A stretch of 64,000 bases of DNA from Methylibium sp. NZG (GTDB lineage Bacteria; Pseudomonadota; Gammaproteobacteria; Burkholderiales; Burkholderiaceae_C): the NCBI GenBank assembly GCA_001263235.1, contig LGRD01000002.1:186001-250000 (forward strand), given 5' to 3'. The position numbers and the translations under genes were made by a program. Below the pieces are notes generated by a model that made no database searches, was not told where the DNA came from, and worked only from the letters and a program-made list of their open reading frames with translations. Shown piece after piece: positions 1 through 64,000 of this stretch. The first letter of the stretch is position 1, and each line of letters starts with the position of its first letter.

Positions 1-244
1 GGTGCGCGACACGGTGCGCGACAGGGCTTGCGGCAAGGCGGTCAGGCGCGGCATGCCAGCAATTGTCGCGCTGCGCACACCGAACGTCGAGGCAAAGCGC
101 GACGCTTGTCACGCCCCCTTGGCATAGATCGTAAACAGTGGCTGCAACGTGCCGCATTTCCGCTGAATCAAATGCTTACGTGGTCGATACTGTGTATGTA
201 CGCGGGTCAACACACCGCGAAAACCAGCGAAGGAGCCGAACACC

Positions 245-565
245 ATGCGCCACGCCACTTCATCCCTGCAGCAGTTCTTGTCTGCCAAGCGCTTCCTGGC
301 CCGAGGCGATGCGATCGAGTGGGAAGAGCTGCCGTCGCTGGCGGACTCACTCGCGCAGCGGCTGGTGAACGACCCCGCACGCCGACGCCGCGAACTGCAA
401 CTCGACGGCGCGCCGGTGGCCGCCTGGGACAACACCATGCCGGCCGACCTGCTCAGCATCGCACCGAGCCAGCCGTACCGCGAAACGCTCAGCGGCCTCG
501 TCACGCGCGAGGTGCTCGAGCCCGACGTGTTCCGCCACTTCTTCGGCCCGTCGATCGCCTCCTGA
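245..565 (+). CDS. Hypothetical protein, 106 aa
   Basis: I do not recognise this family. The frame is supported by an AAGGAG ribosome binding site about 9 bases before the ATG and by strong third-position GC bias across the reading frame. The product is soluble, without a signal peptide or membrane segment, and mixes charged and aliphatic residues. Its N-terminal third is rich in Arg, Leu and Glu, and it ends in a Phe-Arg-His-Phe-Phe stretch. It is the first gene of a plus-strand run followed 67 bases later by the ornithine cyclodeaminase-like gene. Co-transcription is possible but unproven, and function is unknown. Confidence 0.6.
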   Translation: MRHATSSLQQFLSAKRFLARGDAIEWEELPSLADSLAQRLVNDPARRRRELQLDGAPVAAWDNTMPADLLSIAPSQPYRETLSGLVTREVLEPDVFRHFFGPSIAS

Positions 566-632
566 TCGGCTCGGCCCGCTGCCGCACGGCAGCGCGGCCG
601 CTCCGCGGCACCCTCAGCCGCGATACTGCGGC

Positions 633-1607
633 ATGCGCTTCGTCGATGCCGCCACTACCGCCCACCACCTTGCGTTCGACGCGCTGATCGCTGCGCTTCG
701 CAGCGCCTTCGTCACCGGTTGCGAGGTGCCACTGCGGCACACCCACTTGATTGCCGACGCCACCGGCGCCGGCCCGCCCGCTGGCACGGTGTTGCTGATG
801 CCCGCCTGGCGCCCCGGCGGCCGGCTCGGCCTGAAGACGGTCTCGATCTTCCCGGCCAACCGCGCACGCGGCCAAGCCGCGCTGCACTCGGTCTACACGC
901 TGTTCGACGCCTCGACCGGCCTACCGCTGGCGCAGCTCGACGGCGACCAGATCACCTCGCGTCGCACGGCAGCCGCGTCGGCGCTGGCGGCGTCGTTCCT
1001 CGCGCGGGAGGACGCCTCGCGGCTGCTGGTGGTCGGCACCGGCCGTGTCGCGCGGCTGATGGCGCAGGCGATGCGGGCCGTTCGGCCGATCGTGCAAGTG
1101 GAGGTGTGGGGCCGCAACGCCGCCTCGGCGCACGCGCTGGCAGAAGAACTGGCTGAGCAAGGCTTCGACGCCTGCGCCGCGCCAGATCTGCCGGCCGCCG
1201 TGGCGCGCGCGCACATCGTCAGTTGCGCGACGCTGGCGAACGAGCCGCTGGTGCGCGGCGCGTGGCTGGCGGCCGGCACGCACCTCGACCTGGTCGGCAG
1301 CTTCAAGCCCGACATGCGCGAGACCGATGCCGAGTGTTTTGCGCGATGCCACGTGTTCTGCGACACCGAAGAAGCGCTGGCCAAGTCGGGCGACGTGCTG
1401 CACGCGATCGGCGAAGGCGCGTTTTCGGCCGACGCGCAGCAAGGCACGCTCGCGCAACTGTGCCGCGGCGAGCGCAACGGTCGCCGCAGCGCGCACGAAC
1501 GCACGCTGTTCAAGTCGGTCGGCACCGCGCTCGAAGACCTGGCCGCCGCGGAGCTGGTGTTCGATGCGCTGCCGCTGGTGGGCGATGCGAACCGGTCGGT
1601 ATGCTGA
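633..1607 (+). CDS. Ornithine cyclodeaminase / mu-crystallin family protein
   Basis: NAD(P)-dependent enzyme of the OCD/mu-crystallin family, whose members include ornithine cyclodeaminase, delta1-pyrroline-2-carboxylate reductase and alanine dehydrogenase. The 324-residue length fits the family. The N-terminal substrate half contains Gly-Leu-Lys-Thr, with Lys68 at the position of the conserved substrate-binding lysine. A Rossmann nucleotide-binding motif (VVGTGRVA) starts near residue 132. The family sequence DGDxxTxxRTAAASALA is clearly present near residue 105. Seen: the fold signature and cofactor motif. Inferred: a reductase or deaminase acting on an imino or amino acid. The exact substrate cannot be told from sequence, so no gene symbol is assigned. 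Confidence 0.85.
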   Translation: MRFVDAATTAHHLAFDALIAALRSAFVTGCEVPLRHTHLIADATGAGPPAGTVLLMPAWRPGGRLGLKTVSIFPANRARGQAALHSVYTLFDASTGLPLAQLDGDQITSRRTAAASALAASFLAREDASRLLVVGTGRVARLMAQAMRAVRPIVQVEVWGRNAASAHALAEELAEQGFDACAAPDLPAAVARAHIVSCATLANEPLVRGAWLAAGTHLDLVGSFKPDMRETDAECFARCHVFCDTEEALAKSGDVLHAIGEGAFSADAQQGTLAQLCRGERNGRRSAHERTLFKSVGTALEDLAAAELVFDALPLVGDANRSVC

Positions 1608-1674
1608 GCGCCCGTTCGGTCGCTTGTTCGATCGCGCATCCAACCCCTTGCCCAACGCCTTGAGCGCCAACCCT

Positions 1675-2169
1675 GTGAGCCAGACTCCCGCCGCACCAGA
1701 CCCGGCAACGCCGTCACCCGAACTGCTGCACTGGGAAGACTTCCCCGCCGGCCAGGTGCGCGAGTTCGGTTCGATGCCAGTTGCGCGCGAAGCCGTGCTC
1801 GCCTTCGCTGCACAGTTCGACCCCCAACCCTTTCACCTCGACGACGAGGCCGCCGCCGCGTCGCTGTTCGGCGGCCTGTCGGCCAGCGGCTGGCACACCT
1901 GCGCGATGGCGATGCGCATGATGTGCGACGGCTACCTTCTGAACGCCGCCAGCCTGGGCTCGCCCGGCATCGACGAGCTGAAGTGGCTCAAACCCGTGCG
2001 CCCCGGCGACACGCTGCGCGTGCGCTTCACCGTGCTCGACGCGCGGCCGATGGCGAGCCGGCCCGGCGTGGGGCTGGTCCGGTCGAGCTGGGAGGTGTTC
2101 AATCAGCATCGGGAGGCGGTGCTGACGATGCAAGGGTGGGGCATGTTCAGGCGGCGCCACGCTGGCTGA
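1675..2169 (+). CDS. MaoC-like hydratase/dehydratase
   Basis: Hot-dog-fold protein of the MaoC family, which hydrates enoyl-CoA or related thioesters. The diagnostic motif FDPQPFHLDDEAA is present near residues 40-52. Its Asp and His match the catalytic pair of R-specific enoyl-CoA hydratases. At about 164 residues the length is normal for a single hot-dog domain. The start is not certain: there is no ATG before the domain, so I chose the GTG at 1675; an in-frame TTG at 1660 is the alternative. It begins 67 bases after the cyclodeaminase-like gene on the same strand. The physiological substrate is unknown. Confidence 0.85.
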   Translation: MSQTPAAPDPATPSPELLHWEDFPAGQVREFGSMPVAREAVLAFAAQFDPQPFHLDDEAAAASLFGGLSASGWHTCAMAMRMMCDGYLLNAASLGSPGIDELKWLKPVRPGDTLRVRFTVLDARPMASRPGVGLVRSSWEVFNQHREAVLTMQGWGMFRRRHAG

Positions 2170-2330
2170 CACCGCGCGAGCCCATCGCGGGCTGTGCTTT
2201 GCTTTCGACGCACGGCGCACGGGACACGGCGCACGTCGCTCGGCGCGCGAAAGAGCCTGCTTCAGCCGCCCCGGGCAAGCCCTGTGGACGCTTCGCTACC
2301 GGCACCGTGACACTGCGTGCTCTGCCCAGC

Positions 2331-2366
2331 GCGAAGTGCGCACTTCGCACTGAGCACTTCGCACTG
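2331..2366. repeat. 18-bp perfect palindrome plus 12-bp direct repeat
   Basis: GCGAAGTGCGCACTTCGC at 2331-2348 is a perfect palindrome. The 12-mer CACTTCGCACTG occurs at 2341-2352 and again exactly at 2355-2366. The block lies 40 bases upstream of the Bug receptor start, in the 237-base gap after the MaoC gene. It could be a hairpin, an operator or a short tandem repeat seed; nothing distinguishes these by eye. Confidence 0.6.
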
Positions 2367-2406
2367 CTCGCCGCCCGCGCCCTTGCCAAACCACCAGGAT
2401 CGCCCC

Positions 2407-3399
2407 ATGCCCTCCCTCATCCGCCGCCACCTGCTCGCCGCTGCTGGCGCTTCTTTGCTACCCGCCGCGCTGCGCGCCCAAACGGCGTGGCCGAACAAGC
2501 CGGTGCGCATCGTCGTGCCGTTCGCACCCGGCGGCACCACCGACATCCTGGCCCGCGCGCTCGCGCCCGAACTGGGCAAGGCCTTCGGCCAGAGCTTCAT
2601 CGTCGACAACAAGCCGGGTGCGGGCGGCAACGTCGGCGCCGACCTGGTCGCCAAGTCGGCCACCGACGGCTACAACCTGCTGATGGGTACCGTCGGCACG
2701 CAAGCCATCAACCCCGCGCTGTACCCGAAGATGCCGTACGACGCCGCGCGCGACTTCGCACCCATCACGCTGGTGGCCGGCGTGCCCAACGTGCTGGTGA
2801 TGAACCCGGCCAAGGCCGAGGCGCTGAAGATCAACAGCGTGGCCGACCTGATTGCGTACGCGCGCAAGAACCCCGGCCGGCTGAACATGGCCTCCAGCGG
2901 CAACGGCACCTCGATCCACCTGAGCGGCGAGCTGTTCAAGACGCTGACCGGGACGTTCATGGTGCACATCCCGTACCGCGGCTCGGGCCCGGCGCTGCTC
3001 GACCTGGTGGGCGGCACGATGGACCTGATGTTCGACAACCTGCCCTCGGCACTGCCGCAAATCAAGGCTGGCAAGCTCAAGGCGCTGGCCGTCACCAGCG
3101 CGCAGCGCAGCGCCGCGGTGCCCGATTTGCCCACTGTGGCCGAGGCCGGCCCCATCAAGGGCTTCGACGCGAGTTCGTGGTTCGGGCTGCTGGCCCCGGC
3201 CGGCACGCCCGCCGACGTGGTGAACCGCCTGCAGCAAGAAAGTGCCAAGGCGCTGGCAAGCCCAGCGCTGAAGGAGCGGCTGCTGGCGCAGGGTGCCATT
3301 CCGGGCGGCAACACGCCGGCCGAGTTTGCGGCCTACATCGCGGCCGAGGCGACGAAGTGGGCAGCGGTGGTGAAGGCCTCGGGCGCGAAGGTCGATTGA
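2407..3399 (+). CDS. Bug/TctC-family periplasmic substrate-binding receptor
   Basis: Tripartite tricarboxylate transporter receptor of the Bug family, very numerous in Burkholderiales. These proteins bind carboxylates, aromatic acids or related solutes in the periplasm. The ATG at 2407 gives a classic export signal: Arg-Arg, a hydrophobic Leu/Ala stretch, then an Ala-Leu-Arg-Ala-Gln cleavage region near residue 24. The mature part opens with the family hallmark [16 protein letters not shown], followed by TDILAR and a GANVGAD-like segment ([12 protein letters not shown]). Length (330 aa) is typical. No TctA/TctB membrane genes are nearby, which is normal for orphan Bug receptors. The ligand cannot be predicted. 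Confidence 0.92.
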
Positions 3400-3440
3400 C
3401 CGCGCAACGCCCGCCCCGTCAGCGAACCTTCAGCGCCCCG

Positions 3441-4466
3441 TCAGCGCCACACCTGCCCGAGCGTCACACCGGCTGCGGCGAGGTCTTGCACGAACTCGTC
3501 GCTGCTCAGGTAGTTGAGTTCGCGCAAGCGTGCCGCGCCGATCGGGTCGGGCGTGCCGACGGAGGTCACACCGCCGGGGTGGCACACCAGCAGCGCGCCG
3601 TCGGGCGGCACGGCGGCAAGCCAGCCTTGCATCAGCGCGCGGTAGTCGGTGCGCGCAAAGTCGTACACACCCAGCAGCGCGGTGTTGTGCGGGATGACGC
3701 GCCGCCGAAGCTCCTGCGCCAGGCCTTGCCCGCCGGCCCGCTCGATCAACCTGCGCTTGACGCCGGCACTGCTGCCGAGCACCGGCGCGGTGCTGCGCAA
3801 CGCAGGCATCGGCTGAATGTGCTCGACCGCGTCGAGGATGATGTCGCGCACCACCGGCAGGTGGTGCACATGCTGGTGGCCGTCGATGAAGTGCGGCGGG
3901 CGGTCGATGGCCTTCACGAAAGCACCGAACTGCGCGTGGAACTCGGCCAGAACGGCCGCGCGCGGCAACAGCCCGAGGTGGGCCTGCGTCGTGAGGCGGG
4001 CCAGCCGCGGCAGCCGCGGCCAGGCGCGGGCCAGGCGGCGGCTGAGCGGCCGGCCGTGCGTCAGGTTGAAGTGCAGGCCCAGGCTGACCGAGGCGGGCAT
4101 GTCTTGCAGCCACTCGGCGTCGGCTGCCCAGGCGGCGCCGGTGGTGATGCAGGAGATTGCGTTCACCCGCCCTGCCCGCGCAAGCCGCGCAATGGCGATT
4201 GAGATGCCACTGTCCAGGCCGAAGTCGTCGGCGCACAGCATCAGCAGGCGGCGGCTGGCCGGAGCGGCGACCGCCGATCGGTAGGGTGTGGTCGGGTCCG
4301 GCCCGGCGGCTGGCGCTGTTGCGACAGCGCTGTCGCGGTCCGATCCTCGTTCAGAGCCGGCAGTTGGGGGCAGTGCGCCCGCAGGCGCACTGCCCCATGC
4401 ACCGGCCACCGGTGTGTGCAGCACGGGCAACGCCACGCCCGCCAGGTCCTGCCGCTTCAACGCCAC
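3441..4466 (-). CDS. YdjC/ChbG-like (HpnK-type) carbohydrate deacetylase
   Basis: Polysaccharide deacetylase-like protein of the YdjC/ChbG fold; HpnK of hopanoid synthesis is one member. Metal-ligand motifs are visible: ADDFG at the start of the domain, DGHQHVHH in the middle and HPGG near the C-terminus. The domain proper starts at the ATG-encoded Met near 4241, and about 75 residues before it are Pro/Ala/Ser-rich without clear homology. Start choice is weak: I use the GTG at 4466, preceded by AAAGGGAG but with short spacing. A TTG at 4460 has better spacing, and much later starts are possible. It is convergent with the Bug gene and divergent from the RraA-like gene. Substrate unknown. Confidence 0.8.
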   Translation of the reverse strand: MALKRQDLAGVALPVLHTPVAGAWGSAPAGALPPTAGSERGSDRDSAVATAPAAGPDPTTPYRSAVAAPASRRLLMLCADDFGLDSGISIAIARLARAGRVNAISCITTGAAWAADAEWLQDMPASVSLGLHFNLTHGRPLSRRLARAWPRLPRLARLTTQAHLGLLPRAAVLAEFHAQFGAFVKAIDRPPHFIDGHQHVHHLPVVRDIILDAVEHIQPMPALRSTAPVLGSSAGVKRRLIERAGGQGLAQELRRRVIPHNTALLGVYDFARTDYRALMQGWLAAVPPDGALLVCHPGGVTSVGTPDPIGAARLRELNYLSSDEFVQDLAAAGVTLGQVWR

Positions 4467-4585
4467 TGCTCCCTTTGGATCGTGACTCGCACTGTGACGA
4501 TAGCAGCGTCGACGGCCGGCGTCGAACGTGGCCCTCGGCCGACAATGCGCTGCTTGACCATTCACCGACCCAGGAGAACCGCCCC

Positions 4586-5338
4586 ATGGGAGCCGAACCG
4601 CTCGCCCTCGACGCCGCCGTCGCCGCCGCACTGGCCGGCGTGTCCACCGCCACGCTCACCACCGTGCTGCTCAAGAAGGGCCTGCGCAACGTGTGGCTGC
4701 GCGGCACGCGGCCCCTGGCGCCGGGGCTGCCGCGCTTGGTCGGCCGCGCCTTCACGCTGCGCTTTGTGCCGGCGCGTGAAGACCTGGCCACACCCGCGTC
4801 GTGGGGATCGCCGATCTCCACCCGCGCCGCGATCGAGGCCATGCCGGCCGGCTGCATCGCCGTCGTCGGCGCGATGGGCGTGCTTGATGCGGGCATCTTC
4901 GGCGACATCTTGTGCGCACGCATGCAAAAGCGCGGCGTCGCCGCGCTGGTGAGCGACGGCGTGGTGCGCGACCTGGCCGGCGTGCTGGGCACCGGCCTGC
5001 CGGTGTGGTGCCAGGGCACGGCCGCGCCGGCTTCCGTGAACGGCCTGACCTTCGTCGGCTGGCAGGAGCCGATCGCCTGCGGCGGCGTGGCGGTGTTCCC
5101 GAACGACGTGGTGGTGGCAGACGGCGACGGCGCGGTGCTGATCCCGGCGGCGCTGCTCGACGCGGTGGTGGCCGCCGCGGTGGAGCAGGAGCGGCTCGAG
5201 GGCTGGATCATGGGCCAGGTGGAGCAAGGCGCGGCGCTGCTGGGGCTGTACCCGCCGAACGAAGAGAACGCGGCGCGTTATCAGGCCTGGGCGGCGGGTT
5301 CGGGCCAGAGCACGGGCAACAACGCCGTCAAGCCCTGA
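4586..5338 (+). CDS. RraA-like family protein (HMG aldolase / RraA fold)
   Basis: Member of the RraA/HMG-aldolase fold. The signature SDGVVRDLAG, carrying the conserved Arg-Asp of the active site, is present near residues 128-137, preceded by a glycine-rich loop (VGAMGVLDAGIFGD). At 250 residues it is longer than E. coli RraA (161) and matches the extended group often labelled ribonuclease activity regulator or 4-hydroxy-4-methyl-2-oxoglutarate aldolase. The start ATG has CAGGAG 10 bases upstream. It could be a divalent-metal aldolase acting on alpha-keto acids; the regulator label is not supported by anything seen here. It is convergent with the acyl-CoA ligase, 15 bases apart. Confidence 0.85.
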   Translation: MGAEPLALDAAVAAALAGVSTATLTTVLLKKGLRNVWLRGTRPLAPGLPRLVGRAFTLRFVPAREDLATPASWGSPISTRAAIEAMPAGCIAVVGAMGVLDAGIFGDILCARMQKRGVAALVSDGVVRDLAGVLGTGLPVWCQGTAAPASVNGLTFVGWQEPIACGGVAVFPNDVVVADGDGAVLIPAALLDAVVAAAVEQERLEGWIMGQVEQGAALLGLYPPNEENAARYQAWAAGSGQSTGNNAVKP

Positions 5339-5353
5339 CCCGCCGGTGCCGCA

Positions 5354-7048
5354 TCAGCCGTCGTGCCACACCACCGTCTTGCGCGTGCCGATCCAGCGGT
5401 CGAACAGCGGCGCGTAAACCTCTTCGATGCGGTTGCGCTTGACCTTGAAGGTGGGCGTGATGAAGCCGTTGTCCACGGTCCATGGCGTGCCCACGACCAC
5501 CAGGCACTCCAGGTGTTCGTGCGGGTCGAGCCTTGAGTTGATGCCGTCGAGGTGGGCGTTCAGCGCGGCTTCCATCTCCTTGCGCTGGCCGGCGTCCTTC
5601 GCGCGTTCGGCCGCCTCGGCGTTGAGCATCACGATGCCCAGCGGCTGCGCCAGGTTGGCGCCGGTCACCACGCAGGCCTCGACCACGCCGTTCATCACCA
5701 GCCGGTCTTCGATCGGCGCTGGCGCGACGTACTTGCCCTTGCTCGTCTTGAACAGGTCTTTCACGCGGCCGGTGATGCGCAGGTTGCCTTCGCCGTCGAG
5801 CGCGCCCTTGTCGCCGGTGTGCAGCCAACCGTCGGCGGTGAGCGCGTCGCGGCTGAGCTCGGGCTCCTTGTAGTAGCCGAGCATCAGGCCGGGGCTCTTC
5901 ATCTGGATCTCGCCGTTGGCAGGGTCGATGCGGCATTGCACGCCGTCGTAGGCCAGGCCCACGGTGCCGGGGCGCTGCACACCCGGCACGGTGGCGTGCG
6001 AGACGCCGCAGTTCTCGGTCATGCCGTACACCTCGACGATCGGCAGCCCGAGCTTGGCGTACCAGGCGAGCAGCTCAGGCGGCATCGGCGCGGCGCCGCC
6101 GGCTGCGAACGTGCATTGGTCCAGGCCGAGCGCGGTGCGGATCTTGCCCGCCACCAGGTGGCGGATGATCGGCAGCGACAGCAGCCGCTGCAGCTTGGCC
6201 GGCGGCATCTTGGCGTGCACGCCCTGCTGGAACTTGACCCACAGCCGCGGCACCGAGAAGAACGCCGTCGGCCGGGCGCGCTGCAGGTCGGCGGCGAACG
6301 TGTCCAGGCTTTCGGCGAAGAACACCTGCATGCCGGTGGCCAAGAGGCCGTGCTCCACCAGCGAGCGCTCGGCCACGTGCGCCAGCGGCAGGTAGCTGAG
6401 CATGCGGGTGTTGCTGTCCAGCGGCACGCGCTTGAGGCCCGCCGCGATCGACCACGCAAAGGTGCCGAAGCTGTGCATCACGCCCTTGGGCGCGCCGGTG
6501 GTGCCCGAGGTGTACATGATGGTCGAGAGCTCGCCCGCATCGCGCACCGGCTCGCCGGCCAGCGGTGCGGTGGCCTTGACGATGCTGTCCCAGCTCGGGT
6601 AGTCGTTCGGCGGGCTGAGCGGAAGGCTGATGCACGGCAGGCCGGCGGGCACGCCTGGCTTCATCGCAGCCCAGCCGTCGAGCTTGCCGACGAACAGCAG
6701 CTTGGCCTCGCTGTGCGTCAGGATCTGGCGGATCGTCTCGGCCGCCAGCGTGGGGTACAGCGGCACCGACACATAGCCCGCCATCCAGATCGCGAAGTCG
6801 GCCATCAGCCAGTGCGCGGTGTTCTTCGACAGCAGCGCGATGCGCGTGCCCGGCGGGTGGCCCAGGCTCTTGAGGTGCGCGGCCATGCGGCGCGTGTTGT
6901 CCATCACCTGCGTCCAGGTGTAGGTGCTGAGCGCACCGCCGCCCATCGGTTGCGTCAGCACGGTGCGGTCAGGCTGCGTCTTCTCCCAGTGGTACAGGCG
7001 CTGCAGGGCGAGCGCGGACGGGGCGATGCTTGTCTCGGCGGTGTTCAT
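5354..7048 (-). CDS. AMP-forming long-chain acyl-CoA ligase (FadD15/FAA1-like)
   Basis: Activates a carboxylic acid, probably a fatty acid, as acyl-adenylate and then acyl-CoA. The ANL-superfamily motifs are all present. They are the P-loop YTSGTTGAPKGV near residue 178, VYGMTE near residue 343, the WLHTGDKG segment, and the hinge region GRVKDLFKTSKGKYVAP. A C-terminal lysine sits in the segment around FKVKRNRIEE. The 564-residue length and the Lys-Gly-Lys-Tyr-Val-Ala-Pro hinge fit the long-chain (FAA1/FadD15) group rather than the FAAL group. The gene lies 150 bases downstream of the large synthetase on the same strand with GGAG before the ATG. It may supply acyl-CoA for the peptide or may be an unrelated fatty acid gene. 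Confidence 0.88.
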   Translation of the reverse strand: MNTAETSIAPSALALQRLYHWEKTQPDRTVLTQPMGGGALSTYTWTQVMDNTRRMAAHLKSLGHPPGTRIALLSKNTAHWLMADFAIWMAGYVSVPLYPTLAAETIRQILTHSEAKLLFVGKLDGWAAMKPGVPAGLPCISLPLSPPNDYPSWDSIVKATAPLAGEPVRDAGELSTIMYTSGTTGAPKGVMHSFGTFAWSIAAGLKRVPLDSNTRMLSYLPLAHVAERSLVEHGLLATGMQVFFAESLDTFAADLQRARPTAFFSVPRLWVKFQQGVHAKMPPAKLQRLLSLPIIRHLVAGKIRTALGLDQCTFAAGGAAPMPPELLAWYAKLGLPIVEVYGMTENCGVSHATVPGVQRPGTVGLAYDGVQCRIDPANGEIQMKSPGLMLGYYKEPELSRDALTADGWLHTGDKGALDGEGNLRITGRVKDLFKTSKGKYVAPAPIEDRLVMNGVVEACVVTGANLAQPLGIVMLNAEAAERAKDAGQRKEMEAALNAHLDGINSRLDPHEHLECLVVVGTPWTVDNGFITPTFKVKRNRIEEVYAPLFDRWIGTRKTVVWHDG

Positions 7049-7197
7049 AGAGGCTCCAAGGGGCTTTGGGGGGGCAAAGCGCGAGACTATCGCAGACGGG
7101 CCCCGTCGGTCACTCCCGAGGCGCCCGCATGACCACGGCCGCGGCCGCGCCGGGTTGCCACCTTTGCGCCGCCGCCCTGGCGTGAACCGCTGCCGCG

Positions 7198-19359
<12,162 letters not shown>

Positions 19360-19404
19360 GGCGCAGGAGGAAGGCAACGTGAAGCCTTGAGGGGCCGGTA
19401 CCGT

Positions 19405-19453
19405 TGAAGTGCGGAACGTGCAGCGAAAGGGGGCCCGAAGCCCCCGCACTTCA
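19405..19453 (-). promoter_or_regulatory. Intercistronic hairpin between the two NRPS genes
   Basis: Nested inverted repeat in the 173-base gap between the synthetases. The outer arms TGAAGTGCGG (19405-19414) and CCGCACTTCA (19444-19453) are perfect complements. Inside lies GGGGGC (19429-19434) and GCCCCC (19440-19445) with a five-base loop; the inner and outer arms share two bases, so they are alternative or partly exclusive pairings. On the transcribed minus strand the short stem is followed by only three T, so it is not a convincing terminator. An mRNA processing or stability element, or an attenuator ahead of the downstream synthetase, is possible. Confidence 0.55.
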
Positions 19454-19532
19454 GGCTAACCCGGCGATGCACCGCCGACGCGGCCCGCCGCTTGCCAAGG
19501 CCCGGGCACGTGCAAAAGTCAGCGGAGATAGT

Positions 19533-22500
19533 TCACGCCGAGCCGCGCGGCCCGCGCCACAGGCGGTCGAAGACGCTCGGCCGTCGTTGCGGTGGCTCGG
19601 GTTCGGCACCCGACGCGCTGGCGACCGGCGGGCCGGCCGCGTCGCCCGGCGCGGCGACCTGCGCCAGCGTCTCGAACACCAGCCGGCGCATCTCGATGCG
19701 CAGGCCGACTCGCCGCTCCAGCTCGCCCACGGCGCGCATCGCCAGCAGCGAGTGCCCGCCGAGCTCGAAGAAATTGTCCGTTCGGCCGACATGGGCCACG
19801 CCGAGCAACGCCTGCCAGACCTCGGCGACGGCACGTTCGGCCTCGGTTTGCGGCGCGTCGTGGTGGAGCCGCTCGGCGGTCGGGCCGCTCAGGTCCGGCC
19901 GGGGCAGTGCGCCGCGATCGGTCTTGCCATTGGGCAGCAGCGGCAGTTCGCCCAGGGGCACGACGTGCTGCGGCAGCATGAATTCCGGCAGGCTCGCGCG
20001 CAGGTGCTCGCGCAGGGCGCTGGCTTCCGGCGCGGCGCCACGCGGCACCACGTAGGCGACGAGGCGGCGGTCGCCCGGCACGTCCTCGCGCACGATCACC
20101 AGCGCGCGCGCCACCTGCGGGTGCGTGGCCAGTGCCGCCTCGATCTCGCCCGGCTCGATCCGGTGGCCGCGCAGCTTGACCTGGAAGTCCAGCCGCCCCA
20201 GGTGCTCGATCACGCCGTCGTGGCACCAGCGGCCGCGGTCGCCGGTGCGGTACAGGCGCGCGCCGGGCACGGCGCTGAACGGGTCGGGCACGAAGCGCTC
20301 CGCGGTCAGCTCCGGCCGGTTCAGGTAACCCAGCGCCACGCCGGCCCCGCCGATGAAGATTTCGCCCGCCACGCCGATCGGGCACGGCGCGCCGCGCGCG
20401 TCGAGCACATGCACCTGCGTGTTGGCGATCGGCCGCCCGATGCGGATGCCGTGTTCCGGCTCGGCGACCTTCCAGCCGGTCGACCACACGGTCGTTTCGG
20501 TCGGGCCGTAAAGGTTCCACACCGCGCCGCCTGCGCCGACGCGCGCCAGCAGTTGTTGCGCCAGGTCGGGCGGCAGGGCTTCGCCGCCGATCAGCGCCTT
20601 GAAACCGTCGCGCCCGCGCCAGCCGGCGTCGATCAGCAACCGCCAGGTCGAGGGCGTGGCTTGCATCGCCGTGGCGGTGCTCGATTCGAGCAGGTCGAGC
20701 AGCGCGCGGCCGTCCTGCGCCTGCTCGCGCGAGGCCAGCACCAGTTGAGCGCCGACGCACAGCGGCAGCAGCAACTCCAGCACCGAGATGTCGAAGCTCA
20801 GCGTGGTCACGGCCAGCAGCACGTCCGGCGGCGCCAGGCCCGGCTCGCGCGCCATGCTGGCGAGAAAGTTGACCACCGCGCGCTGCGGCACCACCACGCC
20901 CTTGGGCAGCCCGGTGGAGCCCGAGGTGTAGATCACGTAGGCCGGGTCGCCGGGCCGCGCGTCGCGCAGCGCATCGGGTGCGGGCAGCGCCGACGGTTGC
21001 GCGGCGATGAAGCCGGCGTCGCGGTCGACCCGCAGCGCGCGCTCGGCGGGCCAGCCCAGCATCGCTGCCGACTCGGCGTTGCCGACGACGAGGCTCAGGT
21101 GCGCGTCCTGCGCCATGTGCTTGAGCCGCTCGGCGGGGTAGCCGGGGTCGAGCGGCACGTAGGCGGCGCCGCTCATCAGGATGCCCAGTTGCGCCACGAC
21201 CATCTCGGCCCCACGCGGCAGGCACAGGCCGACGAGGCTGCCGCGGCCGATGTCACGCCGCCGCAGCGCATGCGCCAGGCGCGCGGCGCGGGCCTGCAGC
21301 TCGGCGCCGCTGAGGCGCTCGGCCCCGCTGCGCAGCGCAAGGCGCGCGAGGTGCGGCGCCATGGCGGTGGAGATGAATGTGGCCAGGTTGGGGCTGGCGG
21401 CGGGGGAGGCGCCGACGCCGGAATCGTTGCCGGCAAGGCAAGCGGCTCCGAATGAGGCGCCGAATGAAACGCCGATGGCAGCGTCCGTGCGATTCCATTC
21501 GCGCAACGTGGCCCGCTCGGTATCGCCCAGCAGCGCGCCGTCCTCGATGCGGCGCGACGGATCGGCAATCGCGGTGGAAAGCGTCTTCATGAAGCTCGCG
21601 AGCAGCCGCTCGGCGCTGGCGCGCACGAAGAGGTCGGTGGTGTAGGTCAGCAGCACCTCGCCAAACGCGTCGTCCACGTTCAGCGCCACTTCAAACTGCG
21701 CCGCCGTCGAATCGAAGCGGAACGGTGCGAGGCGCAGCCCCGGCAGCGCGTTCACATCGAAGGGCGCGTTGATCACGTTGAACATCACCTGCACCAGCGC
21801 CCCACGCGCTGAACCGCGGTCGACGTGCAGCTCTTCGACCAGGCGCTCGAATGGCACGTCCTGATGCGCCAGCGCGTCCAGCGTCGCGTCCTTGACGCGA
21901 GCCAGCAGCTCCTCGAAACGCGGGTTGCCCGACAGGTCGGTGCGCATCACCAGCGTGTTCACCAGCGTGCCCACCAGGCTCTCGGCCTCGACCCGGCGGC
22001 GGTTGGCCACTGGTGTGCCCACAGCAATGTCGGTCTGCCCGGTGCGGTGCGACAACACCTGCTTGAAGCACGCCAGCATCACCATGAACGGCGTGCAGCC
22101 GTGCTGGGTGCTGAAGCGCTTGAGCGCCTCCACCGCCTGCGGCGACAAGCGCGCGCCGACGCTGCTGCCGCGCCCGCTGGGCAAGTCGCGCCAGACCCGG
22201 TCGTGCGGCAACGCCAGCGGCTCCAGGCCCTTCAACTGACCCGCCCAGTACGCCATCTGCGGGACCAGCGTGTCGCGTTGGGCGTCGGCGCGTTGCCAGG
22301 CCGCGTAGTCGGCGTACTCCAGCGCCAGCGGCGGCAGTTGGGGTGTGCGGCCTTGCCGCAGCGCGCCGTAGGCCTGGCCCAGCTCGCGCAGCAACACGCC
22401 GTCGGACCAGTGGTCGCCGATCGCGTGGTGAATGACCCAAAGCAGCACATGCTCACCGTCGCCCAACTGCAGCAGGCTGATGCGGTACAGGCCGGCGGCC

Positions 22501-25500
22501 GACAGGTCGAAGCGGCGCGCGGTCAGCGCGTCACGGCAGGCGCGCGCCTCCTGCTCGCGTTGCTCGGGCGGCAGCGGGCGCAGGTCGATGCGCGCGATCT
22601 CGGCGCGGCGCGGCGCGTCGATGAACTGCACCACCTCGGCGTCGACGCGGGCAAAGCGGGTTCGGAAGGCCTCGTGGCGCTGCACCACCGAGTTGATCGC
22701 CTCGGTCAGCGCCGTTGCATCCAGCGGCCCGTGCAGGCGCAGGGCGAAGGTCATGTTGTAGGCGGTGGTCAGCGGGTTCAGCGTCTGCACCAGCCACATG
22801 CGGCGCTGCGAATACGACACGGCCAGCGGCCCGTCGCGTGCAATTCGTTCGATCGGCGCCTGCGCCGAGCCGGCGCGCAGCGCTTCGACCTGCCGCGCCA
22901 GCGCCGCGAGTGTCGGGTGTTCGAACATCGCCCGCAGCGGCAGCTCCACGTGCAGCGCGGCGCGCAGCCGCGCGATCACCTGCGTGGCCAGCAGCGAGTG
23001 CCCGCCGAGCTCGAAGAAGTGGTCGTGCAGCCCCACGTGCGCGACGTGCGCAATCTGCAGCACCTCGGTCCAGATCTGCGCCAGCGCCTGCTCGGTCGGC
23101 GTGCTGGGCACGGCCGAGGTGGCAACGTTCGGCTCGTGCCGCGGGGGCGGCAGCGCAGCGCGGTCCAGCTTGCCGTTGGGCAGGCGAGGCAGGCGCGGCA
23201 TCACGACGTAGGCCTGCGGCAGCATGGCGTCGGCCAGCTGCCGGGCGAGCGCGGCGCGCAGCGACGGGACGTCGATGGATGCGTCGATGGATGCGTCGGT
23301 GGGCGCGGCCGCGGGCCGAGCGGCGGTCACGTCGACGAACGCATCGGCAGATGCATCAGAAGGCGCATCAGAAGACGCACCAGAGGACGCACCAGAAGGC
23401 GCCCCGGAAACCGCCTCGGCCACCGCCACCCTTTGCGAGCCGGCCGACGCGTCGACCGACCCGTCAACCGCTGCGTTCCCTTCGACATACGCCACCAGCC
23501 TCGGCGCGGCCGGGCCGTCGCTGCGCAATAGCACGGCCGCGTCGCGCACGCCGGGCTGGGCGCGCAGCGTGGCTTCGATCTCGCCCAGCTCGATGCGCTG
23601 GCCGCGAATCTTGACCTGCGCATCGGCACGGCCCAGGTATTCGAGGCAGCCGTCGGCGCGCCAGCGTGCGCGGTCGCCGGTGCGGTACAGGCGGCCGCCG
23701 GGCACGAACGGGTCGGCGATGAAGCGCTCGGCCGTCAGCGCAAGCTGGTGGAGGTAGCCGCGCGCCACACCGGCGCCGCCCACCATCAGCTCGCCGCTCA
23801 CGCCCACCGGCACCGGCTGCAGCTCGGCGTCGAGCACGTAACAGCGGGCGTTGTCGATCGGGCGGCCGATCGGGACGGCGCGGTGGTGGGCACTGGGGAC
23901 GGTGCCCAAACCCGTGCTGCGGCCGGCGTCGGCGGCGGGGTGACCGTCATCGCCATCGCCATCGCCGGCTCCATCTCCGGCGCCGACGCCCACGCCGTGG
24001 CCCGGCCGCGCGACCTCGCCGTGCGTCGCGTCGATCGTCGCCTCGGTCGGCCCGTAAAAGTTGCCCAGCGTGGCGTTCGGCGCGCGCTGCTGCCACTCAC
24101 GCGCGAGCGTGGCGTCGAGCGCCTCGCCGCCGCTGATGAGCTGGCGCAGGCACGTGCCGTCGAAATGCGGCTCGGCCAGCAGCGCGCGCAACAGCGACGG
24201 CACGCCCTGCAGCACGGTGATCGCCTCGTCGCGCAGCAGCGTGGCCAGCCGCGCGGTGTCGCGCTGCTCGCCCGGCGCGGCCAGCACCAGCGTGGCGCCG
24301 GCCGCCAGCGGTGTGAACAGCTCCACCAGCGCGGCGTCGAAGCCGATGGAGGTGATTTGCACGAAGCGGTCTTGCGGGGTCGCTTGCAAGGTGCGCTGCA
24401 TCCAGCGCAGGTGGTTGGCCCAGCCGCCGTGTTCGACCAGCACGCCCTTGGGCCGACCGGTGGAGCCCGAGGTGTAAATCACGCAGGCGAGTTGCGCGGG
24501 CGTGCAGGCAGGCGCCGCGTCTGGCGTGCGGCCTGCGCCCACTGGGCGAGGCGCGGCCACAAGCAGGTCCGCAAGCACATCCGGCATGTCCAGGCACCAG
24601 CTTGCGCACACCGAGCTGTGCGGCGGCAAGCGGCCCGCCAGGCGGGTCTGCGTCAGCACCAGCGGCACGCGCGTGTCGCGCAGCATGAAGGCGAGCCGCT
24701 CCGTTGGCAGTTCGGGGTCGAGCGGCAGCAGCGCGCCGCCGGCCTGGAGCACCGCGAGCAGCGCCACCACCAATTGGGGCGATCGCTCCAGGCACACGCC
24801 CACCGGCACCTCGGCGGTGACGCCGTGGCGGCGCAGCGCATGGGCGAGTTGTTGTGCCTGCCGGTTCAACTCGCGGTAGCTCAGGCGCTGCGTGCCGCAG
24901 ACCAGCGCCACCGCGTCGGGGGTGCGATCGGCCTGGCGTTCGAACATCGCGTGTGCGGGCTCGAAGGCGCCGTCGGGCTGGGGCCGCTCGGTCGCATTCC
25001 AGTCGACCAGCACCTGCCGCAACTCAGCGGGCGACATCAACGGCAGCCGCGTGATGCGCCGGCCGGGGTCGGCCACGATGGCGGCCAGCAGCGTGCTCAG
25101 TTGCGCGACCAGCCGCTGGACCGTGCTGCGCTCGAACAGGTCGGTGCGGTACTCGAACTCACCGTGCAGCACACCACCGGCCTCGACGAAGCTGAGCGAC
25201 AGGTCGAACTTGGCGGTCGACGTCGGCAGAACCAGCGGCTGCGTTGTGGCGCCGTCGAATTCGCAGCGCGCCGCCGGCTGGTTGTTGAGTGCGAACGACA
25301 CCTGGTAGAGCGGGTTGCGGCCCAGGTCGCGCCGCGGGCTCAGGTCGGCCACCAGGCGGTCGAAGGGCAGGGCTTGGTGGGCGAACGCTTCGAGCGCTGT
25401 CTCGCGCACGCGGGCCAGAACTTGCGCAAACTGCGGCGCGCCCGACAGGTCGGTGCGCAGCACCACGCTGTTGGCAAAGTAGCCGACCAGCCGCTCCAGT

Positions 25501-28500
25501 TCGGGCCGCTCGCGGCCGGCCACCGGCGAGCCCACGGCCACGTCGTGCTGGTGCGTGTGGCGCATCAGTAGCACCTTCAACGCAGCCAGCAGCAGCATGA
25601 AGAGGGTGGCGTCCTGCGTGCGCGCCAGGTTCCGCAAGCCGCTCAACAACTCGGCCGGCAACTCGAAACGCTCGGCCGCACCGGCGTGGCTGGCGATCGG
25701 CGGGCGCGGGTGGTCGGTCGGCAGCTCCAGCGGCGCAAGGCCGGCGAGGCGATCGCGCCAGTAGCGCAGGTCGGCATCGTGCGGCGCGCTCTTCAGCCGC
25801 GCTTGTTGCGAGGCTGCCCAGTCTGCAAACTGGACGGGCAGCGCCGGCAGACGCGGCACGTTGCCCTGGCGGAATGCCGAGTACAGCGCGCCGAGATCGT
25901 CCGCGACGACCTGGCGCGACCAGCCGTCGGTGACCAGGTGGTGCAGCACGAGCAGCAGCACGTGGGTCGCGCTGCCGGGAGCGTGGCGGTGCGCGTCGAG
26001 CGCGGCCGGATCGTCAGCGACCTCGCCGCCAGCAACGCGCCACAGCGATGCGCGCAGCAGTGGTGCCTGGGTCAGATCGAACGGTCGTCGGGCCTCGTCG
26101 GCCAGCCGCAGCAGCAGCTCGTGCTCGCCGCCGCGCGCGGGGTAGAGCGTGGTGGTGATCGCGAGCGCCACCCGCGCGTCGGCCTGCACGCGCGGTGTCG
26201 GCACGCCGTCGGACTCGTCGAAGGCGGTGCGCAAGACCTGATGGCGCTCGACAAGCGCCTGCAAAGCCTGCTCCAGTGCCGCCACATCGAGCTCGCCGAC
26301 GATGCGCAGCGCGTGCGCCATGTTGTACGCACCGGCACCGCCGATCAGCCGCTCGACGACCCACAGCGCTTCCTGGGCGGGCGAGCACACCATGGCGGAG
26401 GCGGCCGATCGAAGTGACCGAGCGGCTGGCGGCGGTGCCTGCGGTGCCTGCGGCGGCAGCGGCGGCAGCGGCAGCAGCGGCAGCAGCGGCAACAGCGGCG
26501 ATTGCGCTGGCGCGCCCGGCGCCGCTGCGGCCGCTGCGCCCGCCTCGGCGAGCGACGCCGCCAGGTCGGCCACGTTCGGGTGGCGGAACAAGGCGGTCGC
26601 GTCCAGGTCCGCGCCCAGCCGCGCACGGATGCGGGCCGCCACCTGCGCGCCGCGCAGCGAGTCGCCACCGCGCGCAAAGAAGTTGTCGTGCCGGCCGATC
26701 GGCGCGCCGCCCAGCAACTCGTGGAAGATGCTCGCCAGCACGCGCTCACGCTCATCCGCAGGCTCGACGAACCCCCGCACGAGCGACGCGGCCAGCGCGC
26801 GGTGCAGCCCGCCGCGCTGCAGCTTGCCGGTGGCGCCGGCTGGCAGCTGGTGCACGAAGACGATCTGCGACGGCACCTTGAAGGCCGCCAGCCGCGCGAA
26901 CAGGAAGTCGCGCAGGGCGGCCTCGCGGACCGCCGCACCCGGTCGCAGCACCACCGCCGCCGCCAGGTCTTCACCGAGCGACGGATGCGGCACGCCGAAG
27001 GCGGCGGCCTGTAGCAGCGCGGGGTGGTCGAGCAGCGCGTCGTCCACTTCGCGCGGCGAGACTTTTTCGCCGCCGCGGTTGACGATGTCCTTCAGCCGAC
27101 CGGCCATGAACAGGCGCCCCTGCCCGTCGAGGTGACCCAGGTCGCCGGTGCGCAGCCAGCCGTCGGGCAGCGAGTTCGCGAACGGGGTGGCGATCGGGGT
27201 GGCGCTGTTGCTGGTGGTCGCGCTGGCGTTCTTGCTGGCATTCGTGCTGGCCATCCCGCCGACCGCAGAGCCGGCATCGGTAACGACGGCGGTCGCATCA
27301 TCGGTCTCGTAGCCGCGCATCACACCCGGCCCGCGCACCGCGATCTCGCCCGGCTCGCCCGTGGCGAGCGCGCGCCCGGCGTCGTCCAGGATCGCGATCT
27401 CGACCCCCGTGGCCACGCCCACCGAGCCGGCCGTCTGCGTGCCAGGCTGCACCGGGTTGCTCGCCATCTGGTGCGACGCCTCGGTCATGCCGTAAGCCTC
27501 GACCACCGGCGCGCCGAGCAGCGCCTGCAGCTCGCGCATGGTCGCGGCCGGCAAGGCCGATGACGACGAGCGCACGAAGCGAAAGCGATGTTGCGGCGCC
27601 TTCTGTCGATACGCCGAACCGTGCGCCAGCACCGCCTGGTGGATGGTCGGCACGGCGGTGTACCAGCTCGGCTCGAACGCGGCGATCCAGTCGAAGAAGC
27701 CCACGCTGTCGAAGCCCGGCGTGCACACCACGCTGCCGCCGCCCGCCAACGTGGCCAGCAGCGCGCCCACCAGGCCGTGGATGTGGAACAGCGGCATCAC
27801 GTTCAGGCAGCGGTCGGCGCTCGACAGGCCGAGGTCGGCTGCGATCTGGTGCGCCGACGCCATCAGGTTGGCATGCGTCAACGGCACGCGCTTGGGCGCA
27901 GCGGTGGTGCCCGAGGTGTGCAGCAGCAGCGCGACGTCGTCGGGGCGGGCGGCGCGCGCGGCGACGCGCGCCACAGCGCGCTCGCCGACGACCTGGAATC
28001 GGCCCGCAGGGGCAAGTGGATCGGGGCTCTGCGGATCGGGCTCGATCTCGACGACCACAAGACCCAGCTCGCGCGCCACGTCACGCACCGGCCCGGTCTC
28101 GCCGCGCCGAAGCACGATCATCTGCACGCGCAAATTCTTGAGGTGCGCGCGCAACTCAGCCGCGGGCGACGCCGGGTTCAGCGGCGCGCACACGGCGCAC
28201 GACGCCACTCCCAAGAAGGCGACCGCCAGCGCGGCTCCGGCCGGCAGCACCAGCGCCACCCGCGTCGAGGCCGTGGCGCCCAGCGCGGCGAGGTGGCCTG
28301 AGACGCGGTCGACCTGCGCTTGCAGGTCGCGGTAACTCAGCGCGGTGCAGCCTGGGGCGAGCAGCGCCGGCGTGGCGCCCTGCCGACGGGCCTGGGCGTG
28401 CAGCAGGGCAGCGAGTGTGCTGGGATGCGCCGCTGCGCCGCCGGCGGGCGTGGCGGCCGCAGCGGCGGGAACAGCCGAAGCAGTCGAAGCGGTCATGGCG

Positions 28501-28571
28501 GCGTCGGCCAGATCGGCGGGGTCGGCGCTGTCGTGTCGAGGCTGCCTGTCGTCGGCGTGGGGAGTCCGCAT
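19533..28571 (-). CDS. NRPS with acyl/oxalyl-type AMP-ligase loading domain: AL-T-(C-A-T)x2, no thioesterase
   Basis: Upstream synthetase of the locus (about 3,010 aa). Order: AMP ligase (about 28.45-26.82 kb), T0 (GGDSL, 26.66 kb), C (HHLVTDG, 25.94 kb), A (YTSGSTGRPKG, 24.46 kb), T (23.0 kb), C (HHAIGDH, 22.42 kb), A (YTSGSTGLPKG, 20.92 kb), T (19.75 kb). The ligase carries EAYGMTEASHQMASNP, the signature I associate with the Pcs60/oxalyl-CoA synthetase branch, and keeps the catalytic Lys in ATGKLQRG. Hand-read A codes are DAVQIGFIDK (unassigned) and DILQLGLVWK (glycine). The second C domain has His instead of Gly at the end of HHxxxDG. There is no TE. Start uncertain: ATG 28571 used, ATG 28496 alternative, neither with a good ribosome site. 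Interdomain linkers are unusually repetitive. Confidence 0.92.
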   Translation of the reverse strand: MRTPHADDRQPRHDSADPADLADAAMTASTASAVPAAAAATPAGGAAAHPSTLAALLHAQARRQGATPALLAPGCTALSYRDLQAQVDRVSGHLAALGATASTRVALVLPAGAALAVAFLGVASCAVCAPLNPASPAAELRAHLKNLRVQMIVLRRGETGPVRDVARELGLVVVEIEPDPQSPDPLAPAGRFQVVGERAVARVAARAARPDDVALLLHTSGTTAAPKRVPLTHANLMASAHQIAADLGLSSADRCLNVMPLFHIHGLVGALLATLAGGGSVVCTPGFDSVGFFDWIAAFEPSWYTAVPTIHQAVLAHGSAYRQKAPQHRFRFVRSSSSALPAATMRELQALLGAPVVEAYGMTEASHQMASNPVQPGTQTAGSVGVATGVEIAILDDAGRALATGEPGEIAVRGPGVMRGYETDDATAVVTDAGSAVGGMASTNASKNASATTSNSATPIATPFANSLPDGWLRTGDLGHLDGQGRLFMAGRLKDIVNRGGEKVSPREVDDALLDHPALLQAAAFGVPHPSLGEDLAAAVVLRPGAAVREAALRDFLFARLAAFKVPSQIVFVHQLPAGATGKLQRGGLHRALAASLVRGFVEPADERERVLASIFHELLGGAPIGRHDNFFARGGDSLRGAQVAARIRARLGADLDATALFRHPNVADLAASLAEAGAAAAAAPGAPAQSPLLPLLPLLPLPPLPPQAPQAPPPAARSLRSAASAMVCSPAQEALWVVERLIGGAGAYNMAHALRIVGELDVAALEQALQALVERHQVLRTAFDESDGVPTPRVQADARVALAITTTLYPARGGEHELLLRLADEARRPFDLTQAPLLRASLWRVAGGEVADDPAALDAHRHAPGSATHVLLLVLHHLVTDGWSRQVVADDLGALYSAFRQGNVPRLPALPVQFADWAASQQARLKSAPHDADLRYWRDRLAGLAPLELPTDHPRPPIASHAGAAERFELPAELLSGLRNLARTQDATLFMLLLAALKVLLMRHTHQHDVAVGSPVAGRERPELERLVGYFANSVVLRTDLSGAPQFAQVLARVRETALEAFAHQALPFDRLVADLSPRRDLGRNPLYQVSFALNNQPAARCEFDGATTQPLVLPTSTAKFDLSLSFVEAGGVLHGEFEYRTDLFERSTVQRLVAQLSTLLAAIVADPGRRITRLPLMSPAELRQVLVDWNATERPQPDGAFEPAHAMFERQADRTPDAVALVCGTQRLSYRELNRQAQQLAHALRRHGVTAEVPVGVCLERSPQLVVALLAVLQAGGALLPLDPELPTERLAFMLRDTRVPLVLTQTRLAGRLPPHSSVCASWCLDMPDVLADLLVAAPRPVGAGRTPDAAPACTPAQLACVIYTSGSTGRPKGVLVEHGGWANHLRWMQRTLQATPQDRFVQITSIGFDAALVELFTPLAAGATLVLAAPGEQRDTARLATLLRDEAITVLQGVPSLLRALLAEPHFDGTCLRQLISGGEALDATLAREWQQRAPNATLGNFYGPTEATIDATHGEVARPGHGVGVGAGDGAGDGDGDDGHPAADAGRSTGLGTVPSAHHRAVPIGRPIDNARCYVLDAELQPVPVGVSGELMVGGAGVARGYLHQLALTAERFIADPFVPGGRLYRTGDRARWRADGCLEYLGRADAQVKIRGQRIELGEIEATLRAQPGVRDAAVLLRSDGPAAPRLVAYVEGNAAVDGSVDASAGSQRVAVAEAVSGAPSGASSGASSDAPSDASADAFVDVTAARPAAAPTDASIDASIDVPSLRAALARQLADAMLPQAYVVMPRLPRLPNGKLDRAALPPPRHEPNVATSAVPSTPTEQALAQIWTEVLQIAHVAHVGLHDHFFELGGHSLLATQVIARLRAALHVELPLRAMFEHPTLAALARQVEALRAGSAQAPIERIARDGPLAVSYSQRRMWLVQTLNPLTTAYNMTFALRLHGPLDATALTEAINSVVQRHEAFRTRFARVDAEVVQFIDAPRRAEIARIDLRPLPPEQREQEARACRDALTARRFDLSAAGLYRISLLQLGDGEHVLLWVIHHAIGDHWSDGVLLRELGQAYGALRQGRTPQLPPLALEYADYAAWQRADAQRDTLVPQMAYWAGQLKGLEPLALPHDRVWRDLPSGRGSSVGARLSPQAVEALKRFSTQHGCTPFMVMLACFKQVLSHRTGQTDIAVGTPVANRRRVEAESLVGTLVNTLVMRTDLSGNPRFEELLARVKDATLDALAHQDVPFERLVEELHVDRGSARGALVQVMFNVINAPFDVNALPGLRLAPFRFDSTAAQFEVALNVDDAFGEVLLTYTTDLFVRASAERLLASFMKTLSTAIADPSRRIEDGALLGDTERATLREWNRTDAAIGVSFGASFGAACLAGNDSGVGASPAASPNLATFISTAMAPHLARLALRSGAERLSGAELQARAARLAHALRRRDIGRGSLVGLCLPRGAEMVVAQLGILMSGAAYVPLDPGYPAERLKHMAQDAHLSLVVGNAESAAMLGWPAERALRVDRDAGFIAAQPSALPAPDALRDARPGDPAYVIYTSGSTGLPKGVVVPQRAVVNFLASMAREPGLAPPDVLLAVTTLSFDISVLELLLPLCVGAQLVLASREQAQDGRALLDLLESSTATAMQATPSTWRLLIDAGWRGRDGFKALIGGEALPPDLAQQLLARVGAGGAVWNLYGPTETTVWSTGWKVAEPEHGIRIGRPIANTQVHVLDARGAPCPIGVAGEIFIGGAGVALGYLNRPELTAERFVPDPFSAVPGARLYRTGDRGRWCHDGVIEHLGRLDFQVKLRGHRIEPGEIEAALATHPQVARALVIVREDVPGDRRLVAYVVPRGAAPEASALREHLRASLPEFMLPQHVVPLGELPLLPNGKTDRGALPRPDLSGPTAERLHHDAPQTEAERAVAEVWQALLGVAHVGRTDNFFELGGHSLLAMRAVGELERRVGLRIEMRRLVFETLAQVAAPGDAAGPPVASASGAEPEPPQRRPSVFDRLWRGPRGSA
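23271..23294. repeat. 12-bp tandem repeat in NRPS linker
   Basis: Two exact copies of GTCGATGGATGC followed by a degenerate partial copy, encoding Asp-Ala-Ser-Ile on the minus strand. It lies in the linker inserted into the C-terminal part of the first A domain of the upstream synthetase. Confidence 0.75.
23341..23400. repeat. 12-bp minisatellite, five units, in NRPS linker
   Basis: Five consecutive 12-mers of the form GCATCAGAAGRC with point differences (units start at 23341, 23353, 23365, 23377 and 23389). They encode a Ser/Ala/Gly/Asp-rich four-residue repeat inserted into the C-terminal part of an adenylation domain. Frame is preserved whatever the copy number. Confidence 0.8.
26429..26502. 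repeat. Short GGC/AGC-type repeat coding a Leu-Pro linker
   Basis: Low-complexity GGCAGC-like trinucleotide and nonamer repeats. On the coding strand they give an LLP and PPQ-rich flexible linker joining the loading carrier domain to the first condensation domain of the upstream synthetase. Confidence 0.7.
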
Positions 28572-28855
28572 GCTGGCTGTGCGTGCCGCCGCGGCGGCTT
28601 GTCGGGAAGGAACCCGAGTCTCTGGTGCAAGCTTTTCCCACGGCACACAAGGGGCGATGCAACAACGCGGCAGTGTGCAAAACCACCGGCTGCGGACGCT
28701 GTGCATGGCGCCGCCGGGGGCGTTGACCGCGCGCGCTGCGAGTCGGCGGCCCCTGCGCGCCCGTTGCGACCGGTGACGCATCGTCGGCACCACAGTCCGC
28801 AGCGGGCCGCTTGCCGGGCCTTGCCACATCACCGGCCCTGCGGCGAGACTGCGCC

Positions 28856-30334
28856 ATGGCTTCCTCTGCATCGCCCCCGCTCACCGACCTCCCCGCCCAT
28901 GCGTTGTCCGCGCTGATCCACCGCCGCGAGGTGTCGTGCCGCGAGGTGATGCAGGCGTTCCTCGCGCGCATTGCCGTGGTGAACCCGGTGCACAACGCCA
29001 TCGTGAGCCTGCGCCACAGCGACGAGTTGCTCCGCGAGGCCGACCGCTTCGACACCCTGCTCGCGCGCGACGGCAGCCTGGGCTGGATGCACGGCCTGCC
29101 GCAAGCCATCAAGGACATCGCGCTGACAAAGGGCCTGCGCAGCACGATGGGCTCGCCGCTGCTGCGCGACTTCGTACCCACGCAAGACAGCCTGATGGTT
29201 GCGCGCATGAAGGCCGCGGGCTGCATCGTCATCGGCAAGACCAACACGCCCGAATTCGGCCTGGGCTCGCACACCTTCAACGAGGTGTTCGGCGTGACGC
29301 GCAATGCGTGGGACGCGACCCGCTCGGCCGGCGGCAGCAGCGGCGGCGCCGCGGTGGCGCTGGCGACTAGCATGCTGCCGGTGGCCGACGGCAGCGACTC
29401 GATGGGCAGCCTGCGCAACCCCGCCGGCTGGAACAACGTCTTCGGCTTTCGGCCCAGCCAGGGCCGCGTACCGTTTTGGCCGGCAAGCGACGTGTGGGTG
29501 TCGCAGCTGGGCACCGAGGGGCCGATGGGCCGCACCGTGCAGGACGTGGCGATGCTGCTCGACGTGCAGGCCGGCTTCGACGCGCGCGTGCCGCTGTCGA
29601 TTGCGAAGACCGAGCACTTTGCCGCTGGGCTGGAGGGCATCGACTGCAAGGCCGTCAAGGTCGGCTGGCTGGGCAACCTGGGCGGCTACCTTCAGATGGA
29701 GCCCGGCATCACAGACACCTGCAGTCAAGCCTTGAAGCGACTCGAAGGCCTGGGTTGCGTGGTCGAGCCCACGGCGCTCGGCACCTCGCCCGAGACGGTG
29801 TGGCAGACGTGGCTCGTGTGGCGCCGCTGGATCGTCGCCGCGCGCATCGCGCCCCACCTTGCCAAACCCGGCAACCGCGCCTTCATCAAGCCCGAGGCGC
29901 TGTGGGAACACGACCAGGGCCAGGGCCTCACTGGCGTGCAGACGGTGGAGGCCAGCACGCAGCGCAGCGCGTTCTACCAGCACTTGCTGTCGCTGTTCGA
30001 GCGCTTCGACGTGCTCGCGCTGCCGAGCGCGCAAGTGTGGCCGTTCGACGCCGCGCTGCGCTGGCCGAGCCACATCAACGGCGTCGAGATGGACACCTAC
30101 CACCGCTGGATGGAGGTGACGATCTACGCCACGCTCGGCGGCCTGCCGGCGATCAGCGTGCCAGCCGGTTTCTGCGCGGTTGGGCAAAGCGCCGGCGCGC
30201 ACGCCGGCCTGCCGATCGGCCTTCAGCTCATCGGCAAACCGCAGGGCGACCTGGCGGTGCTGCGGTTGGCGCGGGCGTATGAGCAAGCAGCGCAGGACGT
30301 GCTGCTCGCTCGTCCGACGACGACCTTGAGTTGA
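28856..30334 (+). CDS. Amidase signature family protein
   Basis: Amidase-signature hydrolase (492 aa), cleaving a C-N amide bond. The Ser-cisSer-Lys triad can be placed. Lys86 is in the AIKD motif, the cis-Ser is Ser161 in AGGSSGGAA, and the nucleophile is Ser185, with the normal 24-residue spacing between the two serines. The loop before the nucleophile reads GSDSMGSLRNPA, whereas the family consensus is GSDxGGSIRxPA, so Met replaces a conserved Gly. No signal peptide is seen. It is divergent from the NRPS locus, with about 284 bases between the starts. Substrate unknown; it may be catabolic or may act on an amide product of the NRPS, and the position alone does not prove either. Confidence 0.9.
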   Translation: MASSASPPLTDLPAHALSALIHRREVSCREVMQAFLARIAVVNPVHNAIVSLRHSDELLREADRFDTLLARDGSLGWMHGLPQAIKDIALTKGLRSTMGSPLLRDFVPTQDSLMVARMKAAGCIVIGKTNTPEFGLGSHTFNEVFGVTRNAWDATRSAGGSSGGAAVALATSMLPVADGSDSMGSLRNPAGWNNVFGFRPSQGRVPFWPASDVWVSQLGTEGPMGRTVQDVAMLLDVQAGFDARVPLSIAKTEHFAAGLEGIDCKAVKVGWLGNLGGYLQMEPGITDTCSQALKRLEGLGCVVEPTALGTSPETVWQTWLVWRRWIVAARIAPHLAKPGNRAFIKPEALWEHDQGQGLTGVQTVEASTQRSAFYQHLLSLFERFDVLALPSAQVWPFDAALRWPSHINGVEMDTYHRWMEVTIYATLGGLPAISVPAGFCAVGQSAGAHAGLPIGLQLIGKPQGDLAVLRLARAYEQAAQDVLLARPTTTLS

Positions 30335-30351
30335 TGGCGAGCACGTCGGCG

Positions 30352-30377
30352 CCACCGGGCTTTCCCCAGCCCGGTGG
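30352..30377. promoter_or_regulatory. Hairpin upstream of pncB
   Basis: CCACCGGGCT and AGCCCGGTGG form a perfect 10-bp stem with a six-base loop, 51 bases before the pncB start and 17 bases after the amidase stop. There is no T-tract, so it is a weak intrinsic terminator at best. It may insulate the amidase or structure the pncB leader. Confidence 0.5.
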
Positions 30378-30428
30378 TGCAGTACAGTGCCCACGACACT
30401 GACGGGCGCCGGCCCGTGAAGGCCTGCG

Positions 30429-31628
30429 ATGAAACCCGTCATCAACCACCTGCTCGAAACCGACCTTTACAAGTTCACGATGTGGCAGGCGATGCTGCAC
30501 GGGCACCCGGAGGCGCAGGCCGAGTACCAGTTCGTGTGCCGCAACCAGAGCGAGATCCCGCTCGCCGAGTTGCTGCCGGAGGTGAACGAGCAACTCGACC
30601 ACCTGTGCACGCTGGCCTTCAGGCCCGAGGAGCTGACCTTCCTGCGCAGCCTGCGCTTCATGAAGAGCGACTTCGTCGACTTCCTGCGCATCTTTCGCTT
30701 CCAGCGCGAGTTCATCGAGGTGACCGCTGTCGGGCGCGATTTGTCGATCGTCGCCAAAGGCCCGCAGGTTCATGTGATGGGCTTCGAGATTTATGTGCTG
30801 GCGATCGTCAACGAGTTGTACTTTCGCCGCTTCGACGAGAAAGCCGCGCTCGTCGAAGGCCGGCGCCGCCTCGCCGCCAAGCTCGACAGCGTGCGTGCCT
30901 TCGGCAAGTTGGCCACGCGCCGCCACCCGTTCGAGTTCTTCGACTTCGGCGTGCGCCGGCGCTTTTCGGGCGCGTGGCATGCCGAGGTCACGCAGCGGCT
31001 GCGCGACGAGGTGCCGCAGTATTTCAAGGGCACGTCCAACGTGCACCTGGCGCGCACGCTCGGGCTGGTGCCCATCGGCACGATGGCGCACGAGTACATG
31101 CAGTCGTTCCAGTCCTTCGGCGTGCGGCTGCGCGACTTTCAAAAGGCCGCTCTGGAAAGCTGGGTGCAGGAGTACCGCGGCGACCTGGGCATTGCGCTGA
31201 CCGACGTGGTCGGCATGGACGCCTTCCTCGCCGACTTCGACCTCTACTTCGCCAAACTCTTCGACGGCCTGCGCCACGACAGCGGCGACCCGGTGCTGTG
31301 GGGCGAGAAGGCGCTGGCCCACTACGCCAAACTGCGCATCGACCCGCACACGAAACGGCTGGTGTTCTCAGACGGTTTGAGCCTGGACACCGCCTTCAAG
31401 CTCTACGCGCAATTTGCCGACCGGGTGCAGATGGGCTTCGGCATCGGCACCAACCTGACCAACGACACCGGCCTGACCACGCTGGGCATCGTGATGAAGC
31501 TGACCCGCTGCAACGGCCAGCCGGTGGCCAAGCTGGCCGACACGCCGGGCAAGATCATGTGTTCGGACGAGACCTTCCTGGCTTACTTGCGGCAGGTGTT
31601 CAGCGTGCGCAAGCCGGTTGCATCGTGA
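30429..31628 (+). CDS. pncB: Nicotinate phosphoribosyltransferase
   Basis: Converts nicotinate and PRPP (with ATP) to nicotinate mononucleotide in the Preiss-Handler NAD salvage route; cytoplasmic. The 399-residue length and the N-terminal LLETDLYKFTMWQAML are diagnostic of bacterial PncB. Further family blocks are FEFFDFGVRRRFS, GTMAHEYMQSFQSF with the conserved His near residue 222, DGLRHDSGDP and GIGTNLTND near the phosphate site. AAGG precedes the ATG by about 6 bases. An NMN adenylyltransferase-like gene for a later NAD step lies 1.4 kb downstream on the same strand. The two are separated by toxin-antitoxin genes, so they are probably not one transcript. Confidence 0.96.
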   Translation: MKPVINHLLETDLYKFTMWQAMLHGHPEAQAEYQFVCRNQSEIPLAELLPEVNEQLDHLCTLAFRPEELTFLRSLRFMKSDFVDFLRIFRFQREFIEVTAVGRDLSIVAKGPQVHVMGFEIYVLAIVNELYFRRFDEKAALVEGRRRLAAKLDSVRAFGKLATRRHPFEFFDFGVRRRFSGAWHAEVTQRLRDEVPQYFKGTSNVHLARTLGLVPIGTMAHEYMQSFQSFGVRLRDFQKAALESWVQEYRGDLGIALTDVVGMDAFLADFDLYFAKLFDGLRHDSGDPVLWGEKALAHYAKLRIDPHTKRLVFSDGLSLDTAFKLYAQFADRVQMGFGIGTNLTNDTGLTTLGIVMKLTRCNGQPVAKLADTPGKIMCSDETFLAYLRQVFSVRKPVAS

Positions 31629-31648
31629 CGATGGGACCGGGTGTTCCT

Positions 31649-31684
31649 CCCTCGCCCCTTTGGGGAGAGGGCCGGGGTGAGGGG
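31649..31684. repeat. Extragenic palindromic repeat after pncB
   Basis: CCCTCGCCCC and GGGGTGAGGG pair with one G-T wobble around a 15-base interior. This GC-rich element resembles interspersed repeats common between genes in GC-rich Proteobacteria. It separates convergent pncB and the PIN toxin gene and could act as a bidirectional transcription barrier, although it lacks a T-tract. Confidence 0.6.
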
Positions 31685-31688
31685 CCGC

Positions 31689-32102
31689 TCAGCGCCGCGC
31701 CGCAACGAACGGGTTCAGCACCGACACGCCAAAACCCTTGAAGTCCGCCACGTTGCGCGTGACGACGGTGAGCTTGTGCAGCTTGGCCGTCGCGGCAATC
31801 ATCGCGTCTTCGTACAGGGTGTCTGAGGCACGGTGCATCAGCCGCGCCCAGGCGCGAAAGGCGGCCGCATCCATCGGCACGACGTTGTAGGAGCCCGCCA
31901 CCAGTTCCAGCCACTGTTCGAGCTCGGCGGCCTTCTCCGTGTCCTGCTCGCGGGTGAGCTCGATGCCCGCCTGGATCTCGCCGATCGTCACGGCAGAGAT
32001 GTGCAAGTCTGCGTCCGCGGCGTCATGGATCCACTGCAGCACAGCGCCATGCGGCTTCGGCTTGCGCAGCTCGGAGACCACGTTCGTGTCGAGCAGGTAC
32101 AT
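31689..32102 (-). CDS. PIN-domain toxin (VapC/FitB-like)
   Basis: Predicted ribonuclease toxin of a type II toxin-antitoxin pair. The PIN active site acidic residues are visible: Asp5 (LLDTN), Glu42 (GEIQAG), Asp99 (YEDAMIAA) and Asp120 (NVADF). The 137-residue length is typical. LLDTNVVSELRKP at the N-terminus and TRNVADFKGFGVSVLNPF at the C-terminus place it close to FitB-like VapC proteins. It lies 9 bases downstream of its predicted antitoxin in the same operon, which is the usual antitoxin-toxin order. Target RNA unknown; in characterised relatives the toxin cleaves tRNA or rRNA. Confidence 0.9.
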   Translation of the reverse strand: MYLLDTNVVSELRKPKPHGAVLQWIHDAADADLHISAVTIGEIQAGIELTREQDTEKAAELEQWLELVAGSYNVVPMDAAAFRAWARLMHRASDTLYEDAMIAATAKLHKLTVVTRNVADFKGFGVSVLNPFVAARR

Positions 32103-32111
32103 GGTGCGGGC

Positions 32112-32375
32112 TCAGCGCAATGCCGTCGGCGCGCGTCGACGCGCATGCCCGCGCGGTGGTGCCAGCTGCTCGGTGCGCGCGTGGCCGGCGATCAGCAACG
32201 CCTTCAGCGAAGGCCGCGCCGCCGCCTGAAGCCGCCTCCATTCGTCTGCCGACACCAGCACGGCCGCCTCGGCGCCGCGCCGGGTCACCAGTTGCGGGCC
32301 TTCGGCCAGGCAGCGTTCGAGAAACTCGCTGAAGCGCGCTTTGGCGTCTTGCACGGGCCAGGGAGTCACGGGCAT
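32112..32375 (-). CDS. Phd/YefM-family antitoxin
   Basis: Antitoxin partner of the PIN toxin just downstream. The N-terminal half (WPVQDAKARFSEFLERCLAEGPQLVTRRG) followed by AAVLVSADEWRRL is the standard Phd/YefM dimerisation and DNA-binding fold. The basic C-terminus (HARRRAP) would lie in the toxin-binding tail. Start: the ATG at 32375 directly abuts GAAGG, leaving no spacer. An in-frame GTG at 32369 has the ideal six-base spacing and may be the true start. Expected to repress its own operon through the direct repeats immediately upstream. Confidence 0.88.
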   Translation of the reverse strand: MPVTPWPVQDAKARFSEFLERCLAEGPQLVTRRGAEAAVLVSADEWRRLQAAARPSLKALLIAGHARTEQLAPPRGHARRRAPTALR

Positions 32376-32384
32376 CCTTCACAA

Positions 32385-32403
32385 TGACTAGATACCTGAC
32401 TAG
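32385..32403. promoter_or_regulatory. Probable autoregulatory operator of the PIN toxin operon
   Basis: TGACTAG occurs at 32385-32391 and again at 32397-32403, 12 bases apart, in an AT-richer patch directly upstream of the antitoxin start. The second copy overlaps the palindrome ACTAGT. Position and architecture fit an antitoxin-bound operator; no binding consensus was tested. Confidence 0.5.
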
Positions 32404-32521
32404 TTTAGCAGGCCGCGGCCGTCCAATCGATCGGAGCCGACGCGGCGGGCCTGAGGCTCGCTGCCGGACGAATCGCGGCATGATGTGCGCCATGAAAAGC
32501 ACCGCATCATCCGCCGCATGA

Positions 32522-32623
32522 ACGCAGGCGCCTTATGGAACCAAGAAGGGGCAGCAGCGTGACATCGAGGTCGCGCAGGCCCGTTGGGCGGCCTACAAGC
32601 GGCGGAAACGATTGACGAGGTGA
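32522..32623 (+). pseudogene. C-terminal remnant of a RelE/HigB-like toxin (HI1419 type)
   Basis: An open stretch of 33 codons ends in TGA three bases before the antitoxin start. It reads like the tail of Gp49/HI1419-type toxins: TKKGQQRDIEVAQARW then AAYKRRKR, matching the usual GG-T-K-x2-Q-x2-DI-x3-A pattern. The preceding in-frame codon is a stop (32519-32521) and no N-terminal toxin domain is found upstream. The gene therefore appears decapitated by deletion. The position fits toxin-first order in this antitoxin family. The alternative is chance similarity, but the motif plus the tight spacing argue for a genuine relic. Confidence 0.6.
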
Positions 32624-32626
32624 ACC

Positions 32627-32947
32627 ATGGCTTTGACCCGTGACTTCAAGGAAACGATCCTGGCGCGCGTCCAGGCGGACCCGAAATTCCGCGATGCCCT
32701 GCTGAAGGAGGGCATCGAAACCATGCTGGCCGGCGACGTGGACACCGGCAAGGCGATCCTGCGCGACTACATCAAGGCGACCGTCGGTTTCGAGCAGCTC
32801 GGCGCCCAGACCGGCTCCTCCCCCAAGAGCCTGATCCGCATGTTCGGGCCGACCGGCAACCCGCAGGCACGCAACCTGTTCGCCGTCATCAGCCAACTGC
32901 AGCGACACGCAGGGCTGACGCTGCACGTGATGGCCCAGCCACACTGA
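32627..32947 (+). CDS. Antitoxin-like DNA-binding protein, HI1420 family
   Basis: 106-residue protein of the addiction-module antidote type that partners HI1419-like RelE toxins. The C-terminal half holds a helix-turn-helix resembling XRE (LGAQTGSSPKSLIRMFGPTG, then NPQARNLFAVISQLQ). The N-terminal part has the LARVQADPKFRDALLKEG pattern common in these antidotes. GAGG lies 7 bases before the ATG. Its expected toxin gene immediately upstream survives only as a tail fragment, so this is an orphan that may persist as a regulator. Next gene downstream, 42 bases away, is the NMN adenylyltransferase. Confidence 0.82.
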   Translation: MALTRDFKETILARVQADPKFRDALLKEGIETMLAGDVDTGKAILRDYIKATVGFEQLGAQTGSSPKSLIRMFGPTGNPQARNLFAVISQLQRHAGLTLHVMAQPH

Positions 32948-32989
32948 TTGATCCATCCGGTGCAAGACCACTGCGCGCGCGATGGCGCC

Positions 32990-34186
32990 ATGAACACAGC
33001 GCACACGCCGCTCCCGGCAAACGCAGACGTCTCCGTCTACGTCGGCCGCTTCCAGCCCTTCCACAACGGCCACCTCGCGCTGCTGCAGCGAGCGTTGTCA
33101 CTGGCGCCGCTGGTGGTCGTCGTCATCGGCTCGGCGCACCAGGCGCGCACGCCGAAGAACCCGTTCACCGCGGCCGAACGTGCCGAGATGATCCACGCCG
33201 CGCTGAGCCCGGCCGACCGCGCCCGCGTGCGCATGCTGCCGGTGCGCGACCACTACGACCTGCCGCGCTGGGTGAGCGCGGTGCGCGAAGGCGTGGCCCA
33301 GATCGTGGCGAAGGAGCGTGGGCACACGCACACTCGCACCGACACGCTCCCGCACCCGCACCCTCCCGAGCTTTCGCATGCTGCGCTGCCTGGCCCGGCC
33401 GCCGAGGGCGGCGCCGCCGAGCGGGGCCACCCGCCGCCACCGCGCGTGGTGCTGGTCGGTCACTTCAAGGACCCGACGAGCGAATACCTGCGCAGCTTCG
33501 ACGGCTGGGCGGTCGAGTCGCTGCCGCGCGTGACGGCCGCCGACGGCACCGCACTGCGCAACCAGCTGTTTGCCGGCAGCGCGCAGCGGCCTGAAGCCGT
33601 CCTCGCCATCCTCGCCACGCTCGCGCCGCAGGTGCCACCCGGCACCGTGCAGTTCGTTCGCCAGTGGCTCAAGCTGCCCCACTTTGCGCGGCTGCAGACC
33701 GAGTGGCACATGCTCAACGAGTACCACGCCGCCTGGGCCGGCACGCCCTACCCGGTGGTGCTGGTGACGGTGGACGCCGTGGTGCGCTGCGCCGGCCACG
33801 TGCTGCTGATCCGCCGCGCGCACGCCCCCGGCGTCGGCTTGCTCGCCGTGCCCGGCGGCTTCATCGAGCAGCGCGAGACCACACTGCAGTCGTGCCTGCG
33901 CGAGCTGCAGGAGGAGACGCACCTCGATGTGCCGGAAGCAACGCTACGCCGCTGCCTGAAGGCCCGCGCCGTCTTCGACCACCCCGACCGCAGCCTGCGC
34001 GGCCGCACGATCACGCATGCGTTTTTCTTCGACCTGGAGGACATGGCGTTGCCCCACGTGCGCGCCGACGACGACGCGCAGGCGGTGGAATGGGTGGCGG
34101 TGCAGTGGCTGCTGCGCGTGGAAGACCAGTTTCATGACGATCACTTCCACATGCTGGATCACTTTTTGGGGGTGACGGGTGGGTGA
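32990..34186 (+). CDS. Bifunctional NMN adenylyltransferase / Nudix hydrolase
   Basis: NadM-type bifunctional enzyme. The N-terminal half is a nucleotidyltransferase making NAD from NMN and ATP. GRFQPFHNGH carries the HxGH motif (His25, His28), and VTAADGTALR stands at the place of the usual ISGTKxR motif. The C-terminal half is a Nudix domain expected to hydrolyse ADP-ribose or a related dinucleotide. Its Nudix box is GFIEQRE, seven residues, then RELQEETH, complete except for a final Gly replaced by His. An unusual insert of about 40 residues (near 110-150), rich in His, Pro, Thr and Gly, interrupts the first domain. At 398 residues it is longer than the typical 340. Function with pncB in NAD turnover is likely. 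Confidence 0.9.
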   Translation: MNTAHTPLPANADVSVYVGRFQPFHNGHLALLQRALSLAPLVVVVIGSAHQARTPKNPFTAAERAEMIHAALSPADRARVRMLPVRDHYDLPRWVSAVREGVAQIVAKERGHTHTRTDTLPHPHPPELSHAALPGPAAEGGAAERGHPPPPRVVLVGHFKDPTSEYLRSFDGWAVESLPRVTAADGTALRNQLFAGSAQRPEAVLAILATLAPQVPPGTVQFVRQWLKLPHFARLQTEWHMLNEYHAAWAGTPYPVVLVTVDAVVRCAGHVLLIRRAHAPGVGLLAVPGGFIEQRETTLQSCLRELQEETHLDVPEATLRRCLKARAVFDHPDRSLRGRTITHAFFFDLEDMALPHVRADDDAQAVEWVAVQWLLRVEDQFHDDHFHMLDHFLGVTGG

Positions 34187-34481
34187 CCGTCAGGGCGCGG
34201 GGGCTTCGCCTCCACAAGGTTGGGGATGGCTGAACGGCAGGTTTGGTTTCAGCCTCCGGCGACAATGCCTTGCGGCCAAATGCGCGTAACCACACTACTC
34301 GCACAAGCTGACCCGATACGCCATGCGTTGCTTGCCCGCTCCAGGGCAGGTGCGCTAATTCCTTTTTGCGGTCAAGCAGCGCGTGTCTCCGCAGTCGGCG
34401 TTAGCTCAAACTAGGCCGCACAAACCCTCCGTCTCAGGTACCTTTTTTGAAACATCGCAACTTTGCAAGGTGAGAGCCACG

Positions 34482-34622
34482 ATGAACATTGGATGCTGCG
34501 ACTCGTTTAGCGCCTTTTGGGTCTTCGTTTGTTTTGCCGCCTTGGCGATACTTGTAACTTCACTGGCACTGCACCGACAAATTGCCAGGCCTAGGTCCGA
34601 AGAGTTCGAAAAAAACACCTAG
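34482..34622 (+). CDS. Small single-membrane-span protein, 46 aa
   Basis: Unrecognised. The ATG at 34482 has AAGGTGAG about 6 bases upstream. The product begins Met-Asn-Ile-Gly-Cys-Cys. It then has one hydrophobic helix (FWVFVCFAALAILVTSLAL) and a short charged tail rich in Arg and Glu. Base composition is clearly lower in GC than the surrounding chromosome, marking the left part of an apparently acquired segment. It could equally be a chance open frame; the ribosome site and the clean membrane helix are the only support. Confidence 0.4.
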   Translation: MNIGCCDSFSAFWVFVCFAALAILVTSLALHRQIARPRSEEFEKNT

Positions 34623-34672
34623 ACATTCTCGGAAAGGCTTCAGCTATAAGCGTTTCTACACCGTGCGATACA

Positions 34673-35155
34673 ATGATTTCAGAGCTTTACGAAGAGCTTC
34701 GACTCAGGGCCAGCGCAAGCCTCCGCATGGTGGCCGTTTTCACGCAGTACCACTACATCGCGATCATCGCAGCCATACTTTCTGGTGCCTTCGGCGGGGT
34801 TGCTACCTTTGTCATCGCGTCTCTTGGATGGGGCGGGTCGAACCAGGCTCTCAAGGGATTCTTCGTGGGGTGTGCGGGCTCCCTTTCATTCTGGCTCACT
34901 GCAATCCAGGTTTTCAAGTACCAGGAGACAATCGCGAAACACGAAGCTATCTATATTGGCTGCGGAAACCTGGCGAGCGAACTTCGTTTGGCGAAACACG
35001 GGTTACCGTTGCGATCGGGTAAGCAAGACGATGTAGACTGCCTGAAGCTTATCCAGTCTATCGCCTTACGGGTTGAAGCCCTTAGGTCAATCGGTGTGTC
35101 TTTCGATTCTTCTAGGATTGGAATTGCGAGAATTGAACCACCGAAATCCGTTTGA
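34673..35155 (+). CDS. Predicted membrane protein, 160 aa, unknown family
   Basis: Unrecognised protein in the low-GC segment. After a charged N-terminus (ELYEELRLRASASLR), two hydrophobic helices follow at about residues 26-50 (YIAIIAAILSGAFGGVATFV) and 58-80 (GFFVGCAGSLSFWLTAIQVF). A soluble C-terminal domain of about 75 residues completes it. Codon use differs from neighbours, with many A/T third positions. It starts 50 bases after the small membrane protein. Possible roles include immunity to, or anchoring for, the neighbouring secreted peptidase homologue, but no sequence evidence supports one over another. Confidence 0.6.
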   Translation: MISELYEELRLRASASLRMVAVFTQYHYIAIIAAILSGAFGGVATFVIASLGWGGSNQALKGFFVGCAGSLSFWLTAIQVFKYQETIAKHEAIYIGCGNLASELRLAKHGLPLRSGKQDDVDCLKLIQSIALRVEALRSIGVSFDSSRIGIARIEPPKSV

Positions 35156-35381
35156 CGGTTCGGCTTACTAGTTGCCGGCGACACCGAATCCCTAAAGGGA
35201 TTTCTGAAGCAGTTAACGCCTTTGCCTTTTGCCAAGCCATGTCGACTCTGTTTTCCGTGCGTATCATGAGATCGAAGAGCTCCTGCGTTCCAGCCTTCCG
35301 GAAACCGCGTCGGGGTTGGCGGTGAGAATTGCAGTTGAGCACCTGAATTCATTATTACTTCTGCTATATTTGGAATAATCT

Positions 35382-36458
35382 ATGTTTAGAGCACTTGGCC
35401 TGTTGATTTTCTCCATAACCGCGGCTGCACAACCCTCAATAGAGTGTTCGACAGTTAGACTTGACGCGCCAGGGAAACCGCTTTATGAACTGCCAACTTT
35501 CGATCAAGGGAATCTACCTCTTTGCGAAGTACATGCGACTGCGCTGGCGATTGACTCTGCCCGGTTCTATGACAATGGCAATCGGACATCGCGGCCAGTA
35601 ACGTCACCAATCGCATTGGCAGCAAGAACTGCTGCTCGCGCGGGTTTTGCCAAGCTACAAGGCCCTACGATTGAAACGTACTTAAAAAATATTTCGATCG
35701 TTGGAGTTTGCGATCATGATGAAATGACAAAGCAACTGCTTTCCTCGCCAGCCCTCGATTCATGCAGCGAACTGCAGGAATTTGCTGACAGCTTGGGCCA
35801 GAAAAGAGCGCCAAAATCATCAACGAATACCTCATGCGGCTTCATGAGTCAGGGTATGAAAGAAGCTGATCCCGTCAAAATTCTATCAGCCTTGACCGGT
35901 ACAGGACCCACCGCTAGAGAGGTGCAAAGAAAATTCGATGAGATGTGCGCAAGAAATTTTTATCAGCCCCAGATGAGCAAGCCCGTCATGAATCATCACT
36001 TCAATAAGCCGTTTAAGCCAGGCTCCGCAGAGGAGCGGGACCGATACAGATCGCTAGGGGTGAGCATTGACGCCGCACTGGACGCGGCAAAGCCAGTACC
36101 TCCGATCATAAGATATTGCAGTAGGTTTCTTCGAAATTCAAAGTATCCAGCCGGAATTGACCCGGAAACCGCCGGCATTACTAATTGCACGTTGACAGAT
36201 GCAGATGGAGGCGGCCATGGAAGACACGCCTCAGTTATTGTTGGTCGCAAACCGTCCGTTGACGGAAATGGCTGTATGTACCTGATTCGAAACTCATATG
36301 GGACAACCTGCAATGATTACGACAAGAAGTGGGAATGCGACAAAACTAGAGGCGGTCTACCTTGTCCAGCGGGGCAAACTTGTGGCGGTCAGGTTTGGGT
36401 AGATAAGGCATCGCTCATTCAGAACCTTCAAGACGTCATCTATGTCAATGCGAAATAG
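35382..36458 (+). CDS. Secreted papain-like (C1-type) cysteine peptidase homologue
   Basis: 358-residue protein with a Sec-type signal peptide (residues 1-16, AAA-Gln cleavage region). The papain triad can be placed by motif and spacing. DQGNLPLCEVHA gives the oxyanion Gln42 and nucleophile Cys48, six apart as in papain. His282 lies in GGHGRHASVIVG. Asn304 is in IRNSYG, equivalent to the papain NSWG with Tyr for Trp. About ten further cysteines fit an exported disulfide-bonded protein. GC content is visibly lower than the rest of the window and a TATATT box lies about 17 bases upstream. Seen: triad and signal. Inferred: extracellular or periplasmic protease or effector. No close named family is recognised. 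Confidence 0.75.
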   Translation: MFRALGLLIFSITAAAQPSIECSTVRLDAPGKPLYELPTFDQGNLPLCEVHATALAIDSARFYDNGNRTSRPVTSPIALAARTAARAGFAKLQGPTIETYLKNISIVGVCDHDEMTKQLLSSPALDSCSELQEFADSLGQKRAPKSSTNTSCGFMSQGMKEADPVKILSALTGTGPTAREVQRKFDEMCARNFYQPQMSKPVMNHHFNKPFKPGSAEERDRYRSLGVSIDAALDAAKPVPPIIRYCSRFLRNSKYPAGIDPETAGITNCTLTDADGGGHGRHASVIVGRKPSVDGNGCMYLIRNSYGTTCNDYDKKWECDKTRGGLPCPAGQTCGGQVWVDKASLIQNLQDVIYVNAK

Positions 36459-36594
36459 CAACTTTGTCCGGTGGCTTCGACGCTGGTACGGTGGCTCGTA
36501 ATGGCGGTCTTCGTATTCCAAACGGCTTCGCCCTTTGGACCGCTCATCTGTGTACCTGCAAACATCCTCCGAGAAATTCGCAAGGAGTTGGAAG

Positions 36595-36900
36595 ATGGTC
36601 ACGCGTAAGAAGTCGGCTTCGCCGTCCTCGGTCGAAGAGTTGGGTTTGAAGTTGCTGCAGTCGGTGCGCGAAATGAAGGCGCGCAAGTTTGCTCGCGTCA
36701 CGCAAGTGGCGCAAAACGAGGTGGTGGAAGCGAGGCAGGGCACTGGCATGTCGCAAGCCGAGTTCGCGTCTGCGCTGAGCATTTCCAAGCGTACGCTGCA
36801 AGAGTGGGAGCAGGGTCGCCGCTCGCCCTCGGGGGCAGCGCAGGCGTTGATCCGAATTGCGCGCAAGCACCCCAGCGTCGTGCGCGAGGCGTTGCGCTGA
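36595..36900 (+). CDS. XRE-family HTH protein, HigA/NadS-like antitoxin
   Basis: 101-residue protein with a C-terminal helix-turn-helix of the XRE type: EARQGTGMSQAEFASALSIS then KRTLQEWEQGRRSPSGAA, the pattern typical of HigA/NadS antitoxins that pair with RelE/HigB toxins. AAGGAG lies 8 bases before the ATG at 36595. No intact toxin gene is adjacent: upstream is the cysteine peptidase homologue and downstream is the convergent DUF1015 gene. It is therefore an orphan antitoxin or a lone regulator at the right edge of the low-GC segment. GC content here is already intermediate between island and chromosome. Confidence 0.85.
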   Translation: MVTRKKSASPSSVEELGLKLLQSVREMKARKFARVTQVAQNEVVEARQGTGMSQAEFASALSISKRTLQEWEQGRRSPSGAAQALIRIARKHPSVVREALR

Positions 36901-36960
36901 CTGTGGTTTGACCCGTTGAGCTGAAACGCGGTTCGTGGGCAGGCGCAATGCGCGCGGGCA

Positions 36961-38298
36961 TCAACGAATCCGCCGCGCCTCCACATAGAAGCGCTTCTCG
37001 TGCGCCTCGCCCATCGAGAAGGTCTTGCGCGGCAGCGGGCCGTCGTGCACGACACGCTTGAGCAGTTCGGACTTGCCCACGCCCGCGAGGTGCAGGCCGA
37101 TGCAGCGTTCGCCGACGGCGAGGCGTTCGAGCACGTCGTCGCCGTGCACGTAGTCGACCTCGCGCGCGCCGCCGCGGGCGATCACGTTGTCGATGAAGGC
37201 CTGGAAGGTGCCGACCGCGAGGCCGGCCGGCGGGTCGGCCAGTTCGAGCACGCTGAAGCGGATGCCGGGGCCGATCATCCCGGCCACGTGGCGGGCGCCG
37301 CCGGTTGCGCTCATGCCGTTCACGTCGTTCACGTCGTTCAGTCGCTCTCGCATCGCGGCGGCGGAGGCAACGTCGGTGCACGACAGGCGCGGACCGAACG
37401 CGTCGGCAAGCGCGCGGCGCACATCGGCGGTCACACCGAACAGCAGCCGGTGGATCGGCTCGAAGTGCAGCGCCGGGTCGTGGATGTTCTCGACCTCGAC
37501 GAGCGCCCAGCGGCTCGGGTGGTCAGGCCCCACGGTCGATTTGGCGGCGTCCCAGATCGACTTGGCGGTGGCCAGTGAGTGGTTGCCGTCGCCGACGGCG
37601 AAGAGCATCGGCGGTGTGCCAGCGGGCACGCCGTAACGGGCGGCGAACGCGCGCGGGTCGGCGAGTGCGTTCAGCGCCTGCATCGCGCGCTCGGCCGCCG
37701 CGGCGCTCACGGCGAAGCCGGCCACGTGGCCGCCCTCCTGCATCAACTCGGTGTCGTAGAGCGGCGCCAACCCGGCCCGCGCGGCGGCGATGGGCTCGAT
37801 CACCGTGTGCTGCGGGTCGTCGATCAGCACCAGGATGTGCGGCAGCTCCAGTTCGGCGCCGCGCCGCACCTCGATGCGCGGCGCGAGGCGCGCGACGATC
37901 GTGCCTTCGGTCGGGCGGATCAGGCTGGTCGAGCCGGGTCGGAAGTCGTAGTGCGCCAGGTCCAGCTCCAGCATCAGGCCGCGGCGGGTGCGGCCGTGCA
38001 CCGTGCGCTCTACGAGGATCGCGCCGTCGTGCTCGCGCAGCAGCCCGTCGGCGAGGTACTCGCGCATCGTCTGCTGAATGCGCGCAATGCGCGCCGGCGC
38101 GTCGGCCGCGCCGAGGTGCACCTCGGGGAAGATGAGCTTCAGCGTCGAAGGCGCGTCGCCGACTTCGGCTTCGACCTCTCGCCAGTAGTCGGGCTCGGCG
38201 GTGTACTGGTCGCACGCGACCACGGCCCACTTCTTCAGGTCGATGCCCGGCGCTGGCAGGCACGGGCGCGGCAGGCGGAAGCCGGTGGTGTTGTTCAT
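36961..38298 (-). CDS. DUF1015 family protein
   Basis: 445-residue protein of the DUF1015 family, whose biochemical role I cannot assign. Family blocks are visible: the N-terminal LKKWAVVACDQYTAEPDYWREVE, RPTEGTIVARLAPRIEVRRG, and the glycine-rich FAVGDGNHSLATAKS near the middle, which is the most conserved region. The C-terminus ends in EAHEKRFYVEARRIR. The ATG at 38298 has GAGG 7 bases upstream. An in-frame extension to 38418 exists, but its Arg/Pro/His repeats look non-coding. The antiporter gene lies just upstream on the same strand, 82 bases away, so the two may be co-transcribed. Confidence 0.88.
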   Translation of the reverse strand: MNNTTGFRLPRPCLPAPGIDLKKWAVVACDQYTAEPDYWREVEAEVGDAPSTLKLIFPEVHLGAADAPARIARIQQTMREYLADGLLREHDGAILVERTVHGRTRRGLMLELDLAHYDFRPGSTSLIRPTEGTIVARLAPRIEVRRGAELELPHILVLIDDPQHTVIEPIAAARAGLAPLYDTELMQEGGHVAGFAVSAAAAERAMQALNALADPRAFAARYGVPAGTPPMLFAVGDGNHSLATAKSIWDAAKSTVGPDHPSRWALVEVENIHDPALHFEPIHRLLFGVTADVRRALADAFGPRLSCTDVASAAAMRERLNDVNDVNGMSATGGARHVAGMIGPGIRFSVLELADPPAGLAVGTFQAFIDNVIARGGAREVDYVHGDDVLERLAVGERCIGLHLAGVGKSELLKRVVHDGPLPRKTFSMGEAHEKRFYVEARRIR

Positions 38299-38380
38299 GG
38301 TCGTCCTCGTGCGGGGTGTGAAGACCGGCTGCGTTCGCGGCAAGCGTGGCTCATGCCGGCGGGGCTCAGGCCGGCGTGGC

Positions 38381-39580
38381 TCATGCCGAGCGGAACACGA
38401 TCTCCTTGATGCGCGCAAGCATCGGCGCCACCACCGGCACCGTCAGCATCGTGCTGGCCACCGCCATCAGCAGCAGCGCGGTGAAGGCGGCGTTGGTGAT
38501 GATCGCCTTGTCGAGCAGCACGTTGGCAAAGATGATCATGATCAACGCCTTGGTCTGCAGCAGCCAGCCGATCAGCGAGGCCTCGCCGGGTTGCCAGCGC
38601 AATATGCGCCCGGCGATGTGAACGCCGATCAGCTTGCCGCTGACGGACGCGAACAGCAGCACCGCCGCGGCGATGAATACCGCACCCCCGCCGACCTGCC
38701 AGTTGGTGCGCAGCCCGGTGCTCAGGAAGAACACCGGCATCATCACCAGCAGCACGTTGTGGCGCAGCCAGTCCATCTGCTGCTGGTCGAACCAGCCGGC
38801 GTCCATCACCGCGCCGGCGATGAACGCGCCGACCATGTAGTGCAGCCCGCACCAGTCGGCGCCCAGCCCGCAGGCGGCCAGCCAGATGAGGCCGACGTAC
38901 CAGCGGTCGCGCTCGGGGATGCGCACCATCAAGCGCCGCAGCATCACGCTCGCGAGGGCGAACACTGCCAGGAAGCCGGCTTGCTTGCCGACGCGCTCCC
39001 AGTCCATCAGGATCAGCGCGAGCACGCCCCAGATCAGGATGTCGTCCACGCTCGCGTAGCGCAGGATGCGCTGGCCGACCGGCTGGCGCAGGATGTGCAG
39101 CTTCTCCATCAGCAGGATCAGGATCGGCAGCGCCGTCACGGCGCACGCCATGCCGATGCCGAGCACGAACTGCCAGGTGAGCGCCTTGGAGCCGATCCAG
39201 CCGGGGTACATCAGCAGACCGACGGCCGCCACGCTGCCAAACAGCAGCGGCACGCCGAGCGCCAGGCCGGCGGTGACGCCGGTTTCACCGCGGTGCTTCC
39301 ACGCCTGCTTCAGGTCGAGCTCGATGCCGGCGAGCCACACGAACACCATCACCGCCCACCAGGCCACGCCGTTGAGCGACTGGATCACCGGCGCAGAGAA
39401 CACGAATTCGTAGTACTCGGGGAAGGCTGCGCCCAGCACACCGGGCCCGAGCACGATGCCGGTGACGATCTGCACCACCACCAGCGGCGCCCAGTAGTCG
39501 GTGCCGCCCAGGCGCCACACGAGGTAGGGCACCGCGAAGATCATCAGCATCGCGATCAGGAAGATTTCGGTCGTGGTCAT
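38381..39580 (-). CDS. CPA2-type cation/proton antiporter
   Basis: Inner-membrane Na+/H+ exchanger-like protein (399 aa) with about 12 hydrophobic segments, of the monovalent cation:proton antiporter fold. Helices run from FLIAMLMIFAVPYLVWRL at the N-terminus to ALLLMAVASTMLTVPVVAPM at the C-terminus. The charged intramembrane region reads ALPILILLMEKLHIL followed by SVDDILIWGVLAL; the Asp pair suits ion exchange. There is no C-terminal TrkA-N or RCK domain, so regulation by nucleotide is unlikely. Ion specificity cannot be told. It is divergent from the aminotransferase gene across 152 bases that hold a short direct repeat. Confidence 0.88.
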   Translation of the reverse strand: MTTTEIFLIAMLMIFAVPYLVWRLGGTDYWAPLVVVQIVTGIVLGPGVLGAAFPEYYEFVFSAPVIQSLNGVAWWAVMVFVWLAGIELDLKQAWKHRGETGVTAGLALGVPLLFGSVAAVGLLMYPGWIGSKALTWQFVLGIGMACAVTALPILILLMEKLHILRQPVGQRILRYASVDDILIWGVLALILMDWERVGKQAGFLAVFALASVMLRRLMVRIPERDRWYVGLIWLAACGLGADWCGLHYMVGAFIAGAVMDAGWFDQQQMDWLRHNVLLVMMPVFFLSTGLRTNWQVGGGAVFIAAAVLLFASVSGKLIGVHIAGRILRWQPGEASLIGWLLQTKALIMIIFANVLLDKAIITNAAFTALLLMAVASTMLTVPVVAPMLARIKEIVFRSA

Positions 39581-39620
39581 GGCGTCGGTGCGGCGGTGTC
39601 GGCTGATCGGCTCAGCTCGT

Positions 39621-39640
39621 GTCAAGTCGCGTCAAGTCGA
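39621..39640. repeat. 10-bp tandem direct repeat in divergent intergenic region
   Basis: GTCAAGTCGC followed at once by GTCAAGTCGA. The reverse complement holds GACTTGAC twice with a spacing of one helical turn. It sits between the divergent antiporter and aminotransferase genes, 41 bases upstream of the antiporter start, so a transcription factor site is possible. Confidence 0.4.
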
Positions 39641-39732
39641 TTCGGGCGGCAGTTTGCCATGCGCGCGGTATGCCGCTGGCGGTGCTCGCAGCGGCTGGCC
39701 TATGCTGTGGTGTCCACTGCAGGAGCCCTCGC

Positions 39733-41136
39733 ATGAGCCGACTTGCCGCGCCCGATGCCGCACCCGACACAGCGCCTTCCTCCGCGCACCCTGGCGCATC
39801 CACCGCCCATCCGACCGCTGCGCTGGAGGCCGCGCTCGCCGCCGCAATCGAGCGTTACCGCGCGCGCCACCCGGCGAGCGCGGCGCAGCTCGAACGCGCC
39901 GCCGAGGTACTGCCCGGCGGCAACACGCGCAGCGTGCTGTTCCAGGCGCCGTTCCCGCTGACGATGGTGCGCGGCGAGGCCTGCTGGTTGTGGGACGCCG
40001 ACGGCCACCGCCTGCTCGACGGCCTGGGCGAGTTCACTGCCGGGCTGTACGGGCACTCGGCAGCGCCGATCCGCGCGGCCATCGTCGCCGCGCTCGAAGG
40101 CGGCTTGAGCCTGTCGTCGCACACGCTGCGCGAGGTGGAGCTGGCGCGCGAGATCGTGCGGCGCTTCCCGGCGATGCCGCTGCTGCGCTTCACCAACAGC
40201 GGCACCGAGGCCAACCTGCTCGCGCTGGCCGCCGCGGTGGCACACACCGGGCGGCGCAAGGTGCTGGTGTTCGAGGGCGCGTACCACGGCGGTGTGTTGT
40301 CGTTCGGTGGCACCGGCGGGTCTTTGAAGTCGCCCGTCAACGTGCCGCACGAATGGCTGCTGGCGCCGTACAACGACCTCTCCGCCGCCGCTGCCATCGT
40401 GCAGCGTGAGGCCAGCGGCGGCGATGCGCTGGCTGCCATCCTCGTCGAGCCGATGCTCGGCTCGGGCGGCTGTATCCCCGGCACGCCGGAGTTTCTGCAC
40501 GGCCTGCGGCGCCTGGCCGACGAGAGTGGCGCGCTGCTCGTGTTCGACGAGGTGATGACCTCGCGCCTGTCTGCCGGCGGCCGCCAGGCCTTGCTCGGCA
40601 TCGCGCCCGACCTGACGAGCCTGGGCAAGTACTTCGGCGGTGGCCTGTCCTTCGGCGCCTTCGGCGGCCGGCGCGACGTGATGCAGCGCTTCGACCCGCG
40701 CCGCCCCGACGCGCTGGGCCACGCCGGCACCTTCAACAACAACGTGCTGACGATGGCCGCCGGCCTGGCCGGGCTGCGCGAGCTGTGGACGCCGGCCGCG
40801 GCCGAAGCGCTCAACCGCCGCGGCGACGGATTGCGCGAACGCTGCAACGCGCTCTTCAAGGCACGCGGCCTGGCGCTGCAGTTCAGCGGCCTCGGCTCGC
40901 TGATGAATCTGCACGCCACCGACCGCGCACTGCAGCGCCCGGCCGACGCGGCCGGCAGCGATGGGCGGGTGAAAGACCTGCTGTACTTTGCACTGCTCGA
41001 ACGAGGTGTGTTCATTGCGCGGCGAGGCCTCGTGTCGCTGTCGCTGCCCTTCGGCGACGCCGAGGCCGACCTGTTCTCCGCCGCGTTGGACGACGCACTG
41101 GCCACGCACCACGCCGTGCTGCCCGCCGCGTGCTGA
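39733..41136 (+). CDS. Class III aminotransferase (glutamate-1-semialdehyde aminomutase-like)
   Basis: PLP enzyme of the class III aminotransferase family (467 aa). Diagnostic parts: EVLPGGNTRSVLFQAPFP near the N-terminus, SGTEANLLALAAA, the cofactor-binding VFDEVMTSRL, and the Schiff-base lysine in TSLGKYFGGG. These are the hallmarks of the glutamate-1-semialdehyde 2,1-aminomutase-like subgroup. The neighbours are not haem genes and the sequence departs from HemL, so an aminomutase or transaminase acting on another amino acid is more likely. The N-terminal 30 residues are Ala/Pro/Thr-rich. AGGAG lies 8 bases before the ATG. Confidence 0.88.
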   Translation: MSRLAAPDAAPDTAPSSAHPGASTAHPTAALEAALAAAIERYRARHPASAAQLERAAEVLPGGNTRSVLFQAPFPLTMVRGEACWLWDADGHRLLDGLGEFTAGLYGHSAAPIRAAIVAALEGGLSLSSHTLREVELAREIVRRFPAMPLLRFTNSGTEANLLALAAAVAHTGRRKVLVFEGAYHGGVLSFGGTGGSLKSPVNVPHEWLLAPYNDLSAAAAIVQREASGGDALAAILVEPMLGSGGCIPGTPEFLHGLRRLADESGALLVFDEVMTSRLSAGGRQALLGIAPDLTSLGKYFGGGLSFGAFGGRRDVMQRFDPRRPDALGHAGTFNNNVLTMAAGLAGLRELWTPAAAEALNRRGDGLRERCNALFKARGLALQFSGLGSLMNLHATDRALQRPADAAGSDGRVKDLLYFALLERGVFIARRGLVSLSLPFGDAEADLFSAALDDALATHHAVLPAAC

Positions 41137-41269
41137 CGCGCTGAGCCAAGCGCACCTGCCCAAGCCGGGCGCTCCCGGGGCCGGCCTGCGCCCTGGCCCA
41201 CTCAGGCCGACCCCTGCGGCGGAGGTCTTGCTCCGGGTGAGCGGCCCCGCACAACGCGGCCGCCGTTCG

Positions 41270-41381
41270 CGACACGCGACACGCGACACGCGACACGCGA
41301 CACGCGACACGCGACACGCGACACGTGACACGTAGCACGTAGCACGTAGCACGTAGCACGTAGCACGTAGCACGTAACGCG
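41270..41381. repeat. 7-bp tandem repeat array with a unit switch
   Basis: Sixteen consecutive heptamers with no spacer. CGACACG is repeated eight times (41270-41325), then one hybrid TGACACG (41326-41332), six copies of TAGCACG (41333-41374) and a decayed TAACGCG (41375-41381). The array lies in the 428-base gap between the aminotransferase and the subtilase genes. The rest of that gap holds no gene that I can see, only the GAGGAG ribosome site just before 41565. A copy-number-variable microsatellite is the simplest reading. Confidence 0.92.
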
Positions 41382-41564
41382 CCACACGCCCCGCGGCCTC
41401 GCAGGGCGAACGGGCACTTCGCGGCCCGTCTGCGCCGATCCGGAACTGCCGGGTCTTTCACCCTTTGTTCCCGCTCAGGTTGATCCCCTCCAAAGCCGAA
41501 AGACATCGCAGCGCCTGCCCGTGCGATCCCTGCACGTCGGCCATAACGAACGAGGAGTTCTGCG

Positions 41565-44084
41565 ATGAACCTGTTGCCCCCGTCTCCATTCACTTCGCAC
41601 ATCACGCGCCCCCGGCGCGCGTTGTGCGCGGCCCTGGCCGGCGCAATCGCGCTGACCCCGGCGATGCCGGCCGCTGCCGCGCAGAACGCCGGTGACGCAG
41701 CCAGCAAGAAGGCCCCTGCCTCGCCGGCGGCTTGGCCGCTGACGGCACAGACAGGTCTGGCCGGTCTGGCAAAACTGTCCACCGAGTTGCAAGGTCTGCA
41801 CAGCCAGCCCATGGCCATGCCGGCTTCGGCCGATGGTGCCTCGCGCGTCACCTGGGCGCGCACCGTGCGCGGCCAGACGATGGTCAAGGTGCTGATCGTC
41901 GCGTCGAGCACCGACCCTGAGCTGGGCTCGCTGCGCGCCGACGTGCTGGCCCGCGGCGGCTCGGTGTTCTACAACTATCTGTCGGTGCGCGCGATTGCCG
42001 CGGTGCTGCCTGCCAGCGCGCTGCCGGCCATCGCGGCCCGCAGCGATGTCGTCAACATCGCGCCGAACCGCGCGGCCAAGCGCCAGTCGAGCCTGCTGCA
42101 GGCCAGCAGCGTGGCCGGCGACGCGCTGGAGCGCATCGGCAACGGTAGCGGCAACGGCAACGGCAACGGCAACGGCCATGGTTCAGGCCTCGACGGCCGC
42201 GGTGTCGGCATCGCGGTGCTCGACTCCGGCATCGACTTCCGCCACAAGAACTTCGCCGGCCCGGGCGGTGCAAGCCGGGTGCGCGGCATGGTGGACTTCG
42301 TGTCGCTGAGCCGCTCGCTCTATGGCGACGGTTGGGCCGCCGGCACCGACCACAGCGCCTCCACCCGCGCCAGCATCGACTGGACGCGCCGCAACGCGCC
42401 CTACCGCCACCACCAGAACTACGCCGCCGTGCCCGACCCGTACGGCCACGGCACGGCCGTTGCATCGGCGGCTGCCGGCAGCGGCGACTACCAGCAGCCC
42501 GACTCCAGTGGCATCGCCCCGGGCGCACACCTGTTCGACGTGCGCGTGCTCAACGAGCAAGGCGTGGGCAACATGGCCGACGTGCTGGCCGGCATCGACT
42601 GGGTGGTGCAGCGCGCCCGGTTGGCCAACATCCGCGTGATGAACCTGAGCCTGGGCGCGTCGTCTACCGACTCGTTCCTCATCGACCCGCTGGCGCGCGC
42701 AGCCCGCAGTGCGGTGGCCACCGGCATCGTCGTGGTGGCATCGGCCGGCAACGCCGGCAAGGACGAGCAGGGCCGCGAGGTGCTGGGCGCGGTCTCGTCG
42801 CCGGGCAACGAGCCGTCGGTCATCACCGTCGGCGCCGACAACATGCTGGACACGCCGGACCGCAGCGACGACAAGGTCACCACCTTCAGCTCGCGCGGCC
42901 CGACCCGTGGCGGCTACACCTTCGCCAGCGGCAACCGCTGGCGCGACAACCTCATCAAGCCCGACCTGGTGGCCCCCGGCAACGCGGTGCTCGCCGCGAT
43001 GGCGACCGACGCCAGCGGCCAGCCCGCCGGCTGGAACACGCTGGCACGCACTTACCCGCAACTGACGCAAGTCGCCGGCGCCACGCAGGCGCCGCGCCAG
43101 ACGCTGATGACGCTGAGCGGCACGTCGATGGCCTCGCCTGCGGTTGCCGGCGCTGCCGCGGTGCTGCTGCAGGCCAACCCGGGGCTGACGCCGCCGCTGG
43201 TGAAAGCGATCCTTCAGTACTCGGCCACGCCGCTGGCTGACGCCAACCTGCTGCAGCAAGGCACCGGCCTGCTGAACGTGCGCGGTGCGGCGCGCCTGGC
43301 GCAGGCGCTGCGCACCGACATCGCCTCCGCCGTAGCGGCCGGCACGATCAAGGCGGGCGACAACCTGCTTGCCGCGGGCAAGACACTGCCGCGACCGGCC
43401 AGCATGGTCAGCCAGGTGAACGGCAAGCCGCGCGCGTGGAGCCGCCTGGCCTTTGCCGGCGGCACGCGCCTGGTGGGCGGCGACGCGCTGTTCACCAGCT
43501 ACCAGCCGATCTGGGACCCGACGCTGACCTGGGCGCGGCACTTCGTGCTGAAGAGCACTGTGAGCTACCACCCCGCGTCGAGGTGGACCGAGTGGGCGGC
43601 CAACACCGTGCCCAGCGCGATCGTCGAGCGCAACGCCCCGGCCACGCCGCTGCTAACGGCCGGCGTGCGCTTGCTCGACAGCGTGAGCTTGAGCGTGGAG
43701 CAAGCCCCGCAGGCGCTGCTGACGCCGCTGACCACGCTGATCGCACGGGCCGATGCAGGCGCAGGCATCACGCTGGGGCTGGGCTACGCATTCACCGGCA
43801 ACGGCATCCAGGCCGACGGGTTCATTCTGAGCGAGGGCTTCGCCATCAACGAGGGCGTGATCCTGCGCGAGGGAATCATTTTGCGCGAAGGCATCATCCT
43901 TCGCGAAGGGATCATCCTGCGCGAGGGCTTTGTCCTCGGTGAGGGCATCATCCTGCGTGAAGGCATCATCCTGCGCGAGGGGATCATCCTGCGAGAAGGA
44001 TTCGTGCTCAACGAGGGGATCATCCTGCGAGAATCCACGGGTGATGCGGCGACCGGCGGCGACAGGAGCCTGCTGGGCGACTGA
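41565..44084 (+). CDS. Secreted S8 subtilisin-like serine peptidase with hexapeptide-repeat C-terminus
   Basis: 839-residue exported protease. A Sec signal peptide (to about residue 39, AAAAQ) is followed by an I9-like prodomain (VKVLIVASSTDPELGSL onwards) and a Gly-Asn-rich linker. The catalytic domain has Asp220 (AVLDSGID), His295 (YGHGTAVAS), the oxyanion Asn in ASAGNAG, and Ser521 (SGTSMASP). After about 230 further residues the protein ends in twelve six-residue repeats of the form G-I-I-L-R-E (residues 752-823). GAGGAG precedes the ATG and a strong intrinsic terminator follows the stop. Peptidase role is secure. The repeat tail could be a stacked beta structure, a surface anchor or a secretion element, which is inference. 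Confidence 0.95.
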   Translation: MNLLPPSPFTSHITRPRRALCAALAGAIALTPAMPAAAAQNAGDAASKKAPASPAAWPLTAQTGLAGLAKLSTELQGLHSQPMAMPASADGASRVTWARTVRGQTMVKVLIVASSTDPELGSLRADVLARGGSVFYNYLSVRAIAAVLPASALPAIAARSDVVNIAPNRAAKRQSSLLQASSVAGDALERIGNGSGNGNGNGNGHGSGLDGRGVGIAVLDSGIDFRHKNFAGPGGASRVRGMVDFVSLSRSLYGDGWAAGTDHSASTRASIDWTRRNAPYRHHQNYAAVPDPYGHGTAVASAAAGSGDYQQPDSSGIAPGAHLFDVRVLNEQGVGNMADVLAGIDWVVQRARLANIRVMNLSLGASSTDSFLIDPLARAARSAVATGIVVVASAGNAGKDEQGREVLGAVSSPGNEPSVITVGADNMLDTPDRSDDKVTTFSSRGPTRGGYTFASGNRWRDNLIKPDLVAPGNAVLAAMATDASGQPAGWNTLARTYPQLTQVAGATQAPRQTLMTLSGTSMASPAVAGAAAVLLQANPGLTPPLVKAILQYSATPLADANLLQQGTGLLNVRGAARLAQALRTDIASAVAAGTIKAGDNLLAAGKTLPRPASMVSQVNGKPRAWSRLAFAGGTRLVGGDALFTSYQPIWDPTLTWARHFVLKSTVSYHPASRWTEWAANTVPSAIVERNAPATPLLTAGVRLLDSVSLSVEQAPQALLTPLTTLIARADAGAGITLGLGYAFTGNGIQADGFILSEGFAINEGVILREGIILREGIILREGIILREGFVLGEGIILREGIILREGIILREGFVLNEGIILRESTGDAATGGDRSLLGD
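43818..44033 (+). repeat. Twelve 18-bp repeats coding a G-[IVF]-[IVA]-[LI]-x-E tail
   Basis: Twelve head-to-tail 18-mers at the end of the subtilase gene. The protein units are GFILSE, GFAINE, GVILRE, then mostly GIILRE with GFVLGE and GFVLNE interrupting at regular positions. DNA units differ at several synonymous sites, so the repeat is old or under amino acid selection rather than freshly amplified. Confidence 0.92.
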
Positions 44085-44107
44085 AACACCCTCCCTGCGG
44101 GTCGCAG

Positions 44108-44146
44108 GCTGGCGCCGGGTTCTGCCCGACGCCAGCTTTGTTTTTT
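44108..44146 (+). terminator. Rho-independent terminator after the subtilase gene
   Basis: GCTGGCGCCGGG and CCCGACGCCAGC form a 12-bp stem with one mismatch and a five-base loop, followed by TTTGTTTTTT. It begins 24 bases after the subtilase stop. It is the clearest intrinsic terminator in the window, so the downstream GGDEF-EAL gene should have its own promoter. Confidence 0.9.
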
Positions 44147-44196
44147 GCGCCGCGGGTTTCTGGTTCAATCGACAGGTTAAGCCGCCGACCAAAAGA

Positions 44197-46722
44197 GTGG
44201 GACACCAACCCGAATCACCGACCCAATCGCCTGCTGCCGACGCAAGCTGGCGGCAACGTTGGCGCGCCGCGCACTTTCACGACTACTCGGCAGCGTCGTT
44301 CCGCATGTGGCTGCTGATCACCGTGTCGGGCGCACTGGCGCTGGGCTGGGCAGCGGTGGCGTTGGCAGGATCGACGTCCGTGCATCTGGCTCACACAGCG
44401 ACGGGCGTGCTGCTGGTCGCAGCAGCGGCGTGGTTTCCGATCGAGTTGCCGCGCAGCAAGTTCTCTTTCAGCGCGGCAGACGCGTTCATCTTCACCGTAC
44501 TGGCCGTGCTGGGCACACCGGCTGCCGTGCTCGCCGCCGGCGCCGACGGGCTGGTCGGCGCACTGCGCAGCACAAGGCGGCTGACGAGCCGCATCAGCAC
44601 CCCGGCGGCCGGCATGGCCGCCATCGCGTTGTGCGGTTGGCTGTTCGAGACCCTGTCACCGCTGCTTGCAGCACGCGGCCTGAGCCCGGCCACGGCGCAA
44701 TTGGCGGCGCTGCTGCTGGCCAGCCCCGTGCCGTTCGTGCTGACCACGCTACCGCTGCTCGCCATGGTCACGCTCAAACGGAACGAGTGGCCGAACCTGC
44801 GTGAGTGGTTTTCCGGCTTCAGCTGGTTTGCCGCCACCTACGTGGTGGCCGCGCTGGTGGCCGGCATCGTGCAGTTGAGCGCACTGCAAGAGGGGCCTGC
44901 CGCGCTGGGCATCGCCGCGGTGGCGGCGCTGGTGGTGGTGATCCTGCTGCGCACCTCGATCGCCAAAAGCGAGGCCGAGCACCAGGCGCAGGAGACACGC
45001 ATCTCCGAGGCCGAACTGGAGGCCGAGCGCAACCAGCAGCGCTTCGTCGCCGCCTTCACCGAAGCAGCCATCGGCATGGCCATCGTGGCGCCGGGTGGAC
45101 GCATCGTGCGCGCCAACAAGGCCTTGTGTACGCTGCTGCAGCGCCCAGAGGCGCAACTCACCGGCCAACCCTTCGTGGCCATGCTGCACCCGAGCGACAT
45201 GGCGCTGTTCGAGCGACAGGCCCGCGACGTGGTGTCGCGCCAGGACAGCCCCGCCTACTCGATCGAGCTGCGCTGCCTGCCGGCCGCCGGCGGCGAGCTG
45301 TGGGTGGCCTTGCACTGCGGGCGCTTCAGCGACCCGGGCAGCAACGCGGGCGGGCTGATCTACCAGTTGCAGGACATCACCTCGCGCCAAGTGGCCGAGA
45401 GCCGGCTGCAGCACATCGCGTTCCACGACAGCCTGACCGACCTGGCCAACCGCGCCTACTTCCACGAGAAGCTGGCCCTTGCGGTCGACGCCAACCGGCT
45501 CGACCCCGACACGCATTTCGCGGTGATGTTCCTCGACCTCGACCGATTCAAGGTCGTCAACGACAGCCTGGGCCACTTTGCCGGCAACGAGTTGCTGCGC
45601 GAGGTGGGGCGGCGCCTGCAGCAATGCCTGCGCCCCAACGACCTGGTCGCGCGCCTGGGCGGCGACGAGTTTGCGGTGCTGCTGCGCGACCCGTGCAGCA
45701 GCGACGACGGCCTGCGCATGGCCGAGCGCATGCTGGCCGCGCTGGCGCAGCCCATGTTGATCTCCGGCAACGAAGTCGTGCCCAGCGCGAGCGCGGGCAT
45801 CACCTTCAGCAGCATCGGCGACCGCGGTGTCGACGAACTGCTGCGCGACGCCGACCTGGCCATGTACGAGGCCAAGTCGGCCGGCCGCGGCCGGGTGGTC
45901 ACCTTCAACCGCGGCATGCACGACAAGATCGCCGACAAGCTGTCGCTCGAAGCCGACCTGCGCCGCGCCATCGGCGAGGGCGACCTGTCCTTGTCGTTCC
46001 AGCCGCTGTTCCGGCTCGACCCGTACCGGCTTGTCGGCTTCGAGGCGCTGGCGCGCTGGGTTCACCCGTTGCGCGGGCCGATCGGGCCGACGGTGTTCAT
46101 CGGCGTGGCCGAAGAGGCCGGCCACATCGAGGCGCTGACGGCCTGGGTGCTCGACAAGGCGGTCGAGCAGCTTGCCGAATGGCACCGTTCGGCGCCAGAC
46201 ATGGCCGACGTGGGCATGAGCGTCAACATCTCGGGGCGCGACCTCGCACGGCCTGACTTCGGCGAGCGCGTGATGGCGGTGCTGCAGCGCCATGGCGTCG
46301 CGCCGAAGCGGCTGACGCTGGAGATCACCGAGTCGGTGCTGATGGAGCACCTGGACGTGGCGCGTGAGACGCTGGCCCGCCTGCGCTCATTCGGTGTGCA
46401 GACGGCCATCGACGACTTCGGCACCGGCTACTCTTCCCTCACCTACCTCAGCACCCTGCCGATCGACTGCATCAAGATCGACCGCTCGTTCGTCACCGCC
46501 ATCACGCAAGGCGCCGACAACGTCGAGATCGTCCGCGCCGTGCTGCGCCTGGGCCGTGCACTGGCCAAGACGGTCGTGGCTGAGGGCATCGAAACGCCGG
46601 AACAATTCGACACGCTGCGCAGACTGGGCCTGCCGGTGGGCCAGGGCTTTTTGCTGGCCCACCCGATGCGGGCCGACCAGGCGGCGGCGTTTTTGTACGT
46701 GCCGGCCACGCTGCCGGCCTGA
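44197..46722 (+). CDS. Membrane GGDEF-EAL protein with PAS domain (c-di-GMP turnover)
   Basis: Inner-membrane signalling protein of about 841 residues. The N-terminus carries several hydrophobic helices (about 37-260) forming a MASE-like sensor that I cannot name. Next come a coiled segment rich in Glu/Ala and a PAS domain (FTEAAIGMAIVAPGG onwards). The GGDEF domain has intact RLGGDEFAVLL near residue 488 and an upstream RxxD inhibitory site (RPND). The EAL domain has FEALARW near 616 and the catalytic DDFGTGYSS, KIDRSF and VAEGIET. Both synthesis and hydrolysis of c-di-GMP are therefore possible. No ATG precedes the sensor; GTG 44197 is my choice, with ATG 44305 as alternative. Confidence 0.9.
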   Translation: MGHQPESPTQSPAADASWRQRWRAAHFHDYSAASFRMWLLITVSGALALGWAAVALAGSTSVHLAHTATGVLLVAAAAWFPIELPRSKFSFSAADAFIFTVLAVLGTPAAVLAAGADGLVGALRSTRRLTSRISTPAAGMAAIALCGWLFETLSPLLAARGLSPATAQLAALLLASPVPFVLTTLPLLAMVTLKRNEWPNLREWFSGFSWFAATYVVAALVAGIVQLSALQEGPAALGIAAVAALVVVILLRTSIAKSEAEHQAQETRISEAELEAERNQQRFVAAFTEAAIGMAIVAPGGRIVRANKALCTLLQRPEAQLTGQPFVAMLHPSDMALFERQARDVVSRQDSPAYSIELRCLPAAGGELWVALHCGRFSDPGSNAGGLIYQLQDITSRQVAESRLQHIAFHDSLTDLANRAYFHEKLALAVDANRLDPDTHFAVMFLDLDRFKVVNDSLGHFAGNELLREVGRRLQQCLRPNDLVARLGGDEFAVLLRDPCSSDDGLRMAERMLAALAQPMLISGNEVVPSASAGITFSSIGDRGVDELLRDADLAMYEAKSAGRGRVVTFNRGMHDKIADKLSLEADLRRAIGEGDLSLSFQPLFRLDPYRLVGFEALARWVHPLRGPIGPTVFIGVAEEAGHIEALTAWVLDKAVEQLAEWHRSAPDMADVGMSVNISGRDLARPDFGERVMAVLQRHGVAPKRLTLEITESVLMEHLDVARETLARLRSFGVQTAIDDFGTGYSSLTYLSTLPIDCIKIDRSFVTAITQGADNVEIVRAVLRLGRALAKTVVAEGIETPEQFDTLRRLGLPVGQGFLLAHPMRADQAAAFLYVPATLPA

Positions 46723-46759
46723 AGGCCCCTTCAGCCTGCGCGGAAGCGCCGCAGGCAAC

Positions 46760-47662
46760 CTACACCCGCCGCAGCGCGTGGTCCAGCACCAGCCCGGCGA
46801 ACACCGTGAAGCCGAGCCAGTGGTTCAACCGAAAGGCGCGAAAGCAGCCCTCGCGCGAGCGCGTGCGAATCAGCGTGAAGTGCCACGCCGCGATGCCCGC
46901 CGCAGCGACGAGCCCGGCGAAATAGGCCACGCCCTGGCCCAGCGTCAGACCGAGCCCCGCCCACACGCCGAGGTACAGCGCGTAGCACAGCATCACGCCG
47001 GCCACGTCGAAGCGGCCCATCGTGATCGCCGACGTGCGGATGCCGATCTTCAGGTCGTCGTCGCGATCGACCATCGCGTACTCGGTGTCGTAGGCAATGA
47101 CCCAGAAAAGGTTGCCCAGCAGCAGCCACCATGCCAGGGCCGGCACCGCGCCGGCCACGCTGGACCATTCCCACGAACTGCCACCGCGCACCGCCGCAAA
47201 CGCCATCGGAATGCCGAAGCTGAAGGCCACGCCGAGCACCGCCTGCGGCATCGAGAAGAAGCGTTTCGTGTAGGGGTAGAAGATCGTGACGGCGAGCGCC
47301 GCCACGCTCCACAGCACGGTGGCCAGGTTGGTGGTGAGCACCAGCGCGAACGCCACCAGCGCCAGCCCCGCGCCGAGCGCGAGCGCCTCGCGCACGCTCA
47401 CGGCGCCGCTGGTGACCGGGCGCTGCGCGGTGCGCTTGACGTGCTTGTCGAACTCGCGGTCGGCCACGTCGTTGACGGCACAACCCGCGCTGCGCATCAG
47501 GAAGGTGCCGGCGACGAACACGATCAGCAGGTGCCAGCCGGGGAAGCCGCCCGCCGCGATCCACAGCGCCGACAGCGAGGGCCACAGCAGCAGGTAGCTG
47601 CCGGCAGGCCGGTCCCAGCGGATCAGGTTCAGGTACAGCGAGAGGCGGGTGGGCTCCGACAT
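46760..47662 (-). CDS. ubiA: 4-hydroxybenzoate polyprenyltransferase
   Basis: Integral-membrane prenyltransferase attaching the polyprenyl chain to 4-hydroxybenzoate in ubiquinone synthesis. Both Asp-rich prenyl-diphosphate sites are present: NDVADREFD near residue 64 and [12 protein letters not shown] near residue 190. The N-terminal [16 protein letters not shown] and about eight hydrophobic helices are typical, and 300 residues is close to the E. coli protein. Start at ATG 47662, without a strong ribosome site; an upstream extension would read into non-homologous sequence. The VOC gene lies 74 bases upstream on the same strand. Confidence 0.95.
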
Positions 47663-47736
47663 GCGGCGGATTATCCGCAGCCGGGCTGCGCACATGACGA
47701 GCGCGCCCGATCGACGTGTCGTGTCAACGCACGCGC

Positions 47737-48165
47737 TCAGACAGCGTAGGCGTTGCGCTCGGTCGCCTTGTCGGAAAGGTACTGAACGAACTCGAACTGC
47801 AGCTCGTCGGCTTCGATCACGTAGACGCTTCTGCGGAACGGGTGCGCGCCACCCCAGTGGTCGAGCGCGTGGCCGGCGGCGGCGAGTCGCGCGACGACGG
47901 CATCGACGTCGGCCACGACGATGCCCACGTGCTTCATGCCCACGTGGTGCCCTGTCCAGGGCTGGCCGCTGCCTTCGCCGCCGTCCATCAGCGCGAGGTA
48001 GGTCGCGTCGGTACCGACGTGCAGCCAACGCGCGGGCTTGCCGAACCAGTCCACCGCACCCTCGCCGCGCACATGCCAGTCCGGTAGCGCGGCAAGCAGG
48101 AAGGCGACAGTCCGGTCGAGGTTCTTTACGGTGATGTTGACGTGTTCTATGTAGGCTTGGGTCAT
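47737..48165 (-). CDS. VOC-family (glyoxalase/bleomycin resistance fold) protein
   Basis: 142-residue vicinal oxygen chelate protein. The two beta-alpha-beta repeats are visible: [20 protein letters not shown] at the start and [20 protein letters not shown] in the middle. They supply His residues, and the C-terminal Glu in LQFEFVQYL completes a plausible metal site. GGAG lies 9 bases before the ATG. It is divergent from soxR across 138 bases that contain inverted repeats, so SoxR control in response to redox-active compounds is plausible. Enzymatic activity (isomerase, dioxygenase or drug binding) is unknown. Confidence 0.85.
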
Positions 48166-48243
48166 GGCGGACGCTCCAGGTGGGGTTAACAACGCGGAAT
48201 GAACGGAGTGCAACAGGAAGGGCCGAGGCCTGGTGCAAATGTG

Positions 48244-48269
48244 CAAGTTAAAGTCAACTTGAAGTCAAG
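48244..48269. promoter_or_regulatory. Probable SoxR operator between VOC gene and soxR
   Basis: CAAGTTAAAGTCAACTTG (48244-48261) is an inverted repeat with six-base arms. CTTGAAGTCAAG (48258-48269) is a second, overlapping palindrome with five-base arms. The CAAGTT/AACTTG arms match those I recall for SoxR boxes. A TAGACT -10-like hexamer follows on the plus strand about 30 bases before soxR. The location between divergent genes is typical for MerR-family regulators. Confidence 0.65.
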
Positions 48270-48787
48270 CGTAGACTGCGGGCCTTGAACGAAAGGAGCG
48301 CCCGTGCCACAGCCTTGGATTGCCATCGGCGAGCTGGCCCGCCGCTCCGGCGCCGCCGCCAGCGCGCTGCGCTTCTACGAAGATCAGGGCCTCATCGTCG
48401 GCGGTCGCACACCCGGCGGCCAGCGCCAGTACCCGCGCGACGTGTTGCGCCGCGTGGCCTTCATTCGCGCGGCGCAGTCGGTGGGGCTGAGCCTGGAGCA
48501 GGTCAAGGCCGCACTGGCCGGGCTGCCCGGGCAGCGCACACCGACGAAGGCCGACTGGGAGCGCTTGTCGCGCGACTGGCGGCCGCTGCTGGACCAACGC
48601 ATTGCCGCGCTGGTCGCGCTGCGCGACCAACTCAGCTCGTGCATCGGCTGCGGCTGCCTGTCGCTGCGCCGGTGTGCGCTGTACAACCCGGGGGATGTGG
48701 CGCAACGGCGTGGCAGCGGGGCTCGCTATCTGCTGGGCGACCGATCGGCCCAGGTCATAGCCGTAGCTCGGGCCGAGCCTCGGCCGC

Positions 48788-50404
<1,617 letters not shown>

Positions 50405-50522
50405 GGGGCGGTGGCAGTGCGGGATTGGTGCGGAAGCAGCGCGGAGGCACGCCGGGGCAATCAGCGCGCCCGCGAATCAAGGCCCTTGATTATCGGCGTG
50501 GCGGTGTGCCAAGCCGGTTGCT

Positions 50523-51752
50523 TCAGCCGGCGTCGCCCAGCCCGTCTGCCAACGCCTTCGACCGCGCCTCTCGAATCGCCGCGCCGATCTGCGGGCCGTC
50601 GAGCCCGCGCGCGGCGGCATCTGCGGCCAGCGCGGCCGTGTCGACCTGCGCCAGCGCCAGCGCGCGCAGCAAGCGCTCACGCTGCGGGTAGGGCGACTCT
50701 TCGAGACCCAAGCGCCCGCGCGCATCGCACTCGCACGCCAGCAGCGCGTCGGCAAAGCGCTGCGGGCGGCGCAGCGCGTCGCAGCGCTCCAGCAGGCGCA
50801 GCACGGCGGTAGCGTTAAGGTCGCCGCTGCGGTGAATGTTGCCGTGTTCGCTGGCCACCACTTCGGCCAGTTCGCGGCAATCGACGGGCACGCGCAGCCG
50901 GTCGCACACGGCGCGCAGCAGCTTGACGCTGCGCTGCTCGTGGCCGATGTGGCGCGGCCACTCATCGGGTCGCGTGGTGCCTTTGCCGAGGTCGTGGCAC
51001 AGGCACGCAAAGCGCACCGGCAGGCTGGCCTGCAGGCGCGCGCTCATCTGCAGCACCATCATCAGGTGCACGCCGGTATCGACCTCGGGGTGGTGCTCGG
51101 GGCGCTGCGGCACGCCCCACAGGCGGTCGACCTCGGGCAGCAGGCGCGCGAGTGCGCCGCAGTCTCGCAGCACCTCGAACAACCGTGGCGGGTGCGCCTC
51201 CATCAGGCCGCGCGACAACTCTTGCCACACGCGTTCGGGCACCAGCGCATCGACTTCACCGCTCGCGACCATCGTGCGGCACAGCGCCATCGTCTCGCTG
51301 GCCACCGCGAACTCGCCGAAGCGCGCCGCAAAGCGCGCCAGCCGCAGGATGCGCACCGGGTCTTCGGCGAATGCGGGCGACACGTGGCGCAGCACCTTGG
51401 CCGCCAGGTCCCGTTGGCCGCCGTGCGGGTCGACGATCGAACCGGCTTCGTCCTGCGCGATGGCGTTGATCGTCAGGTCGCGTCGCGCCAGGTCTTGCTC
51501 CAGCGTCACATCGGGCGCGGAATGGAACGAGAAGCCAGCGTAGCCCGGCGCGGTCTTGCGCTCGGTGCGCGCCAGCGCGTACTCCTCGCCGGTCTGCGGG
51601 TGGATGAAAACGGGGAAGTCGCGGCCGACCATGCGGTAACCAGCGGCGAGCAGCTCATCGGGTGAGCCACCCACGACCGTCCAGTCGCGGTCGGTGACGG
51701 GCAGGCCGAGCAGCCGGTCGCGCACCGCACCGCCGACGAGGTAGACCTTCAT
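50523..51752 (-). CDS. cca: CCA tRNA nucleotidyltransferase (HD-domain type)
   Basis: Adds or repairs the 3'-CCA end of tRNAs. The nucleotidyltransferase signature MKVYLVGGAVRDRLLG leads into the VTDRDWTVVG pair of catalytic carboxylates at the N-terminus. RRDLTINAIA is the basic template region and EDPVRILRLARFAARFG the neck. CLCHDLGKGTT with GHEQRS is an HD phosphohydrolase domain as in E. coli, giving 2',3'-cyclic phosphodiesterase and phosphatase activities. 409 residues is normal. ATG 51752 begins exactly at the conserved domain. The GST gene ends 32 bases upstream on the same strand, suggesting one operon. Confidence 0.96.
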   Translation of the reverse strand: MKVYLVGGAVRDRLLGLPVTDRDWTVVGGSPDELLAAGYRMVGRDFPVFIHPQTGEEYALARTERKTAPGYAGFSFHSAPDVTLEQDLARRDLTINAIAQDEAGSIVDPHGGQRDLAAKVLRHVSPAFAEDPVRILRLARFAARFGEFAVASETMALCRTMVASGEVDALVPERVWQELSRGLMEAHPPRLFEVLRDCGALARLLPEVDRLWGVPQRPEHHPEVDTGVHLMMVLQMSARLQASLPVRFACLCHDLGKGTTRPDEWPRHIGHEQRSVKLLRAVCDRLRVPVDCRELAEVVASEHGNIHRSGDLNATAVLRLLERCDALRRPQRFADALLACECDARGRLGLEESPYPQRERLLRALALAQVDTAALAADAAARGLDGPQIGAAIREARSKALADGLGDAG

Positions 51753-51784
51753 GCCGGCGACTCCATCGGCAGATGTTTCGGCCG

Positions 51785-52480
51785 CTACGCCTTGCGCTGG
51801 GTCGGAGCCTGGCGGTGCGGCTCTTCGAAGTCGAGAAAGTCCTTTTCGGCCAATGCCTCGACGACCCAGGCGTTGATGCCCGGCAGTGCCTTCACACGCG
51901 CCATGTAGTCGGCCACGACTTGAGGCACCGGCAGCGCGTACGTGCTGATGCGCATCACGACCGGCGCAAAGTAGGCATCGGCAATCGTGAAGCGCCCGAA
52001 CAGCAACGGCCCGCCGTGCGCGGCGAGCAACTCGCTCCACATCTCGACGATGCGCGCCAGGTCGGCGCGCACGCCGGCCTGCTCGCGCAGCACCCGCTCG
52101 CCGACCTCGGGCAGCGAGGCCTCAATGTTCATCGGGCAGTGGCTGCGCAACGCGCCGAAGCCGCTGTGCATCTCGGCGCAGACGCTGCGGGCGCGGGCGC
52201 GGGCGCGGGCGTCGGCCGGCCACAGTGCGGCTTGCGGGAAGCGCTCGGCCAGGTACTCGGCAATCGCCAGCGTGTCCCACACCGCGAAGCCGTCGTCCAC
52301 CAGCACGGGCACGCGGCCGGCAGGCGACAGGCGCGCCAGTTCGGTCTTGAACTTCGACTCGGGCTTGAAGGAGTCGAAGCGGATCATGACTTCGTCGAAC
52401 GGCAGGCCCGCTTGCTTCATCAGCACCCACGGGCGCATGGACCAGGACGAGTAGTTCTTGTTGCCGATGTAGAGCTGCAT
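51785..52480 (-). CDS. Glutathione S-transferase family protein
   Basis: 231-residue thioredoxin-fold GST. The N-terminal LYIGNKNYSSWSMRPWVLMKQ carries the Ser-Ser-Trp-Ser site typical of a bacterial GST group that uses Ser or Tyr to activate glutathione. GRVPVLVDDG gives the cis-Pro and the glutathione-backbone contact, and AVWDTLAIAEYL the Glu/Asp-Ser-like gamma-glutamyl site with Asp-Thr. The C-terminal helical domain ends in FTIADAYFAPVV. It lies between the NDUFA9-like gene and cca on the minus strand. I recall this order from related Burkholderiales genomes, but the substrate is unknown. Confidence 0.9.
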   Translation of the reverse strand: MQLYIGNKNYSSWSMRPWVLMKQAGLPFDEVMIRFDSFKPESKFKTELARLSPAGRVPVLVDDGFAVWDTLAIAEYLAERFPQAALWPADARARARARSVCAEMHSGFGALRSHCPMNIEASLPEVGERVLREQAGVRADLARIVEMWSELLAAHGGPLLFGRFTIADAYFAPVVMRISTYALPVPQVVADYMARVKALPGINAWVVEALAEKDFLDFEEPHRQAPTQRKA

Positions 52481-52617
52481 GCGATGCCTTCCATGAAGTT
52501 GCGTCCGCCGCGGTGATTTCGGCGATGCGGTCGATCATGCTACCGGCGGGCCGTGCGCCATCGTTGACATCTGCGCATCACCCCGATGCGCAGCGCGAAT
52601 GGAAGTCTCGCGTGATG

Positions 52618-53574
52618 TCAGCCGCGGCCTGCCTTGGCGCGCCACGGGTCGAGCCGGGCGGGGCCCTGGCCGGCGCCGAGGTAGAGCGGCGCGATCGCGT
52701 CCAACGCTGCGGGCGTGATGCCCAGCGCAGGCAGCCCCGGCCACTGCCCGGTGGCCACGTTGGGCACTTTCATCGAGTCGACGTTGTCGCGCGACATCAA
52801 CGGCGTGCCGGGCAGCCACTCCATCGCCGCGGCCTGCAGGCGAGTCAGGCCGTCGGGCAGTGGCACCACCGGCCGCGGGTGGCCGCTGAGGCTGCCTGCC
52901 AGCTCCACCAGCTCCTTCAGCGTGTAGACACGAGGGCCGGTGCATTCGTACGTGTGGCCGATGGTGGCGGGCTCGTCGAGGCAGCGCACGATGGCTGCGG
53001 CCACGTCTTCCACCCACACCGGCTGGAACTGCGCCGCAGCGCCGCCCAGCGGCACCACCGGGAACACCGCCTGCAACGAGGCGAACAAGTTGAGCAGCTT
53101 GTCGTGCTCGCCGAAGATGACCGACGGCCGCAGCACGGTGAGGTCGAGCTTGGCCGACTTGAGCATCAGCTCGCCGGCGGTCTTGGAGCGCAGGTAGCGG
53201 CTCGGCGCGCGGTCGCTCACGCCGAGTGCGCTCACGTGCACCACGCGCTTCACGTTCGCGGCCTGGCACACGCGCGCGAGCTTGGCCGGCAGGTCGACGT
53301 GCGTGCGTTGAAAGTCCGCCGCACTGCCGTGCAGGATGGCGACCAGGTTGACCACCGCGTCGCAGCCGGCCACCAGGCGCGCGAGTTGCGCTTCGTCGTG
53401 CACGTCGGCCTCGGCCAGGCGCACAGTCGGCAGGAACTGGATGTGCCGCGCGCGCGACGGGCGCCGGCTCGGCACGACGATGGAACCATCGGCCCCGCCG
53501 GAGCGATCGACGAGGCGGGAGCACAGGCTGCGACCGACGAAGCCGGTGCCACCGAGAACGAGAATCTTGGACAT
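52618..53574 (-). CDS. NAD(P)-binding protein of the complex I NDUFA9-like SDR family
   Basis: Atypical short-chain dehydrogenase of 318 residues. The Rossmann motif VLGGTGFVGRSL at residues 5-16, the GADVHDEAQL-like loop (EADVHDEAQLARLVAGCDAV), and YLRSKTAGELML (a Tyr-x3-Lys active site variant) fit the NDUFA9/39-kDa subunit group. I chose ATG 53574 because AAGG lies 5 bases before it; the GTG at 53580 is the alternative. It sits downstream of slt and upstream of the GST on the minus strand. In bacteria such proteins are usually not complex I subunits; a role in quinone or membrane lipid metabolism is possible. Confidence 0.88.
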   Translation of the reverse strand: MSKILVLGGTGFVGRSLCSRLVDRSGGADGSIVVPSRRPSRARHIQFLPTVRLAEADVHDEAQLARLVAGCDAVVNLVAILHGSAADFQRTHVDLPAKLARVCQAANVKRVVHVSALGVSDRAPSRYLRSKTAGELMLKSAKLDLTVLRPSVIFGEHDKLLNLFASLQAVFPVVPLGGAAAQFQPVWVEDVAAAIVRCLDEPATIGHTYECTGPRVYTLKELVELAGSLSGHPRPVVPLPDGLTRLQAAAMEWLPGTPLMSRDNVDSMKVPNVATGQWPGLPALGITPAALDAIAPLYLGAGQGPARLDPWRAKAGRG

Positions 53575-53643
53575 CGACACCTTGATTGGGGTTGAGACGG
53601 GATGAAGGCCCTGAGGTTTCCATCCGGCCGCGCATGGCGAAGG

Positions 53644-53669
53644 CCCTTCGGCAGGCTCAGGGCGAACGG
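53644..53669. repeat. Interspersed extragenic repeat
   Basis: CCCTTCGGCAGGCTCAGGGC followed by GAACGG is a near copy of a widely scattered intergenic element of GC-rich Proteobacteria, as I recall it. It lies between slt and the NDUFA9-like gene, in a 189-base gap. The arms CCCTTCG and the GGGCGAACGG side allow partial pairing. Function unknown. Confidence 0.6.
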
Positions 53670-53763
53670 ATCAAACGAACCGGTTCAGCTTCGCGTGATT
53701 CTCAGGGATTCCAGCGGAGCTTGGAACTCCCCCGCGCGAACGGTGGCGGGCGATTCCCAGCCG

Positions 53764-55839
53764 CTACGGCAACGCCTTGTCCGACGCAGGCGCGCCTGGG
53801 TCGCGCGGACCGATGGTGCGGCCCAGCCGCGCCTTGAGCGCAGGCGGCTCGCCGGTCATCAGCGCGGCGTAGTAGGCGCTGTTGCTCAGCACTTTCTTGA
53901 CGTAGTCGCGCGTCTCGGCGAACGGAATGTTCTCGGCCCACACCGCCGTCTCGAGCACCGGCCCCTCGCGCCACTTGCGCGGCCGATTGGGGCCGGCGTT
54001 GTAGGCCGCGGCGGCCATCGCCTGCGAGCCCGCAAAGTCGTCGAGCACGAGCTTGAGGTAGGTGGTGCCGAGCTTGAGGTTGGTGTCGCGGTCGTTGATC
54101 AGGTCGGCGCGGTAGTCCAGCCCGATCTTCTTGGCGGTCCAGCGAGCGGTGGCGGGCATCAGCTGCATCAGGCCCGAGGCGCCGGCGGTGGAGCGCGCGT
54201 CCATGATGAAGCGCGACTCCTGGCGGATCAGCCCGAAGACGTAGGCCGGATCGAGCCCTATCTCGCGCGCGGCGGCCTGCACCTCCTTGCGGAAAGGCGT
54301 CGGGAAGCGCTGCGCCATGTCTATCTCGGTGCGGGTGCGCTCGCTGGTGTTGATGCAGCGGTCCCAGACCTCGCGGTCGCAAGCAAGTTGCGCGGCGGCC
54401 AGCAACTCGCGGTCGGCCATGCCGCGCAGCGAGTAGTTCCACTCGCGCACGCCCTCGTTGCGCAGACCGAGTTGGATGAGCTGCAACGCGCGCGTCAAGC
54501 CGGGGTGGCTGGCCACTGCCGCGCGCTCCTCGGCTGTCGGCGGCGGCGGGCGCGGGGGCAGCGTGACCGTGCGGCCGAGGTTGTCGGCCGCGAGCTTGCC
54601 GTAGAAGTGGTACTGCTCGGCAATGCCGGCGAGCAGCTCTTGCGCAAGCGCACGCATCGACTCGCCGTCCTGCGAGTCCTTGGCGAGCGCTTGCAGGGCG
54701 CGCGCTTTCCAGTAGATCCAGGCCGGGTCGCGCTGCTCGGCCAGGCTCATCGCATTGACGCCCTGCACCACCTGCTGCCAGCGGGCACGGCCGTTGTCGG
54801 CGCGCAGGGCAGCGCGGACCTTCCAGGCGAGCGTGTCGTCGGGCAGTTCGACGGCGGCGCCGTCCTTGGGGTTGCCGTCCTTCGTGGCTCGCAACGCAGC
54901 ACGCATGAAATGGTCGGGCGCGTCCGGCTGCAAGCGCAGCGCGGCTTGCTTGCCCAGCGCGGCCCAGGCCCACGCGGCCAGGTCGGCGGGCAGGGCGCGG
55001 TCCCAGCGCTCGCCGAGTTGCGCGAGCGCGAACTCCGGGTCGTTCGCGGCCAGGCGCGCCAGCGCGAGGGCCGCGAGTTCGGCGTCGGTGCGGCTGGCCA
55101 GCACCGGGCGGGTGGCGAGGTAGCGCGCCGGGTTCTCCATCAGCTCGGCGGCGTGGCCGGCGGCGGTGAGGCTGAGCAGCATCACGGCCTGGCGCACGGC
55201 GCGCGGGCGGTTCACTTCGGTGGCAGCGCGCGCTTTGCGCCACACGTCGGCGGCGGTGAAGACCTTGGCATCGACGAGCTGCGCAGCCAGCAGCGCACAA
55301 CCGTCATCCGCCTCGCGCTGGGCCAGCCAGGCGGCGAGTGCGGGGGCGCGCACGTCCTTGCCGGCTTGCTGGTCGAGCAGCATCGCGTAGCACGCGACCT
55401 CGCGGTCGTCGTTCATGCGAAAGCGTGGCAGCTCGGTGGCGAAGTTGGCCCAGTCGCGCCGCTTGCCGAGTTCGAGCAGCCAGTCGTTGCGCAGCCGGTC
55501 TTCGACGTAGGTGCCGCTCCAGCGGGTGAAGAACGCGGTGAGCTCGTCCTGCTGCGCATCGACCAGCCGGTTGTTCAGATCGAAGTAGTCGGCCCACATC
55601 GCCAGCGGGTGGCGCTCGGCCAGCGCGGAGGCGCGCAGGGCGGCGAGACGGGGGCGGTCCTTCTTGCGCAAGGCTTCGCGCGCTTCGACGATGGCGACGT
55701 CTCCGCTTTGTGCGTGCGCCACGGCGGCGAACGGCGGCAGGCCTGCGCTCAGCGCCAGCGCGAGCACGACCAGCAGCAGGCGCGCGACCGCGACGCGCTC
55801 ATATACTGGTTTTGGCTTGGCCTTGCGAATCCTCGTCAT
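53764..55839 (-). CDS. slt: Soluble lytic murein transglycosylase (Slt70-like)
   Basis: Periplasmic lytic transglycosylase (691 aa) that cleaves peptidoglycan between MurNAc and GlcNAc, forming anhydro ends. A signal peptide (residues 11-44, ending AVAHAQ) is followed by a long alpha-superhelical region of about 440 residues rich in Ala/Leu/Arg. The C-terminal goose-lysozyme-like domain has catalytic Glu541 in RQESRF, followed by GASGLMQLMPATA and AAAYNAGP. Full length for the Slt70 family. The ATG at 55839 has GGGA before it. The cyclo-ligase gene on the other strand starts only 11 bases away, so each promoter must lie inside the neighbouring gene. Confidence 0.94.
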   Translation of the reverse strand: MTRIRKAKPKPVYERVAVARLLLVVLALALSAGLPPFAAVAHAQSGDVAIVEAREALRKKDRPRLAALRASALAERHPLAMWADYFDLNNRLVDAQQDELTAFFTRWSGTYVEDRLRNDWLLELGKRRDWANFATELPRFRMNDDREVACYAMLLDQQAGKDVRAPALAAWLAQREADDGCALLAAQLVDAKVFTAADVWRKARAATEVNRPRAVRQAVMLLSLTAAGHAAELMENPARYLATRPVLASRTDAELAALALARLAANDPEFALAQLGERWDRALPADLAAWAWAALGKQAALRLQPDAPDHFMRAALRATKDGNPKDGAAVELPDDTLAWKVRAALRADNGRARWQQVVQGVNAMSLAEQRDPAWIYWKARALQALAKDSQDGESMRALAQELLAGIAEQYHFYGKLAADNLGRTVTLPPRPPPPTAEERAAVASHPGLTRALQLIQLGLRNEGVREWNYSLRGMADRELLAAAQLACDREVWDRCINTSERTRTEIDMAQRFPTPFRKEVQAAAREIGLDPAYVFGLIRQESRFIMDARSTAGASGLMQLMPATARWTAKKIGLDYRADLINDRDTNLKLGTTYLKLVLDDFAGSQAMAAAAYNAGPNRPRKWREGPVLETAVWAENIPFAETRDYVKKVLSNSAYYAALMTGEPPALKARLGRTIGPRDPGAPASDKALP

Positions 55840-55850
55840 GGAGTTCCCGT

Positions 55851-56429
55851 TTGACTTCTGTCCCTGAGCGACCCGAGCGCCCACCGTTGCGGCGGCGCCT
55901 TCTGGCCGAGCGCGCCACCTTTGCGAGCAGCCCGGTGGCAGTGGTCGCACAAGCCGACCTGACGCGCCATCTGCAGGCCCTGGTGACGACGCTGGAGCCG
56001 ACCTGCCTGGGCCTGTACTGGCCGGTTCGATCTGAATTTAACGCACCGCTTGCGCTGACGCCCGACGTTTGCCGTGCCCGCATGGCGATGGCGCTGCCGT
56101 TCGTGCGAAAGAACCCCCCTCACATGCACTACCGCGCGTGGGACGGCCAACCGCCGACGCTGACCGATGAAGCGAAGATCCCCGCGTCCGACGGCGAGGA
56201 GGCGACGCCCGATGTGGTGCTCGTGCCCTGCGTCGGCTTCACCACCGCGGGCTACCGGCTGGGTTACGGCGGCGGTTACTTCGACCGCTGGATCGCTGCC
56301 CATCCGCACGTGACCACGGTGGGCATCGCGTGGGCTTTGGCCGAGCTGAGCGAGGCCGATTTCGAACCGCAGTCTCACGACCGGGCGCTGAGCGTGGTGC
56401 TGACCGAGCGCGGCGTCGTCGCGGGCTGA
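55851..56429 (+). CDS. 5-formyltetrahydrofolate cyclo-ligase
   Basis: Converts 5-formyl-THF and ATP to 5,10-methenyl-THF, returning folate to the one-carbon pool. The ATP-binding signature LGYGGGYFDRW lies near residue 140, preceded by DVVLVPCVGF, which is the most conserved part of the family. 192 residues is the usual length. No ATG precedes the domain; the TTG at 55851 is supported by GGAG at 55840-55843, a seven-base spacing. That ribosome site sits directly beside the slt start codon. N-terminal Arg-rich sequence (RRRLLAERATF) fits the phosphate-binding start of the family. Confidence 0.92.
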   Translation: MTSVPERPERPPLRRRLLAERATFASSPVAVVAQADLTRHLQALVTTLEPTCLGLYWPVRSEFNAPLALTPDVCRARMAMALPFVRKNPPHMHYRAWDGQPPTLTDEAKIPASDGEEATPDVVLVPCVGFTTAGYRLGYGGGYFDRWIAAHPHVTTVGIAWALAELSEADFEPQSHDRALSVVLTERGVVAG

Positions 56430-56469
56430 TCGTCGGTGCAGGGCCCGGCTCAAGCAGCCGCGGGCCCGG

Positions 56470-56814
56470 CTACTCAGCCGGCGCAAAACGCAGCGGCAGC
56501 GCGGCCTGCGCGCTGGCGCAGTCGGACAATGCGGCATGGAACTCGCGGCCGTCCTTGGTGTCGGTCCAGCGCCCGTCGGCAAACCGAAAATGGAAGCCGC
56601 CCGACTGCGCCGCAAGCCACAACTCTTGCAGCGGCGGCTGCGTGTTCAACACGATCGTGCTGCGGTTGGGGAAGTGCAGCTCCAGCAGCCCGCCGGTGCG
56701 GTGCGCGTCGATGTCGACCACGTCGTCTTGCAGCCAAGCGTCCACCGTGGCCTCGATGTTGCCCAGCACGGCGTCGGTGAGCGTGCGGTAGGCGTGGTCG
56801 GTCAGTGCTGTCAT
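56470..56814 (-). CDS. cyaY: Iron donor / frataxin homologue CyaY
   Basis: Bacterial frataxin that regulates iron-sulfur cluster assembly with IscS. The 114-residue protein has the typical acidic first helix (AWLQDDVVDIDAHR), the strand GLLELHFPNRSTIVLNTQPP, the Trp-bearing ELWLAAQSGGFHF and the end strand DGRWTDTKDGREF. No N-terminal extension, as usual. It is convergent with the cyclo-ligase gene, 40 bases apart, and divergent from lptM-lysA. The cyaY / lptM-lysA arrangement is widely conserved in Betaproteobacteria, from general knowledge. Confidence 0.95.
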   Translation of the reverse strand: MTALTDHAYRTLTDAVLGNIEATVDAWLQDDVVDIDAHRTGGLLELHFPNRSTIVLNTQPPLQELWLAAQSGGFHFRFADGRWTDTKDGREFHAALSDCASAQAALPLRFAPAE

Positions 56815-56820
56815 GGCCGG

Positions 56821-56826
56821 TAGAAT
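56821..56826 (+). promoter_or_regulatory. Candidate -10 box for lptM-lysA
   Basis: TAGAAT on the plus strand, 48 bases before the GTG at 56869. Transcription starting about 7 bases downstream would give a 30-40 base leader containing the GAGG ribosome site. No convincing -35 hexamer is seen. The box overlaps the short gap between cyaY and lptM. Confidence 0.4.
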
Positions 56827-56868
56827 GATTTCATGGTGCAGTGCAATGCGAGTGTAGCGAGGCGGTGT

Positions 56869-57030
56869 GTGCGTATTAGCGCGCCACTCCCTCTTGCGGT
56901 GATGGCCTTGGTGGCGCTCGCAGGGTGCGGCCAGAAGGGCCCGCTCACGCTGCCGAAGGCGCAGAGCACGCCGGCTGCTACGTCTACCTCAGCACCGGCA
57001 TCGACACCCGCGCCGGCGCCCGCGCGATGA
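56869..57030 (+). CDS. lptM: Small LPS-assembly lipoprotein LptM (YifL-like)
   Basis: 53-residue outer-membrane lipoprotein. The short hydrophobic signal (LPLAVMALVALAGC) ends in a lipobox with Cys20, immediately followed by GQKGPL, the diagnostic LptM/YifL sequence. In E. coli LptM assists LptD maturation. The rest is a Pro/Ala/Thr-rich tail. I prefer the GTG at 56869, because GAGG lies exactly six bases upstream and the result is a compact lipoprotein signal. The ATG at 56833 would add 12 residues and lacks a ribosome site. The stop overlaps the lysA start as ATGA, so translation is coupled. Confidence 0.85.
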   Translation: MRISAPLPLAVMALVALAGCGQKGPLTLPKAQSTPAATSTSAPASTPAPAPAR

Positions 57031-58325
57031 GCCTGCCCGGCGCACCCCACTTCGCCTGGCGGAACGGCGAGCTCTGCGTCGAGGGCCTCGCGCTCAGCAG
57101 CCTCGCGCAGCGCTTCGGCACACCGCTGTACGTGTACTCGAAGGCCGCGATGCTCGCTGCGTTGTCGGGCTACCAGCGTGCGCTGGTCGGCCGCGATCAC
57201 CTCATCTGCTATGCGATGAAGGCCAACTCCAACCTCGCAGTGCTGCAGACGTTTGCGCGCGCAGGTTGCGGCTTCGACATCGTCTCCGGCGGCGAGCTCG
57301 AACGCGTGCTCGCAGCCGGCGGCGATGCAGCCAAGGTGCTGTTCTCGGGCGTCGGCAAGACACGCGCCGAGATGACTCGCGCGCTGCAAGCCGGCGTGAT
57401 GTGCTTCAACGTCGAGAGCGAGGCGGAGCTCGAGGTGCTGTCGCAGGTGGCCGTGCAGTCCGGCCTGACGGCAAACGTGAGCCTGCGCGTCAACCCCGAC
57501 GTGGACGCGAAGACGCACCCCTACATCTCCACCGGGCTGAAGGGCAACAAGTTCGGCATTGCGCACGAGCGTGCGGTGGCGTGCTACCTGCGCGCGGTGG
57601 AGCTGCCGAACCTGCGCGTCGTCGGCATCGACTGCCACATCGGCTCGCAGATCACCGAGATCGGGCCCTACCTCGACGCGCTGGACCGCCTGCTCGACCT
57701 GGTCGAGGCGGTCGAGGCGCGCGGCATCCCGATCGCGCACCTCGACATCGGCGGCGGCCTGGGCATCACCTACACCGACGAGACGCCGCCGTCCGCCGAA
57801 GACTTGATGCGCGCCGTGCTCGCGCGCGTCGATGCGCGCGGCCACGGCCACCGCAAGATGCTGCTGGAGCCGGGTCGATCGCTGGTGGGCAATGCGGGGG
57901 CGCTGGTCAGCGAGGTGCTGTACCTCAAGCCCGGCACGGAGCCGAACGGCGACCCTTCGGGCGCCGGCAAGAATTTCTGCGTCGTCGACGCGGCAATGAA
58001 CGACCAGGTGCGCCCCATGATGTACGAGGCCTGGATGCGCATCGAGGCCTGCCGCAAGCGCACCGAGCCCGCGCTGACCTGGGACGTGGTCGGCCCCGTC
58101 TGCGAGTCGGGCGACTGGCTGGGCCGCGACCGTGCGCTGGCTGTGGCCGCGGGCGATTTCATCGCCGTGCTGTCGGCCGGTGCCTACAGCATGAGCATGG
58201 CCAGCAACTACAACAGCCGCGGCCGGGCGGCCGAGGTGTTGGTCAGCGGCGATCAGGCCTGGCTGATCCGCGACCGCGAGACGACGACCGAGCTGTTCCG
58301 CGGCGAGCACCTGCTGCCGGGCTGA
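57027..58325 (+). CDS. lysA: Diaminopimelate decarboxylase
   Basis: PLP enzyme performing the last step of lysine synthesis, meso-diaminopimelate to lysine. Fold type III alanine-racemase-like barrel with the Schiff-base Lys65 in YAMKANSN. Further blocks: GCGFDIVSGGEL, HIGSQITEIGPY, LDIGGGLGI (phosphate-binding glycines), EPGRSLVGNAG, and the C-terminal GPVCESGDWLGRDR with the second-subunit Cys. 432 residues, complete. The ATG overlaps the lptM stop, making a two-gene operon whose order is common in Proteobacteria. Confidence 0.97.
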   Translation: MSLPGAPHFAWRNGELCVEGLALSSLAQRFGTPLYVYSKAAMLAALSGYQRALVGRDHLICYAMKANSNLAVLQTFARAGCGFDIVSGGELERVLAAGGDAAKVLFSGVGKTRAEMTRALQAGVMCFNVESEAELEVLSQVAVQSGLTANVSLRVNPDVDAKTHPYISTGLKGNKFGIAHERAVACYLRAVELPNLRVVGIDCHIGSQITEIGPYLDALDRLLDLVEAVEARGIPIAHLDIGGGLGITYTDETPPSAEDLMRAVLARVDARGHGHRKMLLEPGRSLVGNAGALVSEVLYLKPGTEPNGDPSGAGKNFCVVDAAMNDQVRPMMYEAWMRIEACRKRTEPALTWDVVGPVCESGDWLGRDRALAVAAGDFIAVLSAGAYSMSMASNYNSRGRAAEVLVSGDQAWLIRDRETTTELFRGEHLLPG

Positions 58326-58468
58326 CGCCGCAAGTCAGGTCGGCGCGCTGTGCTCGTGCGCTGTGCCCACGCGCCGTGCTTGCGGGCTGTGCCGTCGCCT
58401 TTCGCCTTCTGAGCTTCCAGCCGACGCTGCCCCGCCGAGCAGCCAGGCTGGGCCGCTGACCCCAAGCC

Positions 58469-59536
58469 TCAGATTCGCCCCTCTTCCACCGCATGGCAGG
58501 CAATCTGCACGCCCTGCAGCGTTTTGAGCGCCGGCCGCTCCTGCTTGCAGCGCGCGTTCGCATGCGGGCAGCGCGGGTGGAACGAGCAACCGCTCGGGGG
58601 CTTCAGCGGGTTGGGCACCTCACCCTGCACCGGCGTGCGGGCGCGGCCGGTCATGTGGATGTCGGGGATCGCATCCAGCAGCATGCGCGTGTACGGGTGG
58701 CGCGGGCGCGAGAACAGCGTCGCCTTGTCGGCCAGTTCGGCCAGCCGGCCGAGGTACATCACGCCGACCTGGTCGCTCACATGCCGCACCACCGCGAGGT
58801 TGTGCGAGATAAACAGGTAGGTCAGGCCCTGCTTGCGCTGCAGGTCCTTCATGATGTTGAGGACCTGCGCCTGCACCGAGACGTCGAGCGCCGAGGTGGG
58901 CTCGTCGCACACCAGGAACTCGGGTTGCGTGGCGAGCGCGCGTGCGATGGAAATGCGCTGCCGCTGGCCGCCGGAAAACTGGTGCGGGAACTTGACCATG
59001 TCGGCCGCCGCCAGGCCGACCGACTTGAGCAGTTCGCCGACGCGCGACTTCAGATCGTCCTTGCCGACGCGCGTGGCCGCCGCGCCTGGCGACGCGATGA
59101 GGCCGTGCTCGTTGAGCGGCTCGCCGATGATGTCCTCGACCTTCCAGCGCGGGTTCAGGCTCGCGTACGGGTCCTGGAAGATCATCTGCATGCGGCGGCG
59201 CAAGGCCGGGGCCTGGTCCGATGCGAGCGTGGTGGCGATGTCGCGGCCGTCGAACTCGACGCGCCCTTGCGTCGGCGCGTACAAGCCGACCAGCAAGCGC
59301 GCCACCGTGCTCTTGCCGCAGCCCGACTCGCCCACCAGCGCGAGCGTGCGGCCGCGCTGGATCGCAAAGCTCACGCTGTCGACCGCGTGCACGAACTGCT
59401 TGGGCTTGCGCTCGACCACGCGGTTGAGCCAGGGCGCGGAGACGTCGAAGGTCTTCGACAGTCCGTGTACCTGGACCAGCGGGGTGGCAGCGGTCGTCGC
59501 TGAAGCGGCGGCGTGAGGTGCAGCGCTGGTGTTCAT
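58469..59536 (-). CDS. Oligopeptide/dipeptide ABC transporter ATPase (DppF/OppF type)
   Basis: Cytoplasmic ATPase of a peptide ABC importer, 355 aa. Walker A GESGCGKST, Q-loop FQDPYASLNPRW, signature FSGGQRQRISIARAL, Walker B FLVCDEPTSALD and switch His in FISHNLAVV are intact. The C-terminal oligopeptide_HPY extension with Cys residues (CSFHPRCPHANARCKQE) may bind a metal cluster. The N-terminus has an Ala/Thr-rich segment. It is the last gene of the minus-strand operon, starting 58 bases after the companion ATPase stop. It should form a heterodimer with that protein. Confidence 0.94.
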   Translation of the reverse strand: MNTSAAPHAAASATTAATPLVQVHGLSKTFDVSAPWLNRVVERKPKQFVHAVDSVSFAIQRGRTLALVGESGCGKSTVARLLVGLYAPTQGRVEFDGRDIATTLASDQAPALRRRMQMIFQDPYASLNPRWKVEDIIGEPLNEHGLIASPGAAATRVGKDDLKSRVGELLKSVGLAAADMVKFPHQFSGGQRQRISIARALATQPEFLVCDEPTSALDVSVQAQVLNIMKDLQRKQGLTYLFISHNLAVVRHVSDQVGVMYLGRLAELADKATLFSRPRHPYTRMLLDAIPDIHMTGRARTPVQGEVPNPLKPPSGCSFHPRCPHANARCKQERPALKTLQGVQIACHAVEEGRI

Positions 59537-59594
59537 TGGCCTGCCCTCCGCGCTGCGCGCTGCGGGATGAGCGCTTGGGAGTGGCCCAGCGCGC

Positions 59595-60578
59595 TCATGC
59601 GGCCACCTCCACACGATCGGCCGCGTGCAGCCAGCACGCCGCGCGGGTGCTGCCGGCAGACATCAGTTCGGGCCGTTCGCTGCGGCACCGGTCGAACACC
59701 TTGGGGCAGCGCGGGTTGAACGCGCAGCCGCGCGGGATGGCGTTGAGCCGCGGCATCGCGCCGTCGATCTGCAGCAGCCGTTCGCGGTCTTCGTCCATTG
59801 CTGGGATCGAGCCCATCAAGCCCGCGGTGTAAGGGTGCGCGGGCGAATGGATCACGTCGTGCACCGGCCCGAGTTCGGCGATGCGGCCGGCGTACATCAC
59901 CGCCACGCGGTCGCAGGTTTCGGCGATCACGCCCATGTCGTGCGTCACCAGCATCACCGCGGCGCCGTGCTCGCGGCACAGGCGCTTGAGCAGCGAGATG
60001 ATCTGCGCCTGCACCGACACGTCGAGCGCGGTGGTCGGCTCGTCCGCCACGATCAGGCGTGGCTCGGCGGCGAGCGCGAGCGCGATGACGACACGCTGGC
60101 GCATGCCGCCGGAGAACTGGTGCGGGTACTGGTCGATGCGCTGCTCGGCGGCCTGGATACCGGTTTCTTCGAGCAGCTTCACGGCACGCTGGCGTGCCTC
60201 GATGGCGCTGACCGGCAAGTGCGTGAGGATCGTCTCCACCAGTTGCTGGCCGATGGTGTAGAGGGGGTTCAGCGAGGTCAGCGGGTCTTGAAAGATGGCG
60301 CCGATGTGCCGGCCGCGCACCTGGCGCATCTCGTCGTAAGGCAGGTTGTCGATGCGCCGGCCGTCGAAGCGGATCTCGCCCGAGGCGACGCGCCCGGGCG
60401 GGTCGAGCAGGCCGATGATGGCCGAGCCGGTGAGCGACTTGCCGGCGCCCGACTCGCCGACAACGCCGAGGATCTCGCCGGGGGCGATGTCGAACGACAC
60501 ATCGTCCAGCGCCACGAGCGTGGCGTGGCGGGTCGGGAATTCGACCCGCAGGTTTTTCACTTCGAGCAAGGGTGACAT
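59595..60578 (-). CDS. Oligopeptide/dipeptide ABC transporter ATPase (DppD/OppD type)
   Basis: 327-residue partner ATPase of the peptide importer. Walker A GESGAGKSL, Q-loop FQDPLTSLNPLY, signature FSGGMRQRVVIALAL, Walker B LIVADEPTTALD and LVTHDMGV are complete. The C-terminal Cys-rich oligopeptide segment (CAFNPRCPKVFDRC) is present. The ATG at 60578 is used; a TTG one codon upstream is in frame. Between this gene and the upstream permease gene (145 bases) lies a 100-base extragenic palindromic repeat. Confidence 0.94.
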   Translation of the reverse strand: MSPLLEVKNLRVEFPTRHATLVALDDVSFDIAPGEILGVVGESGAGKSLTGSAIIGLLDPPGRVASGEIRFDGRRIDNLPYDEMRQVRGRHIGAIFQDPLTSLNPLYTIGQQLVETILTHLPVSAIEARQRAVKLLEETGIQAAEQRIDQYPHQFSGGMRQRVVIALALAAEPRLIVADEPTTALDVSVQAQIISLLKRLCREHGAAVMLVTHDMGVIAETCDRVAVMYAGRIAELGPVHDVIHSPAHPYTAGLMGSIPAMDEDRERLLQIDGAMPRLNAIPRGCAFNPRCPKVFDRCRSERPELMSAGSTRAACWLHAADRVEVAA

Positions 60579-60620
60579 CAATGTCGTCTCACTTCTTCAA
60601 ATCACACATCAAGTGGCCGC

Positions 60621-60720
60621 CGCGGATCCGGCTTTGCCGGGCCGCTGGCGGCGCCCCCTTGAGGGCCACGAAGGGGCCTCTTGCGTGGCCCTTGGGGAGC
60701 GCCGAAGGCGCTTCGGGGGT
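60621..60720. repeat. Composite extragenic palindromic repeat
   Basis: About 100 bases with three stacked hairpins: CCGGC-TTT-GCCGG; GGGCCACG paired with CGTGGCCC; and AGCGCC-GAA-GGCGCT. This composite element recurs between genes in related Burkholderiales, as I recall it. Here it lies inside the transporter operon, between permease and ATPase genes. It may therefore modulate mRNA decay or relative expression rather than terminate transcription. Confidence 0.7.
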
Positions 60721-60723
60721 AGT

Positions 60724-61656
60724 TCACCTCAGGCGCGGGTTCAACGCGTCGCGCAGCCAGTCGCCGAACAGGTTGATGCTGAGCGCGATCAGCACCAGCA
60801 TCGCGCCGGGGAAGATCACCAGCCACCACGCGCCGCTGAAGAGCTGCTTGTTGCCTTCGTTGATGAAGGTGCCCAGCGACGGCGACGTGGGCGACACGCC
60901 GACGCCGAGGAACGACAGCGTCGCCTCGGTCAGGATCGCGGTGGCGACCTGGATCGTGGCCAGCACCAGCACCGGCCCCATCACGTTGGGCAGCACGTGC
61001 TTGACCATGATGCGCAACTGCGGCACGCCGATCACGCGCGCGGCCTGCACGTATTCCTTGTTGCGCTCGACCATGGTCGAGCCGCGCACGGTGCGCGCGT
61101 ACTGCACCCAGCCGCCGAGCGAGATGGAGATGATCAGCACGATGAAGGCGAGCGAGTCGTCGGCGTTGGGGAACATCGCGCGGCCCACCCCCGAGATGAG
61201 CAGTGCGATCAGGATGGCCGGGAACGACAGCATCACGTCGCACAGCCGCATGATGAATGCGTCGACCCGGCCACCGATGTAGCCCGACAGCAGGCCCAGC
61301 GCGACACCGATCAGCACCGAAAACACCACCGCCGCGCCGCCGACGAACAGCGAGATGCGCGCGCCGTACATCAGCGCCGAAAGCACGTCGCGCCCTTGTT
61401 CGTCGGTGCCGAGGAAGTACTTGGCCTTGCCGCCTTCCATCCAGGCCGGCGGCAGCATCGAGTCGCTCAGCTCCAGCGTCTTCAGGTCGAACGGGTCGTG
61501 CGGCGAGATCAGGTCGGCGCCCAGCGCCGCGGTGATGCACAGCACGGCGATCAGCGCCGAGAACATCGCAACAGGCGAGGTGCGGAAGCTGTGCCAGATG
61601 TCGCCGTCGAAGAAGCGCCGCAGCGCGCCGGGTGCGGAAACGGTGGTCGCGCTCAT
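60724..61656 (-). CDS. Oligopeptide/dipeptide ABC transporter permease (DppC/OppC type)
   Basis: 310-residue inner-membrane permease. After a hydrophobic first helix (SALIAVLCITAALGADLI), the OppC-type periplasmic region contains PAWMEGGKAKYFLGTDEQGRD, the sequence that precedes the transport core in this family. Five further membrane helices follow, with the EAA loop in EYVQAARVIGVPQLRIM, which contacts the ATPases. The C-terminus NLFGDWLRDALNPRLR is characteristic. The upstream neighbour is the M20 amidohydrolase gene, 96 bases away; the downstream neighbours are the two ATPases. Confidence 0.94.
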   Translation of the reverse strand: MSATTVSAPGALRRFFDGDIWHSFRTSPVAMFSALIAVLCITAALGADLISPHDPFDLKTLELSDSMLPPAWMEGGKAKYFLGTDEQGRDVLSALMYGARISLFVGGAAVVFSVLIGVALGLLSGYIGGRVDAFIMRLCDVMLSFPAILIALLISGVGRAMFPNADDSLAFIVLIISISLGGWVQYARTVRGSTMVERNKEYVQAARVIGVPQLRIMVKHVLPNVMGPVLVLATIQVATAILTEATLSFLGVGVSPTSPSLGTFINEGNKQLFSGAWWLVIFPGAMLVLIALSINLFGDWLRDALNPRLR

Positions 61657-61752
61657 GGGTGCGAGGCGGCGGGGGAAGCGGCGGAGGCGGCGTTCATGAA
61701 GGTCGTCGGGGCGGTGTGCCGAGTGGGGTGGTGGTGCGCTGAGGTGGAAGAC

Positions 61753-62976
61753 TCACGCCGCCAGTGGCATGGCCTGCTCTGCCAACGAGGCAAACACCGC
61801 TGCGCCGAGCGGCAGCACCTCGTCGTTGAAGTCGTAGCGCGTGCTGTGCAGAAAGCAGCCGCCCTCACCGCCTTGGCCGAGCCGGAAGTAGGCGCCGGGT
61901 TTTGTCTGCAACATGAAGGAGAAGTCTTCGGCGCCCATGCTGGGCGGCAGGTCGCGGATGACGTTCTCCTCGCCGACCAACGCTGCGGCCACGTCGGCCA
62001 GGAACATCGCCTCGCGCGGGGTGTTGATGGTGGCGGGGTAAGAGCGCTTGTAGTCGAGTGTGGCGGTGGCGCCGAAGCCGATGGCGACCGATTCGACGAG
62101 CCGGCCCAGGCGCTCTTCCAGCATGTCCTGCACCTCGCGGCGGAAGGTGCGCACGGTGCCCACCAGGCGCGCCTGGCGCGGGATCACGCTGTAGGCGCCG
62201 ACGTCGCCGGCTTGCATGGCGCACAGGCTGACCACGGCGTTGTCGAGCGGGTTGACGTTGCGCGACACCAGGCTCTGCGCGGCAGTGATGATGTGCGCGG
62301 CCACCAGCACCGGGTCGATCGTCAGGTAAGGGTGCGCGCCGTGGCCGCCGCGGCCGTTGATGACGATCTCGATGCGGTCGGCCGCAGCCATCATCGGGCC
62401 CGGGTTGATGCCGATCTTGCCGGGGGCGAGGCTCGGCCAGTTGTGCATCGCGTAGACGGCGTCGACGTTGAATCGGTCGAACAGGCCGTCGTCGATCATC
62501 GCCTTGGCGCCGGCGAAACCTTCTTCGCCGGGCTGGAAGATCAGCACCACCGTGCCGTCGAAGCGACGCGTGGCGGCGAGCGCCCGGGCTGCGCCGATGA
62601 GCATGGTGGTGTGGCCGTCGTGGCCGCAGCCGTGCATCAGGCCGCTGGTGGTGGAGCGCCAGGAGAAGTCGTTCTCTTCGCGCATCGGCAGCGCGTCCAT
62701 GTCGGCGCGCAGGCCGATGCTGCGGCCGGAGCCTGAACCTGCGCCCGCGCGCTGGCCGCGGATCACGCCGACGACGCCGGTCTTGCCAATGCCGGTGTGC
62801 ACTTCATCGACGCCGCACACGCGCAGCGCGTCGGCCACCTTGGCCGCCGTGCGCACTTCCTCGAAGCCGAGTTCGGGGTGGGCATGCAGGTCGCGGCGGA
62901 ACGCGGTGAGCTCAGGGTGCATCGCCCGCAGCCGCTCGAACAGGCCACCGGCAGGCGCTCTGAGGGCCTGCAGCAT
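61753..62976 (-). CDS. M20-family amidohydrolase (N-acyl amino acid hydrolase / hippurate hydrolase-like)
   Basis: 407-residue zinc or manganese metallohydrolase of the M20D amidohydrolase group, removing acyl groups from amino acids or peptides. Metal ligands are visible: RRDLHAHPELGFEE at the N-terminus, LRADMDALPM, the HGCGHDGHT cluster near residue 107, EEGFAGAKAMI, and the C-terminal MGAEDFSFM. The dimerisation lid occupies the middle. The start ATG overlaps the permease stop by one base (TGATG), so translation is coupled. Lying between the two permease genes, it probably processes the imported peptide or acyl-amino acid. Substrate not known. Confidence 0.93.
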   Translation of the reverse strand: MLQALRAPAGGLFERLRAMHPELTAFRRDLHAHPELGFEEVRTAAKVADALRVCGVDEVHTGIGKTGVVGVIRGQRAGAGSGSGRSIGLRADMDALPMREENDFSWRSTTSGLMHGCGHDGHTTMLIGAARALAATRRFDGTVVLIFQPGEEGFAGAKAMIDDGLFDRFNVDAVYAMHNWPSLAPGKIGINPGPMMAAADRIEIVINGRGGHGAHPYLTIDPVLVAAHIITAAQSLVSRNVNPLDNAVVSLCAMQAGDVGAYSVIPRQARLVGTVRTFRREVQDMLEERLGRLVESVAIGFGATATLDYKRSYPATINTPREAMFLADVAAALVGEENVIRDLPPSMGAEDFSFMLQTKPGAYFRLGQGGEGGCFLHSTRYDFNDEVLPLGAAVFASLAEQAMPLAA

Positions 62977-63959
62977 CAGTGGCCTCCGGCCGAACCCTCG
63001 ACGCGCAAGCGCGGGTCGACGGCGAAGTACAGCAGGTCCACCACGAGGTTGATGACGACGAAGATGAGCGCGATCAGGCAAAGGTAGGCTGCCATCACAG
63101 GAATGTCGGCGAACGTGACGGCCTGGATGAACAGCGCACCCATGCCGGGCCACTGGAACACGGTCTCGGTGATGATCGCAAACGCGATCAGCGCGCCGAG
63201 TTGCAAGCCGGTGATGGTGATGACGGGCACCAGCGTGTTCTTGAGCGCGTGGCCGAAGTAGACCGCGCTGTTGGTCAGCCCGCGTGCGCGCGCGAAGCGG
63301 ATGTAGTCGGTGCGCAGCACCTCGAGCATCTCGGCGCGCACCAGCCGCATGATCAGCGTGAGCTGGAAGATGGCCAGCGTAATGGCCGGCAGGATCAGGT
63401 GCTTCCAGCCGTCCACGGTGAGGAAGCCGGTGGTCCATTGCCCGATGGCCACCACGTCGCCGCGGCCGAAGCTGGGCAACCACTTCAGCGTGACCGCGAA
63501 GAACAGGATCAGCAGGATGCCGATCAGGAACGATGGCAAGGACACGCCGAGCAGCGACAGCGTCATCACCGCCTGCGACAAGAAGGTGCCGCGCCGCAGC
63601 GCCGCGTACACGCCCAGCGGAATACCCAACACCAGCGCGATGGCCGCAGCCGTCAGAGACAGTTCCAGCGTGGCCGGGAACCGCTCGACAACGAGTGCCG
63701 ACACCTTGCGCCCCTGTCGCAAGCTCAGACCGAACTCGCCTTGCACCGCGTTGCCGACGAATCGCGCGAACTGCACCGGGAAGGGCTGGTCCAGGCCCAG
63801 ATCGGCGCGCAACTGCGTACGCTGCTCAGGTGTGGCGTCCTGCCCGAGCAGGTTGGTCACCGGGTCGCCGACGTACTGGAACAGCATGAAGGCGATGAAC
63901 GCCACCGTCAGCATCACGATCACGGCTTGGGCGAGGCGGCGGAGAATGAAGGCAAGCAT
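62976..63959 (-). CDS. Oligopeptide/dipeptide ABC transporter permease (DppB/OppB type)
   Basis: 327-residue inner-membrane permease, the first operon gene inside the window. The N-terminal MLAFILRRLAQAVIVMLTVAF and the GDPVTNLLGQDATPEQ loop are classic for OppB/DppB. The ATPase-contacting loop reads EMLEVLRTDYIRFARARGL and is followed by the final membrane helices. The start ATG is at 63959. The last 41 bases of the window are upstream sequence, so the expected substrate-binding protein gene, if adjacent, lies beyond the right edge. Complete with no frameshift. Confidence 0.95.
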   Translation of the reverse strand: MLAFILRRLAQAVIVMLTVAFIAFMLFQYVGDPVTNLLGQDATPEQRTQLRADLGLDQPFPVQFARFVGNAVQGEFGLSLRQGRKVSALVVERFPATLELSLTAAAIALVLGIPLGVYAALRRGTFLSQAVMTLSLLGVSLPSFLIGILLILFFAVTLKWLPSFGRGDVVAIGQWTTGFLTVDGWKHLILPAITLAIFQLTLIMRLVRAEMLEVLRTDYIRFARARGLTNSAVYFGHALKNTLVPVITITGLQLGALIAFAIITETVFQWPGMGALFIQAVTFADIPVMAAYLCLIALIFVVINLVVDLLYFAVDPRLRVEGSAGGH

Positions 63960-64000
63960 GGGAACCCGATCAGACCCAGTTTCGGTGCGAAGGTCAAAGG

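Follow-up and report, generated by a model that had tools for sequence, protein, structure and literature searches.

Why should a bacterial subtilase end in twelve tandem hexapeptides, and what could such a tail be for? The question is raised by a gene in a stretch of 64,000 nucleotides from Methylibium sp. NZG (referred to below as the window). The features needed for the argument are as follows.

41565..44084, + strand: S8 subtilase with C-terminal hexapeptide tail, 839 amino acids (open reading frame; Pfam PF00082)
41565..41681, + strand: probable Sec signal peptide, residues about 1-39 (judged from sequence alone)
41847..42092, + strand: putative propeptide-like region, residues about 95-176 (confident AlphaFold2 model; weak phmmer stretch; Foldseek)
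42195..43253, + strand: Peptidase S8 catalytic domain, residues 211-563 (Pfam PF00082, E 1e-47)
43818..44033, + strand: twelve tandem hexapeptides G-x-x-x-x-E, consensus GIILRE (translation; conserved in homologues)
44034..44081, + strand: C-terminal linker ending LLGD (relatives often end GEP, GER or LGE)
44197..46722, + strand: linked membrane sensor PAS-GGDEF-EAL, 841 amino acids, chosen GTG start (Pfam; conserved linkage)
44290..44988, + strand: sensor membrane domain, residues about 32-264, predicted ECF S-component-like fold (AlphaFold2, Foldseek, VIA-align)

The protease and its C-terminal tail

The Pfam match to residues 211-563 places the protein in peptidase family S8. D220, H295, S521 and N396, which we take from the S8 motifs to be the catalytic residues, are among the invariant columns of 59 aligned sequences. 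The protease is probably exported or secreted. Its propeptide-like and protease regions were modelled by AlphaFold2 mostly with high confidence. A weak phmmer stretch (protease query 126-255) leads to the pro-form 3afg, and pro-forms are also the top Foldseek matches of the whole protease model, for which aligned ranges are not given; no Pfam propeptide family matched the window protease. A scan of 41150-44400 revealed neither promoters nor terminators. A role in anti-phage defence was considered and rejected: the protease matches only the subtilase and IetS models of PADLOC, and its partner matches none.

The original prediction of twelve hexapeptides with G at position 1 and E at position 6 is exact by translation. 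Residues 752-823 (216 bp) are twelve consecutive units, in the order GFILSE, GFAINE, GVILRE, three of GIILRE, GFVLGE, three of GIILRE, GFVLNE and GIILRE. The pattern G....E is absent from residues 1-752, and no other run of at least three such units was found in the six frames of the window. When residues 740-839 were shuffled 2000 times, the longest run was three, reached in five shuffles. The seven GIILRE units are encoded by six different DNA words, and the tail DNA has a period of 72 bp (2.3 copies, 81% matches). Interruptions had also been predicted at every fourth unit; two instances (units 7 and 11) and the 72-bp period agree with this, but homologous tails inspected by eye follow no such rule. 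No Pfam or NCBIfam match covers the tail, which the prediction had described as a strip not recognised in S8 peptidases. A database check of the linkage between the repeat and S8 domains found tails in 78 of 79 homologues and no described domain. Because the tail lacks a described domain and is conserved in orthologues, the objection that it might be a known domain, or a disordered end without conservation, does not hold as a whole.

Distribution of the tailed protease

Two peptide patterns were used to scan 84,980 species, each represented by one genome; this gave 287 relatives, the best 80 of which yielded 79 loci. The loci from these best 80 of 287 are titled Burkholderiales, Betaproteobacteria or wider groups and include Rubrivivax, Ideonella, Piscinibacter, Rhizobacter, Roseateles, Pelomonas and Leptothrix; a tail of at least four units by the strict pattern is present in 78 of the 79, and the only tail-less locus (L040) runs off its contig. 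Named carriers are Roseateles toxinivorans DSM 16998 and Piscinibacter sakaiensis 201-F6. The window genome itself has two further tailed proteases, with GFILSE and GLVLSE units. A related-locus search with a single protein as query returned nothing.

Profile searches of genomes covered the window's phylum. Protease matches were found in 25 of 299 genomes sampled from the window's family, with at most three first-pass candidates scored per genome, and in 4 of 398 sampled from the phylum, with at most two; distant members can be missed at either depth, and two of the four phylum matches lie in the S8 domain only. Within one genus, 34 of 80 genomes match, at up to 6-8 places per genome, some of them fragments. 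Among plasmids, 123 records match the protease, none covering 80% of it, and the sensor domain gave no match. Some S8 peptidases of Acidobacteria may carry NIVWG-type repeats; a plasmid search with a motif of this type gave two weak matches. No description of the tail, or of the pair of tailed protease and sensor, was found in the open-access library searched.

Linkage of the protease to a membrane sensor

Beyond the tail lies a gene that was absent from the original prediction and offers the stronger clue. The 79 loci from the best 80 of the 287 relatives include 75 testable ones, with 900 bp or more of downstream sequence. In 63 of these 75, the sensor membrane domain begins on the same strand no more than 450 bp away; in six (L039, L047, L054, L070, L075 and L077) it lies farther downstream, and five (L048, L055, L058, L060 and L084) lack it along with any partner. 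A GGDEF-EAL sequence without the membrane domain comes next at L041. In five of the six loci with a more distant sensor, a second tailed open reading frame intervenes between protease and sensor; at L039 and L047, a single sensor comes after two tandem proteases whose units differ. The sensor start overlaps the protease stop by 4 bp at seven loci, as judged from homologue start codons picked by script, some of which are wrong (e.g., in rows L011 and L042). In the window genome, the same kind of sensor lies downstream of both paralogous proteases.

The association holds across genomes. With at most 39 first-pass candidates scored per genome, so that distant members can be missed, the sensor membrane domain was found in 23 of 25 protease-positive genomes and in 0 of 41 protease-negative genomes (66 genomes in all; 41 of 57 negative genomes were used). 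Both misses have incomplete proteases: in G066 the match begins at base 6 of a contig, and the G227 match is without the tail part and seemingly represents the contig-end protein of L040. The sensor was found in 2 of the 398 phylum genomes, the same two that have a full-length protease, at a scoring depth (at most six candidates per genome for the sensor and two for the protease) at which distant members can be missed. In the sampled genomes, the sensor occurs only where the protease occurs. Some positive genomes (e.g., G010 and G319) hold extra sensor copies away from proteases. G114 has two proteases; the search found no sensor at the second, and the sensor at the other reads as two overlapping pieces.

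Domains and predicted fold of the sensor

The window sensor matches Pfam families GGDEF (7e-45), EAL (6.9e-71) and PAS. Among 42 partner outputs, 37 are GGDEF plus EAL and five are a histidine-kinase ATPase; the output varies in this way while the tail and the membrane domain stay. By motif, GGDEF is intact in 36 of 42 rows and EAL in 35 of 42, a state that suits a putative enzyme output rather than a LapD-like effector.

The sensor membrane domain has no convincing Pfam or NCBIfam family. The best, DUF2339, matches 2 of 28 members at E 0.004, and MASE9 matches 2 of 28 at E 0.1 at best; the window's own domain has no Pfam match under E 0.4, and a search of an open-access library for MASE9 gave one unrelated paper. 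The domain was modelled by AlphaFold2 with a pLDDT of 93.5. The top Foldseek matches are ECF S-components (probability 1.00; best E 0.004, none under 0.001). In VIA-align, S-components fill ranks 1-19 and 21-23 (Z 10.0-15.2), led by a transition-metal transporter, presumably NikM (Z 15.2 over 193 residues, 3.4 A), and apolipoprotein N-acyltransferases come next (Z up to 10.6). The Z score alone is not decisive because helical models can reach high values by chance; for five largely helical models that lacked a clear match, the best Z was typically 14. A better argument for the fold is that the top rows of the model search are one family over most of the domain, and the predicted model falls within the S-component fold. 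The domain would thus have its fold in common with ECF S-components (NikM/CbiM, RibU, BioY, ThiT, PanT and FolT), at a sequence identity of 7-17% in the VIA-align rows. Unlike them, it is fused to PAS-GGDEF-EAL or a kinase and linked to a protease.

Units are alike within a tail and different between tails

Eighty-three arrays were collected with the pattern G-x-x-[LIVMFA]-x-E; degenerate units such as GLTLGN were not counted, and the arrays are not fully independent. Tails hold from 4 to 22 copies, and mean amino-acid identity between the units of an array is 0.92. Counting matching units only, 36 of the 83 arrays are uniform. Mismatch at positions 2-5 is 0.13 within arrays versus 0.45 between arrays of one clade (0.452, computed on same-clade array pairs). 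Unit letters vary between proteins (e.g., GIILRE, GFFLTE and GVVLSE), and 46 unit changes are needed on the protease tree of 92 protease-sensor pairs. Any of several hydrophobic letters is allowed, and the units of one protein tend to share them.

The observed within-array pS is 0.470, versus 0.474 expected from random codon choice under the synonymous usage of the gene itself. As the two agree on average, most units are not recent DNA copies, indicating that selection keeps the units alike; the same figures led us to reject, on average, recent duplication of DNA as a general explanation of why units are identical. Some arrays do look recent (pS 0.18-0.22 in L007, L061, L065 and L071), and observed pN (0.071) is lower than in random synonymous draws (0.117, a figure that includes switches inside six-fold codon families). 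Together, these observations imply that traces of common descent persist.

A C-terminal GEP, in varied codons, is found in 38 of 79 homologues (from the best 80 of 287 relatives), and an irregular tail spacer is conserved in one subclade (L009, L022, L027 and L033). An explanation of GEP as the footprint of a ribosome-binding site or an ATGA overlap was discarded in view of the varied codons and of the long distance between many GEP ends and the start that follows.

A proposed outside-in signalling pair

We propose, with a probability of roughly 0.38, that the two genes form an outside-in signalling pair in which the tail serves as a multi-copy peptide ligand for the sensor. The protease would be exported, and its tail, 4 to 22 copies of one hexapeptide, would be recognised by the partner's membrane domain, which is of a ligand-binding type. 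Recognition would follow release by the same protease or another, or might possibly take place on the still attached tail. Binding would then alter the cytoplasmic output; most of the pairs examined have a c-di-GMP enzyme of the GGDEF-EAL kind, and some have a histidine kinase. Gene linkage, varied output, intact motifs and a fold of ligand-binding type suggest that the sensor works outside-in and that its natural input is connected with the protease. The agreement of letters within an array together with their difference between proteins fits several copies serving one binding site, the pattern expected by analogy with Bacillus propeptides that repeat a pheromone (PMC11343458) and with fungal repeat precursors (PMC6339444). 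A tail predicted to be foldless was also counted in favour of this proposal. The data suggest such a module, of which export, peptide release, peptide binding and the direction of signalling are the steps that we infer.

Several observations count against a peptide ligand. S-component pockets bind vitamins or metals, which are smaller than a hexapeptide. The five partnerless loci among 75 (best 80 of 287 relatives) and the protease without a sensor in G114 do not suit it, nor do the differing tandem proteases that face one sensor at L039 and L047. The conserved C-terminal GEP and the irregular spacers are not predicted by a plain peptide precursor. A bolder version of the ligand proposal, which we hold to be rather unlikely, would have the secreted subtilase cut out its own tail as a multi-copy hexapeptide pheromone, with the S-component-fold receptor driving c-di-GMP or phosphorelay output and the several paralogous pairs of a genome acting as private channels that differ in their letters, an instance of Gram-negative peptide signalling.

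Predicted tail structure and a possible structural role

The original prediction had suggested a stacked beta solenoid or else an amyloid-like or membrane-contacting tail. In the AlphaFold2 model built from 59 aligned sequences, residues 756-839 have a pLDDT below 50 with no strand assigned, and ten-residue means are 28-39 from residue 761 on. A pLDDT of about 30 and the lack of strands count against a solenoid, which was dropped as the leading reading. Left-handed beta-helix/hexapeptide profiles gave only matches below the cut-offs (E 0.01 and 0.041; 16.3 bits versus a cut-off of 54, and 14 versus 39). Unit number shows no preference for multiples of three, with 8, 9, 10 and 11 commonest. The low predicted confidence of the tail is no proof of disorder and says little on stacking between molecules, which leaves room for amyloid-like stacking, as stacking in register also favours identical units.

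The tail may be structural, its units stacked in register to form a rod (amyloid-like or a beta solenoid) by which the protease is anchored, clustered or displayed, with the sensor reading something else, such as proteolysis products of other proteins. The regular alternation of aliphatic and polar residues would suit a rod, as would the narrow range of unit numbers, the spacers conserved in a subclade and the frequent GEP ending; the PDB entry 8jmw shows the S8 peptidase Vpr as a fibril, and the uniformity of the units is itself compatible with stacking. This uniformity nevertheless cuts both ways. With 36 of 83 arrays uniform among matching units, the tails would be stricter than structural repeats usually are, in which mixing of I, V, L and F inside an array is tolerated. 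With the strandless model, the weak beta-helix matches and a linked sensor that it leaves unexplained, we regard a structural tail as somewhat unlikely.

Suggestive co-variation of unit and sensor, and a possible docking role

Co-variation between the unit and the sensor was counted in favour of both the ligand proposal and a docking role. Removing redundancy left 92 of 171 pairs, in which unit divergence was found to correlate with that of the sensor membrane domain at 0.56, of the protease core at 0.35 and of the pre-tail region at 0.39. By partial Mantel test, which ignores phylogeny, the unit-sensor correlation given the core and the pre-tail region was 0.43 (p 0.0005). The two large clades gave 0.31 (p 0.0015) and 0.43 (p 0.0005), and partials taken the other way were near zero (protease core given sensor 0.04, p 0.18). 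Without sensor outliers, the value was 0.16 (p 0.08) in one clade and 0.43 in the other. In an earlier set of 61 pairs (64 pairs minus L017, L019 and L020), one clade gave 0.08 (p 0.18) without five divergent loci.

Other tests gave weak signals. Nearest-neighbour tests gave 17 versus 11 in the comparison with the protease core (20 ties) and 15 versus 12 in that with the pre-tail region (25 ties). Parsimony required 66 steps on the sensor tree and 70 on the protease tree, the sensor tree being lower in 21 of 25 bootstraps, and whole-unit parsimony gave 46 on each. Among independent pairs (45 of 46 with complete distances), rho was 0.33 for unit and sensor (p 0.026) and 0.22 for the pre-tail region (p 0.15), and the comparison of same with different units gave p 0.097. 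Unit-sensor co-variation is not robust and is, at best, suggestive; because the tail and the sensor gene are adjacent, co-transfer by recombination could mimic it.

This suggestive signal and the strong gene linkage would also be expected if the tail were an uncut docking strip that holds the protease at the sensor, which would read whether the protease is bound, stalled or freed. The conserved C-terminus could then be a binding motif; together with the irregular spacers of one subclade, it favours some structural or docking role. A docking strip by itself, however, needs neither 8-12 copies nor exact uniformity, and L039 and L047, where tandem proteases with different units share a sensor, do not suit it; we judge it unlikely. 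Inside-out control of the LapD-LapG kind, in which a membrane GGDEF-EAL protein binds cytoplasmic c-di-GMP and sequesters a periplasmic protease, would join the same two kinds of protein (excerpt of PMC3032545), the protease here being probably periplasmic, but is very unlikely, as the motifs of LapD are degenerate (excerpt of PMC3032553) and those here largely intact, and as the histidine-kinase versions cannot be c-di-GMP receptors of that kind.

Significance and comparison with known systems

The pair joins a probably extracytoplasmic protease, an unusually uniform tail and, in Burkholderiales, a sensor of ligand-binding type whose output is through c-di-GMP or a kinase. Should the tail prove to be a peptide signal, bacteria would have an equivalent of the fungal pheromone precursors built from repeats, with two neighbouring genes supplying protease, signal and receptor. 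Should it prove to be a rod, the repeat would be one not recognised before and governed by a rule of exact identity. In both cases, GGDEF-EAL and histidine-kinase proteins would gain a new input domain, the membrane domain of this sensor.

LapD-LapG likewise pairs a membrane GGDEF-EAL protein with a periplasmic protease. LapG is a cysteine protease in the excerpt of PMC3032545, and LapD has a degenerate, enzymatically inactive GGDEF/EAL in that of PMC3032553, whereas the protease here is an S8 serine protease and its partner has intact GGDEF-EAL motifs or a histidine kinase. LapD-LapG is the nearest protease/GGDEF-EAL pair found, and its defining degeneracy is missing here as far as the motifs indicate.

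KEX2 sites are dibasic; none lies between the window units, which abut as E-G. Fungal KEX2-processed repeat proteins, as described in part of PMC6339444, are alike in being repeat precursors but differ in that the protease acts on a separate protein, with no fused protease and no paired sensor. In Bacillus Rap-Phr systems, according to a portion of PMC11343458, propeptides with a tandemly duplicated pheromone are cut by extracellular proteases. The likeness lies in having more than one copy of a short repeated peptide. Rap-Phr, as given in that portion, has 1-4 copies in a Bacillota propeptide and receptors of the RRNPPA family, whereas the present system has 4-22 copies fused to the protease, cleavage that is only proposed and, as its candidate receptor in Burkholderiales, a membrane PAS-GGDEF-EAL or kinase protein rather than one of the RRNPPA (Rap) type.

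Repeats in and upstream of the protease gene

Two short repeat tracts accompany the gene of the window protease:

41268-41388, two abutting 7-bp tandem arrays, 180-300 bp before the protease gene begins
42133-42176, GCAACG hexanucleotide repeat, within the protease gene

The upstream tract consists of about 9 copies of CGCGACA and about 7 copies of CACGTAG. Three tandem copies of CGCGACA were absent from the other fetched loci, many of which end short of that upstream distance, except for two copies of this same place. The arrays are perhaps a variable spacer. The GCAACG repeat encodes the GNGNGNGNG linker, which joins the propeptide-like region to the catalytic domain and falls in a low-confidence stretch (residues 191-206) of the predicted protease model.

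Variation among homologous loci

Two features were noted at single homologous loci:

L041:361-3528, tailed protease continuing in-frame into GGDEF-like sequence
L081:8602-10044, ORF next after a histidine-kinase version of the partner gene, with a receiver-like start (VLLVDD...) recognized by eye

At L041, about three hexapeptide units pass into GGDEF-like sequence without a frame change, and a stop codon then precedes further GGDEF-EAL sequence. Such an arrangement could reflect a deletion, an assembly collapse at these repeats or a fusion. At L081, the receiver-like opening of the ORF beside the histidine kinase suggests a phosphorelay.

In one subclade (L009, L022, L027 and L033), the hexapeptide array is interrupted by an irregular, conserved spacer of about LTLxQQRLVGxG, which is left unexplained by every model considered for the tail. 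A conserved FxVLI..R segment, which the window protease lacks, lies N-terminal to the signal-peptide-like stretch in 18 of the 79 protease homologues (L039, L043, L046, L050, L051, L063 and L065 among them). This segment resembles an extended signal-peptide region.
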